This document shows positions 1 to 48,837 of a stretch of 48,837 nt of DNA, one piece after another. Source of the DNA: Nanobdellota archaeon (GTDB lineage: Archaea > Nanobdellota > Nanobdellia > Parvarchaeales > Parvarchaeaceae). Both the position numbers and the translations under genes were made by a program. How positions within the stretch are numbered: position 1 is the first letter of the stretch; the number at the start of each line of letters is the position of its first letter. Under the pieces are notes generated by a model that saw only the letters and a list, made by a program, of their open reading frames with translations, did no database searches and was not told the DNA's origin. The stretch lies in NCBI GenBank assembly GCA_021818905.1, contig JAKASS010000008.1, positions 1-48,837 on the forward strand, read 5' to 3'.

Positions 1-2
1 AT

Positions 3-113
3 GAAAACGTGGTAAAGCGCGCCGTTCAGTCGGTGATATTGAGCCTTGCGGCTTCTGGCGCGACTTTCTTTATAGGCACGTTAGTGTCAAGCTATCTGCA
101 TGTTGCGGTTTAG
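3..113 (+). CDS. 3' end of a membrane protein, possibly VIT1/CCC1-type transporter (partial, runs off window)
   Basis: Open frame from the window edge ENVVKRAVQSVILSLAASGATFFIGTLVSSYLHVAV*; hydrophobic C-terminus resembling VIT-family ends. Family call is weak. Confidence 0.35.
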   Translation, partial: ENVVKRAVQSVILSLAASGATFFIGTLVSSYLHVAV

Positions 114-175
114 AAGATAAAATAGTGATTGCCAGGATCCAGCTCCCTTGGTCTTGCAATATCGCTTCTAAATAA

Positions 176-1096
176 TCATTCCGTTAGTCGAAGCCGGCTC
201 TGTAGAAATCCTATGATAATAATATAAGCAAGCTGTATGAATCGCCGGATGTCGTAGACCACATCGATCACCTTCACCTCCTTCAGCTTGTTCAAATGCA
301 GTTTGCTGCCCAGGGTGGAGCCGAACTTCCTCTTCTCCACGGAGTTGACGGTCTCCACGATGCTTCGTTTATGGTACTCGTCAAGTGGAAAAGATGCTTT
401 CATCAGCTTCCTCCATCTTCCCCTGGTCTTCCATATCGGAACGCCTTCATTCCTTGCAGGAATGATCGATCCTGCGTGAAGACGCTCTCTTGCGAACCTA
501 TGATTTCTCTCCGAATCGTATCCTTTATCAGCCAGTATCTTATCGATCTTTACCATTTCGGCGGCTTTCTTCATGAGCGGTCTGAAGGTCTTATTGTCGC
601 TTTCATACCTTCGGTTGGAGGAGGAAACGGCTATCGCTTCCGTCTTCGGGTCTACGACGATGGAATGCTTGGTAAACTCCCTTATACGCCGTTCTTCTCC
701 TATCCTCCGCAGGTAGTGATAGGAAGCGTTTCGTTCATCGTATCCAGTGGAGTCTATGGCGGCGTCCATTCTTCTTATCCCGAACAGTCTAAACGCGAAG
801 GACAGCATCGCATCCCATACTCGCAGCGGTATCCGTTTGAAGAATTTCTGCAGTGTCGTATAATGAGGGACTTTATCGAAGTCAAACAACCCCTTGAGCT
901 CTTCCAGCTCGTCTACGACGTCCCGATAAGGCTTTCTCTCGTGTTTCATCAGGCAGATGCACGCGGCAAGCTGCGGCTGCGTGTACGTCTTCTTCGAGAA
1001 TCTGCTTGAGAAGGGCGACAACGCCCTCCGCGCTATGCCCGATACGATGGACGCAAATCTTTTATAGTAAGGACTCCCATTTTTATTCATAAGCAC
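176..1096 (-). CDS. IS5-family DDE transposase
   Basis: 306 aa; DAAIDSTGY, LADKGYDSERN and SIVETVNSVEKRKFG motifs; lies inside the IS but its stop codon lies outside. Confidence 0.9.
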   Translation of the reverse strand: MLMNKNGSPYYKRFASIVSGIARRALSPFSSRFSKKTYTQPQLAACICLMKHERKPYRDVVDELEELKGLFDFDKVPHYTTLQKFFKRIPLRVWDAMLSFAFRLFGIRRMDAAIDSTGYDERNASYHYLRRIGEERRIREFTKHSIVVDPKTEAIAVSSSNRRYESDNKTFRPLMKKAAEMVKIDKILADKGYDSERNHRFARERLHAGSIIPARNEGVPIWKTRGRWRKLMKASFPLDEYHKRSIVETVNSVEKRKFGSTLGSKLHLNKLKEVKVIDVVYDIRRFIQLAYIIIIGFLQSRLRLTE

Positions 1097-1162
1097 CTCT
1101 TTTTTTGTTTATTTCTTATAATAATTAAAGAGGTGCTTACTTTAGAGGATTTCTACAGAGCC
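196..1162 (-). mobile_element. IS5-family (IS903-like) insertion sequence
   Basis: 17-bp terminal inverted repeats GGCTCTGTAGAAATCCT (196-212) / AGGATTTCTACAGAGCC (1146-1162), flanked by 9-bp direct repeats GTCGAAGCC (187-195 and 1163-1171); encloses a DDE transposase. Confidence 0.9.
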
Positions 1163-1205
1163 GTCGAAGCCGACTAGTTTATATACCTTTGGCGGAGCTA
1201 AAATA

Positions 1206-1484
1206 TTGATGGACTTTGTAGTGGTTATTGGGTTTTTAGCCGGTGCGCTTACCACGGCAGGATACGTTCCGCAGCTATTGAAGACCATGCGTACAAAGTG
1301 CGCAGACGATCTATCTTTGATGATGTTTGCAGCGATATCAGTGGGGGTGTTTCTGTGGCTGGTTTACGGCTTATACTTGAATTCTTTTCCAATAATAGCG
1401 GCAAATGGCGCGACGCTGTGCCTAACGGCCGCGATAGGGACGCTAAAGATAAAATATTCAAAACAACGCAAGGATACCAAATAG
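1206..1484 (+). CDS. SemiSWEET / PQ-loop family small transporter
   Basis: 92 aa, three predicted TM segments, PQ motif in GYVPQLLKTMRTK; TATA-like TTTATATA just upstream. Confidence 0.8.
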   Translation: MMDFVVVIGFLAGALTTAGYVPQLLKTMRTKCADDLSLMMFAAISVGVFLWLVYGLYLNSFPIIAANGATLCLTAAIGTLKIKYSKQRKDTK

Positions 1485-1602
1485 GTTCCGGCCCTTCTTT
1501 TAACACGCGCTTATGCTACAGCAAAATAGGCTTAAAATACATTAAAATTCACTATTTTACGATAGGAAAAACTATTTATATTGGTTCTTTTCTCTTAATT
1601 GG

Positions 1603-2844
1603 ATGAAATTCAATCCACCGGAGCGTTTAGACAATGGACTGGAAGTAATAGTGAACTCCCTGCCGAATCTGCATTATGTAGGCGTAGCGGTCGGCGTAAG
1701 ATACGGCTCAATCTATGAGGACATGAGAATAAACGGTTCTGCGCACTTTCTAGAGCACATGCTTTTTGAGGGCACGAAAACAAAGGGTCCTAGAGAGATA
1801 GACCGTCTTATAAGGGAGAATGGTTTCGATCACAATGCCTTCACGGACGAAGAAGTAGTCTTGTACTACATGCTTACGCCAAGAAAGAACCCAGAAAATG
1901 CGATGGCCCTTCTTTCCGACATGATGCAAAACTCCGTGCTTGACCCAGAAGAAGTGGAGCACCAGCGTGGCGCAGTCACAAACGAGCTTTTGGGAAGACA
2001 AGACGAGCCATGGACATTCCTGCGTGACGTTTCGCAACCGATAATATTCGAAGGCCAGGCAGCAGGAAGATTAGGCGCAGGGACCCCGGAAACGGTATCA
2101 AAGATAACTAGAGAAGAGCTGATGGACATATACCAGAAAAACTATACGCCGAAAAACATATCGCTTTCGGTATATGGGGCGATAAAACCGGAAACGGCGA
2201 TGCAGCTGGCGCAGAAACATTTCGGCGACTTTCAAAGACCTTACCAAGAGGTAGAGATACCAGATTCTGACGGTCCTTCCGAAGCAAAATCGATAGAATT
2301 GAAAAAGCCCGGGATCTCTCAAGTAAAATACGGCCTTTGTTTCGGATTTCCGGGCAGCCGAAAAATACTGTCTTCCAATCCAAAAGATTTTGCGTCGATA
2401 GATCTTCTGGTGGATTTCCTTGATCAGAGCATTAGAGACTCGGTCCGCGGAAAACTTGGCGTATCCGATGTAACAGATGTTGCGTGCAGGCTAGGCTATA
2501 CGTTTAGTGCGGTGTACCTTCTTGGGATGTCAAATCCAAAAAAGATTGGCGCCATGCAGAACATAATAGAATCGGAAGTCGATAAGGTTAGGAATGGTGA
2601 AATAGACCAAGCCAATCTCGGGAGGACGAAGGCAAAATACCTGAGTGAGAAGGAATCGAGTCTTGATGACGTTTTCCAGTCGGCTATGGATTCAGCATTC
2701 TGGCAGGCCGTCCACAGGAAGCAGCTTTATGATACATACCAATTGGCGAGAGACGTATCCACAGAAGATCTGGCAAGAGTGGCTGGTACATATTTAAACC
2801 ATAAAAAAGCGGTTTCGCTTACGCTGGGACCGGGGGCGAAATGA
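1603..2844 (+). CDS. M16 family zinc peptidase (catalytic subunit)
   Basis: Inverted zinc-binding motif HFLEH (HxxEH) plus downstream VTNELL glutamate region. Confidence 0.9.
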   Translation: MKFNPPERLDNGLEVIVNSLPNLHYVGVAVGVRYGSIYEDMRINGSAHFLEHMLFEGTKTKGPREIDRLIRENGFDHNAFTDEEVVLYYMLTPRKNPENAMALLSDMMQNSVLDPEEVEHQRGAVTNELLGRQDEPWTFLRDVSQPIIFEGQAAGRLGAGTPETVSKITREELMDIYQKNYTPKNISLSVYGAIKPETAMQLAQKHFGDFQRPYQEVEIPDSDGPSEAKSIELKKPGISQVKYGLCFGFPGSRKILSSNPKDFASIDLLVDFLDQSIRDSVRGKLGVSDVTDVACRLGYTFSAVYLLGMSNPKKIGAMQNIIESEVDKVRNGEIDQANLGRTKAKYLSEKESSLDDVFQSAMDSAFWQAVHRKQLYDTYQLARDVSTEDLARVAGTYLNHKKAVSLTLGPGAK

Positions 2845-2845
2845 T

Positions 2846-4084
2846 ATGATAAGATACAATTCACCGTTCCATCTTTGCAGCGGTCTAGAAGTCATAATAA
2901 AATCAGCCCCTAAGCTCCACTCAATCGGCATAGCTCTCGGCGTGCAATACGGTGCGATGGACGACCCAATCGCGAAGAGCGGCATGGCAAACCTCCTACA
3001 GAGAACCGTATACAGGGCGGATAAAGATCTAGAAGATGCAATAGCAGAAAACGGGATAGAGCACAGACCGTTCACCGATTACAATGCTACTGTACATGCG
3101 TTTAAAGTGCCAAAAAGAAAAGTACGCGAAGGTTGTGATCTCATGGCAGCCGTAGCGTCAAGTTACATGATAACGAATCGGGCTATGGAACCGGAGAAAA
3201 TGAGAATGATAGAAGAGAATGCGCAGATGGAAGACGATGCAGGCCACTTTGGATTTAATACTCTTCAAAAAATTATGTTCGGCGATAGCCGCCCTAGCAT
3301 ATCAACTGGGGGGACAAACGACACTTTGGAGAGGATATCAGTCGACGATCTGAAAAAATCGCTTTTAGCGAATTACACCGGCGATAAGATGGTGCTTTCG
3401 ATATACGGAGCTACAGGCTTTGAACCAGCGCTTAATGCTGCGGCAGAAGCGTTCGGAGACGTCAACTCGACTTATTCTCCAAGAAAAGTAGCAAAGGCGA
3501 TACCCGTACTGCCAGTAAAATCTCTATCCTTGGGTAGAGATGGCATTACCCAGACTAAATTCTCTTTAGGTATTAGGACAAGAGGTTTCTTTGATGACAA
3601 TAGGGTATACGAATTGCCAGCACTGGATTGTGCCGTCAGGATACTTAACGAAAGGATATACGATGAAGTAAGGGAGAAAAGGGGACTTGTATATGGGGCT
3701 TGGGCCGGGAACGTAGAAAATAACGGTTTCGGTTTTATTACTATAAGTGGCGGGGCAAGACAGGAAAAGATGGAAGAAGCCCACAAAGTTATACTAGAAG
3801 AACTACAAAAAATGAGAGACGGTGAGATAAGCCAGGCGGACCTAACCAGAGCAAAGAGAAACGGCAGGATAGAGGAGGAAGGTTATCTTGACGATACTGG
3901 GGTAACGGCTTCCAAAATAGCTTACGAAAGATCAGTGATAGGAGACGGCGCGTATATGCTTAGCGATGCGGCTAGGAAATTAAATCTCACTCAGCTAAGA
4001 AAAACCACTGCAAGATACTTCAATCCAGATAAAGTCTACTCGGTTTTTGTAGAGCCAAAACAAATCAATTTACCGATCTTATGA
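2846..4084 (+). CDS. M16 family peptidase-like protein lacking HxxEH (probable non-catalytic partner)
   Basis: Same N-terminal architecture (LCSGLEVIIKSAPKLHSIGIALGVQYGA) but the HxxEH position reads MANLLQRTVY; C-terminal YDEVREKRGLVYGAWA is M16-typical. Confidence 0.85.
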   Translation: MIRYNSPFHLCSGLEVIIKSAPKLHSIGIALGVQYGAMDDPIAKSGMANLLQRTVYRADKDLEDAIAENGIEHRPFTDYNATVHAFKVPKRKVREGCDLMAAVASSYMITNRAMEPEKMRMIEENAQMEDDAGHFGFNTLQKIMFGDSRPSISTGGTNDTLERISVDDLKKSLLANYTGDKMVLSIYGATGFEPALNAAAEAFGDVNSTYSPRKVAKAIPVLPVKSLSLGRDGITQTKFSLGIRTRGFFDDNRVYELPALDCAVRILNERIYDEVREKRGLVYGAWAGNVENNGFGFITISGGARQEKMEEAHKVILEELQKMRDGEISQADLTRAKRNGRIEEEGYLDDTGVTASKIAYERSVIGDGAYMLSDAARKLNLTQLRKTTARYFNPDKVYSVFVEPKQINLPIL

Positions 4085-4359
4085 ACGAAACCGTAGGTTA
4101 CTGGCACGTTCCCGTTGAACAAGGAATATCAAATCTTGTTATGGTCTTTCAGGTAGAACCTAAAAGGACCGTAAAAAATCCAAACTTTGATTTTAGTTTA
4201 CCTTATCATTCTGGCGCATATCTAAATCGATTGCAACTTTCTGGGACTACGGGAACGGTCAAAGCCGGTCCATTTCTTGCGAGGCAGGAAGGTGGGCGCA
4301 GCATAACTCTTCTAGAAGATGACAGCCGGATCCGCTTAGAGATTCGCCAATCGATATGA
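4081..4359 (+). CDS. hypothetical protein
   Basis: ATGA start/stop overlap with the upstream M16-like gene. Confidence 0.6.
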   Translation: MNETVGYWHVPVEQGISNLVMVFQVEPKRTVKNPNFDFSLPYHSGAYLNRLQLSGTTGTVKAGPFLARQEGGRSITLLEDDSRIRLEIRQSI

Positions 4360-4718
4360 CCGGTAGAATGTACTACGCAGACCTTGAAAGTTTGGTAAGG
4401 CAGGAGGCATCCTCTTTTTGGTTGTTACAGAACAATACAAAAAAAGCGGTAGACCAATTTACAGACCTACTTGTGTATACTGCGTTGCTAGAATTGCAGG
4501 CAAAAACGCCTTTTCCTGAAACTTACGATTCAAGATATGTACATAAATTTATTAAGGAGAATTACAAGGACCTTGTTGGGGCGGCGCTGCCGGAAGGAAT
4601 CACAATGCGATTCTTGCCTTATGACAGGGCAATTAGGATCCACGCGGAGCTAGGAGAGGACGCAATAAATCTAGAAGCTGATTGGAATCATGACAGATAC
4701 CGTCAAATCATTTTGTGA
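4356..4718 (+). CDS. hypothetical protein
   Basis: ATGA overlap with the preceding ORF; same operon. Confidence 0.6.
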   Translation: MTGRMYYADLESLVRQEASSFWLLQNNTKKAVDQFTDLLVYTALLELQAKTPFPETYDSRYVHKFIKENYKDLVGAALPEGITMRFLPYDRAIRIHAELGEDAINLEADWNHDRYRQIIL

Positions 4719-4766
4719 GTAAGAAAGTTTACAAGCATTTATTAAGCTGGCATATTAAATCATTCT

Positions 4767-5978
4767 ATGGTCAATTTTGACGTATACAAAATAAGGGAAG
4801 ATTTTCCGATCCTAAAATCGAAAGTAAATGATTATCCACTTGTATTCTTAGACAACGGGGCCACGTCACAAAAACCGAGGCGGGTAATAGACGGAATAAA
4901 ATATTTTTATGAAAATATAAATGCGAATCCTATGAGGAGCATACATCATCTTGCCGAAAAAGCCACAGAAGCGTACGTAGATGCGAGAGAAAAGATCGCT
5001 AAATTTATAAATGCCTCGCCGGAGGAGATAGTTTTCGTAAGAAACACTACCGAAGCTATAAACTTGGTTTCATTTGCACTGCCGTTCAAACGCGGAGAGA
5101 GGGTCGCGACTACTTACCTAGAACATCATTCAAACATCCTGCCATGGCTTAAGCTAAAAGAAAATGGATTGGGTGTAGACTTCGTAGACGTAGACGAGAA
5201 CTTTGACTTGGATATGGATTATTACAAGGAAATGCCGGCCGAGACTAAATTAGTGACAGTCGCGCACGAGTCGAACGTAACTGGAACGATAAACGACGTT
5301 AAAAAGATATGCAGTTTAGCGCACAGTTCAGATACTTTGTGTCTTGTAGACGCGGCGCAGTCCGCCCCGCACATGAAGATAGATGTAAATGATATGGGAG
5401 CAGATTTCCTCGCCTTCTCTGGCCATAAAATGCTCGGTCCGTTAGGCATCGGCGTGTTATACATAAACAAGAACGTCGCGCCGAAACTAAGGACCTTCAT
5501 GACCGGCGGGGAAATGATAAAAAGCGTAAAAATAAACAAGGTTGAATACGCGGATATGCCGAGCTTCTTTGAAGCCGGGACCCAGAATGTCGAAGGAGCG
5601 TATGGTCTTGGTCTGGCTATCGATTATCTGAATGGAGTCGGCTTAAACAACATAGAAAGCTATGAGAAAGGACTGATGGCGCATCTTTACCAATCATCAA
5701 AGACGATCAAAGACATCGACATTTACAGCGGCAGAAGCAAAAAGAATGGTGCAATATTCGCCTTTAACTTGAAAAAGCTGCATCCGCATGACATTGCATA
5801 TCTTCTTGACAAGAAAGGCATAGCTATAAGATCAGGTTTCCATTGCGCGCAGCCGTTTATAGAAGATAAGTTGCATTTGGAAGGCGCCGCCAGAGCAAGC
5901 ATGTACTTCTACAATACAAAAGAAGAGATGGACGCATTCGTAAACGGGCTCAAGGAGATACAAGTCGAATATGGCTGA
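4767..5978 (+). CDS. sufS: cysteine desulfurase SufS
   Basis: FLDNGATSQKPRRVID, FSGHKMLGPLGIGVLY (PLP Lys) and RSGFHCAQPF (active-site Cys). Confidence 0.93.
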   Translation: MVNFDVYKIREDFPILKSKVNDYPLVFLDNGATSQKPRRVIDGIKYFYENINANPMRSIHHLAEKATEAYVDAREKIAKFINASPEEIVFVRNTTEAINLVSFALPFKRGERVATTYLEHHSNILPWLKLKENGLGVDFVDVDENFDLDMDYYKEMPAETKLVTVAHESNVTGTINDVKKICSLAHSSDTLCLVDAAQSAPHMKIDVNDMGADFLAFSGHKMLGPLGIGVLYINKNVAPKLRTFMTGGEMIKSVKINKVEYADMPSFFEAGTQNVEGAYGLGLAIDYLNGVGLNNIESYEKGLMAHLYQSSKTIKDIDIYSGRSKKNGAIFAFNLKKLHPHDIAYLLDKKGIAIRSGFHCAQPFIEDKLHLEGAARASMYFYNTKEEMDAFVNGLKEIQVEYG

Positions 5979-6001
5979 GACACAAAAGAGTGATTTAAGA
6001 T

Positions 6002-6379
6002 ATGAATGAAGAAAAGTATTATGAGTTTGTAGACTTGTATAAAAATCCGGATCACAAAGGCAAGCTTAAGGATTTTGATTTTAAAGCGGAGGAATATTCG
6101 TCTTCTTGCGGCGACGTGTTTACGGTATACCTGAAGATGGAAAATGGAAAGGTAAAAGATGCGACATTCGAAGGCAATGGATGCATAATATCTACGGTTT
6201 CAATATCAAAAACATGTGGCGATATCGTAGGCAAGACGCCAGAGGAAATAAAAAAGATGAGCTTGGGAGAAATAAAAAAAATAGTTGGCGTAGATGAAAT
6301 CAGCCTGTCAAGAATAAAATGTGCGACAATCGGTCTCGATACTATAAAAGAGGCGTTGAGGAACGATTTAAGCAAATGA
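6002..6379 (+). CDS. sufU: Fe-S scaffold / sulfur acceptor SufU/IscU-like
   Basis: FEGNGCIISTVSISKTCGDIVGKT and RIKCATIG give three conserved Cys; directly downstream of sufS. Confidence 0.85.
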   Translation: MNEEKYYEFVDLYKNPDHKGKLKDFDFKAEEYSSSCGDVFTVYLKMENGKVKDATFEGNGCIISTVSISKTCGDIVGKTPEEIKKMSLGEIKKIVGVDEISLSRIKCATIGLDTIKEALRNDLSK

Positions 6380-6444
6380 GATTGACTGCGCGGTAATCCC
6401 CAAAATAGTAAGCTATAAATATCACCAGTTAGCTATAAGTAACT

Positions 6445-6675
6445 ATGGTAACGACAATACAGGTAGATGAAAGGACAAAGAATCTGCTAGAAAGATTAAA
6501 AATACACAATAGAGAATCATTTAACGAGGTTATTAAAAAATTAGCCACGGCCAAATTTGATTCTGAACCGTTATCAGAAGAAGAAATAAAAGATGTAGAA
6601 AAAAGCTTGGACGAGATAAAAGCCGGTAAATATTATACTCACGAACAGGTAAAAAAGAAACTTAACCTAAAATGA
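6445..6675 (+). CDS. antitoxin-like protein (RHH/VapB-RelB type)
   Basis: MVTTIQVDERTKNLLERLKIHNRESFNEVIKKL; immediately upstream of a RelE-like gene. Confidence 0.7.
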   Translation: MVTTIQVDERTKNLLERLKIHNRESFNEVIKKLATAKFDSEPLSEEEIKDVEKSLDEIKAGKYYTHEQVKKKLNLK

Positions 6676-6679
6676 GTTT

Positions 6680-6946
6680 GTGGAACAGATTAAATACTCT
6701 ATAATTTGGTCGCCTACAGCCTATAATTCATTTTCTAAATTAGAGGATAATATAAAAATCAGAGTTAGCAAAAAATTAGAGGGGATGGTTGTCGACCCGT
6801 TTTCCTTCTCTAAGCGCTTGGTGGGTTCCCCGTTATACAGCTTAAGAATCGGCGATTATAGAATACTAATGATGATCGGTATTAAGACTAAGATAATCGC
6901 TATAGAACGGGCCGGCCTAAGGAAAAATGTTTATGATAAGCTATAA
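6680..6946 (+). CDS. RelE/ParE-family toxin
   Basis: GTG start; YSIIWSPTAYNSFSKL...KRLVGSPLYSLRIGDYRILMMI...IERAGLRKNVYDKL is the RelE fold signature. Confidence 0.85.
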   Translation: MEQIKYSIIWSPTAYNSFSKLEDNIKIRVSKKLEGMVVDPFSFSKRLVGSPLYSLRIGDYRILMMIGIKTKIIAIERAGLRKNVYDKL

Positions 6947-7046
6947 TTAAACACTTTTGTAATAAAACCCGAAAAATGGCAGCGCCATGATAAGGCTTTA
7001 CGTAATAAAAAAAGCCAGTAAAAAGAATAGTTAATTATCCCGTAAA

Positions 7047-7664
7047 CTAATAAAAACTCGTTATTTTAGCTTTTTGTTCTTCCTTGTAGAACACATCTTT
7101 ATCGAAACCTTTTATCTCTCTGCCGATAGAAATCCCAAGTAACACCTTCTCAAGTTCCATGAACTCGTCCACGTTCTTTTCTCCGTATATGACCATCTCC
7201 GGCTTTGTGTCATTAAGCGGGTTTCCGTCTAGGTCAAAATACATGCATATCCTGCCGATACACGCCGAGGTATCCTCTCTTCCCCAGAGCCGTTTCTTTT
7301 TGTAGCGTGGTTCTACAACGTAAGCATTAAGTTTATAATAATTTGGCTTTGGATGACGTTCAAACGAAAAACCGGTTTCTATAAGCGATGAATAGTCTTT
7401 TACTGCACCATAAGTGCCAAACCATTTTTTGCATGCGAGATAACCGCTGGATGTTACAGCCCACAAGACGCTCTCAGAAAACCTGTACATATTTTGATAA
7501 GCCACTTTCTTTCGTTCCTCGGCTCTGAAATTTTCAAGTTCTTGGGCGGCCCATATCTCAGAGAATCTCCTATTGCTCTCTTGATCTCGTAGTTCCCGCT
7601 CTACGTATGAACGTTTTACAGAATCTTTGGCCGATAATTTACTATCAAGGTCATCTTTGGCCAT
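7047..7664 (-). CDS. hypothetical protein
   Basis: 205-aa ORF, no family recognised. Confidence 0.6.
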   Translation of the reverse strand: MAKDDLDSKLSAKDSVKRSYVERELRDQESNRRFSEIWAAQELENFRAEERKKVAYQNMYRFSESVLWAVTSSGYLACKKWFGTYGAVKDYSSLIETGFSFERHPKPNYYKLNAYVVEPRYKKKRLWGREDTSACIGRICMYFDLDGNPLNDTKPEMVIYGEKNVDEFMELEKVLLGISIGREIKGFDKDVFYKEEQKAKITSFY

Positions 7665-7722
7665 GTCAACTTATACAAAAGCCTTTATTTAAAGTTTTAA
7701 ACCACGAAAGACAGTATTCTAA

Positions 7723-8091
7723 ATGAAAGGACAGGAGCTTCCGATAAACACGATAGTACTGATAGTATTGGTATTGATAATACTCGTTCTTGCGCTCGTC
7801 TTTATAGTCCTGCCTATCGCTAGGACACCAACACCGTCCCCTCAAAGTATAAGCAGCATAGAGACGTTTACTGAGAGCTGCTCTACTTATTGTTACAACG
7901 CGGCTAACAGTCAAGCCGGCGATGCGCCATGGAACACGCAATTTTGTACGGCGACAACGGCTTACCAGGGACATACTTACCACTGTTACTCTGACTCGCC
8001 GTCTACAAGCACTCCGATTTATGAATGCGGCTATGAAGCATACAACGGGACGTTTTATACGGACATAGGCCAAATTATTTGCAGTAAATAA
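7723..8091 (+). CDS. archaeal class III signal-peptide (pilin-like) Cys-rich surface protein
   Basis: MKGQELPINTIVLIVLVLIILVLALVFIVLPI N-terminus typical of pilin-like leaders; ectodomain with six Cys. Confidence 0.6.
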   Translation: MKGQELPINTIVLIVLVLIILVLALVFIVLPIARTPTPSPQSISSIETFTESCSTYCYNAANSQAGDAPWNTQFCTATTAYQGHTYHCYSDSPSTSTPIYECGYEAYNGTFYTDIGQIICSK

Positions 8092-8132
8092 TGATTTATT
8101 TAAAAATAACCGGGTAATGGCGTGGAGGTAAT

Positions 8133-8981
8133 GTGATATCGCTGGTTTCGTCGCTTTTGCTGTCTTTGACTGGTATAGTCGCCGGTATCATCGGTGCGCT
8201 TACCGGACTCGGGGGTGCAGTGATCATAACACCGGTCTTATCCATATTATTCGGCGTACCTCTTGAGTATGCCGCCGGTGCGAGCCTAGTCGCTACGATC
8301 GCTACTTCAAGTGGCTCCGCAGTGGCTTACATAAAAGACAAAGTAACGAATATACGAATAGGTATGTCGCTGGAAATAGCGACGACTGCAGGTGCGATAT
8401 TCGGTGCGCTGGCTGCGGCATTCGTGTATTCGCACAATCTAGCGTATCTTATTTTCATCGCGTTCGGGTCAGCCCTTCTTTTATCGATTTATCCGACGCT
8501 TAAAAATCGCAATTTTCAGAAGAAAAACAAACCAGACCATTCTACCGAGGTATTCCAATTGCGGGGAAGCTATTACGATAAGGCCGAGAAGAAAACGATC
8601 GCCTACTCGGGGGTCAGGTGGTGGCTCGGGGAAGGCATAATGTTCATAGCAGGCACATTGTCAGGACTATTAGGGGTCGGATCGGGAGTTTTAAAAGTCC
8701 TAGCGATGGACTCGGGGATGCGCTTACCGATAAAAGTGAGCACGGCTACCAGCAATTTTATGATAGGGGTGACGGCAGTCACTGGCAGCGCTATATACTG
8801 GGGACTGGGTTATATCCGGCCGTTTCTCGTCACGCCCGTAATAATCGGCGTCCTTATAGGCGCCGCTATCGGTACGAGAATAATGCAGCAACAACAGGGC
8901 AGCAAAGTAAGGACGCTATTCATAATTATACTGGCTATAATATCCGTAGAGATGATACTTAAGGGGTTAGGGATAGCATGA
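8133..8981 (+). CDS. TauE/SafE (DUF81) family permease
   Basis: GTG start preceded by GGAGGT; GIIGALTGLGGAVIITPVLSILFG and GTLSGLLGVGSGVLKVLAMD duplicated motifs. Confidence 0.88.
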   Translation: MISLVSSLLLSLTGIVAGIIGALTGLGGAVIITPVLSILFGVPLEYAAGASLVATIATSSGSAVAYIKDKVTNIRIGMSLEIATTAGAIFGALAAAFVYSHNLAYLIFIAFGSALLLSIYPTLKNRNFQKKNKPDHSTEVFQLRGSYYDKAEKKTIAYSGVRWWLGEGIMFIAGTLSGLLGVGSGVLKVLAMDSGMRLPIKVSTATSNFMIGVTAVTGSAIYWGLGYIRPFLVTPVIIGVLIGAAIGTRIMQQQQGSKVRTLFIIILAIISVEMILKGLGIA

Positions 8982-9280
8982 AGTCGTCAAGCATAGAAAA
9001 CATGATCTGGTCGGTTCTCATCATCGGAGTGATCATAAGTGCGACTTTTTTGATCATCGGGTTGGCTTTGACGTTCTTGACGAACGGCGCGTCGATTTTT
9101 GGCACGGATTTTCTGATTGCTGGCATCTTCGCTCTTTTTGCGACACCAGTAATGAGGATAACAGTCTCCATATTAATGTTCGCGTCCGAGAAAAATAGGT
9201 TGTATACGGTGATAACTGCGATAGTTTTTATAAACGTCATGGTCGCGATATTTATTGTGCCCGCACTACTGCACGTATGA
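8978..9280 (+). CDS. DUF1634 membrane protein
   Basis: 100 aa, three TM segments, overlaps the TauE stop; DUF1634 commonly pairs with TauE. Confidence 0.75.
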   Translation: MKSSSIENMIWSVLIIGVIISATFLIIGLALTFLTNGASIFGTDFLIAGIFALFATPVMRITVSILMFASEKNRLYTVITAIVFINVMVAIFIVPALLHV

Positions 9281-9370
9281 TCTAAATGTAGCCATGGCAG
9301 TCTTCGATGGTCTTTGTAAGATGACATTCTTTACAGGATACGCGACCAGATTTTCGATGCCATAAAAGCT

Positions 9371-10417
9371 CTAATCCTTATGGACGGTAGCGTTTATCGC
9401 GCCGTTTAGTTCATTGAACGTGTCCGCGTCTATCCCTTTTTCTATATCAAGACCTATCTCCTTTTTGAATCCCAGTCTTGCGAGTATAGGGAATTTTTTC
9501 AGCAGCTTTTCGCTTGCGCCGGGCATGTCGGTCTTTTCACCGCAGTGGTCGCATCTGATGTAGCTCATGTTTTCTATTATTCCTAGTATCGGCACTTTTA
9601 ATATTTCCGACATCAGTACCGTCTTTCTTCCAACTACCTGGGATAGATTCTGCGGTGTAGTTACAAGTAGTATCTTGTCGACTGGTATCGCCTGGAAAAC
9701 CGTCAGCGGTCCGTCACTAGTTCCGGGGGGAAGATCAAGGAAAAGTATATCAAGATCGCCCCAATCCGTATCGCTGTACATCTGTTTTATAGCGCTGGAT
9801 ACGAGCGGGCCGCGCCATATCAGTGCTTCTGCATCGGTTAACATCTCGACCGACATCATCTTTATTTTGTTGTGCAAAAGCGGAGATAACCTGTCATTTT
9901 TATCTAACGTGGCACGATATTTTTCGTTGAATATAGTTTGTATCGAAGGTCCTGATATGTCGCAGTCAAGTATACCAGTCTTGTAGCCTAACTTTGTCGC
10001 AGCTATCGCTAACATAGCGACTACACTGCTTTTCCCTACGCCGCCCTTGGCGGAGTAGACTGCTATTATGTTTTTTATCTGTTTCTTGTCGTATCTCTCT
10101 ATCGGAGCCGGAAGCTTTTGGTTGTTCCCGCGTATGGATTTTTTGACGTTGTCAAGTTCTTCCTTGGTCATGTACCCAAACTCTAGTTCTACATTATTGT
10201 ATCCTTCTGGTTTTAGAATCCCCTTTACGTCTTTTTCTATCGTCGCAGAAAGCGGACACCCCGGTACGGTGAGTTTTATATTTATCTTTAAAGTGTCGCC
10301 GTCCATTTCGACGCCGTCGACCATCTTAAGCTTTATTATGCTTACACCTATCTCGGGGTCTTTAACTTTGTCTAGAAGAGAATATATCCTATCTGATTCT
10401 TTTTTTTCGAGACTCAT
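9371..10417 (-). CDS. Mrp/NBP35/ApbC-type Fe-S carrier P-loop ATPase with N-terminal DUF59 (MIP18) domain
   Basis: [19 protein letters not shown]-loop, [16 protein letters not shown] Cys pair; N-terminal [16 protein letters not shown]. Confidence 0.93.
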
Positions 10418-11442
10418 TTTGTTTTCTTGGCAGTGCCTTCTTCTTCCACATCGGTTATTCCGTCCGTCCCGATTTGGAAAGTGGCTTCTCCTTCTGGAAG
10501 GCTTGGCGAGTCGACAAGCCTTGCTACTCTAAGTCCCTTCTTGCCTTTTCTTAAGTATATCCTGTAAGTGGCTACGTGCCCTATTATGTGTCCACCGACC
10601 GGCGCGGTCGGGTCGCCGAACATCATATCGGGCCTAGCCATGACCTGGTTTGTTATGTAAATAGCTATATTGAATCTGTCTGCAAGCCTCTGTAAATTGT
10701 GTAAGATGACATTTAGTTTTTGCTGCCTGTCAGCTAGGGTCCCTCTCCCGACGTATTCCGCTCGGAACAGTGACATCATGCTGTCGACCACTACCAGCTT
10801 TATCTTCGGGTCTTTATTGATTAAATCTGGGATCTTATCTACGAGAAGAATCTGATGATCAGATGAATAAGCCCTACCGACTTTTATGTTCTGAAGCACT
10901 TCTTTCGGGTCGATTCCCTTGACCTTTGCCAGTTGTTCTATCCTGGCTGGCCTGAAAGTCCCTTCGGTATCGATCCATATCGCGTGGCCGTCTAGTCCAC
11001 CCTTCTCTTTTGGTAATTGTACGTTCACCGTCAGTTGGAATGCGATCTGGCTTTTTCCAGAGCCGAACTCACCGTAGCATTCTGTTATAGCCTGGCTTTC
11101 TACTCCGCCGCCAAGCAGTATATCAAGGGCGTTGCTGCCGGTCGATATTCTTTGCACGGCTTTTCTCTTTTCTTCGAATTCCAATCCTGATAAGAAATTC
11201 ATCTTCGCAGCTTCTCTTGCTTCAGCTATTATTTTTTTTGCAGTAGGCTCGCCTATCTCGCAGACTTCGATTACGTCCATAGGATTCGCAGTTGCGAGCG
11301 CTATCATGTCTACATATCCAGCGCTCTTTAATTTAGAAGCTATGGTAGCACCGACCCCGGGCAAATCCTTTATGTCTGTATATTCTTCCTCGAAGGGTTT
11401 TTCTTCGGCAGAATCAGTTGGTTCAGCGTCTTTTTTTGCCAT
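10414..11442 (-). CDS. radA: DNA repair and recombination protein RadA
   Basis: HhH N-terminus ([18 protein letters not shown]), Walker [32 protein letters not shown]. Confidence 0.96.
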
Positions 11443-11480
11443 AGCAATATCTTACATTATCCGTTTAAAAACCTTGTTCC

Positions 11481-11729
11481 TTATTTTACTTGTTCCAATA
11501 TTATCGTGGTATCCGTCTTGCCGACGCCATTTACTTTCCTTAACTGAGAAACTACAAAATCAGAAAGGCTGTCCATCTTATCGTACTGGAATTTGACTGC
11601 CATGTCCCATTCGCCGCTTATCAACAATACCTCGCTGACGCCTGGTTTGTCCATTACGGCTCTTGCAACTTCAAGCGGAGAAACGCCTTCCAGGACGCTT
11701 ACGAAAATCAATGCACCCATCTGAGCCAT
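11481..11729 (-). CDS. stand-alone Lrp/AsnC ligand-binding (RAM) domain protein
   Basis: 82 aa GALIFVSVLEGVSPLEVARAVMDKPGVSEVLLISGEWDMAVKFQYDKMDSLSDFVVSQLRKVNGVGKTDTTIIL. Confidence 0.85.
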   Translation of the reverse strand: MAQMGALIFVSVLEGVSPLEVARAVMDKPGVSEVLLISGEWDMAVKFQYDKMDSLSDFVVSQLRKVNGVGKTDTTIILEQVK

Positions 11730-11764
11730 AAGAACTAATATAATGACAAATATATAAAGTTTGT

Positions 11765-12409
11765 TTGGGTTTAATCACTATCTATAACATGGCAAACTTT
11801 GTTCTGGCATCTGATCTTGAGGGCGTCTTGATACCGGAAATATGGCCTGCTTTAGGCAAGTCGCTCCATATACCGGAGCTTTCTCTTACTACCAGAGAAG
11901 TTTCTGATATGAACGTTTTGATGAAGATAAGACTGGGCGTTTTGAAACGGGACGGAGTCGAATTTCCAGACATTATAAAACATTTGTCTGCCGTCAAACC
12001 GTTTGAAGGGGCCGAAGAGTTCATGAGCAAGGTTTCCAAGCTAAGGAATGTGAGTCCAGTGATAATCTCCGACTCTTTCGAACAGTTCGTGGATGTCGTA
12101 CTAAAAAAACGCTATGGATGGAAAGTCTTTGTAAACAAATTCGACGTCTCTTTTGGCAGGCTAGAAGGATGCAAGCTTGAGGTCGGCGGTAAGAAAGATA
12201 TCATCTTGTCAAAGATAAACCGTTCCGGAAGGAAAACTATCGCAGTAGGAGACTCTTTCAACGATGTAGGCATGCTTAAGCTCGTGACTTCGCCGATACT
12301 TTTCAATCCTGTACCGGCGCTGCAGAAGGCGTTTTATAAAGCGATCGTCTGTAAAGACTTTGCAGGACTTTTCGACGTGATACAGAAAATAACGAGCGAA
12401 AAAACATAA
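11765..12409 (+). CDS. HAD-family phosphatase, ThrH-like (phosphoserine phosphatase/homoserine phosphotransferase type)
   Basis: SDLEGVLIPEIWPALG, VIISDSFEQF and VGDSFNDVGML HAD motifs, close to ThrH; likely true start at ATG 11789. Confidence 0.8.
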   Translation: MGLITIYNMANFVLASDLEGVLIPEIWPALGKSLHIPELSLTTREVSDMNVLMKIRLGVLKRDGVEFPDIIKHLSAVKPFEGAEEFMSKVSKLRNVSPVIISDSFEQFVDVVLKKRYGWKVFVNKFDVSFGRLEGCKLEVGGKKDIILSKINRSGRKTIAVGDSFNDVGMLKLVTSPILFNPVPALQKAFYKAIVCKDFAGLFDVIQKITSEKT

Positions 12410-12411
12410 GA

Positions 12412-12419
12412 TTTAAATA
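12412..12419 (+). promoter_or_regulatory. archaeal TATA box for the 12442 gene
   Basis: TTTAAATA 30 nt upstream of ATG (leaderless-like spacing). Confidence 0.6.
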
Positions 12420-12441
12420 GCGGCTTAACCAATGAAATAAA

Positions 12442-12948
12442 ATGTCGTTAGATTCTGCGATACAAGATTTTGAGACAAAAAGCCTAAAGACGAAGTTCAA
12501 CTCATATGCCATGAACTTTCTTCTTGGGGCAGGTTCTTGCGAATACGCACCGGGTTCATTTAAGAGCGCATCGCCATTGGGTGAGCAGCATGTGTCCTAT
12601 GATTCCAGCTATAACGTAACTTCTCTTATCGAAGAACCTATTTTTGGCCAAAGAATGGACCTTACTTCCCACGCGTCTCAGCCGGTTATATTAGAAACAG
12701 TTCTCTCCGTGGACCCTCGCCCACTTTATAGGCGCCTTAAGAATTCTATAAATCGGGTCAGCAATACGCTGTATGTCTATGAGGGAACAAGTGCCGCCGC
12801 AACGGGCCCAAACATGAAGTTTCGCGCGGAATTTTATCTTTCTGCAAATGGCAGTTTAGAAAAGCTTGTGAGCGGAATGATGATGAAAGCGGGTAATGGG
12901 GTAGTAAAGAAAGACATCTGGATGAATAAACTAGAAGTAGTTTTCTAA
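12442..12948 (+). CDS. hypothetical protein
   Basis: 168-aa ORF with TTTAAATA box 30 nt upstream. Confidence 0.6.
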   Translation: MSLDSAIQDFETKSLKTKFNSYAMNFLLGAGSCEYAPGSFKSASPLGEQHVSYDSSYNVTSLIEEPIFGQRMDLTSHASQPVILETVLSVDPRPLYRRLKNSINRVSNTLYVYEGTSAAATGPNMKFRAEFYLSANGSLEKLVSGMMMKAGNGVVKKDIWMNKLEVVF

Positions 12949-12960
12949 ATTTTTATAGGC

Positions 12961-13959
12961 TTAAGACTTTTTTTGTTTTTCTAGCTTCGCTTGGTCGCCC
13001 CTCTTCCGTTTTTCGAGCGTCTCCTTTATTCCTTCTATCCCGAATGGTATCGGCATGCTTAGACCTTTTGTTTCCGTAGGTATAAAGACCATTACGTTCT
13101 TGCCAGCAAGGCTTATCTCGTACATCATGTTGAGCGCTCTTAGTTGCATTGCATTAGGATAAGAATTGTATTTGTGCGCGGCTTCCAACATTTTGTCGGC
13201 GGCTAGCGATTCGCTCTCTGCTAATATGACCCTCGCCTGCTTTTCCCTGTCGGATGTAGCTACGCGGGCCATTGCATTTTGCAATTCGTCAGGTATTGTA
13301 ACGTCTCTTATTTCAACTGAAATTGCGGTTATCCCCCAGTTTGCTATCCTATCTTCTATGAGTTCCTTTATGTCTTCTCCTATGATATCCCTACCAGCCA
13401 GCATCTGGGCCAGTGCGCTTTTGCCTATGACATCGCGCATCGCGGTCTGCGAAGCCAAAAGAACGGAATCGTAATAAGACTGGACGTTCAATATGGCGCT
13501 TTGTGGTTCCTTTACCTGCCAAAAAAGTATCGCGTCAACGTCGACTGGCACGTTGTCTTTAGTCAGCGTCTTTTCTGCCTTGAAAGTCGTGCTTAAAACC
13601 CTCGTATCGACATTTATAGGCGTCATATTTATCAGCGGCACTATGAAATAAAGGCCCGGGCCTATAATCCCAACGTATTTACCAAGACGGAGAACGGCCA
13701 TCCGATTCCATTGGTCAAGTACACGTATCGAAAGAGCCAGCATTATAAGAGTAACGATAAATAGTACAGACAGCGTCGCTATGATGTTCACCGTAAAGAG
13801 CCAAGTCAAAAAAGTGAACAATAGAATGGCAATGATGTCTACAAGTATGGCATTAACGCTGGAATAAGTATACTGTAGTTCAGTCCTCGGTTTCTGTGGA
13901 CTTACATCTTGCACTTTTGGACGGGCTTGTTTTTTAGTTGGCACATAAAAATATGCCAA
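12961..13959 (-). CDS. SPFH/stomatin-prohibitin (slipin-like) membrane protein
   Basis: N-terminal TMs then VLRLGKYVGIIGPGLYFIVPLI...TRVLSTTFKAEKTLTKDNVPVDVDAILFWQVKEPQSAILNVQSY. Confidence 0.9.
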   Translation of the reverse strand: MAYFYVPTKKQARPKVQDVSPQKPRTELQYTYSSVNAILVDIIAILLFTFLTWLFTVNIIATLSVLFIVTLIMLALSIRVLDQWNRMAVLRLGKYVGIIGPGLYFIVPLINMTPINVDTRVLSTTFKAEKTLTKDNVPVDVDAILFWQVKEPQSAILNVQSYYDSVLLASQTAMRDVIGKSALAQMLAGRDIIGEDIKELIEDRIANWGITAISVEIRDVTIPDELQNAMARVATSDREKQARVILAESESLAADKMLEAAHKYNSYPNAMQLRALNMMYEISLAGKNVMVFIPTETKGLSMPIPFGIEGIKETLEKRKRGDQAKLEKQKKS

Positions 13960-14048
13960 TCGAATTATTTAAGCTTTATTTCCCACGTTTTGTGTAAAAT
14001 CGGCGCAGACAAGAAAGTACGTCGTCTATTCTTTCCTTAATTTTAAAA

Positions 14049-14255
14049 CTAAAAAGTGCGGTATTTTTTAGTTTTTTCATAAAGGTCTTTATTGACTTTT
14101 CTCAGCGCGAGCGATGGAACCGATTCAATGAAGTCTTGGATTTTGAATCCAGCTAGACGCAGTAGATGGACAAGATAAGAAAATTTTAAGTCGGTGTTCT
14201 TATATACTTTTTGTTTCGAAAGCGATCGAAAGTAGCCGTTGTACTTAAAATCCAT
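14049..14255 (-). CDS. hypothetical small protein
   Basis: 68-aa ORF. Confidence 0.4.
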   Translation of the reverse strand: MDFKYNGYFRSLSKQKVYKNTDLKFSYLVHLLRLAGFKIQDFIESVPSLALRKVNKDLYEKTKKYRTF

Positions 14256-14318
14256 CAGTCATATTTAGTGAAAATTTCTCACTTAAAAGTATTAATAATA
14301 TTAAAATAATAATATTTT

Positions 14319-14465
14319 ATGGTTAATGTATCTGTCATGGTATCCGTACATAAATCTGATGTGATTTCTAAATGTTTAAGGGCAGCACAAAAACAAAATC
14401 CATACGAACTAATCGTAATAGCTGATAACTGTGACAACGAGACTAGAAAAATTATAGATCCATAG
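14319..14465 (+). pseudogene. N-terminal fragment of a family-2 glycosyltransferase-like protein
   Basis: 48-codon frame MVNVSVMVSVHKSDVISKCLRAAQKQNPYELIVIADNCDNETRKIIDP*, resembling the GT2 nucleotide-binding start; no continuation. Confidence 0.45.
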
Positions 14466-14488
14466 ATCTCCCGAATACATCTGCAAAA

Positions 14489-15217
14489 ATGTTTACAAAC
14501 TTACGGAGAGATATGGAAAATGACTTATTAAAAAATGTTAAGGCAGTGGTCTTTGATTTTGGCAATACTCTGATTAACACTAGAAAGGCCATAAAAGAAG
14601 CTGATGACTTGGTCTTTGAAACATTAAGTAAAAAGTATGGGGTTAAGAAAATAAAACTGGCCAACGAGTTCACTAAAATAAAAATGGGGATGGGCAACAT
14701 TTATTCCAAAGACAGATCCGAGTGGATAAGACTCATATCAAATAGATTAAAAATTGATATAAAAGAGGAAGATATAAAAAGTAGCTCAGAATTGTTCCAC
14801 AATTACATTTTAAATAATACAGAAGTTGATAAAGACGCCGAACGAGTGCTAACTTATATAAAATCTGGCGGCAAAAAACTCGGATTGCTTACTACGCGGG
14901 ACACAAAAAAGAATTTTAAGATGAGAAGGATAAATCAAACATCGTTTTATAGACTTTTTGATGCGATGCTTATAGCAGAAGAAGGCAATACAACAACCAA
15001 AAATGACGCCAGTGCATTCATAAAGATTGCTAAAATGTTAAAAGAAGTCCCGTCTAATATACTAATGATAGGTGATGATCCAACGGCCGATATAGGAAAT
15101 GCTAAAATGGCCGGAATGCACACGGCGTTGTTAGACAAATATACTCCTATCAGTCCTATTGACCATAATCCTGACGTAGTTATAAAAGAACTTACAGATT
15201 TGCTCGTATTACTATGA
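14489..15217 (+). CDS. HAD-superfamily hydrolase
   Basis: AVVFDFGNTLINT, LGLLTTRD and MIGDDPTADIGNAKMAGMHTALL; probable start ATG 14513. Confidence 0.88.
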   Translation: MFTNLRRDMENDLLKNVKAVVFDFGNTLINTRKAIKEADDLVFETLSKKYGVKKIKLANEFTKIKMGMGNIYSKDRSEWIRLISNRLKIDIKEEDIKSSSELFHNYILNNTEVDKDAERVLTYIKSGGKKLGLLTTRDTKKNFKMRRINQTSFYRLFDAMLIAEEGNTTTKNDASAFIKIAKMLKEVPSNILMIGDDPTADIGNAKMAGMHTALLDKYTPISPIDHNPDVVIKELTDLLVLL

Positions 15218-15233
15218 AAAAATCTCTAACTAG

Positions 15234-16022
15234 TTGTTATGTTGGGATAAACCTTGTCGGATGGTAAAAATTAGTGGTATATCTTCTGAACAAGCGCATG
15301 AGCACTACAAGTCACCAGAATTTATATTTATAGATCTAAGAAGCTCCAAAGAGTATGAAAAGGACCATATATACGCCGCCTTCAATATACCGATGACGGA
15401 GATGAAAGGGAGAGTCACAGAACTAAAAAATGAACGAAATGTCGTATTCTATGCTGGTGCGTTACCCGATCCTAGTCTTGAAAAGATTACGTCTGATTTA
15501 GTTGCAAAGCTTTACTATCTAAAGGGCGGTTTTGAAGAGTGGAAATCAAAGTCGTTCCCGAGCGAGGATAAAAAGCGAAAAGTCGAAGTCGGCGTCTTTG
15601 TTATAGAGCCGGAGCTAGAGTTTCTTGCGCTCCATACCACCGTGGATAGAGGTAGTTTTTGGCAGGACGTATTCGGGAAAGTGGAAACTGGAGAATCTTT
15701 GCTTGAAGGTGCAAAAAGAGAATTACTTGAAGAGACGAATATAGGCGAAGAGAACACAAAAGCTCTTTTTGAGATACCCAAAAAATATCTTAAGGGACAA
15801 GATGAGAGAAAAATAAAAGAACGTATATTCTATCACTGCGATGGGGTATTCTGCTGCAGCGTAAAAAATATGGGTGGAGTAGATATATCTAATAACCTGG
15901 ACAAAGAACACGATGATTTTAAATGGCTAAGGCCTAACGAAGCACTTTCGACCTTTGGGTGGCAGACCCCAAAGGACATCGTAAATGCTTTGTTACTTAT
16001 GCGACTAGAAAATAAACTATAA
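15234..16022 (+). CDS. rhodanese-like domain (catalytic Cys absent) fused to NUDIX hydrolase
   Basis: FIDLRSSKEYEKDHIYAAFNIP rhodanese N-domain with active loop VVFYAGALPD; NUDIX box GKVETGESLLEGAKRELLEETNI. Likely start ATG 15261. Confidence 0.85.
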   Translation: MLCWDKPCRMVKISGISSEQAHEHYKSPEFIFIDLRSSKEYEKDHIYAAFNIPMTEMKGRVTELKNERNVVFYAGALPDPSLEKITSDLVAKLYYLKGGFEEWKSKSFPSEDKKRKVEVGVFVIEPELEFLALHTTVDRGSFWQDVFGKVETGESLLEGAKRELLEETNIGEENTKALFEIPKKYLKGQDERKIKERIFYHCDGVFCCSVKNMGGVDISNNLDKEHDDFKWLRPNEALSTFGWQTPKDIVNALLLMRLENKL

Positions 16023-16054
16023 TTGTCGGGCGTATGTAAGGTGGATCATCAAAA

Positions 16055-16819
16055 TTGTCCCCCAAAAAGCACGGCTACGATGTCACGATGCGGGACACGA
16101 AAAGCCTGCAGCTTTACTTCGAGAGGAAGAGAGTAAAGGCCTCAAGGGAGACCATACGCAGGACGTTATTTGGTATGGGCGGACACTACGTCAAAGCCGT
16201 CCACGAGTACGCCGAAGCCGATCTTAAGAAACAGCTCGCATTCGCCAAAAGGACGCTTAAAACGCTAAGATCGATGGACAAGGATACGATTGCGCTTTTC
16301 GAGGACGAGATGTCCGCGGGCGGATCATTAAGGAAAGGATACGGATGGACTTTCGACGATAGGCTTGTGATCAAGGCTCCAGCTTACCACATGAAGAGGA
16401 CTAACGTCTTCGGGACCGTCTCCCCTCTCACTGGAGAGATCGTACAGTCCTCCTTCGCAAGCGCCAAGACTCCAGCTTTCATGGAGTTCCTCAGGAGGAT
16501 AGCAGATGCGTTTTCAGGAAAGAAGATAGTGCTGTACATGGACAACTTCCGCGTGCATAGTCCGGAGAAGACAAGGCGCTTCCTAAAGCTGCATCCCGAC
16601 CTCAAAGTAAGGTTCTTTCCCCCTTATTCTCCCCGGCTCAATCCCCAGGAATATTGGTGGAACTATCTCCGCAGGAAGCTGCTTAACAACCGCTTTTTCA
16701 GATCCGCAAGGCAAATGGCTTTTGTGATGGGGCGGTTTGTCAAGTCCGTATATTCGGAAGAAGTGATGGGCGTGTGCTCTTTGAATCCCCTCAGAAAGAT
16801 ATTAAAGGACGGAGTGTAG
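16055..16819 (+). pseudogene. IS630-family transposase, N-terminal HTH region missing
   Basis: DDE motifs FEDEMSAGG / LYMDNFRVHSP / PPYSPRLNPQEYWWNYLRRKL; starts at the point where the HTH region should precede. TIRs not found. Confidence 0.75.
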
Positions 16820-16925
16820 GATCACTTTCGAGGATCGCTATAATTAGTTAACTTTATAAATGACAGTTATCATAGTTAAGTATGATCCCTGGTGATCCTA
16901 CGGGGTCGCCAGTGTAATTTTTATT

Positions 16926-17516
16926 ATGGACGATACAGCAGTCCTTATAGAAGCTCATTACCTAGATTTGATTTCTAAAGAATTGGGTTTAAACGGAGAC
17001 AAACGAATAGACATTAAGAATTTAGCCGTAAATATGGCTAAGGAAAACAATTTATGGTGTAAAGAGGTCTTTTTCTATACCTGCCCGCCCTTCCAAAGTT
17101 CAAAGCCAACAGTGGATGAATCGAGCAGAAAGGCAAAATACGACAAATTTAAAGACAGGCTTCAAAAAAGGAATATAAATGTAAGAGAGGGCCGTTTACA
17201 GAAACTAAAAATACTTAGGGACGGGAAGCCAGCAGAAAGATTCACCGAAAAGGGCGTGGATACTCTATTTACAATTGATCTCTTAAAACTTAAGGAGAAA
17301 TACGGTATTAAAACGGCGATATTATTAACTTGTGATACCGACTTTGTACCTGTAATAAAAGCGGCAAAGGAAGAAGGAACTAAAGTAATACTTTATTATT
17401 ATACTGATAATAAAAATAAAACCCACTTCTCACTTTCTTATTACTTAGCAAACGCATGCGATTCCAAAGTCTTATTGACTGAGCAACTATTAAAGCAAGC
17501 GACGTTTTCAAGCTGA
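16926..17516 (+). CDS. NYN (LabA/DUF88-like PIN-fold) domain protein
   Basis: KGVDTLFTIDLLKLKEKYGIKTAILLTCDTDFVPVIKAAKEEGTKVILYYY is the NYN signature. Confidence 0.8.
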   Translation: MDDTAVLIEAHYLDLISKELGLNGDKRIDIKNLAVNMAKENNLWCKEVFFYTCPPFQSSKPTVDESSRKAKYDKFKDRLQKRNINVREGRLQKLKILRDGKPAERFTEKGVDTLFTIDLLKLKEKYGIKTAILLTCDTDFVPVIKAAKEEGTKVILYYYTDNKNKTHFSLSYYLANACDSKVLLTEQLLKQATFSS

Positions 17517-17568
17517 CAGTTTAGTCTTCTTTTGTTAACTTATAATTACTAAAGATTTTTAATAAATT

Positions 17569-17704
17569 CGTGTTTGTGGCGCCGAGAAGAGAGCAAGGCG
17601 CAATAACTGAATTTGCAGCCAAATATTACCACAATCGCATTGGGTCTAGAAGGTTAAAGAGGATTGTGGCGGCCTTTGTAGTGGCTTATATGCATAAGAA
17701 GTGA
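17569..17704 (+). pseudogene. C-terminal remnant of the HTH-array protein encoded at 19814-20674
   Basis: REQGAITEFAAKYYHNRIGSRRLKRIVAAF aligns with NENEAIAAFVARYYNNRLGSRRLKRILVKF. Confidence 0.65.
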
Positions 17705-17735
17705 GAAAATTAGATACTAGGGATAGCTAGCATTC

Positions 17736-18833
17736 TTAAGTCCTTATTGCTAATTTTATAGTAGACTTTACAGCCTTATTAAATTGCTTTAATTGTTCTT
17801 TTAATATTCCGAATTCGATAACCGATGAAAAGGGTAAAACCTGCAGAGCGGTAAGATTAACATGCACAAAGAAGCTATACGCGACATACAAGGTTCTTAG
17901 ACTAGGAGCGAGACGCTTTCCTATCTCTCTATTGGTCTTGGTTTCGTCAATTTTCCGTTCTGGTCCAAACTCTTCGAACCCTTCTAAGCCTTTCTCCTTC
18001 AATATTAAAAACTCATTATAATAAAGATCGTGGTATATATCTTTCTGTTTATGGTTGGTTAACTTGCGCCAGCTTAGTGCAATTGAAATGTCTTCTATTA
18101 CTTTTCTGAGTATTATATAAACCGATGTGACCTGGCCGGCTTTGATTAATTCTCTTATTAAAGGCAAAAGGCTAGAGCTTGCATTTAAAATAACTTCGGC
18201 AGGTGCAAGGAATGGCTCACCTTCGATTGTTTCTTTTTTTAGTTTTCGGACGAGCGAATTCAGCACTTTTGATGTCTCATCCAGTTCAGCGAATATTACA
18301 TTCTGATTGTACTTTAAATTCTTAAGAGCGGGTATTATCTCTCTCTTGAAGTTTTTTATACCGGATTCAGAGTACAACCATTTAGGTAGCGCATGTCTGC
18401 TTCTAAAAAGATAAAAGTATTTTACACTTATCGGTCGCTCAGAATTTACAAGCGATACAACAAAGTTCTTTATATTCTTGTAACTACTAATCTTATAACC
18501 TAAACCATATTGATTTTTGTAGATGTAGTTATCCATATAAAAAGTTATATAACGGGTTTTAGTCTTTTTCAATTTCTCTGCATCTAAAACCCAATTTAGA
18601 TAGTGCTCTATGCTAGAATTATGTTCGCTTATTATTTTTATCGCTTTTGTGTAAAAGACACCAACATTGTCGCTTTGTGCATCCGCATTGTGTATGTCCT
18701 GTAAAAAGTGACTTATCTCCAGATTTGGAAAATCTACAAATATCCTTCTGCTCTTAAGACGAAAATATTTTCCTTTCAAATTTCCGCTTCTTACATACAC
18801 ACCAAATACCGGCCATCGCTCTTTTTTAGGCAT
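17736..18833 (-). CDS. hypothetical protein
   Basis: 365-aa ORF; segment GQVTSVYIILRKVIEDI resembles HEPN/DUF4145-type helices (weak). Confidence 0.6.
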   Translation of the reverse strand: MPKKERWPVFGVYVRSGNLKGKYFRLKSRRIFVDFPNLEISHFLQDIHNADAQSDNVGVFYTKAIKIISEHNSSIEHYLNWVLDAEKLKKTKTRYITFYMDNYIYKNQYGLGYKISSYKNIKNFVVSLVNSERPISVKYFYLFRSRHALPKWLYSESGIKNFKREIIPALKNLKYNQNVIFAELDETSKVLNSLVRKLKKETIEGEPFLAPAEVILNASSSLLPLIRELIKAGQVTSVYIILRKVIEDISIALSWRKLTNHKQKDIYHDLYYNEFLILKEKGLEGFEEFGPERKIDETKTNREIGKRLAPSLRTLYVAYSFFVHVNLTALQVLPFSSVIEFGILKEQLKQFNKAVKSTIKLAIRT

Positions 18834-18863
18834 ATAAATAAATGTTTTTCTCTTCTAATTAGT

Positions 18864-18907
18864 TTATAGCTCTCCACAGAAGTAATCCGACACCAAAATA
18901 GGAAACC
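18864..18907. repeat. dispersed repeat, copy 1 of 2
   Basis: TTATAGCTCTCCACAgAAGTAAtCCGACACCAAAATAGGaAACC; near-identical to 45820-45863. Confidence 0.7.
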
Positions 18908-18942
18908 GAAAAGTATTTGGGGAAGTAACGTTCTAATAATGA

Positions 18943-19455
18943 TTGAAGTGGAGGAAAGCCGAAGTCGAAGGGAAAAGGGGCTTTCAAGATGCTAGAAGAA
19001 GACGAGGATTACTAAGCAACAAAGCGACTCTCAATTCTAAACTGCTTGAGCCTGATCCCGTAGCTGTGATAAAGGGCGAGAGCATGGGAAACGCCAAGGT
19101 AAATCTGATAGCCGTAAAAGAGGACGGCCATAGATACGGCTTCTTTACCAATATAGGGGCTGGTTTAGACGACGACAAAATGGCGATGGCTATAGCAGAC
19201 TTCTATTCTCGGCGTTGGCAGATTGAGACGGGCTATAGAGTAAAGAAGTATGCGTTCAGAGGCAAGACTACATCGAGAAAATACATAATACAATATATTT
19301 ATTTCATGCTTTCTATTGTACTGTATAACTTTTGGATCCTAATAAATGGCTTGCTTATTTTTGAGCTAAATTTAAAGAGTGATAAACCGATTCTTTCAGC
19401 TAAAGTATTCGATGCGCTTCTTTACAAAACAAGGGCGTTAGAAGACGTTACCTGA
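18943..19455 (+). pseudogene. C-terminal fragment of ISH3-like transposase (truncated copy of 27608-29182)
   Basis: From NKATLNSKLLEPDPVAVIKGESMGNA onward near-identical to the C-terminus of the 524-aa transposase; upstream part unrelated. Confidence 0.85.
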
Positions 19456-19640
19456 CGTCTAGATTAAAATTTTTTGAATCGTTCTAGTCATACTTAGATC
19501 AGAAACCTAAAAATTTACTCTCTTCACTGATTTTTCCTTGGCTTGATTTAAATTTTACTTAGGATCGGTTTTAAAACTGATGAATTTATCAATATAAAAT
19601 AAGTCGATTTAGGATCTGTTTTGCACTTTTGTCTCTACTG
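19015..19640 (+). repeat. ~626-bp direct repeat, left copy (transposase 3' end plus 3' flank)
   Basis: Aligns at constant offset 9727 with 28742-29367. Confidence 0.9.
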
Positions 19641-19813
19641 GTATACCAGTTGAGCGCAAAGTCAAATTATGCCAATGAACTCTATAAACTCTAAGTCCTA
19701 AGTGATTATAAGCGTTCTGTGAAGATTAATCGCCAGAATTTCCATTTAATCGTTTTTCAAAAACGCCAATGACAATCCACCTTTAATCCCGCTTTGACCA
19801 TTACTTATTGTAG

Positions 19814-20674
19814 ATGAAAAAATACAGTGAAGCGATAAAACTAGAAGCAAGAAAGCTTGTAAGATCTGGACTTACCAGAAGAGAAACGGGAAGACAGCTC
19901 GGTTTAGACGACAGATTAATCTGCATATGGTGCGCGGATATACCTGCGACAAAAGGCAAGGCTTTCTCTAGAGAATTAGTAGAAAAGGCTAAGTCGTTGG
20001 TATTATCTGGCAAATCTAAGCGCATTGTCGCAAAAGAAATAGGCGTTTCATACGAATGGATAAAATACCATACGAAAGGAGTCGAATCAAGAAAGACAAT
20101 ACCAAAAGAAACCGAAGACAAGACGAAGCAATTAGTAGCATCGGGAATCCAAAAGAAAGAAGTCGCAAAAATGCTAGGCTTGAGTTATCAATGGGTAAAG
20201 CGACATACGAACCCAAGCTACCACTTCACGCAATATCCTCAAAAACTCAAGGAAAGCGTTCAAAGGTTGGGAGAACAAGGATTTAATGCGCCATTTATAG
20301 AGCGGGCTTTCGGTTTAAAGTCGCGCACTGCGCGGACCTGGTTAGGTTACAAGAACAAGCGGAAATACCTAATTATCGGCGGAAGATCGCTGGCAATCTT
20401 ACAGAAACTTATGGAAAGGCACTGGTTTATACCAAAAGGACGGCAAATGGATGCGTGCAGGATACTTTCAAGACAACTGCCTATAAAGATTGTAAGATAC
20501 AACCAAAAGAAGAGAATCTGCCTGCTGCCAGGAAACGAGAATGAGGCGATTGCTGCATTTGTAGCCAGATACTACAACAATCGCCTCGGATCGAGAAGAT
20601 TGAAGAGAATACTGGTTAAATTTGGTGTAATCTACACTAATCGAAAGCTTATAAAGAAGGTGTATTCAATATAA
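19814..20674 (+). CDS. protein with four tandem HTH-like units and unknown C-terminal domain
   Basis: Four ~42-aa units: KYSEAIKLEARKLVRSGLTRRETGRQLGLDDRLICIW / AFSRELVEKAKSLVLSGKSKRIVAKEIGVSYEWIKYH / TIPKETEDKTKQLVASGIQKKEVAKMLGLSYQWVKRH / QYPQKLKESVQRLGEQGFNAPFIERAFGLKSRTARTW. Confidence 0.75.
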   Translation: MKKYSEAIKLEARKLVRSGLTRRETGRQLGLDDRLICIWCADIPATKGKAFSRELVEKAKSLVLSGKSKRIVAKEIGVSYEWIKYHTKGVESRKTIPKETEDKTKQLVASGIQKKEVAKMLGLSYQWVKRHTNPSYHFTQYPQKLKESVQRLGEQGFNAPFIERAFGLKSRTARTWLGYKNKRKYLIIGGRSLAILQKLMERHWFIPKGRQMDACRILSRQLPIKIVRYNQKKRICLLPGNENEAIAAFVARYYNNRLGSRRLKRILVKFGVIYTNRKLIKKVYSI

Positions 20675-20678
20675 AGCA

Positions 20679-20915
20679 ATGGAAGAGAAACAGTACAAAG
20701 GGCTGGATAAGAAGCTAGATACAATAATAAAATTATTGGCACTTCAAGCCGTTGGTAGCAAGGCAAAAGCAAATGAGGCCATATCCGCGCTTTCTAGGTT
20801 TGGTCTTCAGCCAAAGGACATAGCGGAAATTCTAGGTACTACAGCTAATTCTGTACGTGTCGCATTAAGCACAACGCGAAATAAGAAGGTGAAGAGAGAT
20901 GCCAAAGAAGAATAA
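20679..20915 (+). CDS. small sigma70-r4-like HTH protein
   Basis: KKLDTIIKLLALQAV...FGLQPKDIAEILGTTANSVRVALS. Confidence 0.75.
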   Translation: MEEKQYKGLDKKLDTIIKLLALQAVGSKAKANEAISALSRFGLQPKDIAEILGTTANSVRVALSTTRNKKVKRDAKEE

Positions 20916-21075
20916 AACTCCAGAAGAGCACTTACAGACTATAGAATATTTACTAGCGGGATTATTACTTAAAAGAGAAACTGATGTAAATAAGGTCGCT
21001 AGAATTATTGGTTGTAACAGCAAAACCTTAGTCGAAATGTTCCCTGAAAAAAGACGTTCTAAAAATGGAAAATAA
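20899..21075 (+). CDS. small HTH protein (58 aa, not in ORF track)
   Basis: ATG 20899; MPKKNKTPEEHLQTIEYLLAGLLLKRETDVNKVARIIGCNSKTLVEMFPEKRRSKNGK*; overlaps both neighbours. Confidence 0.65.
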   Translation: MPKKNKTPEEHLQTIEYLLAGLLLKRETDVNKVARIIGCNSKTLVEMFPEKRRSKNGK

Positions 21076-21235
21076 CAAATCTGATGACATTCTAAGGGAG
21101 TTAAGAGCAATCAAGAAATTGCTAGCCGTTCAATTATATGTGTCTGGTGTTCTCCCCGAAGACATATCTAAGATTATTGGATTGGATGCAGGCACAATAA
21201 GGAATTTTGTAAAGAAGGGAAAAACTAAAAAATAG
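21065..21235 (+). CDS. small HTH protein (56 aa, not in ORF track)
   Basis: ATG 21065; MENNKSDDILRELRAIKKLLAVQLYVSGVLPEDISKIIGLDAGTIRNFVKKGKTKK*; overlaps both neighbours. Confidence 0.7.
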   Translation: MENNKSDDILRELRAIKKLLAVQLYVSGVLPEDISKIIGLDAGTIRNFVKKGKTKK

Positions 21236-21954
21236 TGCAGTTTATGGCCAAGCTCAATCCCGAGATTTTATCTATAATAGAGCGAAAAACTGGGAAAAAA
21301 GAAAACAGCATAAGACATGACATCTCTATTATGAGGAGAACAAACGCAAAACTTCCACTAAATGTAGTAGCCCATTTATATGCGCTTAAAAATGGCTTTT
21401 CGGTATTACAAAAACTTGCTCCCGCGGAAAAAGCCGTAGTGCCGAATACCGAGTTTGAAAAACCGCTTAGATTAGTAAAGACGCAAAGACGTGCTGATAA
21501 AAAAAGAGTTATAGAGTTCATAAAATATGCTACTTCAAATGTCTTCTTGTCAGACCACATAGTCGAGATAAATAGAGCTTATACCGCAAGATGCTATACA
21601 GCGACTTTTATCTTATGCAGAAAAATCATAGAAAATCTCCTTATAGAAGAAATATTAAAGAGAAAGTTTCCTCAAAAAGATAAGGCTACAAAAGAACTTT
21701 ACTATGACTTTAGTCAAAACCGGAATAAAGATTTAAAATATATATTGGATAACTTAAAGAAACACGCCCAAGATTTTGGTACAGATAAGGCACTTGTAGA
21801 GAAAATCGTCCATGACTCTAAAGCATTCAAAGACGACGCGAATGACAAAGCCCATTCATTGTATCATCTAGTTAAAAGTCCAAAGGAACTTGATGACGCT
21901 AATGTACAAGGTATAATCGACATGATATCTCAACTTAAAAATAATATTCCTTAA
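21235..21954 (+). CDS. hypothetical protein, possible HEPN/DUF4145-like C-terminal helices
   Basis: Start (GTG 21235 or ATG 21244) at the TAGTG overlap with the previous stop; AYTARCYTATFILCRKIIENLLIEEIL helix. Confidence 0.65.
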   Translation: MQFMAKLNPEILSIIERKTGKKENSIRHDISIMRRTNAKLPLNVVAHLYALKNGFSVLQKLAPAEKAVVPNTEFEKPLRLVKTQRRADKKRVIEFIKYATSNVFLSDHIVEINRAYTARCYTATFILCRKIIENLLIEEILKRKFPQKDKATKELYYDFSQNRNKDLKYILDNLKKHAQDFGTDKALVEKIVHDSKAFKDDANDKAHSLYHLVKSPKELDDANVQGIIDMISQLKNNIP

Positions 21955-21963
21955 GATAAGACT

Positions 21964-23271
21964 ATGTCGTTAGAAGGTAACTCAAAAATTTGGTTCGAAC
22001 AAATTATAGACACGATAAATAAGGAGAAGGAATTCTTAGGTAAGGCGCGTGTTGGATTTGTAATCTTGAAAGATGAAAAAGCGCAGCCCAAGTTGCATTA
22101 CTTATGGGGCACTTTTTTAAAGAAAGGAGAATCAATCCCAACAGAACAAAGTTGGGAGTATAAGAACATAGCATTAAAAGAAAAATATTTAGTCCTATCT
22201 GAATTTCTGGATTTTATAAAAGATTTATTTGTGGAGGATAAATTTAAGCTTCTTGGTTTTGATTTCAAAATAAAGTTGAACTTCCAACAACCATTAAAAT
22301 TATACAGTAATTGGAATTATGCGAATATCATTACTGAGTACCCCTCGCTACATTGTTATGAACGTATTGAAGGTAATGCGCTTCCATTCAACTGGGAAAC
22401 AGTTGTAGGCGCGGATGCTCTTCCTGCTTTTCCTAATGTGAATGAGGCGATTTTTACCTTCATGCGTTTTCCAGTCAAAGACGGTCTTTATCAGTCATTA
22501 GAAGCGGCAGTCCAAATTCTTATACCAGATTACAGGGCCAAGATAGAAAAAGTAAGATTAATGGAAGATAAAGTAGAACTATGTATAAAAGCTCCCTTTA
22601 TATCTGAGAAGGATTTAATTTTGAAAGCTTATTACAAAACAGAAAATGAGAGAGTGAATCTCTCTACAAAAATTAAGAAAGGAAACGCATCGATTGCGCT
22701 CAAAGGTTCATTCTCGTTATTGGAGTTATATCTTATCTCCAAGAAAGGAGAATTAATCGATAAGAAAACCATAAACTCGCAATTTTTTACTAATGATAAA
22801 AGTATAGAAATCGAATATTCAAAAGAAACTATTGAAAACCTGGTAAAAGCAAAAGAGAACCAGACTATAGAAAAGAAGCGTGAGATTGGAGAAACGGAAA
22901 AAAGTCAACTAGAATTCCTTGAAAGCGTAACGGCTTTTTCGAACTCGGAAGGCGGCGTTATTATAATCGGAGTGGACAACCGAGGGAATGTAGTAGGGCT
23001 TTATAATATAGAAAAAGAAAAACAGAGAATAATAAGTTTAATCGGCAAGAAATGTGAACCAAAAGTAGATTTTGAAATAAAAGAGGCTAAAATCGATAGT
23101 AAAAATCTGCTTTTAGTTACTATCATTGCGGGGAACAATAAACCGTATTTCTTGAATGAAAAAGGTTTTCTTCTAAGAGATAACGACACGGATAGATTAA
23201 TAAAAAGAGCTGAAATGGATGAAATATTCAACGACAAACAGAAGATAAATCAAAATCCATACCTTGCATGA
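21964..23271 (+). CDS. AlbA_2/Schlafen-like ATP-binding-domain protein with long unique N-terminus
   Basis: C-terminal KSQLEFLESVTAFSNSEGGVIIIGVDNRGNVVGL...KPYFLNEKGFLLRDNDTDRLIKRAEMDEIF. Confidence 0.8.
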   Translation: MSLEGNSKIWFEQIIDTINKEKEFLGKARVGFVILKDEKAQPKLHYLWGTFLKKGESIPTEQSWEYKNIALKEKYLVLSEFLDFIKDLFVEDKFKLLGFDFKIKLNFQQPLKLYSNWNYANIITEYPSLHCYERIEGNALPFNWETVVGADALPAFPNVNEAIFTFMRFPVKDGLYQSLEAAVQILIPDYRAKIEKVRLMEDKVELCIKAPFISEKDLILKAYYKTENERVNLSTKIKKGNASIALKGSFSLLELYLISKKGELIDKKTINSQFFTNDKSIEIEYSKETIENLVKAKENQTIEKKREIGETEKSQLEFLESVTAFSNSEGGVIIIGVDNRGNVVGLYNIEKEKQRIISLIGKKCEPKVDFEIKEAKIDSKNLLLVTIIAGNNKPYFLNEKGFLLRDNDTDRLIKRAEMDEIFNDKQKINQNPYLA

Positions 23272-23292
23272 GCTAGGAGACTGTGAGTAATA

Positions 23293-26157
23293 TTATAATA
23301 AAGTCAATAGACTAGATTGTTCATCACCATTGTCACTTATGGTAAGATTCTTTCGCGATTTTTTATGTTTTCCATTTCTATTTACGGAATTCGCTTTTGT
23401 ATATCTGTCTTTAACTAATTCTTTCAAAGAGGAATAAATCTCTTGTCTTTCAGTTTTAGAAAGTCCCAAAATATCGAATATAATATTATCTAAATTTTGG
23501 TGATCCTTCATTTCGATTTCTTTTTCGACTGGTAATATTTCTCTCTTAGACAATCGTAGAAATGCTTTTTCTAAGTCGATTTTTTGGGCTTTTGTAAGTT
23601 TTGCTATATCTAATACTGGCATAGCTTTCCAGTCCGGTCCATATATAGTCAAAACGCCTTCGCCAAGATTTACTCTGCCGTATAACTCCTTTGTTAACGC
23701 GAAAATGCTAGAGTTTAGGTATGCCACTAATAATAACGGGGATATGTCATTCTTTGGGGTAAATCCAAAAAATGTGTCTTCTATTTGTACTGCGTCTTTA
23801 TTGTATACAGCAAAATGTCGATCTCCATAAAATCGTGTGATAATTATTTTTGGTGCCTCTTGCAGTCCTACATCATACCACTGTTTACTACTGCTTTTCC
23901 CGCTACCTTTTACGGAGGTTACTTTGTTTATGCCTTTTATCTCCCCCATATTTATATATGATAAAGCTTTTGTGCCGCGCATCTTTATTTTTTCCAGTTT
24001 TGAGCTAAATAGAACGTTCTCCAACTCCTTTTCTCTCAGTATTGTTTTCTTTAATTCTTTTGTAGAGTGTAGGATGGGTTCCAAGAATTTTGTTTCTATA
24101 CCGAATTTTCCTGCGCTACTTCTTTTTAGCACGAAAAAATGGGTCGCACCGGTTTTTATGCCATATTTTGGTTCTGCTATTGAAGTTAGCGGTTTTAATT
24201 TATCTGTTTTATTCATTATTTTGAAGTATATGTCTGGTGCTCTTAGGTATATATTCCATTTGCCCCCTTTCCAGTCCTCCTTTCCACGTTCATTTATTTC
24301 TCTCCCTTTATCGTAAAGTTCTTTTTGGCCGATAGTTACCGCTCTAAATTCGGTGTTTTCAGTAAACGATTCGGTTTTATCAATTTCGCTAGCTAATTTT
24401 TTAAGATCACTGTAATCTTGTAGTTTCTTTTTAAGTAGCACGAATCTTACATTATTTTTAGCACGCTTCTCTTCATCATCCTCCTGCTCTGCAATTATTA
24501 TACAAGTATTTATTGAGGCATCTTCGAACCAGCGTTCTACCTTAGATTCTAATATGGTCTTTATTCTAAAATTTTGTAAAAGCATTTTCTGTATTTCTTC
24601 GCCGTATTCTGCATCCATCCACGAATTAGATACGATAAACCCTAAGCGCCCTCTTTGCTTCAGAAAACTTGGTGCGTGCAGCAAAAAATACGTGTATATA
24701 CTTGCACGCTTCCCAATCGAATATTTATCGCCCCAATCCTCACTAATTACTGAGTGAAGCTTATCTTTATATTTTTCGGAGTATTCTCCTAATTCTTCTT
24801 GTCTTGTATACGGGGGATTTGCCACGATTGTATCAAATTTTGGTATGTTCATAACTTGCACCTTGCCTCGTATGTCTTTACCAGAAAATGGCAGTAACAC
24901 ATGAAGGCGCGGCTGTAAATTAAAAAAATCGTTCACTAAAACGTTTACTTTATTTGTAAGTTCTTTGAGGTTTCTTATTGTAAGATTAATAACGCTCAAA
25001 TGGGCGGCAAATTGGTTTATATCCGTTCCATATATTTGGGACAGTAATTCCTTATGTTTTTTATTCTTGTTTTTATTTAGCATGTTATAATATGCTCTTA
25101 CTAAAAAAGTGCCGGATCCGCATGCTGGATCGAGTATTAAATCATCAGCGCTCTTTATACAGAATCCCTCTATTAAATCTACTACGTCGGGGGGGGTGTA
25201 ATATTGACCAAGATAATGTCTTTCTTGTATTGGAATTAGCGATTCAAAAACTTTACCTATGACATCATATTCGATTTCGGATAGTTTATAGCGTTCAAGT
25301 TCTGAGATGAACTGATTGAATAATACTATAGCCTCTTTTGTTATTGGTATTCTATCGAAAAAGGTCGATGAGAAAACGGCTTCGTAATCTATTTTTAATG
25401 CGGCCCTAAAACGGTTGTTTAGTTCTTCTTTGAATATTTTATCATTATCGGTATCTATTTTATTTAGTTTTGGCAGTTTAGGAAAATTGCCCTCTAATAG
25501 TTTATAGAAGAACATTTTATTTGATAGAAGATGAGAGTACTGCTTAACGATCTTTTCATTCGTTTCTTCATCTAGTGTAAATTCCTGTTCAAAAAGCCAT
25601 TCCGCGTATTCCTTTTTGAATAACCTATCCTTTTTGATTTGCTCATCCAATCCATCCAGAATAGCCGGCCACAAAATCTCATAAAATGTTTTCAATCTCT
25701 TCACGAACTTCTCATCGATGCTGAGGAATTTAAGTTTGTCTTGTCTAAGAAGCTCTAAATCAGCAAATATTTGTTTTAACGTTATGTCGATTGGTGTTGT
25801 CGCATCGTAGTGCAATAACTGCCTGTCAAGTAATGGCGTCCCTTCTTGAAACGTTTTCCATAAAACATAGTGTTGTAAATTTGAAGTGACAAAATAATTT
25901 ACGCCTAAGCCATTAGCATAATTAGCAGCCTGCTCAACGACTTCGGGGTAGTAAGGGTCGTGTATAGGAGAACCGTCCGGCTGTTTTAATTCTATAACTA
26001 AATCCGGCTTTCCGGCTTTATCATATAGAACTATATCGGCACTTTTTCGACCGACCGGTACTTCTTGCTCCGCCTTTGAAAAATAGGTTCCTCCAGATTC
26101 TATTATAGATTTTATCCGATGCAATAAGTCGCCCATCAACAATCTTTCTCTTGGCAT
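23293..26157 (-). CDS. Type IIG-like restriction-modification enzyme (N-terminal PD-(D/E)XK nuclease plus N6-adenine MTase)
   Basis: ADIVLYDKAGKPDLVIELKQ nuclease motif; DLILDPACGSGTFLVRAYY (motif I) and TIVANPPYTRQEEL (motif IV NPPY). Confidence 0.88.
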   Translation of the reverse strand: MPRERLLMGDLLHRIKSIIESGGTYFSKAEQEVPVGRKSADIVLYDKAGKPDLVIELKQPDGSPIHDPYYPEVVEQAANYANGLGVNYFVTSNLQHYVLWKTFQEGTPLLDRQLLHYDATTPIDITLKQIFADLELLRQDKLKFLSIDEKFVKRLKTFYEILWPAILDGLDEQIKKDRLFKKEYAEWLFEQEFTLDEETNEKIVKQYSHLLSNKMFFYKLLEGNFPKLPKLNKIDTDNDKIFKEELNNRFRAALKIDYEAVFSSTFFDRIPITKEAIVLFNQFISELERYKLSEIEYDVIGKVFESLIPIQERHYLGQYYTPPDVVDLIEGFCIKSADDLILDPACGSGTFLVRAYYNMLNKNKNKKHKELLSQIYGTDINQFAAHLSVINLTIRNLKELTNKVNVLVNDFFNLQPRLHVLLPFSGKDIRGKVQVMNIPKFDTIVANPPYTRQEELGEYSEKYKDKLHSVISEDWGDKYSIGKRASIYTYFLLHAPSFLKQRGRLGFIVSNSWMDAEYGEEIQKMLLQNFRIKTILESKVERWFEDASINTCIIIAEQEDDEEKRAKNNVRFVLLKKKLQDYSDLKKLASEIDKTESFTENTEFRAVTIGQKELYDKGREINERGKEDWKGGKWNIYLRAPDIYFKIMNKTDKLKPLTSIAEPKYGIKTGATHFFVLKRSSAGKFGIETKFLEPILHSTKELKKTILREKELENVLFSSKLEKIKMRGTKALSYINMGEIKGINKVTSVKGSGKSSSKQWYDVGLQEAPKIIITRFYGDRHFAVYNKDAVQIEDTFFGFTPKNDISPLLLVAYLNSSIFALTKELYGRVNLGEGVLTIYGPDWKAMPVLDIAKLTKAQKIDLEKAFLRLSKREILPVEKEIEMKDHQNLDNIIFDILGLSKTERQEIYSSLKELVKDRYTKANSVNRNGKHKKSRKNLTISDNGDEQSSLLTLL

Positions 26158-26218
26158 ATAAAGTTAATTTTATCTGTCTTAGTTTAATCTTAAGTTATAC
26201 ATTTTGAACGTATAAATG

Positions 26219-27391
26219 TTAAGATATGCCTAATTTTTGTTTTAATGCTGCGATTTTTTCGGCATTTTTGTATAATTCTAATAATTCGCTATACGACAAA
26301 AATTTATAGCGTTCTTTCACCTCTCTGTATGGTGCCTTATTTACTTCAATTTGAAACTTAGTTCTCTTGTCATCGGGAGCAACAATTACGAAACTGGAGT
26401 AAAACTGTTTTAGCTGATAAAGGCGTAATAAGCCGCGACTTACATCGGTAGTGTTTTCAACCTCTATGCAAACTTTCGGCGCGTCATCATAGCTAAACCA
26501 GATTATATCAATTTCTCTAACAGACTTTTTATCTCGCTCTCCGATAGAGTCTGGGATAGTGTCTAATAAGACGATTTCACCAAGTTTTGTGCCTTCAAAG
26601 TCTTTAGACGGATCAGCGGTATAAGTTTTATATCCCAACAGGTTTCCCAATCGTATCAGATAATATTCCGCGCCCTCGTGTGTGGATATTTTATTTTCTA
26701 TAGATACGATTGCAGATGGTTCGGTTATTCTTTGTTGAGGTACAAGTTTACTGTGGACCATATTCTTAAAGATATACCAAAACAAACAATCGAGATCAAT
26801 GAAATTCGGATTTTCGAATCCAAAATTGCTTAATTGATTTTTTATTATTGTCAATACGTTTAAAACTTGTAGATATTCTTTTCCAGTGCTAATATTATAT
26901 TTTAGGAATTTATCAGGCAAAATTTTAATACCGAGATAAGGCAAAACGGCCCTTGGCGTTGCATTCCACAAACAATATTTTTCAGGAAATACGAAATTTA
27001 ATATCTCAGAAATTGAAGATGCTCCAAAACCCTTTATTTTATTACAAAAAGTATCATATCGATGATCTATACTCTCTTCTCCGTATAACAAATCTTTTAG
27101 GGCTTCTTTTACATTCTCTAGACCATTAGGTTTCAATAATTTGTTATCGATATACCAATCTTTATTCCCCCAGATATTGCTTGCCCATAAAAATTTCCAC
27201 ATGTCCCTGAAGGTATTTTCATTTAGTCCGTCTATGTTCTCTTTAGATAGCCTTTGACTTAGGAATTCTGCATGATCCTTGTGATCTTTTAAATTTTCTT
27301 GCCATTCGCTCGAATTTGTTTTTAATTCAACTTTGTATCTATCTGAGAAGGAACCAATTTCTTTTATCTGTGAGTCGGTAAGATTTTCCAT
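26219..27391 (-). CDS. putative PD-(D/E)XK restriction endonuclease-like protein
   Basis: C-terminal VREIDIIWFSYDDAPKVCIEVENTTDVSRGLLRLYQLKQF; N-terminal IKGFGASSISEILNFVFPEKYCLWN typical of restriction-associated proteins; adjacent to the IIG gene on the same strand. Confidence 0.65.
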   Translation of the reverse strand: MENLTDSQIKEIGSFSDRYKVELKTNSSEWQENLKDHKDHAEFLSQRLSKENIDGLNENTFRDMWKFLWASNIWGNKDWYIDNKLLKPNGLENVKEALKDLLYGEESIDHRYDTFCNKIKGFGASSISEILNFVFPEKYCLWNATPRAVLPYLGIKILPDKFLKYNISTGKEYLQVLNVLTIIKNQLSNFGFENPNFIDLDCLFWYIFKNMVHSKLVPQQRITEPSAIVSIENKISTHEGAEYYLIRLGNLLGYKTYTADPSKDFEGTKLGEIVLLDTIPDSIGERDKKSVREIDIIWFSYDDAPKVCIEVENTTDVSRGLLRLYQLKQFYSSFVIVAPDDKRTKFQIEVNKAPYREVKERYKFLSYSELLELYKNAEKIAALKQKLGIS

Positions 27392-27528
27392 TATTTTGAT
27401 CTTAATGCATCTTCAATTTTTTTGAAAATTTCTTCTAGACTAGTATCATAAACTGTTATACTCTTACTTTTGTTGCTTTTTCTATCACGAACGGTAATTA
27501 TTATCGCTTTCGGTTTTGCAGTTAACAT
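27391..27528 (-). CDS. small protein (45 aa) coupled to the nuclease gene
   Basis: MLTAKPKAIIITVRDRKSNKSKSITVYDTSLEEIFKKIEDALRSK*; stop adjacent to downstream ATG (TAATGG); not in ORF track. Confidence 0.6.
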   Translation of the reverse strand: MLTAKPKAIIITVRDRKSNKSKSITVYDTSLEEIFKKIEDALRSK

Positions 27529-27540
27529 ACTATTTAATAG

Positions 27541-27554
27541 AATAGTTAACTATT
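27541..27554. promoter_or_regulatory. perfect 14-bp palindrome, candidate operator
   Basis: AATAGTTAACTATT is self-complementary; core TAGTTAACTA recurs at 27588-27597. Confidence 0.5.
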
Positions 27555-27607
27555 AATAGTTATAAGTTAATTATATTATTAACAAAATAGTTAACTAAAA
27601 CTAACTT

Positions 27608-29182
27608 ATGTTAATAAAAACGGCCCGCAAAAGCAAGAAAATTGCTACTAATATTTACAAAGCTATTGAGCTTAATCCAAAACGGTTGTCAGAAATTTTA
27701 CATTGTCTAACTTTGGACGACACAATAAGAAAACGCTACGAGTTCTCTAAAGACGCCTTACTTAAAGTGCTAGTACTTGGCAGACTCAAGGGGATAAAAT
27801 TTGACGCAAAAATAATCGACTATCTAAAAACGCATCCAGACGAAGCTTTGGACTTAGGTTTTTACAGGGATGAAAATACTGGTGTAAAGATACCAGATAG
27901 GCGTACACTTGGTCTGTTTAGAAAGAACCTTACTAAAGAAGAATCGGCTTTGGTGGATTTTACGACGAAGACCGTAGAAGACGCACTTTACACGAAAGGC
28001 AAGTTTTTGGATCTTGGACTTGTAAGACAAGAGCCAGAAAAAGAGAATATTAGTAAGTCTACTATTTATAAGACTACGCAGGATAAAACAAGAGAGTTGA
28101 GTAGGGTGATAAAGAAGACCTTGCTCAAGCAACTTAAAGACCATACAAAATACAATTCTATATACAAAGACGAGGAATTCCTTGACCTGCTTATACACAT
28201 ATCTCTTTCACAGGATTTCGCGAAAGAGGGCTCAAAAGTGCTTAGGACTTTGAAGGAGTCTAAGGTGCCTGTCGGCGCTACTTTGTTCTATTACCTGAAG
28301 AAGTACAGTTTAGAGGAAGTCTCAGATGTGTTTACAAGGATATTTGACATGACTTTCTCTATGGCCGAGAAGTCTGGCCTTTTATCTAGAAGGACTAAGC
28401 ATACGGTGGCTATAGACTGTCATGAATGGTTCTATTACGGCAAGCAGATAGAAGGCGGCTTTATAGTCGGCAAGAAACCTGAAAGAGGGACGTTAAGATG
28501 CTTTAAATTCATCACACTGGACATAGTCGACAAAGAATGCAGGTTCACGCTGCTCGCCTTGCCCGTAATAAAATCTAAAGACGAGCAAGTCACGCAGATA
28601 GACCTTGTGAAACGCTTGATAGAAAGGGCTTTGAGCAAGATAAAGATATGGCGAGTCCTTATGGATAGAGGATTCCTTGGTGCCGATATCATAAACTTCC
28701 TTAAATCTAAAGGCTTAGAGTTCATAATCCCTTCTAAATCGAGCAACAAAGCGACTATCAATTCTAAACTGCTTGAGCCTGATCCTGTAGCTGTGATAAA
28801 GGGCGAAAGCATGGGCAATGCCAGAGTAAATCTGATAGTCGTTAAAGAAGGCGGTCATAGATACGGTTTCTTTACCAATATAGAAGCTGGTTTAGACGAC
28901 GACAAAATGGCGATGGCTATAGCAGATTTCTATTCTAGACGTTGGCAGATAGAGACGGGCTATCGCGTAAAGAAGTATGCGTTCAGAGGCAAGACTACAT
29001 CGAGAAAATACATTATAAGATATATTTATTTCATGCTTTCTATTGTACTGTATAACTTTTGGATCCTAATAAATGGCTTGCTTATTTTTGAGCTAAATTT
29101 AAAGAGTGATAAACCGATTCTTTCAGCTAAAGTATTCGATGCGCTTCTTTACAAAACAAGGGCGTTAGAAGACGTTACCTGA
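27608..29182 (+). CDS. ISH3-like DDE transposase (full length)
   Basis: TVAIDCHEWFYYGK, VLMDRGFLGADII and FYSRRWQIETGYRVKKYAFRGKT catalytic regions. Confidence 0.88.
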   Translation: MLIKTARKSKKIATNIYKAIELNPKRLSEILHCLTLDDTIRKRYEFSKDALLKVLVLGRLKGIKFDAKIIDYLKTHPDEALDLGFYRDENTGVKIPDRRTLGLFRKNLTKEESALVDFTTKTVEDALYTKGKFLDLGLVRQEPEKENISKSTIYKTTQDKTRELSRVIKKTLLKQLKDHTKYNSIYKDEEFLDLLIHISLSQDFAKEGSKVLRTLKESKVPVGATLFYYLKKYSLEEVSDVFTRIFDMTFSMAEKSGLLSRRTKHTVAIDCHEWFYYGKQIEGGFIVGKKPERGTLRCFKFITLDIVDKECRFTLLALPVIKSKDEQVTQIDLVKRLIERALSKIKIWRVLMDRGFLGADIINFLKSKGLEFIIPSKSSNKATINSKLLEPDPVAVIKGESMGNARVNLIVVKEGGHRYGFFTNIEAGLDDDKMAMAIADFYSRRWQIETGYRVKKYAFRGKTTSRKYIIRYIYFMLSIVLYNFWILINGLLIFELNLKSDKPILSAKVFDALLYKTRALEDVT

Positions 29183-29367
29183 CGTCTAGATTAAAATTTT
29201 TTGAATCGTTCTAGTCATACTTAGATCAGAAACCTAAAAATTTACTCTCTTCACTGATTTTTCCTTGGCTTGATTTAAATTTTACTTAGGATCGGTTTTA
29301 AAACTGATGAATTTATCAATATAAAATAAGTCGATTTAGGATCTGTTTTGCACTTTTGTCTCTACTG
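28742..29367 (+). repeat. ~626-bp direct repeat, right copy
   Basis: Aligns with 19015-19640, including ~185 bp of noncoding DNA after the transposase stop. Confidence 0.9.
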
Positions 29368-29376
29368 GGTATACTG

Positions 29377-29447
29377 TGACCTCGGAGGGATTTGCACCCT
29401 CGCAACGCGGGCTTCAACCGCGGACCCTCCTGCTAGGCGACGAGGTC
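29377..29447 (-). tRNA. tRNA-Phe (GAA)
   Basis: Minus strand GACCTCG-TCGCCTAGCAGGAGGGTC-CGCGG-TTGAAGC-CCGCG-TTGC-GAGGG-TGCAAAT-CCCTC-CGAGGTC-A; acceptor, anticodon and T stems pair fully. CCA not encoded. Confidence 0.88.
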
Positions 29448-29516
29448 ATATAATCATAATTGTAATGTCATCTATTTAACTTCTTTTTATACATTGCATA
29501 TATACGTGACTTTTAT

Positions 29517-29720
29517 GTCTGTCTACTATCAGGACAAAAGGCGTACGGTCTAAAAAACACAGAACATTTGGATCTATCACAAAGGATATTCAAATGTTCG
29601 AATTGTAAAATAGAGTTGGATAGAGATCACAATGCATCAAGAAACATCTTCATAAAAGGGTTAGTCGGCAGGGGCCTGCCGATATGCTCGTCGAGTCCAG
29701 ACCTCTACTTCATAAGCTGA
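29517..29720 (+). pseudogene. tnpB: C-terminal remnant of IS200/IS605-family TnpB
   Basis: LKNTEHLDLSQRIFKCSNCKIELDRDHNASRNIF (TnpB zinc-ribbon plus RuvC-III DRDxNASRNI); no N-terminal part. Confidence 0.85.
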
Positions 29721-29775
29721 AGCAAGTCAGGACGTTGAAACGGAAAGCCCCATGCGGAAGCTTGGGGTAGTTCAC
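29720..29775 (+). ncRNA. putative omega-RNA (reRNA) 3' scaffold / IS605-type right end
   Basis: GAAAGCCCCATGCGGAAGCTTGGGGTAGTTCAC: hairpin CCCCAtGC-GGAA-GCtTGGGG then TAGTTCAC, as in typical IS605-OrfB right ends. Confidence 0.65.
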
Positions 29776-29791
29776 TAACTCTCTTTAGTAA

Positions 29792-30847
29792 TTATTTCTC
29801 AAAGGAAAACTTACAAAAAGAATTATTTACGGATGAACAGTCAGCTTCTTTTAGTTTTAAATTCGTTCCCAATAAAAAATAGGATAAGCCGGTCAATATC
29901 CCCGCTAACAGATAGCATCTTTTTTCCGTTTCTGCATCAACATGAAGGGCGTTGAAGCTGTCGTAGACATCTACTTCCTGCAGGCCGCCAAAATCGTTTT
30001 TTATCGATTTTACGAATCCGACTCCCGCGAGCGGGGCCAGAACGTCAAAGCCTGCGACTTGGTATTTTGATGCCACTTGTGGTAGGGGGTAGGGCACATA
30101 TAGTTTCGACATAGTCGTGCCTATACCGTATTGTATTCCATATACGCCCATGCCTATTATTTTTCTTAGTTTGCTGAAAAGATAAGGGAAGAATATTACA
30201 GGGACTATCTCTACCGGCATCGAATTTATTGTTACGCCATATTCGGAATTGGAAATTTCCACTTTTTCAAGATCAGGATTCGGATTTTTTGCGTCAAATG
30301 GATAACTAGGAGAGTTTATGTACGAAAATTCTTTTTTCTCGTTAAGGATGATCATCTCAAACCAGTCTATATCAGAATTTCCTGTCGTCTTACATTTAAG
30401 CTCGTTTACTTTTACGTCTTTTCCCAACATCAAACGGTATAGTGCCGTTAACAAACCGCTCGCTTGGTAGCAATATGTCATTGGTTTTGTCATGCTTAAA
30501 AAAGAATTGAAGCTGTGGTCCATTGTAAGGCTGTAAGAGTTTATGTCTTTGGACACTACGCCGATGTTTCCAAAGCCTAGCCCTCTGAACATAGAAAACA
30601 GTTCCTCTTCGCGTCTCTCGTCGTTTTTTATCTTTATTTGCCTATTCTTTGCAAGGTCGGTCAAGAAAGAGTATACCGTGGTAGCCATCGCGTCTTCGAA
30701 TATGCTCTTCGTAGCAAGCCCGAGTATTGCGCCTACATAGTCCTGTATGAGCTCTAGGCTGCCTTTTGGCAGAGGCATGACTCTCAGGCCATTAAGCACG
30801 TAAATCCCTCTAGTTTTGTCGTATCTTAAATCTAAATCCATATACAA
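29792..30847 (-). CDS. V4R (4-vinyl reductase)-like domain protein, probably two domains
   Basis: C-terminal RCYLLAGILTGLSYFLLGTNLKLKEADCSSVNNSFCKFSFEK; similar YCYQASGLLTALYRLMLGKDVKVNELKCKTTGNSDIDWFEM mid-protein. Confidence 0.6.
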   Translation of the reverse strand: MYMDLDLRYDKTRGIYVLNGLRVMPLPKGSLELIQDYVGAILGLATKSIFEDAMATTVYSFLTDLAKNRQIKIKNDERREEELFSMFRGLGFGNIGVVSKDINSYSLTMDHSFNSFLSMTKPMTYCYQASGLLTALYRLMLGKDVKVNELKCKTTGNSDIDWFEMIILNEKKEFSYINSPSYPFDAKNPNPDLEKVEISNSEYGVTINSMPVEIVPVIFFPYLFSKLRKIIGMGVYGIQYGIGTTMSKLYVPYPLPQVASKYQVAGFDVLAPLAGVGFVKSIKNDFGGLQEVDVYDSFNALHVDAETEKRCYLLAGILTGLSYFLLGTNLKLKEADCSSVNNSFCKFSFEK

Positions 30848-30977
30848 GTCGATTTCTAACCTATAATAATAACTGGCTAGCCGCTAATATAATCTTTATT
30901 AGGCGGCGGGATTTATAGGTTTTAATTCGCGTTTTGAATTTTAAAGATATTTATAGGGATAACGCAAATTTATAAAG

Positions 30978-31832
30978 ATGGCCGAAAGCCCGGAAAAACA
31001 GATAAGCGGGGGATACAAGCTCAAGCTGATGCACCTCATATACGCCGTAGTAGCGATGGTCGCAGTAATAGCCATCACGGTCCTGATAGCGGCATTTTCT
31101 GCTAGTCCGGTCCAGAACACTTCGGTCGGGAATGGATGGCATCAGGTCGTAGGACTTCAACCATTTACGGTCGGTAATCAATTATACGTAACTTTTATAG
31201 GAATAGAATCTTGCCAGTTCTGCGCTGCAGAAAGATACGCGATTTTTGATGCGCTAAGCAATTTCGGCAATTGGACATATTACGGCAAAATGGTTTCGCT
31301 AAACACCCTGCCCGTGGAAAATTTGACTACGGGCGCTGAATCAGCATCAGACGCAATTTTTTACAAAGCTGGCGAAGGAGACTGGACATTGAATTTCTTG
31401 GCGACGCACCTTAGTTACACTTCAGATTATATAGATTTTTCAAGCGCAGAAACCTTGAACAATGGGGGTTCAGCACTCCAAAGTCCAAGCGCGATACAAA
31501 GTAGTTATCTGAACAAGTATGATCCGGCGGGAAGCGTCCCATTTACGATCATAGGGGGGAACTTTTATGAAGTCGGCGCCGCGGATAGCCTAGTATCAAC
31601 CGGGACTCCAATAATCTGTTTTCAGAACGTCACCAAGTGTACTCCGTCTACTGGTTATATGCCAGACTACATAATCTCACAGTTTAATCTTACCGGTTCG
31701 GCTATAAATTTAGGCATGACCGAAGAAGCAGATTATATTTCAGCCTTGATATGTTTTGACATAAACAATGCAGCGCCGGTATGCAGTTCTTCGGCGGTTT
31801 CTTCTTTAGAAAGCAACATAGTTAAAAGTTAA
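30978..31832 (+). CDS. DUF929 thioredoxin-like membrane-anchored protein
   Basis: One N-terminal TM; VTFIGIESCQFCAAERYAIFDALSNFGNW (CxxC), characteristic of DUF929. Confidence 0.85.
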   Translation: MAESPEKQISGGYKLKLMHLIYAVVAMVAVIAITVLIAAFSASPVQNTSVGNGWHQVVGLQPFTVGNQLYVTFIGIESCQFCAAERYAIFDALSNFGNWTYYGKMVSLNTLPVENLTTGAESASDAIFYKAGEGDWTLNFLATHLSYTSDYIDFSSAETLNNGGSALQSPSAIQSSYLNKYDPAGSVPFTIIGGNFYEVGAADSLVSTGTPIICFQNVTKCTPSTGYMPDYIISQFNLTGSAINLGMTEEADYISALICFDINNAAPVCSSSAVSSLESNIVKS

Positions 31833-31849
31833 AGGAAACTTATTATACG

Positions 31850-32122
31850 ATGGAAAGCGAAGAAGAATCCGATGCGTGGATAGAAGATAACCTAGAAAAA
31901 AGTTTAAGCATCGTAAAAAGCTCTAGCATAGACAACCTAAACGCACCGGAGAAAGTACCTTTAGTGATCGAGGTGATGCGAGAAAGATACAAGTTACATT
32001 TAAAACGCAACTCGCAGCAGGATGCAACTCAAAGTACTGACCAGAACGCGGCCCGGAATAATACTCAATCAAATACGGACCAAATTGCAGACGGGTCCGA
32101 TACAGGTTTTAAGTTCGAATAG
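31850..32122 (+). CDS. hypothetical acidic/Q-N-rich protein
   Basis: 90-aa ORF downstream of the DUF929 gene. Confidence 0.5.
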   Translation: MESEEESDAWIEDNLEKSLSIVKSSSIDNLNAPEKVPLVIEVMRERYKLHLKRNSQQDATQSTDQNAARNNTQSNTDQIADGSDTGFKFE

Positions 32123-32214
32123 ACTTAAATAATAATTTCTTTTAATGCAGATATTTTTTATTTTTGGCGTAAAAAGAACCATTGTATGCGATCGTTTCGG
32201 CTTTAGTAAAACTT

Positions 32215-32904
32215 TCAATAAAATATCTTATTTTGGATTCCAAGTTTCTTTAAGAGACCTAAATAGAAATTATTTATCGATACGGAGAACTTTTCGAACT
32301 TCTTAGAATTCAAAAGCAGATAGCATGCGAGTAAGGCTACTCCCGAGCCAAGAAGCGCCCCCGCCAAAACATCGGTAGGGTAGTGCACGCCCACATATAC
32401 CCTGGAATAGCAGACTAGAAGAGCTTCCGCAAGAAGCGGAAGCGAATAACGTTTCTTTAGCATGGCCAAAGCAACGGTCGCGCCAGCAAGCACTATAAGT
32501 GCATGACCGGACGGAAAAGAAGAATCACTGTCCCGTGGACCCATCGTTATCGCGCCTTGAACGGTTAGAAAAGGTCTCGCCCTATAATAGCCCACCTTTA
32601 ACCCTTCGCCGATTATGATTATAGCTATGAATACTATGACCATCAATAGTGCCGCCTTCCTGCCGTTCTTTCTCCCGAAGATCCAAAGAAGTATGACTAC
32701 CGGTATCCAGAAGAATTCCCTCCCGAACTCCGAAAGCCCGAGGAAGAACCAGTTTAGACTGCTTACATTGAGCGTCTCATTTAGGAATTTGAATGCCGCC
32801 GTATCCCAGGCCGAAGTAAGCCCAGAAGCGATAAAAAAGAACGTCAGCCCGAAAAGTACGACAAATATAAGACCGATTATAAGAAACTGATTGGTCATTT
32901 TCAT
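32215..32904 (-). CDS. PAP2-family phosphatase
   Basis: KVGYYRARPF, SFPSGHALIVLAG and SRVYVGVHYPTDVLAG: canonical PAP2 motifs. Confidence 0.93.
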   Translation of the reverse strand: MKMTNQFLIIGLIFVVLFGLTFFFIASGLTSAWDTAAFKFLNETLNVSSLNWFFLGLSEFGREFFWIPVVILLWIFGRKNGRKAALLMVIVFIAIIIIGEGLKVGYYRARPFLTVQGAITMGPRDSDSSFPSGHALIVLAGATVALAMLKKRYSLPLLAEALLVCYSRVYVGVHYPTDVLAGALLGSGVALLACYLLLNSKKFEKFSVSINNFYLGLLKKLGIQNKIFY

Positions 32905-32961
32905 TCTTATGGATAGAAATATAACTTTAAATTCTTTTCGACGCTATTTAATCTATAGTTC

Positions 32962-33681
32962 ATGGAAAACAAAAAGCTCTCGGCATACGACGAAGATAAA
33001 ATAATAGACATCGATGTTGGAGAGATAATAGACGAATACCTAAACGAAGAATCCCGTCCTAAAAAAGTCGGCGCTTACTATCCGAGCGAGATAGGGATGT
33101 GCATAAGACGCGGTTATTATTCTTATGTAACGCCAAAACCTACTGAAAGAGCCGCCCTAAGGATATTTGCACTCGGAAACAACGTTCATTCTTTTTTGGC
33201 CGCAGCATTAAAAGATTCAAAGGAGTTTTCTCTCGTAGAAGAAGAGAAACCGATAAAGATAGAATGCGATGAGGAAGGCGCTTCGTTCACGATTTACGGT
33301 AGAATAGACGATTACGTTATAACCCGCGCAACCAATAAGAAGATAATAATAGAAGCTAAATCGGCGAGTGATGTAAGTCGCGTAGAAGAGCCAGACCCTA
33401 AACATGTGATGCAGATAATGCTATACCTAAACGCTGAACAGGCGGACTATGGATTGTTAGTTTATGCCGATAAGAAAAACTTAGCGATAAAACAATTCAG
33501 GGTCGATTACGATAACGAGCTGCACAAGAAGACCATGACACGATTTAAGGACTTGGATTACCACCTAAGAAACAACAAGCTTCCGCCGGCGGAGTTTTAT
33601 TTTGATACAAAGAAAGTCTGGGAATGTAAGTACTGTCCTTACTTCAACGAGTGCATGCAGGCTATAGCGAATGGAGACTGA
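32962..33681 (+). CDS. Cas4-like / RecB-family PD-(D/E)XK nuclease with putative Fe-S Cys cluster
   Basis: GRIDDYVI...KKIIIEAKSAS nuclease motif; Cys at GMCIRRGYY and C-terminal CKYCPYFNEC. Confidence 0.8.
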   Translation: MENKKLSAYDEDKIIDIDVGEIIDEYLNEESRPKKVGAYYPSEIGMCIRRGYYSYVTPKPTERAALRIFALGNNVHSFLAAALKDSKEFSLVEEEKPIKIECDEEGASFTIYGRIDDYVITRATNKKIIIEAKSASDVSRVEEPDPKHVMQIMLYLNAEQADYGLLVYADKKNLAIKQFRVDYDNELHKKTMTRFKDLDYHLRNNKLPPAEFYFDTKKVWECKYCPYFNECMQAIANGD

Positions 33682-33847
33682 ATAGTTTCTAAATAAGGTT
33701 TAAATAATCGGACTCGTCTTACGTTATAAAATCTTATATAGAGATTCTGACTTTGAACGTGTAAGCGGCGGACTTGACCCAGAGAAAAAGACCAGGGATT
33801 AAACGACAGAAAAACAATCAAACGACAACGCCTTCTTAGAAAAAAGG

Positions 33848-33855
33848 TTTAAATA
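33848..33855 (+). promoter_or_regulatory. archaeal TATA box
   Basis: TTTAAATA preceded by an A-rich BRE-like stretch, upstream of the 33911 gene, which has an AGGAGGT RBS. Confidence 0.6.
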
Positions 33856-33910
33856 CTCCCTCGCGTCTTACTACTACTTAGTGTAGTTTAAAATCAAGGA
33901 GGTTTTAGAA

Positions 33911-34822
33911 ATGGAAACTGATGGTTTAGAAAGCATGACTCTGGATCAGCTGATGAGCCAGTACAGAGATAAGACAGTAAGACCGACGATAAGGTCGTTA
34001 CGGGACTGGCTTGGCGTAGTAAAACGGCGTGGCTACATAGAAGCAAGAAAGGTGGTAGAATCACTGGGCGGATTACCAAGGAACGTAGTACATGAACAGG
34101 TATTGGTCAATTCCGACGACTGGATGCCATTGGCAGGCCAAGGATACTACCCAGCATGGGCGAGAGAGATGATTGTAGCACCAGAAAACGGGGGAGTATT
34201 CAGGAACGGAGAAGACATAGTAGACACTTATACGGATGACGGCAGAAGCTGGGTATTTCCTTCCTACTGTATACCAGAAGGAGCAAGGCAGAAAAGAGGA
34301 AAAGGATTGTTCGTCGATCCGAGAAAGATAATAGAAGGACCAAAAGAAGTCATGGTAATAGCAGACCCATCAAAAGACGTGGTAGTGCTAGATGACTTTC
34401 TGCAGGAATCCGGCTGGGGAAAAGTAGACCCGGCAACAGGCGTACCTTTATATGCGAGGAACGTTGATGCATCCTCTAGGGGCGCAGGATACTTTTGCAG
34501 GCCAAACCAAGCGTTTGTGCAGCCTTTTATGCGCGGCATCGGCTACACCGACCTCTCCGGCTATCGCTTCTACTACGGCAGGCGTAGTGTCGATGCTGGC
34601 AACGGGCACTATGTGCAGTCCGGGGTGGGCGTGGAAAGCCGTGAGGCGGCCTCGCAAGACTTGGAGTCAGTGACCCTTGGCCAGCTACTCGAGACAATGG
34701 GCAAAAAGAAAGCAAGGGTGGAGTCTAAATATGTTTTTGGAGATACGGATATCCAGCCAATCGAGACAGCGAGCAAAGAGAAAGAAGGAAAGGTAAAACC
34801 CATATATCCAGACTGGGAATAG
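33911..34822 (+). CDS. hypothetical protein with N- and C-terminal repeat motif
   Basis: 303 aa; LESMTLDQLMSQYRDKTVR at N-terminus and LESVTLGQLLETMGKKKARV at C-terminus. Confidence 0.65.
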   Translation: METDGLESMTLDQLMSQYRDKTVRPTIRSLRDWLGVVKRRGYIEARKVVESLGGLPRNVVHEQVLVNSDDWMPLAGQGYYPAWAREMIVAPENGGVFRNGEDIVDTYTDDGRSWVFPSYCIPEGARQKRGKGLFVDPRKIIEGPKEVMVIADPSKDVVVLDDFLQESGWGKVDPATGVPLYARNVDASSRGAGYFCRPNQAFVQPFMRGIGYTDLSGYRFYYGRRSVDAGNGHYVQSGVGVESREAASQDLESVTLGQLLETMGKKKARVESKYVFGDTDIQPIETASKEKEGKVKPIYPDWE

Positions 34823-34823
34823 T

Positions 34824-35111
34824 TTTGGAGACAACAAGACCGCAATCAACATAGCAGTCCTTTGCCATAACATCGTTGTGCTTATACAATCAATGTTCGA
34901 GTCGGGCATCGAGCCTAACTTCAGCCCGCTCTTCCAAAAAGAAGAACCAATTGATATAAAAGCGACACGCGATGGCCTAAACAAACTCTTAATCAAAATA
35001 TATCCCAGTCTCAAGTCAACTGATTATTCAAAGCCGTTCTATAAAAATAATAGGGTAAAAAACCCAAGGCTTAGATACGCAGAAAGAGCGCACCGCTCAA
35101 CAGGGACCTAG
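34824..35111 (+). pseudogene. C-terminal remnant of a DDE transposase
   Basis: FGDNKTAINIAVLCHNIVVLIQSMFESGIEPNF resembles the conserved C-terminal LCHNIcVLIqsMfelGIEP helix of DDE transposases; no upstream catalytic part. Confidence 0.55.
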
Positions 35112-35169
35112 CTCGCCATATGCAGAAAAAAGTAAAAGATTTAAATATTTCTAAAGGCATTAGCATAAA

Positions 35170-36111
35170 ATGCCAGGGACAAAAATTAGTCTAGAATTCG
35201 CTGGCACACGCCTTGATAGGACAGAGCGTAAATACTTTGAACGGCTTACGGAGATTGCAAATCGTGAAGATGTAACTAGGACGGAAAAAGGAAAATCCTA
35301 CCTAGAAACGCTTCTACAGACTTATCCTGGGTTTGCGCAACCCAACATAGCTAGAAACATTTATCAGGAGAATCTAAGCGGCTATAAGGTATCCAAGTAC
35401 CCTACATCGATTCAGCCAGAAGACATATGCTTTTCCCTTCATTATGGCATAGAGATACCAAATGCCAACACCCTTAAAAACATGGCCGAGGAACTTTTCA
35501 GTGGCAGCCCACAGGAGGTAAGCTTGGAGAGACTTGCCGCAATAGTCCAAAAAGCGTGGAGTATAATACCACACGTAGAGAATAAGTGCAACAACTATCT
35601 TCTGCCACCGGGCAATTCGACTCCGTTTTTCAACATTATGTATAGCAAATACGTCGGCAAATCGGTAAAATTAGAAGACATAGTATCCGGAAAACTCCCC
35701 GGCGTTTGTTTCGAAAAGTCCCTGCTTCTCGCAGCCCTGTTATCGATAGACGACGGCATAAAGAAGGCGGGCATAGAAGTCTACCTTTCTCACGGTACGC
35801 ATATGGAAGAGAATTTTGGACCCGGAAGTCACGCATGGGTAAGGATAGAGGTGCCAGAAAGTTTCGACAGGAAGATATTGGCATTCAAAACTTATATCCT
35901 TGATCCGACTTTCAACAGAATATTTATATGGGACGTAAATTGCCTCGCAGCAAATCCAAGACACAAATATGAAGAAAATTATTACGAAAATGCTTACACC
36001 GGGTTTAATTTCAAACCATACAGTGCATACCGCAGAGCGGAACAGACATTTATGGAACGCCTTGGCGCATCCGGCATCGTCGCTAGGATAAAGAGATACC
36101 TCAGACTTTAG
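35170..36111 (+). CDS. transglutaminase-like (papain-fold) protein
   Basis: LPGVCFEKSLLLAALL...GSHAWVRIEV...YILDPTFN gives a Cys-His-Asp triad; TTTAAATA at 35140-35147. Confidence 0.7.
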   Translation: MPGTKISLEFAGTRLDRTERKYFERLTEIANREDVTRTEKGKSYLETLLQTYPGFAQPNIARNIYQENLSGYKVSKYPTSIQPEDICFSLHYGIEIPNANTLKNMAEELFSGSPQEVSLERLAAIVQKAWSIIPHVENKCNNYLLPPGNSTPFFNIMYSKYVGKSVKLEDIVSGKLPGVCFEKSLLLAALLSIDDGIKKAGIEVYLSHGTHMEENFGPGSHAWVRIEVPESFDRKILAFKTYILDPTFNRIFIWDVNCLAANPRHKYEENYYENAYTGFNFKPYSAYRRAEQTFMERLGASGIVARIKRYLRL

Positions 36112-36222
36112 AACCTCATTCTTTTATTGCGGGCGCAAAATAGCTTTTAACAAGCGGCTTTTTGGGATCAGAAGGGTTTATATACTAGTTCTTCTCTATT
36201 AAAGAATGGTAAATTTAACTAT

Positions 36223-37200
36223 ATGGTAAATAACAAAAAAGGAAATGAAGAGATTACGTATAGCCCAAGGGATTTTGGGATAGATGTTGTCGGCGAGCCG
36301 CCAGCAGCTATAGCAACTCCAGTAGTCGCGACAGCGCCTAAGAGATCAAAGAGATCCACAAAATCAGCCGACCTAGAAGCTCTACTAAACGATAAATTCA
36401 GCAGCTTGCAAAGCACATTGGACCAAAGACTAGCTCCGCTCGAAAGAGCAGTTTATGGAGAGCAAACTAGTGGTCAAAACGCCCCAACGCCAGAAGCGCG
36501 ATATAACGGCAATCCGGTTGGGACGGGCGGTAGGATCGCGTCTTACGATAAGCGACTAGGAAGACAGGAAGGCCAAGGGATTGGAGATATACAAAGTAAC
36601 GCAGAATTAGCGCAGCTTCAGCTAGACTCCGAAGAGCCGCAGGCCCAAGTAGTCGGCGAAGAAGCGAATCTTGACGAGAAAATGAGGCTTAATCTTCTTG
36701 AAGAGAAATCTCATTTACTCCCGGTAAGGGTAGGGCCAGATAAGAATGGCAGATACCTTCCATTGTTACATTCAAGTGTAGAAGTCTATAAAGACGAAAC
36801 AGGAAAGATAAAGAGAGACCCTAGAGACAATAACCTGCCAATGTACAAGGTAAAAGCAACATATGGTTACAGATGGTGGGAATGGATGTTCTTCGGGAAA
36901 GGTAGGGGTATCAATAAGGACTCAATGATGAACAATATATACAATCATGCAAAGAATGCAAGAGTACCGTTTGGAAGTTACTTTTCAAGAAGGGAACTCA
37001 ACCCATCAATCGCTGGCGATGACTTCAGCCTGACGATTTACGGCCCTTGGAGAGAGAACCTGCTTAAAGGTTTCGTAACTGGAAACAGGGTAGAGATAGA
37101 CTATATTAGACCTATGTCAGATACAAAGATGAAGAGATTCATACTCGCTTTGGAGCCGGACAGCGGTGCGTACAGGGCGGCTGAGGAAGACAACGCGTAA
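36223..37200 (+). CDS. hypothetical protein
   Basis: 325 aa; TTTATATA box upstream; disordered N-half, globular C-half. Confidence 0.6.
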   Translation: MVNNKKGNEEITYSPRDFGIDVVGEPPAAIATPVVATAPKRSKRSTKSADLEALLNDKFSSLQSTLDQRLAPLERAVYGEQTSGQNAPTPEARYNGNPVGTGGRIASYDKRLGRQEGQGIGDIQSNAELAQLQLDSEEPQAQVVGEEANLDEKMRLNLLEEKSHLLPVRVGPDKNGRYLPLLHSSVEVYKDETGKIKRDPRDNNLPMYKVKATYGYRWWEWMFFGKGRGINKDSMMNNIYNHAKNARVPFGSYFSRRELNPSIAGDDFSLTIYGPWRENLLKGFVTGNRVEIDYIRPMSDTKMKRFILALEPDSGAYRAAEEDNA

Positions 37201-37212
37201 GGAGGTAAAAAT

Positions 37213-37539
37213 ATGGTAACACGGAAAAAAATATTGAGTGAAATGCTGGGAGACATAAAAGATGGAGTCAAGGATGCCCTGCACGGTTTGGTCAACTATT
37301 CTAATTATAGAAACGCCGGTGGCGGGACGCTTAATAGCGTGTTAATTGAAGGACTAATATATAGTGCTATTGGATTAGGAGTAGCAGCTGAGACCACGCA
37401 TTATTCACCTTATTCATCACTTGCTCTTTTGGCGCTCCCGGCGACATTCGTCGGACGGGCTTTGCATACTAAATATACAGAGACTAAGGCAAACTTAGAA
37501 GCGCAAGAAAGAGAATTAAGAGTATACGGAGTTGTATGA
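37213..37539 (+). CDS. hypothetical membrane protein
   Basis: RBS AGGAGGT; hydrophobic stretches VLIEGLIYSAIGLGVAA and LALLALPATFVG. Confidence 0.6.
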   Translation: MVTRKKILSEMLGDIKDGVKDALHGLVNYSNYRNAGGGTLNSVLIEGLIYSAIGLGVAAETTHYSPYSSLALLALPATFVGRALHTKYTETKANLEAQERELRVYGVV

Positions 37540-37724
37540 TACAGGTGCCACTAATAAAAGGAGTTTTTTCCCCTAAAACAAAAGAGAATAGTTCTACGCT
37601 GGAAAAATTGGTAGGCAAGATTAAAGCCGCTATTGCAATAGGACATTATAAGTCTCTTGGGCGCCCATACGCAGAAGATGCATACATGCACCGCGAAATG
37701 ATTGCGCATTATTGCATATTATAG
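37536..37724 (+). pseudogene. hypothetical ORF, 3' end supplied by IS630 terminus
   Basis: ATGA overlap with upstream gene; stop TAG lies in the left TIR of the IS630 element. Confidence 0.45.
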
Positions 37725-37737
37725 ATAATTGCGCTAC

Positions 37738-38150
37738 TTATAGCCCATTAATATTATAAAAAAAGGACGTCAAAAGTGTAGGTTGTCTTTGTATGCTTTT
37801 CATAGCAGAAATCGTAATGTCCTTCAATTCCGCTTTTGATTTTGCCTGATGCGCCTTCAGTTTGTTCTTCTTCAGATAGCCCCAAACGCTTTCGTCGGGA
37901 TTCAATTCCGGCGAGTACGGCGGCAGGTAGTATATCGCAAACGACTTTTTGTTCTTCTCTGCATACTCTTTGACTTTGCCCGCGATATGCGGCGGGGCCC
38001 TATCGGCTATGACGATGACCTTGCGGCTTTTGTGATGCTTCCTGATCTTATCCAAGAAGTCGATAAACGTAGTGGAATTGACCGTTTTCCTTTCCACCCT
38101 AAAGACCAATCGGCCCGCCGGGCTTATTGCTGAGGAGACGCAGATGCCGC
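37738..38150 (-). pseudogene. IS630 transposase C-terminal half
   Basis: GNRGGICVSSAISPAGRLVFRVERKTVNSTTFIDFL...VIADRAPPHIAG...YLPPYSPELNPDESVWGYLKKNKLKAH. Confidence 0.85.
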
Positions 38151-38734
38151 CGCGGTTACCGGATAATCTTGTCCTGGAACGCTATCGTTTCAGAGCAATC
38201 GAACTACGAAAAAAAGACTGGAAAGTCTCAGAGATTGCCGAGGCATTTGGCGTAAATAGGAGGGCAGTAACGAGATGGTCCACGAATTATAGAAGAGGGG
38301 GCCGAGAATCATTGAAAAGCAAGAAGGCGCCCGGACCCCGGCTGAGACTCTCGGCAAAAGAAATGACAAGGGTCCTAGCCAGCCTTAAACTTCCGGCCAC
38401 TGATTTTGGCTTTGAAACGCCGCTTTGGACGTGCAAAAGAGTCGGATATCTGATCCAGAAACTAACGGGGAAAGATCTGGACAACTCAAATGTGTGGAGA
38501 CTGCTCAAAAGACTGGGCCTTACGAATCAAAAAGGAGAACGTAGGGCATCGGAACAAGATCCAAAAGAAACGAAAAGGTGGTCGAAGGAGGAATGGCCTA
38601 AGATCCTCGCCAAGGCAAAACGTTGGCAGGCTATGATATATTTTCAGGATGAAGCGGGGGTCTCAGTAAATGCCGTGATGGGCAAAACATGGGCGCCAAA
38701 AGGGAAAACTCCGATAGTAACATGTGGTAATTGA
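38132..38734 (+). pseudogene. IS630 transposase N-terminal half (HTH plus first catalytic Asp), inverted
   Basis: SEIAEAFGVNRRAVTRWSTNYRRGG HTH...MIYFQDEAGVSVNAVMGKTWAPKGKTPIVTCGN*. Confidence 0.85.
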
Positions 38735-38929
38735 CGCCCGATACCGTGTTCCATAATATAGTATTACAGTATGGACTATATAAATATGAGCTATAAACTA
38801 CGCAATTATCTATAAGTCAAAGGTACGGCTGCGAATCCGTGGTTTCTTATTTTAATCAAAAATCAAATACAGATATTGAACTTTTATCTTCACATATAAC
38901 GGAGAGGTAGGGATCGCCAGCAAAGAGAT

Positions 38930-39037
38930 CTACCAGATCTGATGGCCGCACACGGCGCAGAACGTATCCTTTGTATAACAGGCAGTGCAAGTACAAGACA
39001 GATTATCACCTTGGCGGCCCCTACATCGTTCGCACAT
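38930..39037 (-). CDS. putative 35-aa zinc-ribbon microprotein
   Basis: MCERCRGRQGDNLSCTCTACYTKDTFCAVCGHQIW*; CxxC, CxCxxC and CxxC pattern; not in ORF track. Confidence 0.45.
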   Translation of the reverse strand: MCERCRGRQGDNLSCTCTACYTKDTFCAVCGHQIW

Positions 39038-39181
39038 ACTTTTGTATATCCAAACATCGAATAAATAGTTTTTTATTGCGCTTGAATAGATGACGGTTAT
39101 ATTGATTGCGGTCTTTTAAAGAATCCTGATTATAACATTGCGCCCCCCGTAAATTAAAATTGTTGGGTATGGTATCTTATT

Positions 39182-39217
39182 ATAAGGGTAAGCTTTAAAT
39201 ATAATCATTACCCCTAT
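39182..39217. promoter_or_regulatory. TATA box (TTTAAATA 39194-39201) enclosed by inverted repeat
   Basis: ATAAGGGTAA (39182-39191) / TTACCCCTAT (39208-39217), 9/10 complementary, immediately upstream of ATPase 1. Confidence 0.5.
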
Positions 39218-39223
39218 GATACT

Positions 39224-40492
39224 ATGGAAATAAAGAACTATCTCGTGGATAAAAAACTGGACATAGATTCGTTGTACGTAAAGGCCCGCGGACTAAAATT
39301 AGAGCCGACCATAAATTTTATCACCTCTATCATAGGGCCGAGGCGGGCAGGGAAGACTTACCTTATATATGAATTTATAAAAGAAAAACGGCTTAAACCG
39401 GAAGATTATCTGTTCATCGACTTTGAAGACGAAGACACCATAAGTTTTAGACGAGAAGACCTGCTAAGATCGCCATACTTATCCAAAGAGACCTACGGCA
39501 AAGAACCAGATTACTTATTTTTCGACGAGATCCAGAACTTGAAAGAATGGGAACGTTTGGTCTATACACTGTATGAGAAAAAAAGATACAAGATAGTGAT
39601 CACGGGCTCATCATCTAAATTGCTGAGCAAGGAAATAGCGACTTCATTGCGCGGTCGGGCTTTACCATTGACAGTCTTGCCGCTTTCTTTTGTGGAGGTC
39701 CTAAAGGCGAAGAACGTGACCCTATCACCGCCACTATCAAGCGAAAAGACCAGTAGTATAAAATATGAGCTGTCAAACTATCTAGTCAATGGCGGGTTTC
39801 CTGACATAGTGTTTGACAACGCAAAAGCCACCCAGTTCTTCAGGCAATATCTAGATCTAGTGATCTTTAAGGACTTGACGGAACGGTTCGGCATAAGAAA
39901 TATCTCCGTCGTAAAGTTGCTCATGAATTCTATATTATCCGCGTCCGGGAAAGAATTCTCGATAAGCAAACAATACAAGACACTAAGAAGCATGGGAATG
40001 AACGTCAGCCAGAAGACCGTATATTCATATGCGCAATTATTCGAAGATTCGTTTTTCTGTTTTTTCATCCCAAGGTTTTCGACCTCATTGAGAAAATCGT
40101 CTTTATCCGTCAAAAAAGTATATCTGAACGACAATGGCTTCGCAAACATTTCGGGCGACAAAGAACGTGGAAGGCAGATGGAAAATGCGGTTTTTCTGGA
40201 ATTGCTAAGAAGAAAAGACAATTACGATATTTTTTACTGGAAAGACTATCAGCAGAGAGAAGTAGATTTCGTAATGAGCACAAACGGCAAATCCCTCGGC
40301 CTTATACAGGTGACTTACGCCAGCCATAAGGAAGAATTGGGACAGAGGGAGCGCTCTTCGCTGCTTGTCGCATCAGAAGAACTGCATTGCAATAATCTTC
40401 TGATTATAACCTGGGACTACGAAGCGGAGGAGAAGATCAAAGGCAAGAAGATAAGGTTCGTTCCCTTGTGGAAGTGGCTCCTTGACGTTTGA
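39224..40492 (+). CDS. AAA_14/DUF4143 archaeal ATPase, paralogue 1
   Basis: GPRRAGKTYLI Walker A, DYLFFDEIQNLKEWERLV Walker B, ITGSSSKLLSKEIATSLRGR, C-terminal EVDFVMSTNGKSLGLIQVTYAS. Confidence 0.92.
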   Translation: MEIKNYLVDKKLDIDSLYVKARGLKLEPTINFITSIIGPRRAGKTYLIYEFIKEKRLKPEDYLFIDFEDEDTISFRREDLLRSPYLSKETYGKEPDYLFFDEIQNLKEWERLVYTLYEKKRYKIVITGSSSKLLSKEIATSLRGRALPLTVLPLSFVEVLKAKNVTLSPPLSSEKTSSIKYELSNYLVNGGFPDIVFDNAKATQFFRQYLDLVIFKDLTERFGIRNISVVKLLMNSILSASGKEFSISKQYKTLRSMGMNVSQKTVYSYAQLFEDSFFCFFIPRFSTSLRKSSLSVKKVYLNDNGFANISGDKERGRQMENAVFLELLRRKDNYDIFYWKDYQQREVDFVMSTNGKSLGLIQVTYASHKEELGQRERSSLLVASEELHCNNLLIITWDYEAEEKIKGKKIRFVPLWKWLLDV

Positions 40493-40537
40493 ACGCCGGG
40501 ATAAAGACGGCCGCACGGTCTAGCAGTCCTCGGCTTC
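40406..40537 (+). repeat. conserved ATPase 3'-end plus 3'-flank module, copy 1
   Basis: ATAACCTGGGACTACGAAGC...TTTGAACGCCGGGATAAAGACGG...TCCTCGGCTTC. Confidence 0.85.
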
Positions 40538-40630
40538 AAACGCCCGATCATTCACGTTTCCTACAAGAAACATTAAAAAAGAGATTTTCAAGAAGAAGGC
40601 GTGTTAAATCCGTAGGGGTACATAAAATAT

Positions 40631-40659
40631 AAATAGTTTCCCCCTTTAAGAAACTATTT
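40631..40659. promoter_or_regulatory. perfect 9-bp inverted repeat upstream of ATPase 2
   Basis: AAATAGTTT-CCCCCTTTAAG-AAACTATTT, overlapping an AAATATAAATAG TATA-like stretch. Confidence 0.5.
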
Positions 40660-40674
40660 AAAAGAATCGGCCCT

Positions 40675-41973
40675 TTGTATATTATGGAACGTAAGGCAAT
40701 CGAACGGTATCTTATAAATAAGAAAGAGGAGATAAGGTCGCTTACGGTGAAAGAGAGACTGACATCTTTTGAAGTTTCGAAGCAATTTGTAACCGTCATA
40801 GTCGGCGCTAGAAGAACTGGCAAGACGTATGGGGTGCTAGACTTTTTGTTAAATAAATTAAGATTAAAGGATCCCGATTTTTTGTACTTGAACTTGGAAG
40901 ACGTAGATCTCGATGGAATTACGAATAAAGACATATCTGATACCGTAAATGTACACCAGCAGATATACGGGGTGCCGCCTTCGATCATATACGTGGACGA
41001 GCCACAAGTAGTACAAGATTGGGAAAAGGCGATTTATTCTCTTCACGAAAAGAAGTCCTTTAAGATAATAATAACTGGCTCTTCGTCAAAGCTTTTAAGC
41101 AAGGAAATCGCCTCGGCTTTAAGAGGTAGAACATTGACTTATTCTGTCTATCCACTATCATTTAAAGAATACTTATCCTTTAAAGGAGTTACTCCTAAAG
41201 AAGGGGGGCCGTTGCCTAGTTCTATAAAAAATAAGATAATGTATGAGTTATCAGCGTATCTTGCCACCGGGAGTCTCCCAGACATCGTCATAAACCCATC
41301 GATTTCGTCCAAATTCTATAATGATTATATCGATTTGATAATCTTTAGGGATATAGTCGAAAGATTTGGAATAAAAAACATAGGTATAATACGGTTTGTA
41401 ATAAAATCGCTGATAACTTCCTTTTCGAAGCAAGCGTCGATACATAGTATGTATAAAGCTTTGAAAGGCAATGGACAGAAAATAAGCAAAAAAACATTGT
41501 ATTCTTACGTTTTCTTATTAGAAGATGCATACTTTTCTTTTCAGTTAAAGAAATTCAACTTTTCAAATAAGAAATCCGAACTGAGCATATCGAAGACTTA
41601 CTTGAATGATTGGGGAGTCGCGTCTATGATGTTAGATCTTAAAACGGAAATCGGAAGGACGATGGAAAATGCAGTCTTTATAGAATTAAAACGTAGACAA
41701 ACGCAGAATGATAAACTTTATTATAGTGATATTGGTGACGAGATAGATTTCGTTAAAGTAGAAAAAAATAAAGTTTCAGATCTTATACAAGTCACTTACG
41801 CGTCGAATAAGAACGAAATAAAAGAGAGGGAGATAGAAAATTTATTAAGCGGGTCCATAAAACTTAACTGCAACGATCTCCTCGTGATAACCTGGGACTA
41901 CGAAGCCGAGGAAAAAGTAAAAGGCAAGAAGATAAGGTTCGTCCCCTTGTGGAAATGGCTCCTCGACGTTTGA
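40675..41973 (+). CDS. AAA_14/DUF4143 archaeal ATPase, paralogue 2
   Basis: GARRTGKTYGVLDF, IIYVDEPQVVQDWEKAI, ITGSSSKLLSKEIASALRGR, EIDFVKVEKNKVSDLIQVTYAS. Confidence 0.92.
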   Translation: MYIMERKAIERYLINKKEEIRSLTVKERLTSFEVSKQFVTVIVGARRTGKTYGVLDFLLNKLRLKDPDFLYLNLEDVDLDGITNKDISDTVNVHQQIYGVPPSIIYVDEPQVVQDWEKAIYSLHEKKSFKIIITGSSSKLLSKEIASALRGRTLTYSVYPLSFKEYLSFKGVTPKEGGPLPSSIKNKIMYELSAYLATGSLPDIVINPSISSKFYNDYIDLIIFRDIVERFGIKNIGIIRFVIKSLITSFSKQASIHSMYKALKGNGQKISKKTLYSYVFLLEDAYFSFQLKKFNFSNKKSELSISKTYLNDWGVASMMLDLKTEIGRTMENAVFIELKRRQTQNDKLYYSDIGDEIDFVKVEKNKVSDLIQVTYASNKNEIKEREIENLLSGSIKLNCNDLLVITWDYEAEEKVKGKKIRFVPLWKWLLDV

Positions 41974-42045
41974 ACGTCGGGATAAGGACGGACGCGCGAT
42001 CTAGCGGTCCCCGGCTTCTCGGCATCCTCTTCATAAGGCATCTGT
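41887..42045 (+). repeat. conserved ATPase 3'-end plus 3'-flank module, copy 2
   Basis: ATAACCTGGGACTACGAAGC...TTTGAACGTCGGGATAAGGACGGACGCGCGATCTAGCGGTCCCCGGCTTCTCGGCATCCTCTTCATAA. Confidence 0.9.
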
Positions 42046-42234
42046 ACTTCCCTCCGCCAGTCGACTATCGTCTTTCTCATGGATATCAGGTCCTTGAATA
42101 AGACTGCGTCCAGGCAGCTGCCTTCTAGCTTCGTTTATTATTGCCTTGTCCATTTCTCGTATATTCTGAAATCCTTTAAGTTCTACACGGCTTCCGCCTT
42201 CTATTGAAAGGTTTACGTCCTGCCGCCCATGCAT
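42031..42234 (-). pseudogene. fragment of archaeal Glu-tRNA(Gln) amidotransferase GatE/GatB-type subunit
   Basis: GRQDVNLSIEGGSRVELKGFQNIREMDKAIINEARRQL matches the RQDvNvSIeGGaRVEiKGvQdl signature; rest of gene absent. Confidence 0.7.
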
Positions 42235-42308
42235 TGTGGAGGTCTAGATTTTGTTAATCTCTACCTTATAAAGGAAGCTTTTTATATAAAGACGATCATA
42301 ACGTTTCT

Positions 42309-43577
42309 ATGGTCTCGATCTTCGATTTAAAGTCCGCCATCGCCGAAAAAGAAGCGGAACTTAGATTAAAATTTAAGAGTGAGAATATAATCGGACGGGA
42401 ATTGATCTCGAGGGTCAAAAATCCGAGACGGGATTTCGCTACGATAATAACCGGTCCGAGGCGAAGCGGCAAATCCATATTCGCGTTTCAATTGGCAAAA
42501 AACGAGAATTTTGGTTACGTTAACTTCGATGACGAAAGACTGAGAATCCCAGCAAAAGACTTAAATAGAGTTTTGGAAGCGCTATATGTCCTAAAGGGCG
42601 ATATAAATTTATTCATATTCGATGAGATACAGAACATAGACGGCTGGGAACCATTCGTTTCCAGACTTTTGGGCTCAAAGAGAATAATCCTAACGGGCAG
42701 CAATGCAAAGATCATGAGTAAAGAACTGGCTACACGACTTACCGGCAGACATTTAGATTATGAATTATTCCCTTTTAGTTTTAGAGAATTTCTTAGATTC
42801 AAATCACATAAAACGGACGAACCTAGCATTTATTTAACGCAAGAAAGGGCGAATTTAGTGGAATTAACAGAAAAATATATAATAAACGGCGGGTTTCCTC
42901 TTGCCGTAAGAGAAGGGAAAATCGTATTGGTAGAGCTGTACAAGGACATAATAGAAAAGGACGTTGTACAGCGATACAAAATAAACATGAGGACAAAATT
43001 GGCAGAGGTTTCGAGATATCTTATATCAAACGCTTCTTCAGAGATAACATACGCTAAACTAAAAAATATATTTGAGATAAGAGGACAGCACACGATCCAA
43101 GACTGGATAACTTATCTCGAAAAGGCATACCTGCTGTTTAAAGTAGAACGGTTCTCCTTTAAATTGAAAGAAGCAATAATAGCCCCCAAAAAGATCTATT
43201 GCATAGATACGGGCATCATAGGTATGATCTCCCCTCGGCATAGCATGAGTAGACTGATGGAAAATGTCGTCGCCATAGATTTAATAAGGAAAAAAGCTTA
43301 TTCGGGCGTCGAAATAAATTATTGGAAAAATCATACGCAGAAAGAAGTCGATTTTGTTTTGAGAAACGGCAATAAAGTGCTTTCGTTGATACAAGTTACT
43401 TACGCCTCTAGCAAAATAGACGTTAAAGACAGAGAAATAAACAATCTTCTTGCTGCTTCAAAAGAGCTCCACTGCAACGATCTCCTCGTCATAACGTGGG
43501 ACTACGAAGCCGAGGAGAAGATCAAAGGCAAGAAGATAAGGTTCGTCCCTTTGTGGAAATGGCTCCTCGACGTTTGA
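42309..43577 (+). CDS. AAA_14/DUF4143 archaeal ATPase, paralogue 3
   Basis: GPRRSGKSIFAFQL, LFIFDEIQNIDGWEPFV, LTGSNAKIMSKELATRLTGR, EVDFVLRNGNKVLSLIQVTYAS. Confidence 0.92.
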   Translation: MVSIFDLKSAIAEKEAELRLKFKSENIIGRELISRVKNPRRDFATIITGPRRSGKSIFAFQLAKNENFGYVNFDDERLRIPAKDLNRVLEALYVLKGDINLFIFDEIQNIDGWEPFVSRLLGSKRIILTGSNAKIMSKELATRLTGRHLDYELFPFSFREFLRFKSHKTDEPSIYLTQERANLVELTEKYIINGGFPLAVREGKIVLVELYKDIIEKDVVQRYKINMRTKLAEVSRYLISNASSEITYAKLKNIFEIRGQHTIQDWITYLEKAYLLFKVERFSFKLKEAIIAPKKIYCIDTGIIGMISPRHSMSRLMENVVAIDLIRKKAYSGVEINYWKNHTQKEVDFVLRNGNKVLSLIQVTYASSKIDVKDREINNLLAASKELHCNDLLVITWDYEAEEKIKGKKIRFVPLWKWLLDV

Positions 43578-43650
43578 ACGTCGGGATAAGGACGGACGCG
43601 CGATTTAGCGGTCCCCGGCTTCTCGGTGTCCTCTTCATAAAGTATCTATC
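43491..43650 (+). repeat. conserved ATPase 3'-end plus 3'-flank module, copy 3
   Basis: Near-identical to copy 2 through GAACGTCGGGATAAGGACGGACGCGCGATTTAGCGGTCCCCGGCTTCTCGGTGTCCTCTTCATAA. Confidence 0.9.
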
Positions 43651-43748
43651 CTTTCCTCTGCCACAGGTCTTTTTGATTCCCGATTTCACCTCCTAAAACA
43701 GCAATGGGTCTTTTCCAAGATCATGAGTAAACTCTAGCCTTTGTCTGA

Positions 43749-45182
43749 TCATATACAGCAACTTGTGTCTTTGACATTTCTAAAGAAGGATTGAGCGACT
43801 ATTTTTAGAGCCTCTGACATCGTTGGAAAAACATGTATCGTATCTATCACATCTTCGACTTTATAATCATTTTTCACTATCATGGTCGCTCCATGTATAA
43901 GCTCCGCCGCTAAAGGCGAGAGTATTTGCACACCCAAAACTACATGCGTCTTTGGGTGTACGACCATTTTTATCATGCCACTTGTGTTGCCCATTATCAC
44001 GGCTTTTGGCACGTCACTAAATCTGACTAGCCTACATGCGCATGCTTTGAACTTTTCAATCGCTTCTTTTTCTGTGATACCGACGCTCGCGAATTGAGGT
44101 TCCGTGAATACGGCCCTTGGTACGATATTTTTATTTATTTTTTTATGAGCGCCCAATAAGGCGTTTTCAGCGGCATGTGTGCCTTCTCTAGCGGCCAGCG
44201 CTTCTAACATTGGCTCTCCTGTCACGTCGCCGGCAGCAAATATATTTGGGTTGCTTGTCCTCATTTCCTGGTCTATCGTTATTTCGCCTTTGGCGCCGAC
44301 TGTGATATTGGCTTTTTCAGTATTCAGTGCCTTTATATTTGGCGTCCTACCAGTGGCAAAAAGGATCGAAGACGCTTCAAACACGGCCGTTTCTCCATTG
44401 ACCACCGCGTTTACAATGATTTTATTGTTTGCGGCGCCCTTCTCAAAGCTTTTGAGGTCGACATTTGTGCGTATTTCTATCCCATCTTCTCTTAAGTATG
44501 ACTCTAATGCTCTAGACAGCTCTGGCTCTTCCTCCGGAATGAGCAACTGGCTTCTTTGGAGAAGTGTCACTTTTGTCCCAAACCTATTGTACATTTGTGC
44601 GAATTCTAGGCCAAGAGCACGCCCACCGATCACAATGAGTGATTCTGGGATCCTTTCCTGTTCAAGACCTTCTATATTTGTCCAATAATTTATACTGTCT
44701 ATTCCTTTTAGTTTTGGTATTGAGGGACTAGCGCCAGTTGCAATAATAAATTTTTTCCCCCAAATGACCGTGCTTGCGCTATTTTGCCTGATTTCTACCT
44801 CGTTTTCAGAAATGAAGCCCGCAATGCCTTCATAGAGCTCTACGTTTTTGAGCTTGCTTAGTACCTTTTCGTATTTTTCATGTCTCAAATTCTCTACAAG
44901 GGTTTTTTTAAACTCCATTATTTTGGCAAAATCAAACTCTTCGTCATGTTGCACGATCGTATTTTTCCCCAAATCGTGATTTCTTGTATTTCTTATGACC
45001 TCTCCGCTGACAAGAAGCCTTTTGCTTGGGACACAGCCGACATTGACACAGGTCCCGCCGATCATGCCGCCTTTTATCATAGCGGCCTTACTGCCAAGCT
45101 CGTCTGCCTTTATTGCAGCGGCAAAGGCTGCTGCACCATTGCCTAATATGACTAATTCATATTCTTTGCTCGTCATCATCAC
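43749..45182 (-). CDS. merA: mercuric reductase-like flavoprotein disulfide reductase
   Basis: GGTCVNVGCVPSKRLL redox motif, FAAGDVTGEPMLEALAAREG, and C-terminal vicinal Cys pair DTSCCI*; no N-terminal HMA domain. Confidence 0.85.
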   Translation of the reverse strand: MMMTSKEYELVILGNGAAAFAAAIKADELGSKAAMIKGGMIGGTCVNVGCVPSKRLLVSGEVIRNTRNHDLGKNTIVQHDEEFDFAKIMEFKKTLVENLRHEKYEKVLSKLKNVELYEGIAGFISENEVEIRQNSASTVIWGKKFIIATGASPSIPKLKGIDSINYWTNIEGLEQERIPESLIVIGGRALGLEFAQMYNRFGTKVTLLQRSQLLIPEEEPELSRALESYLREDGIEIRTNVDLKSFEKGAANNKIIVNAVVNGETAVFEASSILFATGRTPNIKALNTEKANITVGAKGEITIDQEMRTSNPNIFAAGDVTGEPMLEALAAREGTHAAENALLGAHKKINKNIVPRAVFTEPQFASVGITEKEAIEKFKACACRLVRFSDVPKAVIMGNTSGMIKMVVHPKTHVVLGVQILSPLAAELIHGATMIVKNDYKVEDVIDTIHVFPTMSEALKIVAQSFFRNVKDTSCCI

Positions 45183-45186
45183 CGCC

Positions 45187-45525
45187 TCATTTGATAGTCA
45201 TCTTTCTAACATCAGAAAGCATTTCGCAATCTCTTATTTTGTCACCAAAAATCTTTGCATGCTTATTTGCAGCGTCTATGATCGGCGTTATCGTGTCTTT
45301 GTTTAGCCCATATATCATTTTTTTACCTTTCCTCTCTGAGTGAACAAAACCGCACACCGCTAGGCAGCGTAGTTCATGGGACACCCTGGGCTGCTCTTCG
45401 TGTATCTCTCCACAAATTTCATTTACATCCATGGGCGCTTTCAAGAGGGCTTCTATTATGGCTAATCTAACCTCGTTTGAAAGTACCTTGAAGATCAATA
45501 CATTGACGCCATTCTCGCTTTTCAT
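45187..45525 (-). CDS. ArsR-family transcriptional regulator
   Basis: LSNEVRLAIIEALLKAPMDVNEICGEIHEEQPRVSHELRCLAVCGFVHSERKGKKMIYGL wHTH with Cys in the recognition region. Confidence 0.88.
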   Translation of the reverse strand: MKSENGVNVLIFKVLSNEVRLAIIEALLKAPMDVNEICGEIHEEQPRVSHELRCLAVCGFVHSERKGKKMIYGLNKDTITPIIDAANKHAKIFGDKIRDCEMLSDVRKMTIK

Positions 45526-45568
45526 ACAAAATCAATATTTAATGATCAACGCCGATCACGACCGTACT

Positions 45569-45667
45569 TTATTTTCCCGCCGCTGAGATCACCACATCGC
45601 AACAAGAGCAAGAGTCCATACAACGTCCCTTTTGCTTAGGTTCACTTTGTTTAGCCATTTTTGCCAT
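45569..45667 (-). CDS. 32-aa Cys-rich peptide, putative metal-binding
   Basis: MAKMAKQSEPKQKGRCMDSCSCCDVVISAAGK*; upstream of arsR-merA on the same strand; not in ORF track. Confidence 0.55.
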   Translation of the reverse strand: MAKMAKQSEPKQKGRCMDSCSCCDVVISAAGK

Positions 45668-45819
45668 AAAACCACAATATAAACATAGTAAGAGTAAGTA
45701 TTTATATCTTAACATATGATAAAATAACGATATGATATGCCTGCTTGAGTATGAACGTAATGCAATTAGGATAATACTTGCGGATAGGCCCTACAGTTTG
45801 TTATTATAGCTCTCCACTA

Positions 45820-45863
45820 TTATAGCTCTCCACATAAGTAAACCGACACCAAAATAGGGAACC
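45820..45863. repeat. dispersed repeat, copy 2 of 2
   Basis: TTATAGCTCTCCACAtAAGTAAaCCGACACCAAAATAGGgAACC; an extra TTATAGCTCTCCAC at 45804-45817. Confidence 0.7.
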
Positions 45864-46213
45864 TACGCTTGTGCATAAGTCCCTCAAATAAGCTTAGGTC
45901 TGTCCGGCTCGTTTGAATCTTCTCTTTGCTGGCACTTTAGCCAATCAGTCTGTCGTAAAGCATGGCCTTTATTTATATTGTCTCGTGTTTTTGGAGGCGA
46001 CAGTCTTTCACCATCGGATATCACCTTGTCGTAAAGATTGCCCCCACCCCCACTTCTTATCGATCCCTTTTTAGCGATATTAGACGTCATATCAGTCATA
46101 GTTCGGCTTAGAATAAAGGTCTACTAGTCGAGTCATGCACACGCATAGAATCGATATAAACAAGCAGACATTAAAGACTGCATGGGCACACCTTTCGATA
46201 CCCCTCTTTTTTT

Positions 46214-48622
46214 ATGAACAAAAAAAAGGCCGCTGTAGAAGACATAAATGAAAGGATGAAGGGTCTTTCGACATCGTTCGAGGGCATATCGGAAAAGGAG
46301 GCTGAAAAAAGACTCCTTTATTACGGCGCCAATACTATAGCGGAGAACCCGCAGAATTACCCCCTTAAGTTCTTAGGAGAATTCATCGGCCCCATACCAT
46401 TCATGCTTTTTGCGTTGATCGGCCTCTCGATTTTTCTTAAAGATTATACCGAAGCCTTCATAGTCATAGGGCTGCTTATATTTAACGCCGTAGCGACCTT
46501 TTTTGAGGAGTTCAAAGCCGATAACACACTTGAACTTTTGAAGAAAAAATTAGCTGCATATGTCAACGTCAAAAGGGGCGGCACATGGAAACGGGTCGCT
46601 TCACAAAGCCTTGTGCCCGGAGACATAATCCGGATAAGACTGGGGGACATATGCCAAGCGGACGGCTTGATAACAGAAAGTGATTATCTGTCAGTAGACC
46701 AATCGATGCTGACTGGAGAATCTTTACCCGTCGAAAAACGGCGGGGGGAAGACATATTCTCTTCCTCATTGGTGAAAGCCGGCGAGGCGACCGTGCTTGT
46801 GACGGCGACGGGTAAAAAAACCTCGTTTGGTAAGACCGCGGAACTAGTCAAAATGGCGAAAAGCCGGACTCACTTAGAAGCAGACATAATAAACCTTATA
46901 AAATATCTTGTAGTGGCGGATATCGGTCTTATCGCGGTAGTGCTTATTTTCTCTTTCATATCGGGGATAAACCTGATAGACACGGTGTCTTTCTCGTTGC
47001 TTATATTACTGGCGTCCGTCCCGGTGGCGATCTCTGCGGCGTTCACGATAGCGATGGCATACGGCGCCAAGAGGCTTTCTTCCAGGGACATATTGGTCAC
47101 TAAATTAGGAGCGATAGAAGAAGCAGCCACTATGGACCTAGTCTGCCTTGACAAGACCGGCACGATGACCATGAACAAGCTCGCAGTCTTAGACCCGTGG
47201 CCATACTTAAGAAATACGAAAGAAGAGGTCTTATTGTACGGCTCTCTCGCTTCAAGGGCGGAGGACAACGACGAGATAGACACGGCTATAATAAGGGAGT
47301 GCCTCGATCACAAAATAAAAACGCCGGTTTTCAAAGTAAAAAGATTCTTTCCGTTCGACCCGGCGACAAAGATCTCGAGATCGGAAGTCGAAATAAACAA
47401 CAAGCTGATCAAGGCGGCGAAGGGCTTTCCTTCTGAGATAATCAGACTGTGCAATATAAAAAACGAGGAGTCACGTGAGATTGAAGAAAAAATAAGGTCA
47501 TCATCTTCAAATGGCGAACGGGTGATAGCCGTAGCTGCAAATAAAAATGGCGTATGGGATCTTATTGGATTATTGCCATTAGCTGATAGACTACGACCCG
47601 ATACTAGAAAATTGATATCCGAACTAAACAGACTCGGTCTGACTACAAAAATGCTTACAGGAGACAATATAGACACGGCGAGAGCGGTGGCAAAAGAAGC
47701 GAAGATCGGGGATAAGATGATAAGCGCCGATAGTCTCGCTGGAAAAAGTGAAAAGGAAATAGCCGGACTGGTCGCTGAAAACGACGGCTTTGCAGGGGTA
47801 TTTCCAAAGGATAAATACACCATAGTGAAAGCGCTGCAAGATTCTGGTTTTCATGTGGGCATGACGGGGGACGGAGTAAATGATGCCCCCGCCCTTAAGC
47901 AGGCGGAGGTCGGCATCGCGGTCTCTAATGCGACTGACGTGGCTAAGAGCGCCGCAGCCATAGTGCTTACTGCCGGCGGGATAGAACCGATAGTGAACGC
48001 CATAAAAGAGAGCCGAGCCATATTCGAGAGGATGATGACTTACACATTGAACAAAGTAACAAGGATATTCCAAATCGCCTTTTTCTTGTCGGTAGCATTC
48101 ATAGTGCTAAAATTCCTGCCGCTCCTGCCGATACAGCTTATACTCATGATATTCATAAATGACATAGGCAGCATCTCACTTTCTACCGACGAAGAAAGCT
48201 ATTCCAAAGGACCGGACAACTGGGATACCAAAACGATACTGCATGCCTCATTGATCTTTGCTGTCATGGCGACTATAGAGATAGCTTTGCTTTCTATCAT
48301 CGGTTTATCCTACCTTCATTTGGGCGAGAGCGCGTTCCAGACCTTTCTATTCGTTTCATTCATATTTTCAATAGAAATGATGCTCCTCTCGATCAGATCA
48401 AGACACGGATTCCTTTCCTCCATGCCAAGCGCGCCCGTCTTGCTCCAGATCATATCGGCGGTCTTGATAACTGCGTTTATAGCGTATTTCGGCATATTAA
48501 TGACCTCGCTAAGGGCAGAATACCTGATATTGCCCGCCATATTCGCGGTGATATTTTTAGTCTTGACCGACGCGATCAAGGTTTTTATATACGGAAGATA
48601 CCACGAGTTCGCAAAGCTTTAG
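46214..48622 (+). CDS. P3A-type (plasma-membrane H+-ATPase-like) P-type ATPase
   Basis: SMLTGESLPVEK, DKTGTMTMNKL, MLTGDNIDTARAVAKEAKIG and VGMTGDGVNDAPALKQAEVGIAVSNATDVAKSAA. Confidence 0.93.
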   Translation: MNKKKAAVEDINERMKGLSTSFEGISEKEAEKRLLYYGANTIAENPQNYPLKFLGEFIGPIPFMLFALIGLSIFLKDYTEAFIVIGLLIFNAVATFFEEFKADNTLELLKKKLAAYVNVKRGGTWKRVASQSLVPGDIIRIRLGDICQADGLITESDYLSVDQSMLTGESLPVEKRRGEDIFSSSLVKAGEATVLVTATGKKTSFGKTAELVKMAKSRTHLEADIINLIKYLVVADIGLIAVVLIFSFISGINLIDTVSFSLLILLASVPVAISAAFTIAMAYGAKRLSSRDILVTKLGAIEEAATMDLVCLDKTGTMTMNKLAVLDPWPYLRNTKEEVLLYGSLASRAEDNDEIDTAIIRECLDHKIKTPVFKVKRFFPFDPATKISRSEVEINNKLIKAAKGFPSEIIRLCNIKNEESREIEEKIRSSSSNGERVIAVAANKNGVWDLIGLLPLADRLRPDTRKLISELNRLGLTTKMLTGDNIDTARAVAKEAKIGDKMISADSLAGKSEKEIAGLVAENDGFAGVFPKDKYTIVKALQDSGFHVGMTGDGVNDAPALKQAEVGIAVSNATDVAKSAAAIVLTAGGIEPIVNAIKESRAIFERMMTYTLNKVTRIFQIAFFLSVAFIVLKFLPLLPIQLILMIFINDIGSISLSTDEESYSKGPDNWDTKTILHASLIFAVMATIEIALLSIIGLSYLHLGESAFQTFLFVSFIFSIEMMLLSIRSRHGFLSSMPSAPVLLQIISAVLITAFIAYFGILMTSLRAEYLILPAIFAVIFLVLTDAIKVFIYGRYHEFAKL

Positions 48623-48712
48623 TTTGCCACTTTACGGGGAATTTTTGCGCCGTTGATCCGATCGTTCACGTGACAATCAACGAGAAGGTCACGCTTTCGA
48701 AGCTCGTCCAGA

Positions 48713-48837
48713 TCATGCGAGGCTGCGCACATACCCTTCCACCATGTCCTCATCGGCTTCCAGATATCCTTCAGTATCGAGTCTCATCTTGGCTTTCCCT
48801 TTTCTGCATCCGAGGCTTTTAAGGTAGGCCATGAATC
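48713..48837 (-). CDS. C-terminus of a hypothetical protein (partial, may extend beyond window)
   Basis: Minus-strand frame MAYLKSLGCRKGKAKMRLDTEGYLEADEDMVEGYVRSLA*. Confidence 0.4.
   Translation of the reverse strand, partial: FMAYLKSLGCRKGKAKMRLDTEGYLEADEDMVEGYVRSLA

Follow-up and report, generated by a model that had tools for sequence, protein, structure and literature searches.

What function is served by three short helix-turn-helix (HTH) genes that overlap one another and run directly into genes for a HEPN-type and an AlbA_2-type protein? These genes lie in the window, by which we mean the whole stretch of 48,837 nucleotides that was analysed, a contig of a 0.94-Mb genome that is archaeal, judging by its RadA-type recombinase and by the archaeal RPA of its class-mates. 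A first-pass annotation had proposed them as a candidate five-gene system of a kind it did not recognise. The answer towards which we lean is that arrays of such mini-HTH genes, together with their effectors, constitute a modular conflict system serving defence or addiction. The features on which the discussion rests are as follows.

19814–20674, + strand: 286-aa multi-HTH ORF, ending 4 bp upstream of mini-HTH 1.
20679–20915, + strand: mini-HTH 1 (78 aa), in one class with G068_3, G301_2, G214_1 and G308_2.
20899–21075, + strand: mini-HTH 2 (58 aa), of the 'MPKKNK..TIEYLLAG' class with G148_6, G212_4 and G308_4.
21065–21235, + strand: mini-HTH 3 (56 aa), in one class with G155_3 and G308_1.
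21244–21954, + strand: P239, the putative terminal effector (236 aa from ATG 21244, 239 aa from GTG 21235), with orthologues in G069, G155, G303, G462 and a viral contig.
21244–21441, + strand: N-terminal domain of P239 (roughly residues 1–66), made of three helices and AROD-like by remote similarity.
21526–21945, + strand: C-terminal domain of P239, putatively HEPN (DUF4145-like), with the motif K-x3-N-x3-H.
21964–23271, + strand: 435-aa protein, a probable extra effector of this locus, with about 290 unique N-terminal residues and an SLFN_AlbA_2 domain at 22855–23199.
23293–26157, − strand: convergent type IIG restriction-methyltransferase (PADLOC REase_MTase_IIG, 4e-65), context.
26219–27391, − strand: type II REase-like protein (PADLOC REase_II, 6e-9), context.
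27390–29261, + strand: insertion sequence (IS) copy with a complete transposase, a repeated element at the right border of the island; a truncated copy lies at 18943–19455.

From mini-HTH 1 to the AlbA_2 gene, the successive junctions measure −17, −11, +8 and +9 bp. The earlier claim that every junction overlaps is thus right for mini-HTH 1/2 (17 bp) and mini-HTH 2/3 (11 bp), and wrong for the last two, where gaps of 8 bp (mini-HTH 3 to P239) and 9 bp (P239 to the AlbA_2 gene) are found; the alignment of homologues places the start of P239 at ATG 21244. The 286-aa ORF upstream was considered as a part of the module and rejected, being multi-copy and confined to the genus. The island is flanked by two IS copies of one transposase family, and its DNA (19.87–27.39 kb) has no match in 18 genomes of the same genus, unlike the flanking genes.

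Several other elements of the window deserve mention in their own right. IS copies, full or truncated, occur at 16055–16845, 18943–19868 and 27390–29261, with about 80–88% identity across the genome. Near the island, an NYN-domain RNase-like protein (16926–17516, + strand) has a weak PADLOC HEC-09 match, and a 365-aa protein (17736–18833, − strand) has no significant Pfam match, its middle part weakly matching the P239 HEPN profile (E=5e-4). Farther away, at 39224–43577 (+ strand), three successive AAA+-like ATPase paralogues (422, 432 and 422 aa) have diverged in sequence and share an almost identical C-terminal end (...ITWDYEAEEKIKGKKIRFVPLWKWLLDV), which suggests that gene conversion has occurred or that selection acts on this end.

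Does the arrangement recur? The survey covered the phylum of the window together with viral, plasmid and phage collections; bacteria and the other archaeal phyla were covered only by a single genome-contig scan, which gave one locus. Two full-length relatives of P239 were found in 236 genomes, both directly behind mini-HTH genes, and a mini-HTH profile search led to further tandem arrays. Most genome-wide matches of this profile looked like HTH segments within larger proteins and were left out of account, and its PDB matches to designed repeat proteins were judged artefacts of simple helices. In total, 14 chromosomal loci were collected from 13 genomes in ten families of the phylum (the window, G068, G069 with two loci, G130, G148, G155, G212, G214, G301, G303, G308, G432 and G462), plus one contig of an archaeal tailed virus; the linkage thus recurs widely in other genomes, the outcome that the proposal of a new system had asked to see. 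The number of mini-HTH genes per locus ranges from one to six; winged-HTH genes often accompany them, and a larger gene comes last. One of the G069 loci has a single mini-HTH. In G069 (L008, 9649–10548), the P241 gene is followed by three more small genes of winged-HTH-like type, and that array may continue downstream of its effector. The profile found no array in 14 other genomes of the window's genus.

The genes are packed more tightly than chance would allow. Across the 14 loci, 68 of 69 junctions are at most 10 bp, the sole exception being the gap between the Mod gene and the array of G155; 53 overlap and 15 lie at 0–10 bp, with starts taken as far upstream as possible, so that some overlaps may be overstated. 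The abundance of HTH proteins and the use of MAG data could invite the suspicion that these are housekeeping regulators or chance neighbours. We find this hardly credible, given that gene order, coupling and effector class recur, that the arrays are absent from relatives in the same genus, and that a virus exchanges the whole cassette, as described below.

The small proteins themselves are real, as had been claimed for the ORFs of 78, 58 and 56 aa. Their best matches in foreign genomes lie far above those of shuffled sequence (W_1/G068 33 SD, W_2/G148 39 SD, W_3/G308 23 SD), and nine small-protein pairs, with dN of 0.09–0.29 and dS saturated, are under strong purifying selection. Conservation, junction packing and purifying selection together led us to reject chance ORFs. 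The N-terminal helix followed by an HTH is common to all three proteins of the window, as first described, and the HTH resembles Sigma70_r4/HTH_23 (Sigma70_r4_2, E=3.6e-4 for mini-HTH 1). The small proteins are basic (median pI 9.7), and the amphipathicity of the N-terminal helix (0.40 vs 0.35 shuffled) is only slightly in excess.

Among the small proteins of the 12 loci compared, 52 of 54 have their nearest relative at another locus. They therefore belong to old, distinct classes that have been variously combined, and recent tandem duplication was rejected on the same count; the divergence noticed at the outset among the three paralogues of the window is of this old kind. By eye there are about 14 classes, a soft number, since several of them fall together when reciprocal best hits are linked with a loose cut-off. 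The recurrent ones include 'TANxVxVxLxxxR', to which mini-HTH 1 of the window belongs, 'GWKRK', aligned from seven loci, 'LNKTPGNIAVII', 'GTLKTWDHK' and the winged HTH 'KGTQLDVLKLCDL'. Old and distinct paralogues are what a heteromer would predict, and the coupled translation of different HTH proteins before one effector suggests a stoichiometric complex; the mini-HTHs may well form such heteromers and bind DNA.

While the upstream theme is constant, the terminal gene varies. It begins with an AROD-like or winged-HTH domain and usually ends in a HEPN or SLFN_AlbA_2 domain, one or the other being present at 13 of the 14 chromosomal loci; the HEPN domains are of P239/DUF4145-like, Swt1-like or Ymh-like type, and the P239 type is the commonest.

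P239 type (AROD-like + HEPN): window, G069, G155, G303, G462.
AROD-like + Swt1-HEPN: G148, G212.
Winged HTH + Swt1-HEPN: G301, G308, G432.
Ymh-HEPN: G130.
Winged HTH + AlbA_2: G214, second locus of G069.
Unclassified, 290 aa: G068.

The terminal proteins of G148 and G212 share 117 of 248 residues (Pfam Swt1 6e-8 and 6e-3). HEPN_Swt1 matches of the terminal genes reach 6e-8, 5e-5 and 1e-4, and the Ymh match 2e-5; for PF18731 (Swt1-like), G148 scores 33.4 bits against a cut-off of 27.5, with G301 and G308 just under it. The RNxxxH motif is kept in the Swt1-like proteins, and the HEPN motifs of the terminal genes read RNLIAH, RNCLAH, RNSIGH, RNAVGH and RNAIGH. The C-terminal AlbA_2 domain reported for the 435-aa protein is borne out by PF04326 (E=3e-23; 82.8 bits vs a gathering score of 25.3), and those of G214 and the second G069 locus match at 3e-19 and 2e-19. 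All three share ENQxxExK, which we take to be catalytic. The first 289 residues of the window protein have no relative in the 236 genomes. An AlbA_2 gene placed after a P239 gene occurs in the window alone, and AlbA_2 as a conserved partner of P239 was rejected for this reason. The conserved unit is accordingly not the five-gene one first proposed; it is the array plus its effector, AlbA_2 and HEPN being alternative terminal effectors and the AlbA_2 gene of the window a local extra.

What does P239 look like? In an AlphaFold model based on five orthologues (pLDDT 85), three helices make up the N-terminal domain, from which a loose linker leads to a C-terminal domain that is likewise helical. 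For the N-terminus, the AROD of Pyrococcus Rpa1 came first in a PDB profile search (6.5e-4; next unrelated match 0.13) and at the top of a fold search by probability (Foldseek 0.98–1.00, but E>=1), and hhalign against the AROD of the phylum's own RPAs gave 93% vs 5% for the control. Positions 88–142 of DUF2240 match both the P239 N-terminus and AROD. Applied to this genome, the RPA AROD profile misses P239 and recovers no RPA, archaeal RPA having been found in the genome's class-mates, and a TrmB regulator scores about equally with the P239 N-terminal profile. The kinship to the AROD of archaeal RPA is thus remote, and in P239 the domain is fused to HEPN rather than to an OB fold. The Rpa1 AROD binds OB folds (PMC10122647), and an AROD-like domain here would suggest the sensing of an ssDNA-binding protein.

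The part of P239 that had been recognised as HEPN/DUF4145-like is probably of this kind. It matches HEPN-like domains that are fused to GHKL-type proteins (5e-24), with DUF4145 matches under the cut-off (E=0.018 for the G155 member, 0.0038 for the viral orthologue) and with HepT, SO_3166, RnlA and AbiA as Foldseek neighbours (E>0.7). The nearest such domain belongs to a GHKL-type ATPase on L102 (G288:C60, match 23394–23834, E=5e-24, motif RNEINPKAH), possibly another conflict protein. In the five aligned members of P239 the motif is K-x3-N-x3-H, with K or D at the canonical R, rather than the catalytic Rx4-6H, which makes catalysis doubtful, and the subfamily may be one that binds RNA and does not cut it. 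In the G155 member an R stands six positions ahead of the H. Such a motif, together with an AROD similarity found by sequence, structure and profile comparison, would suit a protein that acts on replication, its AROD-like domain binding RPA OB folds and its HEPN domain serving as a scaffold or as a non-catalytic part that binds RNA or DNA, so that the replication of an invader is hindered and the host is not killed. We consider this quite unlikely: the similarity is remote only, and other loci have a winged HTH in place of AROD and an intact RNxxxH, so that it could not be the general mechanism.

The neighbourhood offers further clues. Restriction-modification (R-M) genes adjoin 6 of the 14 chromosomal loci. 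In G155 the order is an EcoP15I-like type III Mod, four mini-HTHs, P236 and a 989-aa Res overlapping by 4 bp, which is helicase-like by inspection and has no PDB match. HsdM and an HsdS-like gene precede four mini-HTHs, P251 and a convergent HsdR in G212, an order that resembles the hsdM-hsdS-prrC-hsdR of EcoprrI. In G148 an N4/N6 methyltransferase and a CfrBI endonuclease are followed by six mini-HTHs and P251; a divergent Mrr endonuclease adjoins the array of G214, and a Dcm-type methyltransferase overlaps the mini-HTH of the second G069 locus. Mobile genes are also found, a phage-type integrase adjoining the G068 locus and similar ones, by inspection, those of G301 and G303. Behind the P239 orthologue of G303 (L079, 4697–6129) there is an AbiE-like pair, a winged-HTH protein and a DUF6036 nucleotidyltransferase.

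HEPN RNases in R-M operons (PrrC/EcoprrI, RloC, AbiJ, DUF4145, Swt1/Abi2, Ymh) have been proposed to act as a suicide back-up (PMC3710099), and some of the HEPN genes described here likewise lie inside or beside R-M genes of type I, II or III. PrrC and RloC, however, contain an ABC ATPase, while P239 and P251 have no ATPase domain, and none of these systems has been described with an array of distinct mini-HTHs or with exchanged effectors. Prokaryotic Schlafen/AlbA_2 RNases have been proposed as back-up effectors in BREX-type loci (PMC12839542); here AlbA_2 with ENQxxExK is found at three loci (the window, G214 and the second of G069), with mini-HTH genes in front and, in the window, the unique N-terminus of 290 aa. 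These proposals are among the grounds on which defence or addiction is favoured.

R-M genes next to small HTH genes also bring to mind the controller (C) proteins, such as C.Csp231I (PMC3115060), which are encoded with R-M genes. One could regard the mini-HTHs as a set of autoregulatory transcription factors and nothing else, a counterpart in several components of the C proteins or of toxin-antitoxin autorepressors, the HEPN or AlbA_2 protein being a conventional toxin that enters no complex with them. The likeness to Sigma70_r4/HTH_23, the six R-M neighbourhoods and the order of the genes, in which small basic HTHs precede a toxin-like gene in the manner of type II toxin-antitoxin operons, all fit. 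C proteins are single, however, and up to six mini-HTHs of old classes per locus go far beyond the need; furthermore, no R-M gene adjoins 8 of the 14 chromosomal loci, within the DNA read, nor is there any in the viral cassette. Pure regulation is a serious rival, and one that we hold to be somewhat unlikely.

The best evidence that array and effector are one functional, mobile unit comes from a virus. On the contig IMGVR_UViG_3300031604_000168 (L145), a winged HTH, two mini-HTHs, a winged HTH and a mini-HTH are followed by a P239 orthologue (36%, E=6e-46). A tail tube protein is also encoded there, as is a large terminase (PF03237, 1e-15). A second contig, IMGVR_UViG_3300031876_000239 (L146), is 99.3% identical to it over 14.67 kb and 93% beyond, and between the same flanks it has a cassette that is unrelated to the module and encodes a PLD-type nuclease. 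The module block (L145 14669–17220) was exchanged whole, with no other recognisable gene inside. Besides the PLD nuclease, the alternative cassette (L146 14670–17529) encodes a 198-aa protein and three small proteins, all four unknown; the left junction of the swap truncates a nucleotidyltransferase-like gene, and L147, a more distant relative, has a TIGR04255 gene in this region. The swap region is a hot-spot for the cargo of an archaeal tailed virus, the host being presumed from the cargo and the kinship of the terminal gene. Searches of viral contigs with the mini-HTH classes and with Swt1-type and AlbA_2-type effectors found nothing, and plasmid and phage records gave no carriage except a weak AlbA_2-only phage match.

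Carriage of this kind, along with the IS and integrase contexts, the patchy distribution and the toxin-type effectors, would also be expected of a module that serves mobile elements for addiction and nothing else, with the arrays as antitoxins. Type II toxin-antitoxin networks with swapped toxins are known, the combinatorial one of PMC10440598 being an example, and the likeness, one of gene order only, extends to small antitoxin-like HTHs in front, an exchangeable toxin last and mobile carriage. The difference lies in the up to six different mini-HTHs per toxin, mostly of old orthologous classes; several antitoxins per toxin would be unusual, and a position between Mod- and Res-type genes or beside HsdM-HsdS is more in keeping with a role in guarding or backing up restriction. 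Addiction alone is the other serious rival, possible though the less probable reading; as it is a sub-case of the conflict system, the two estimates overlap.

How might a conflict system of this type work? Distinct mini-HTHs, at some loci with small winged-HTH proteins, would be expressed together through translational coupling and would associate by way of their N-terminal helices, forming a heteromeric complex that probably binds DNA and that includes the N-terminal adaptor of the effector, AROD-like or winged HTH. This complex would silence the effector, tether it to DNA or the replication machinery, or both. Once disturbed by a virus, or because a partner restriction system has failed, it would free the effector, a HEPN RNase or a Schlafen-type AlbA_2 protein, to damage RNA and arrest the cell; in the window, P239 and probably the AlbA_2 protein too would play this part. 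The exchange of HEPN and AlbA_2 effectors under a constant upstream theme is characteristic of systems whose interchangeable toxins are driven by a sensor or a restraint. A bolder version, a combinatorial immune sensor in which subunits drawn from the roughly 14 interchangeable classes make up composite readers of nucleic acid, the set of subunits defining recognition, the RNase effectors are swappable and the AROD versions dock on the RPA-coated ssDNA of replicating invaders, we regard as rather unlikely.

Effectors of these kinds and their link to restriction are already known, while for the polymorphic HTH array we have seen no description. Neither the mini-HTHs nor P239 score above the curated threshold of any family in Pfam, NCBIfam, PADLOC or PHROGs, and the combination, as the first-pass annotation had supposed, has no name among these models. 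In PADLOC-DB 2.0.0 the mini-HTHs and P239 have no match, and the AlbA_2 protein has weak pAgo and AbiEi matches only; the open-access literature yielded no description of such HTH arrays.

The genes of the module are short enough to escape annotation, and yet they are conserved, mobile and coupled to toxin-type effectors. The archaea that carry them, if they are DPANN as we infer from genome size, belong to a group in which R-M and CRISPR-Cas are reportedly scarce (PMC12988326). Should the finding be confirmed, it would add a type of immunity or addiction controlled by HTH arrays, and a viral cargo locus that trades whole conflict modules, with the AROD-like domain as a testable link from archaeal RPA to a HEPN effector.
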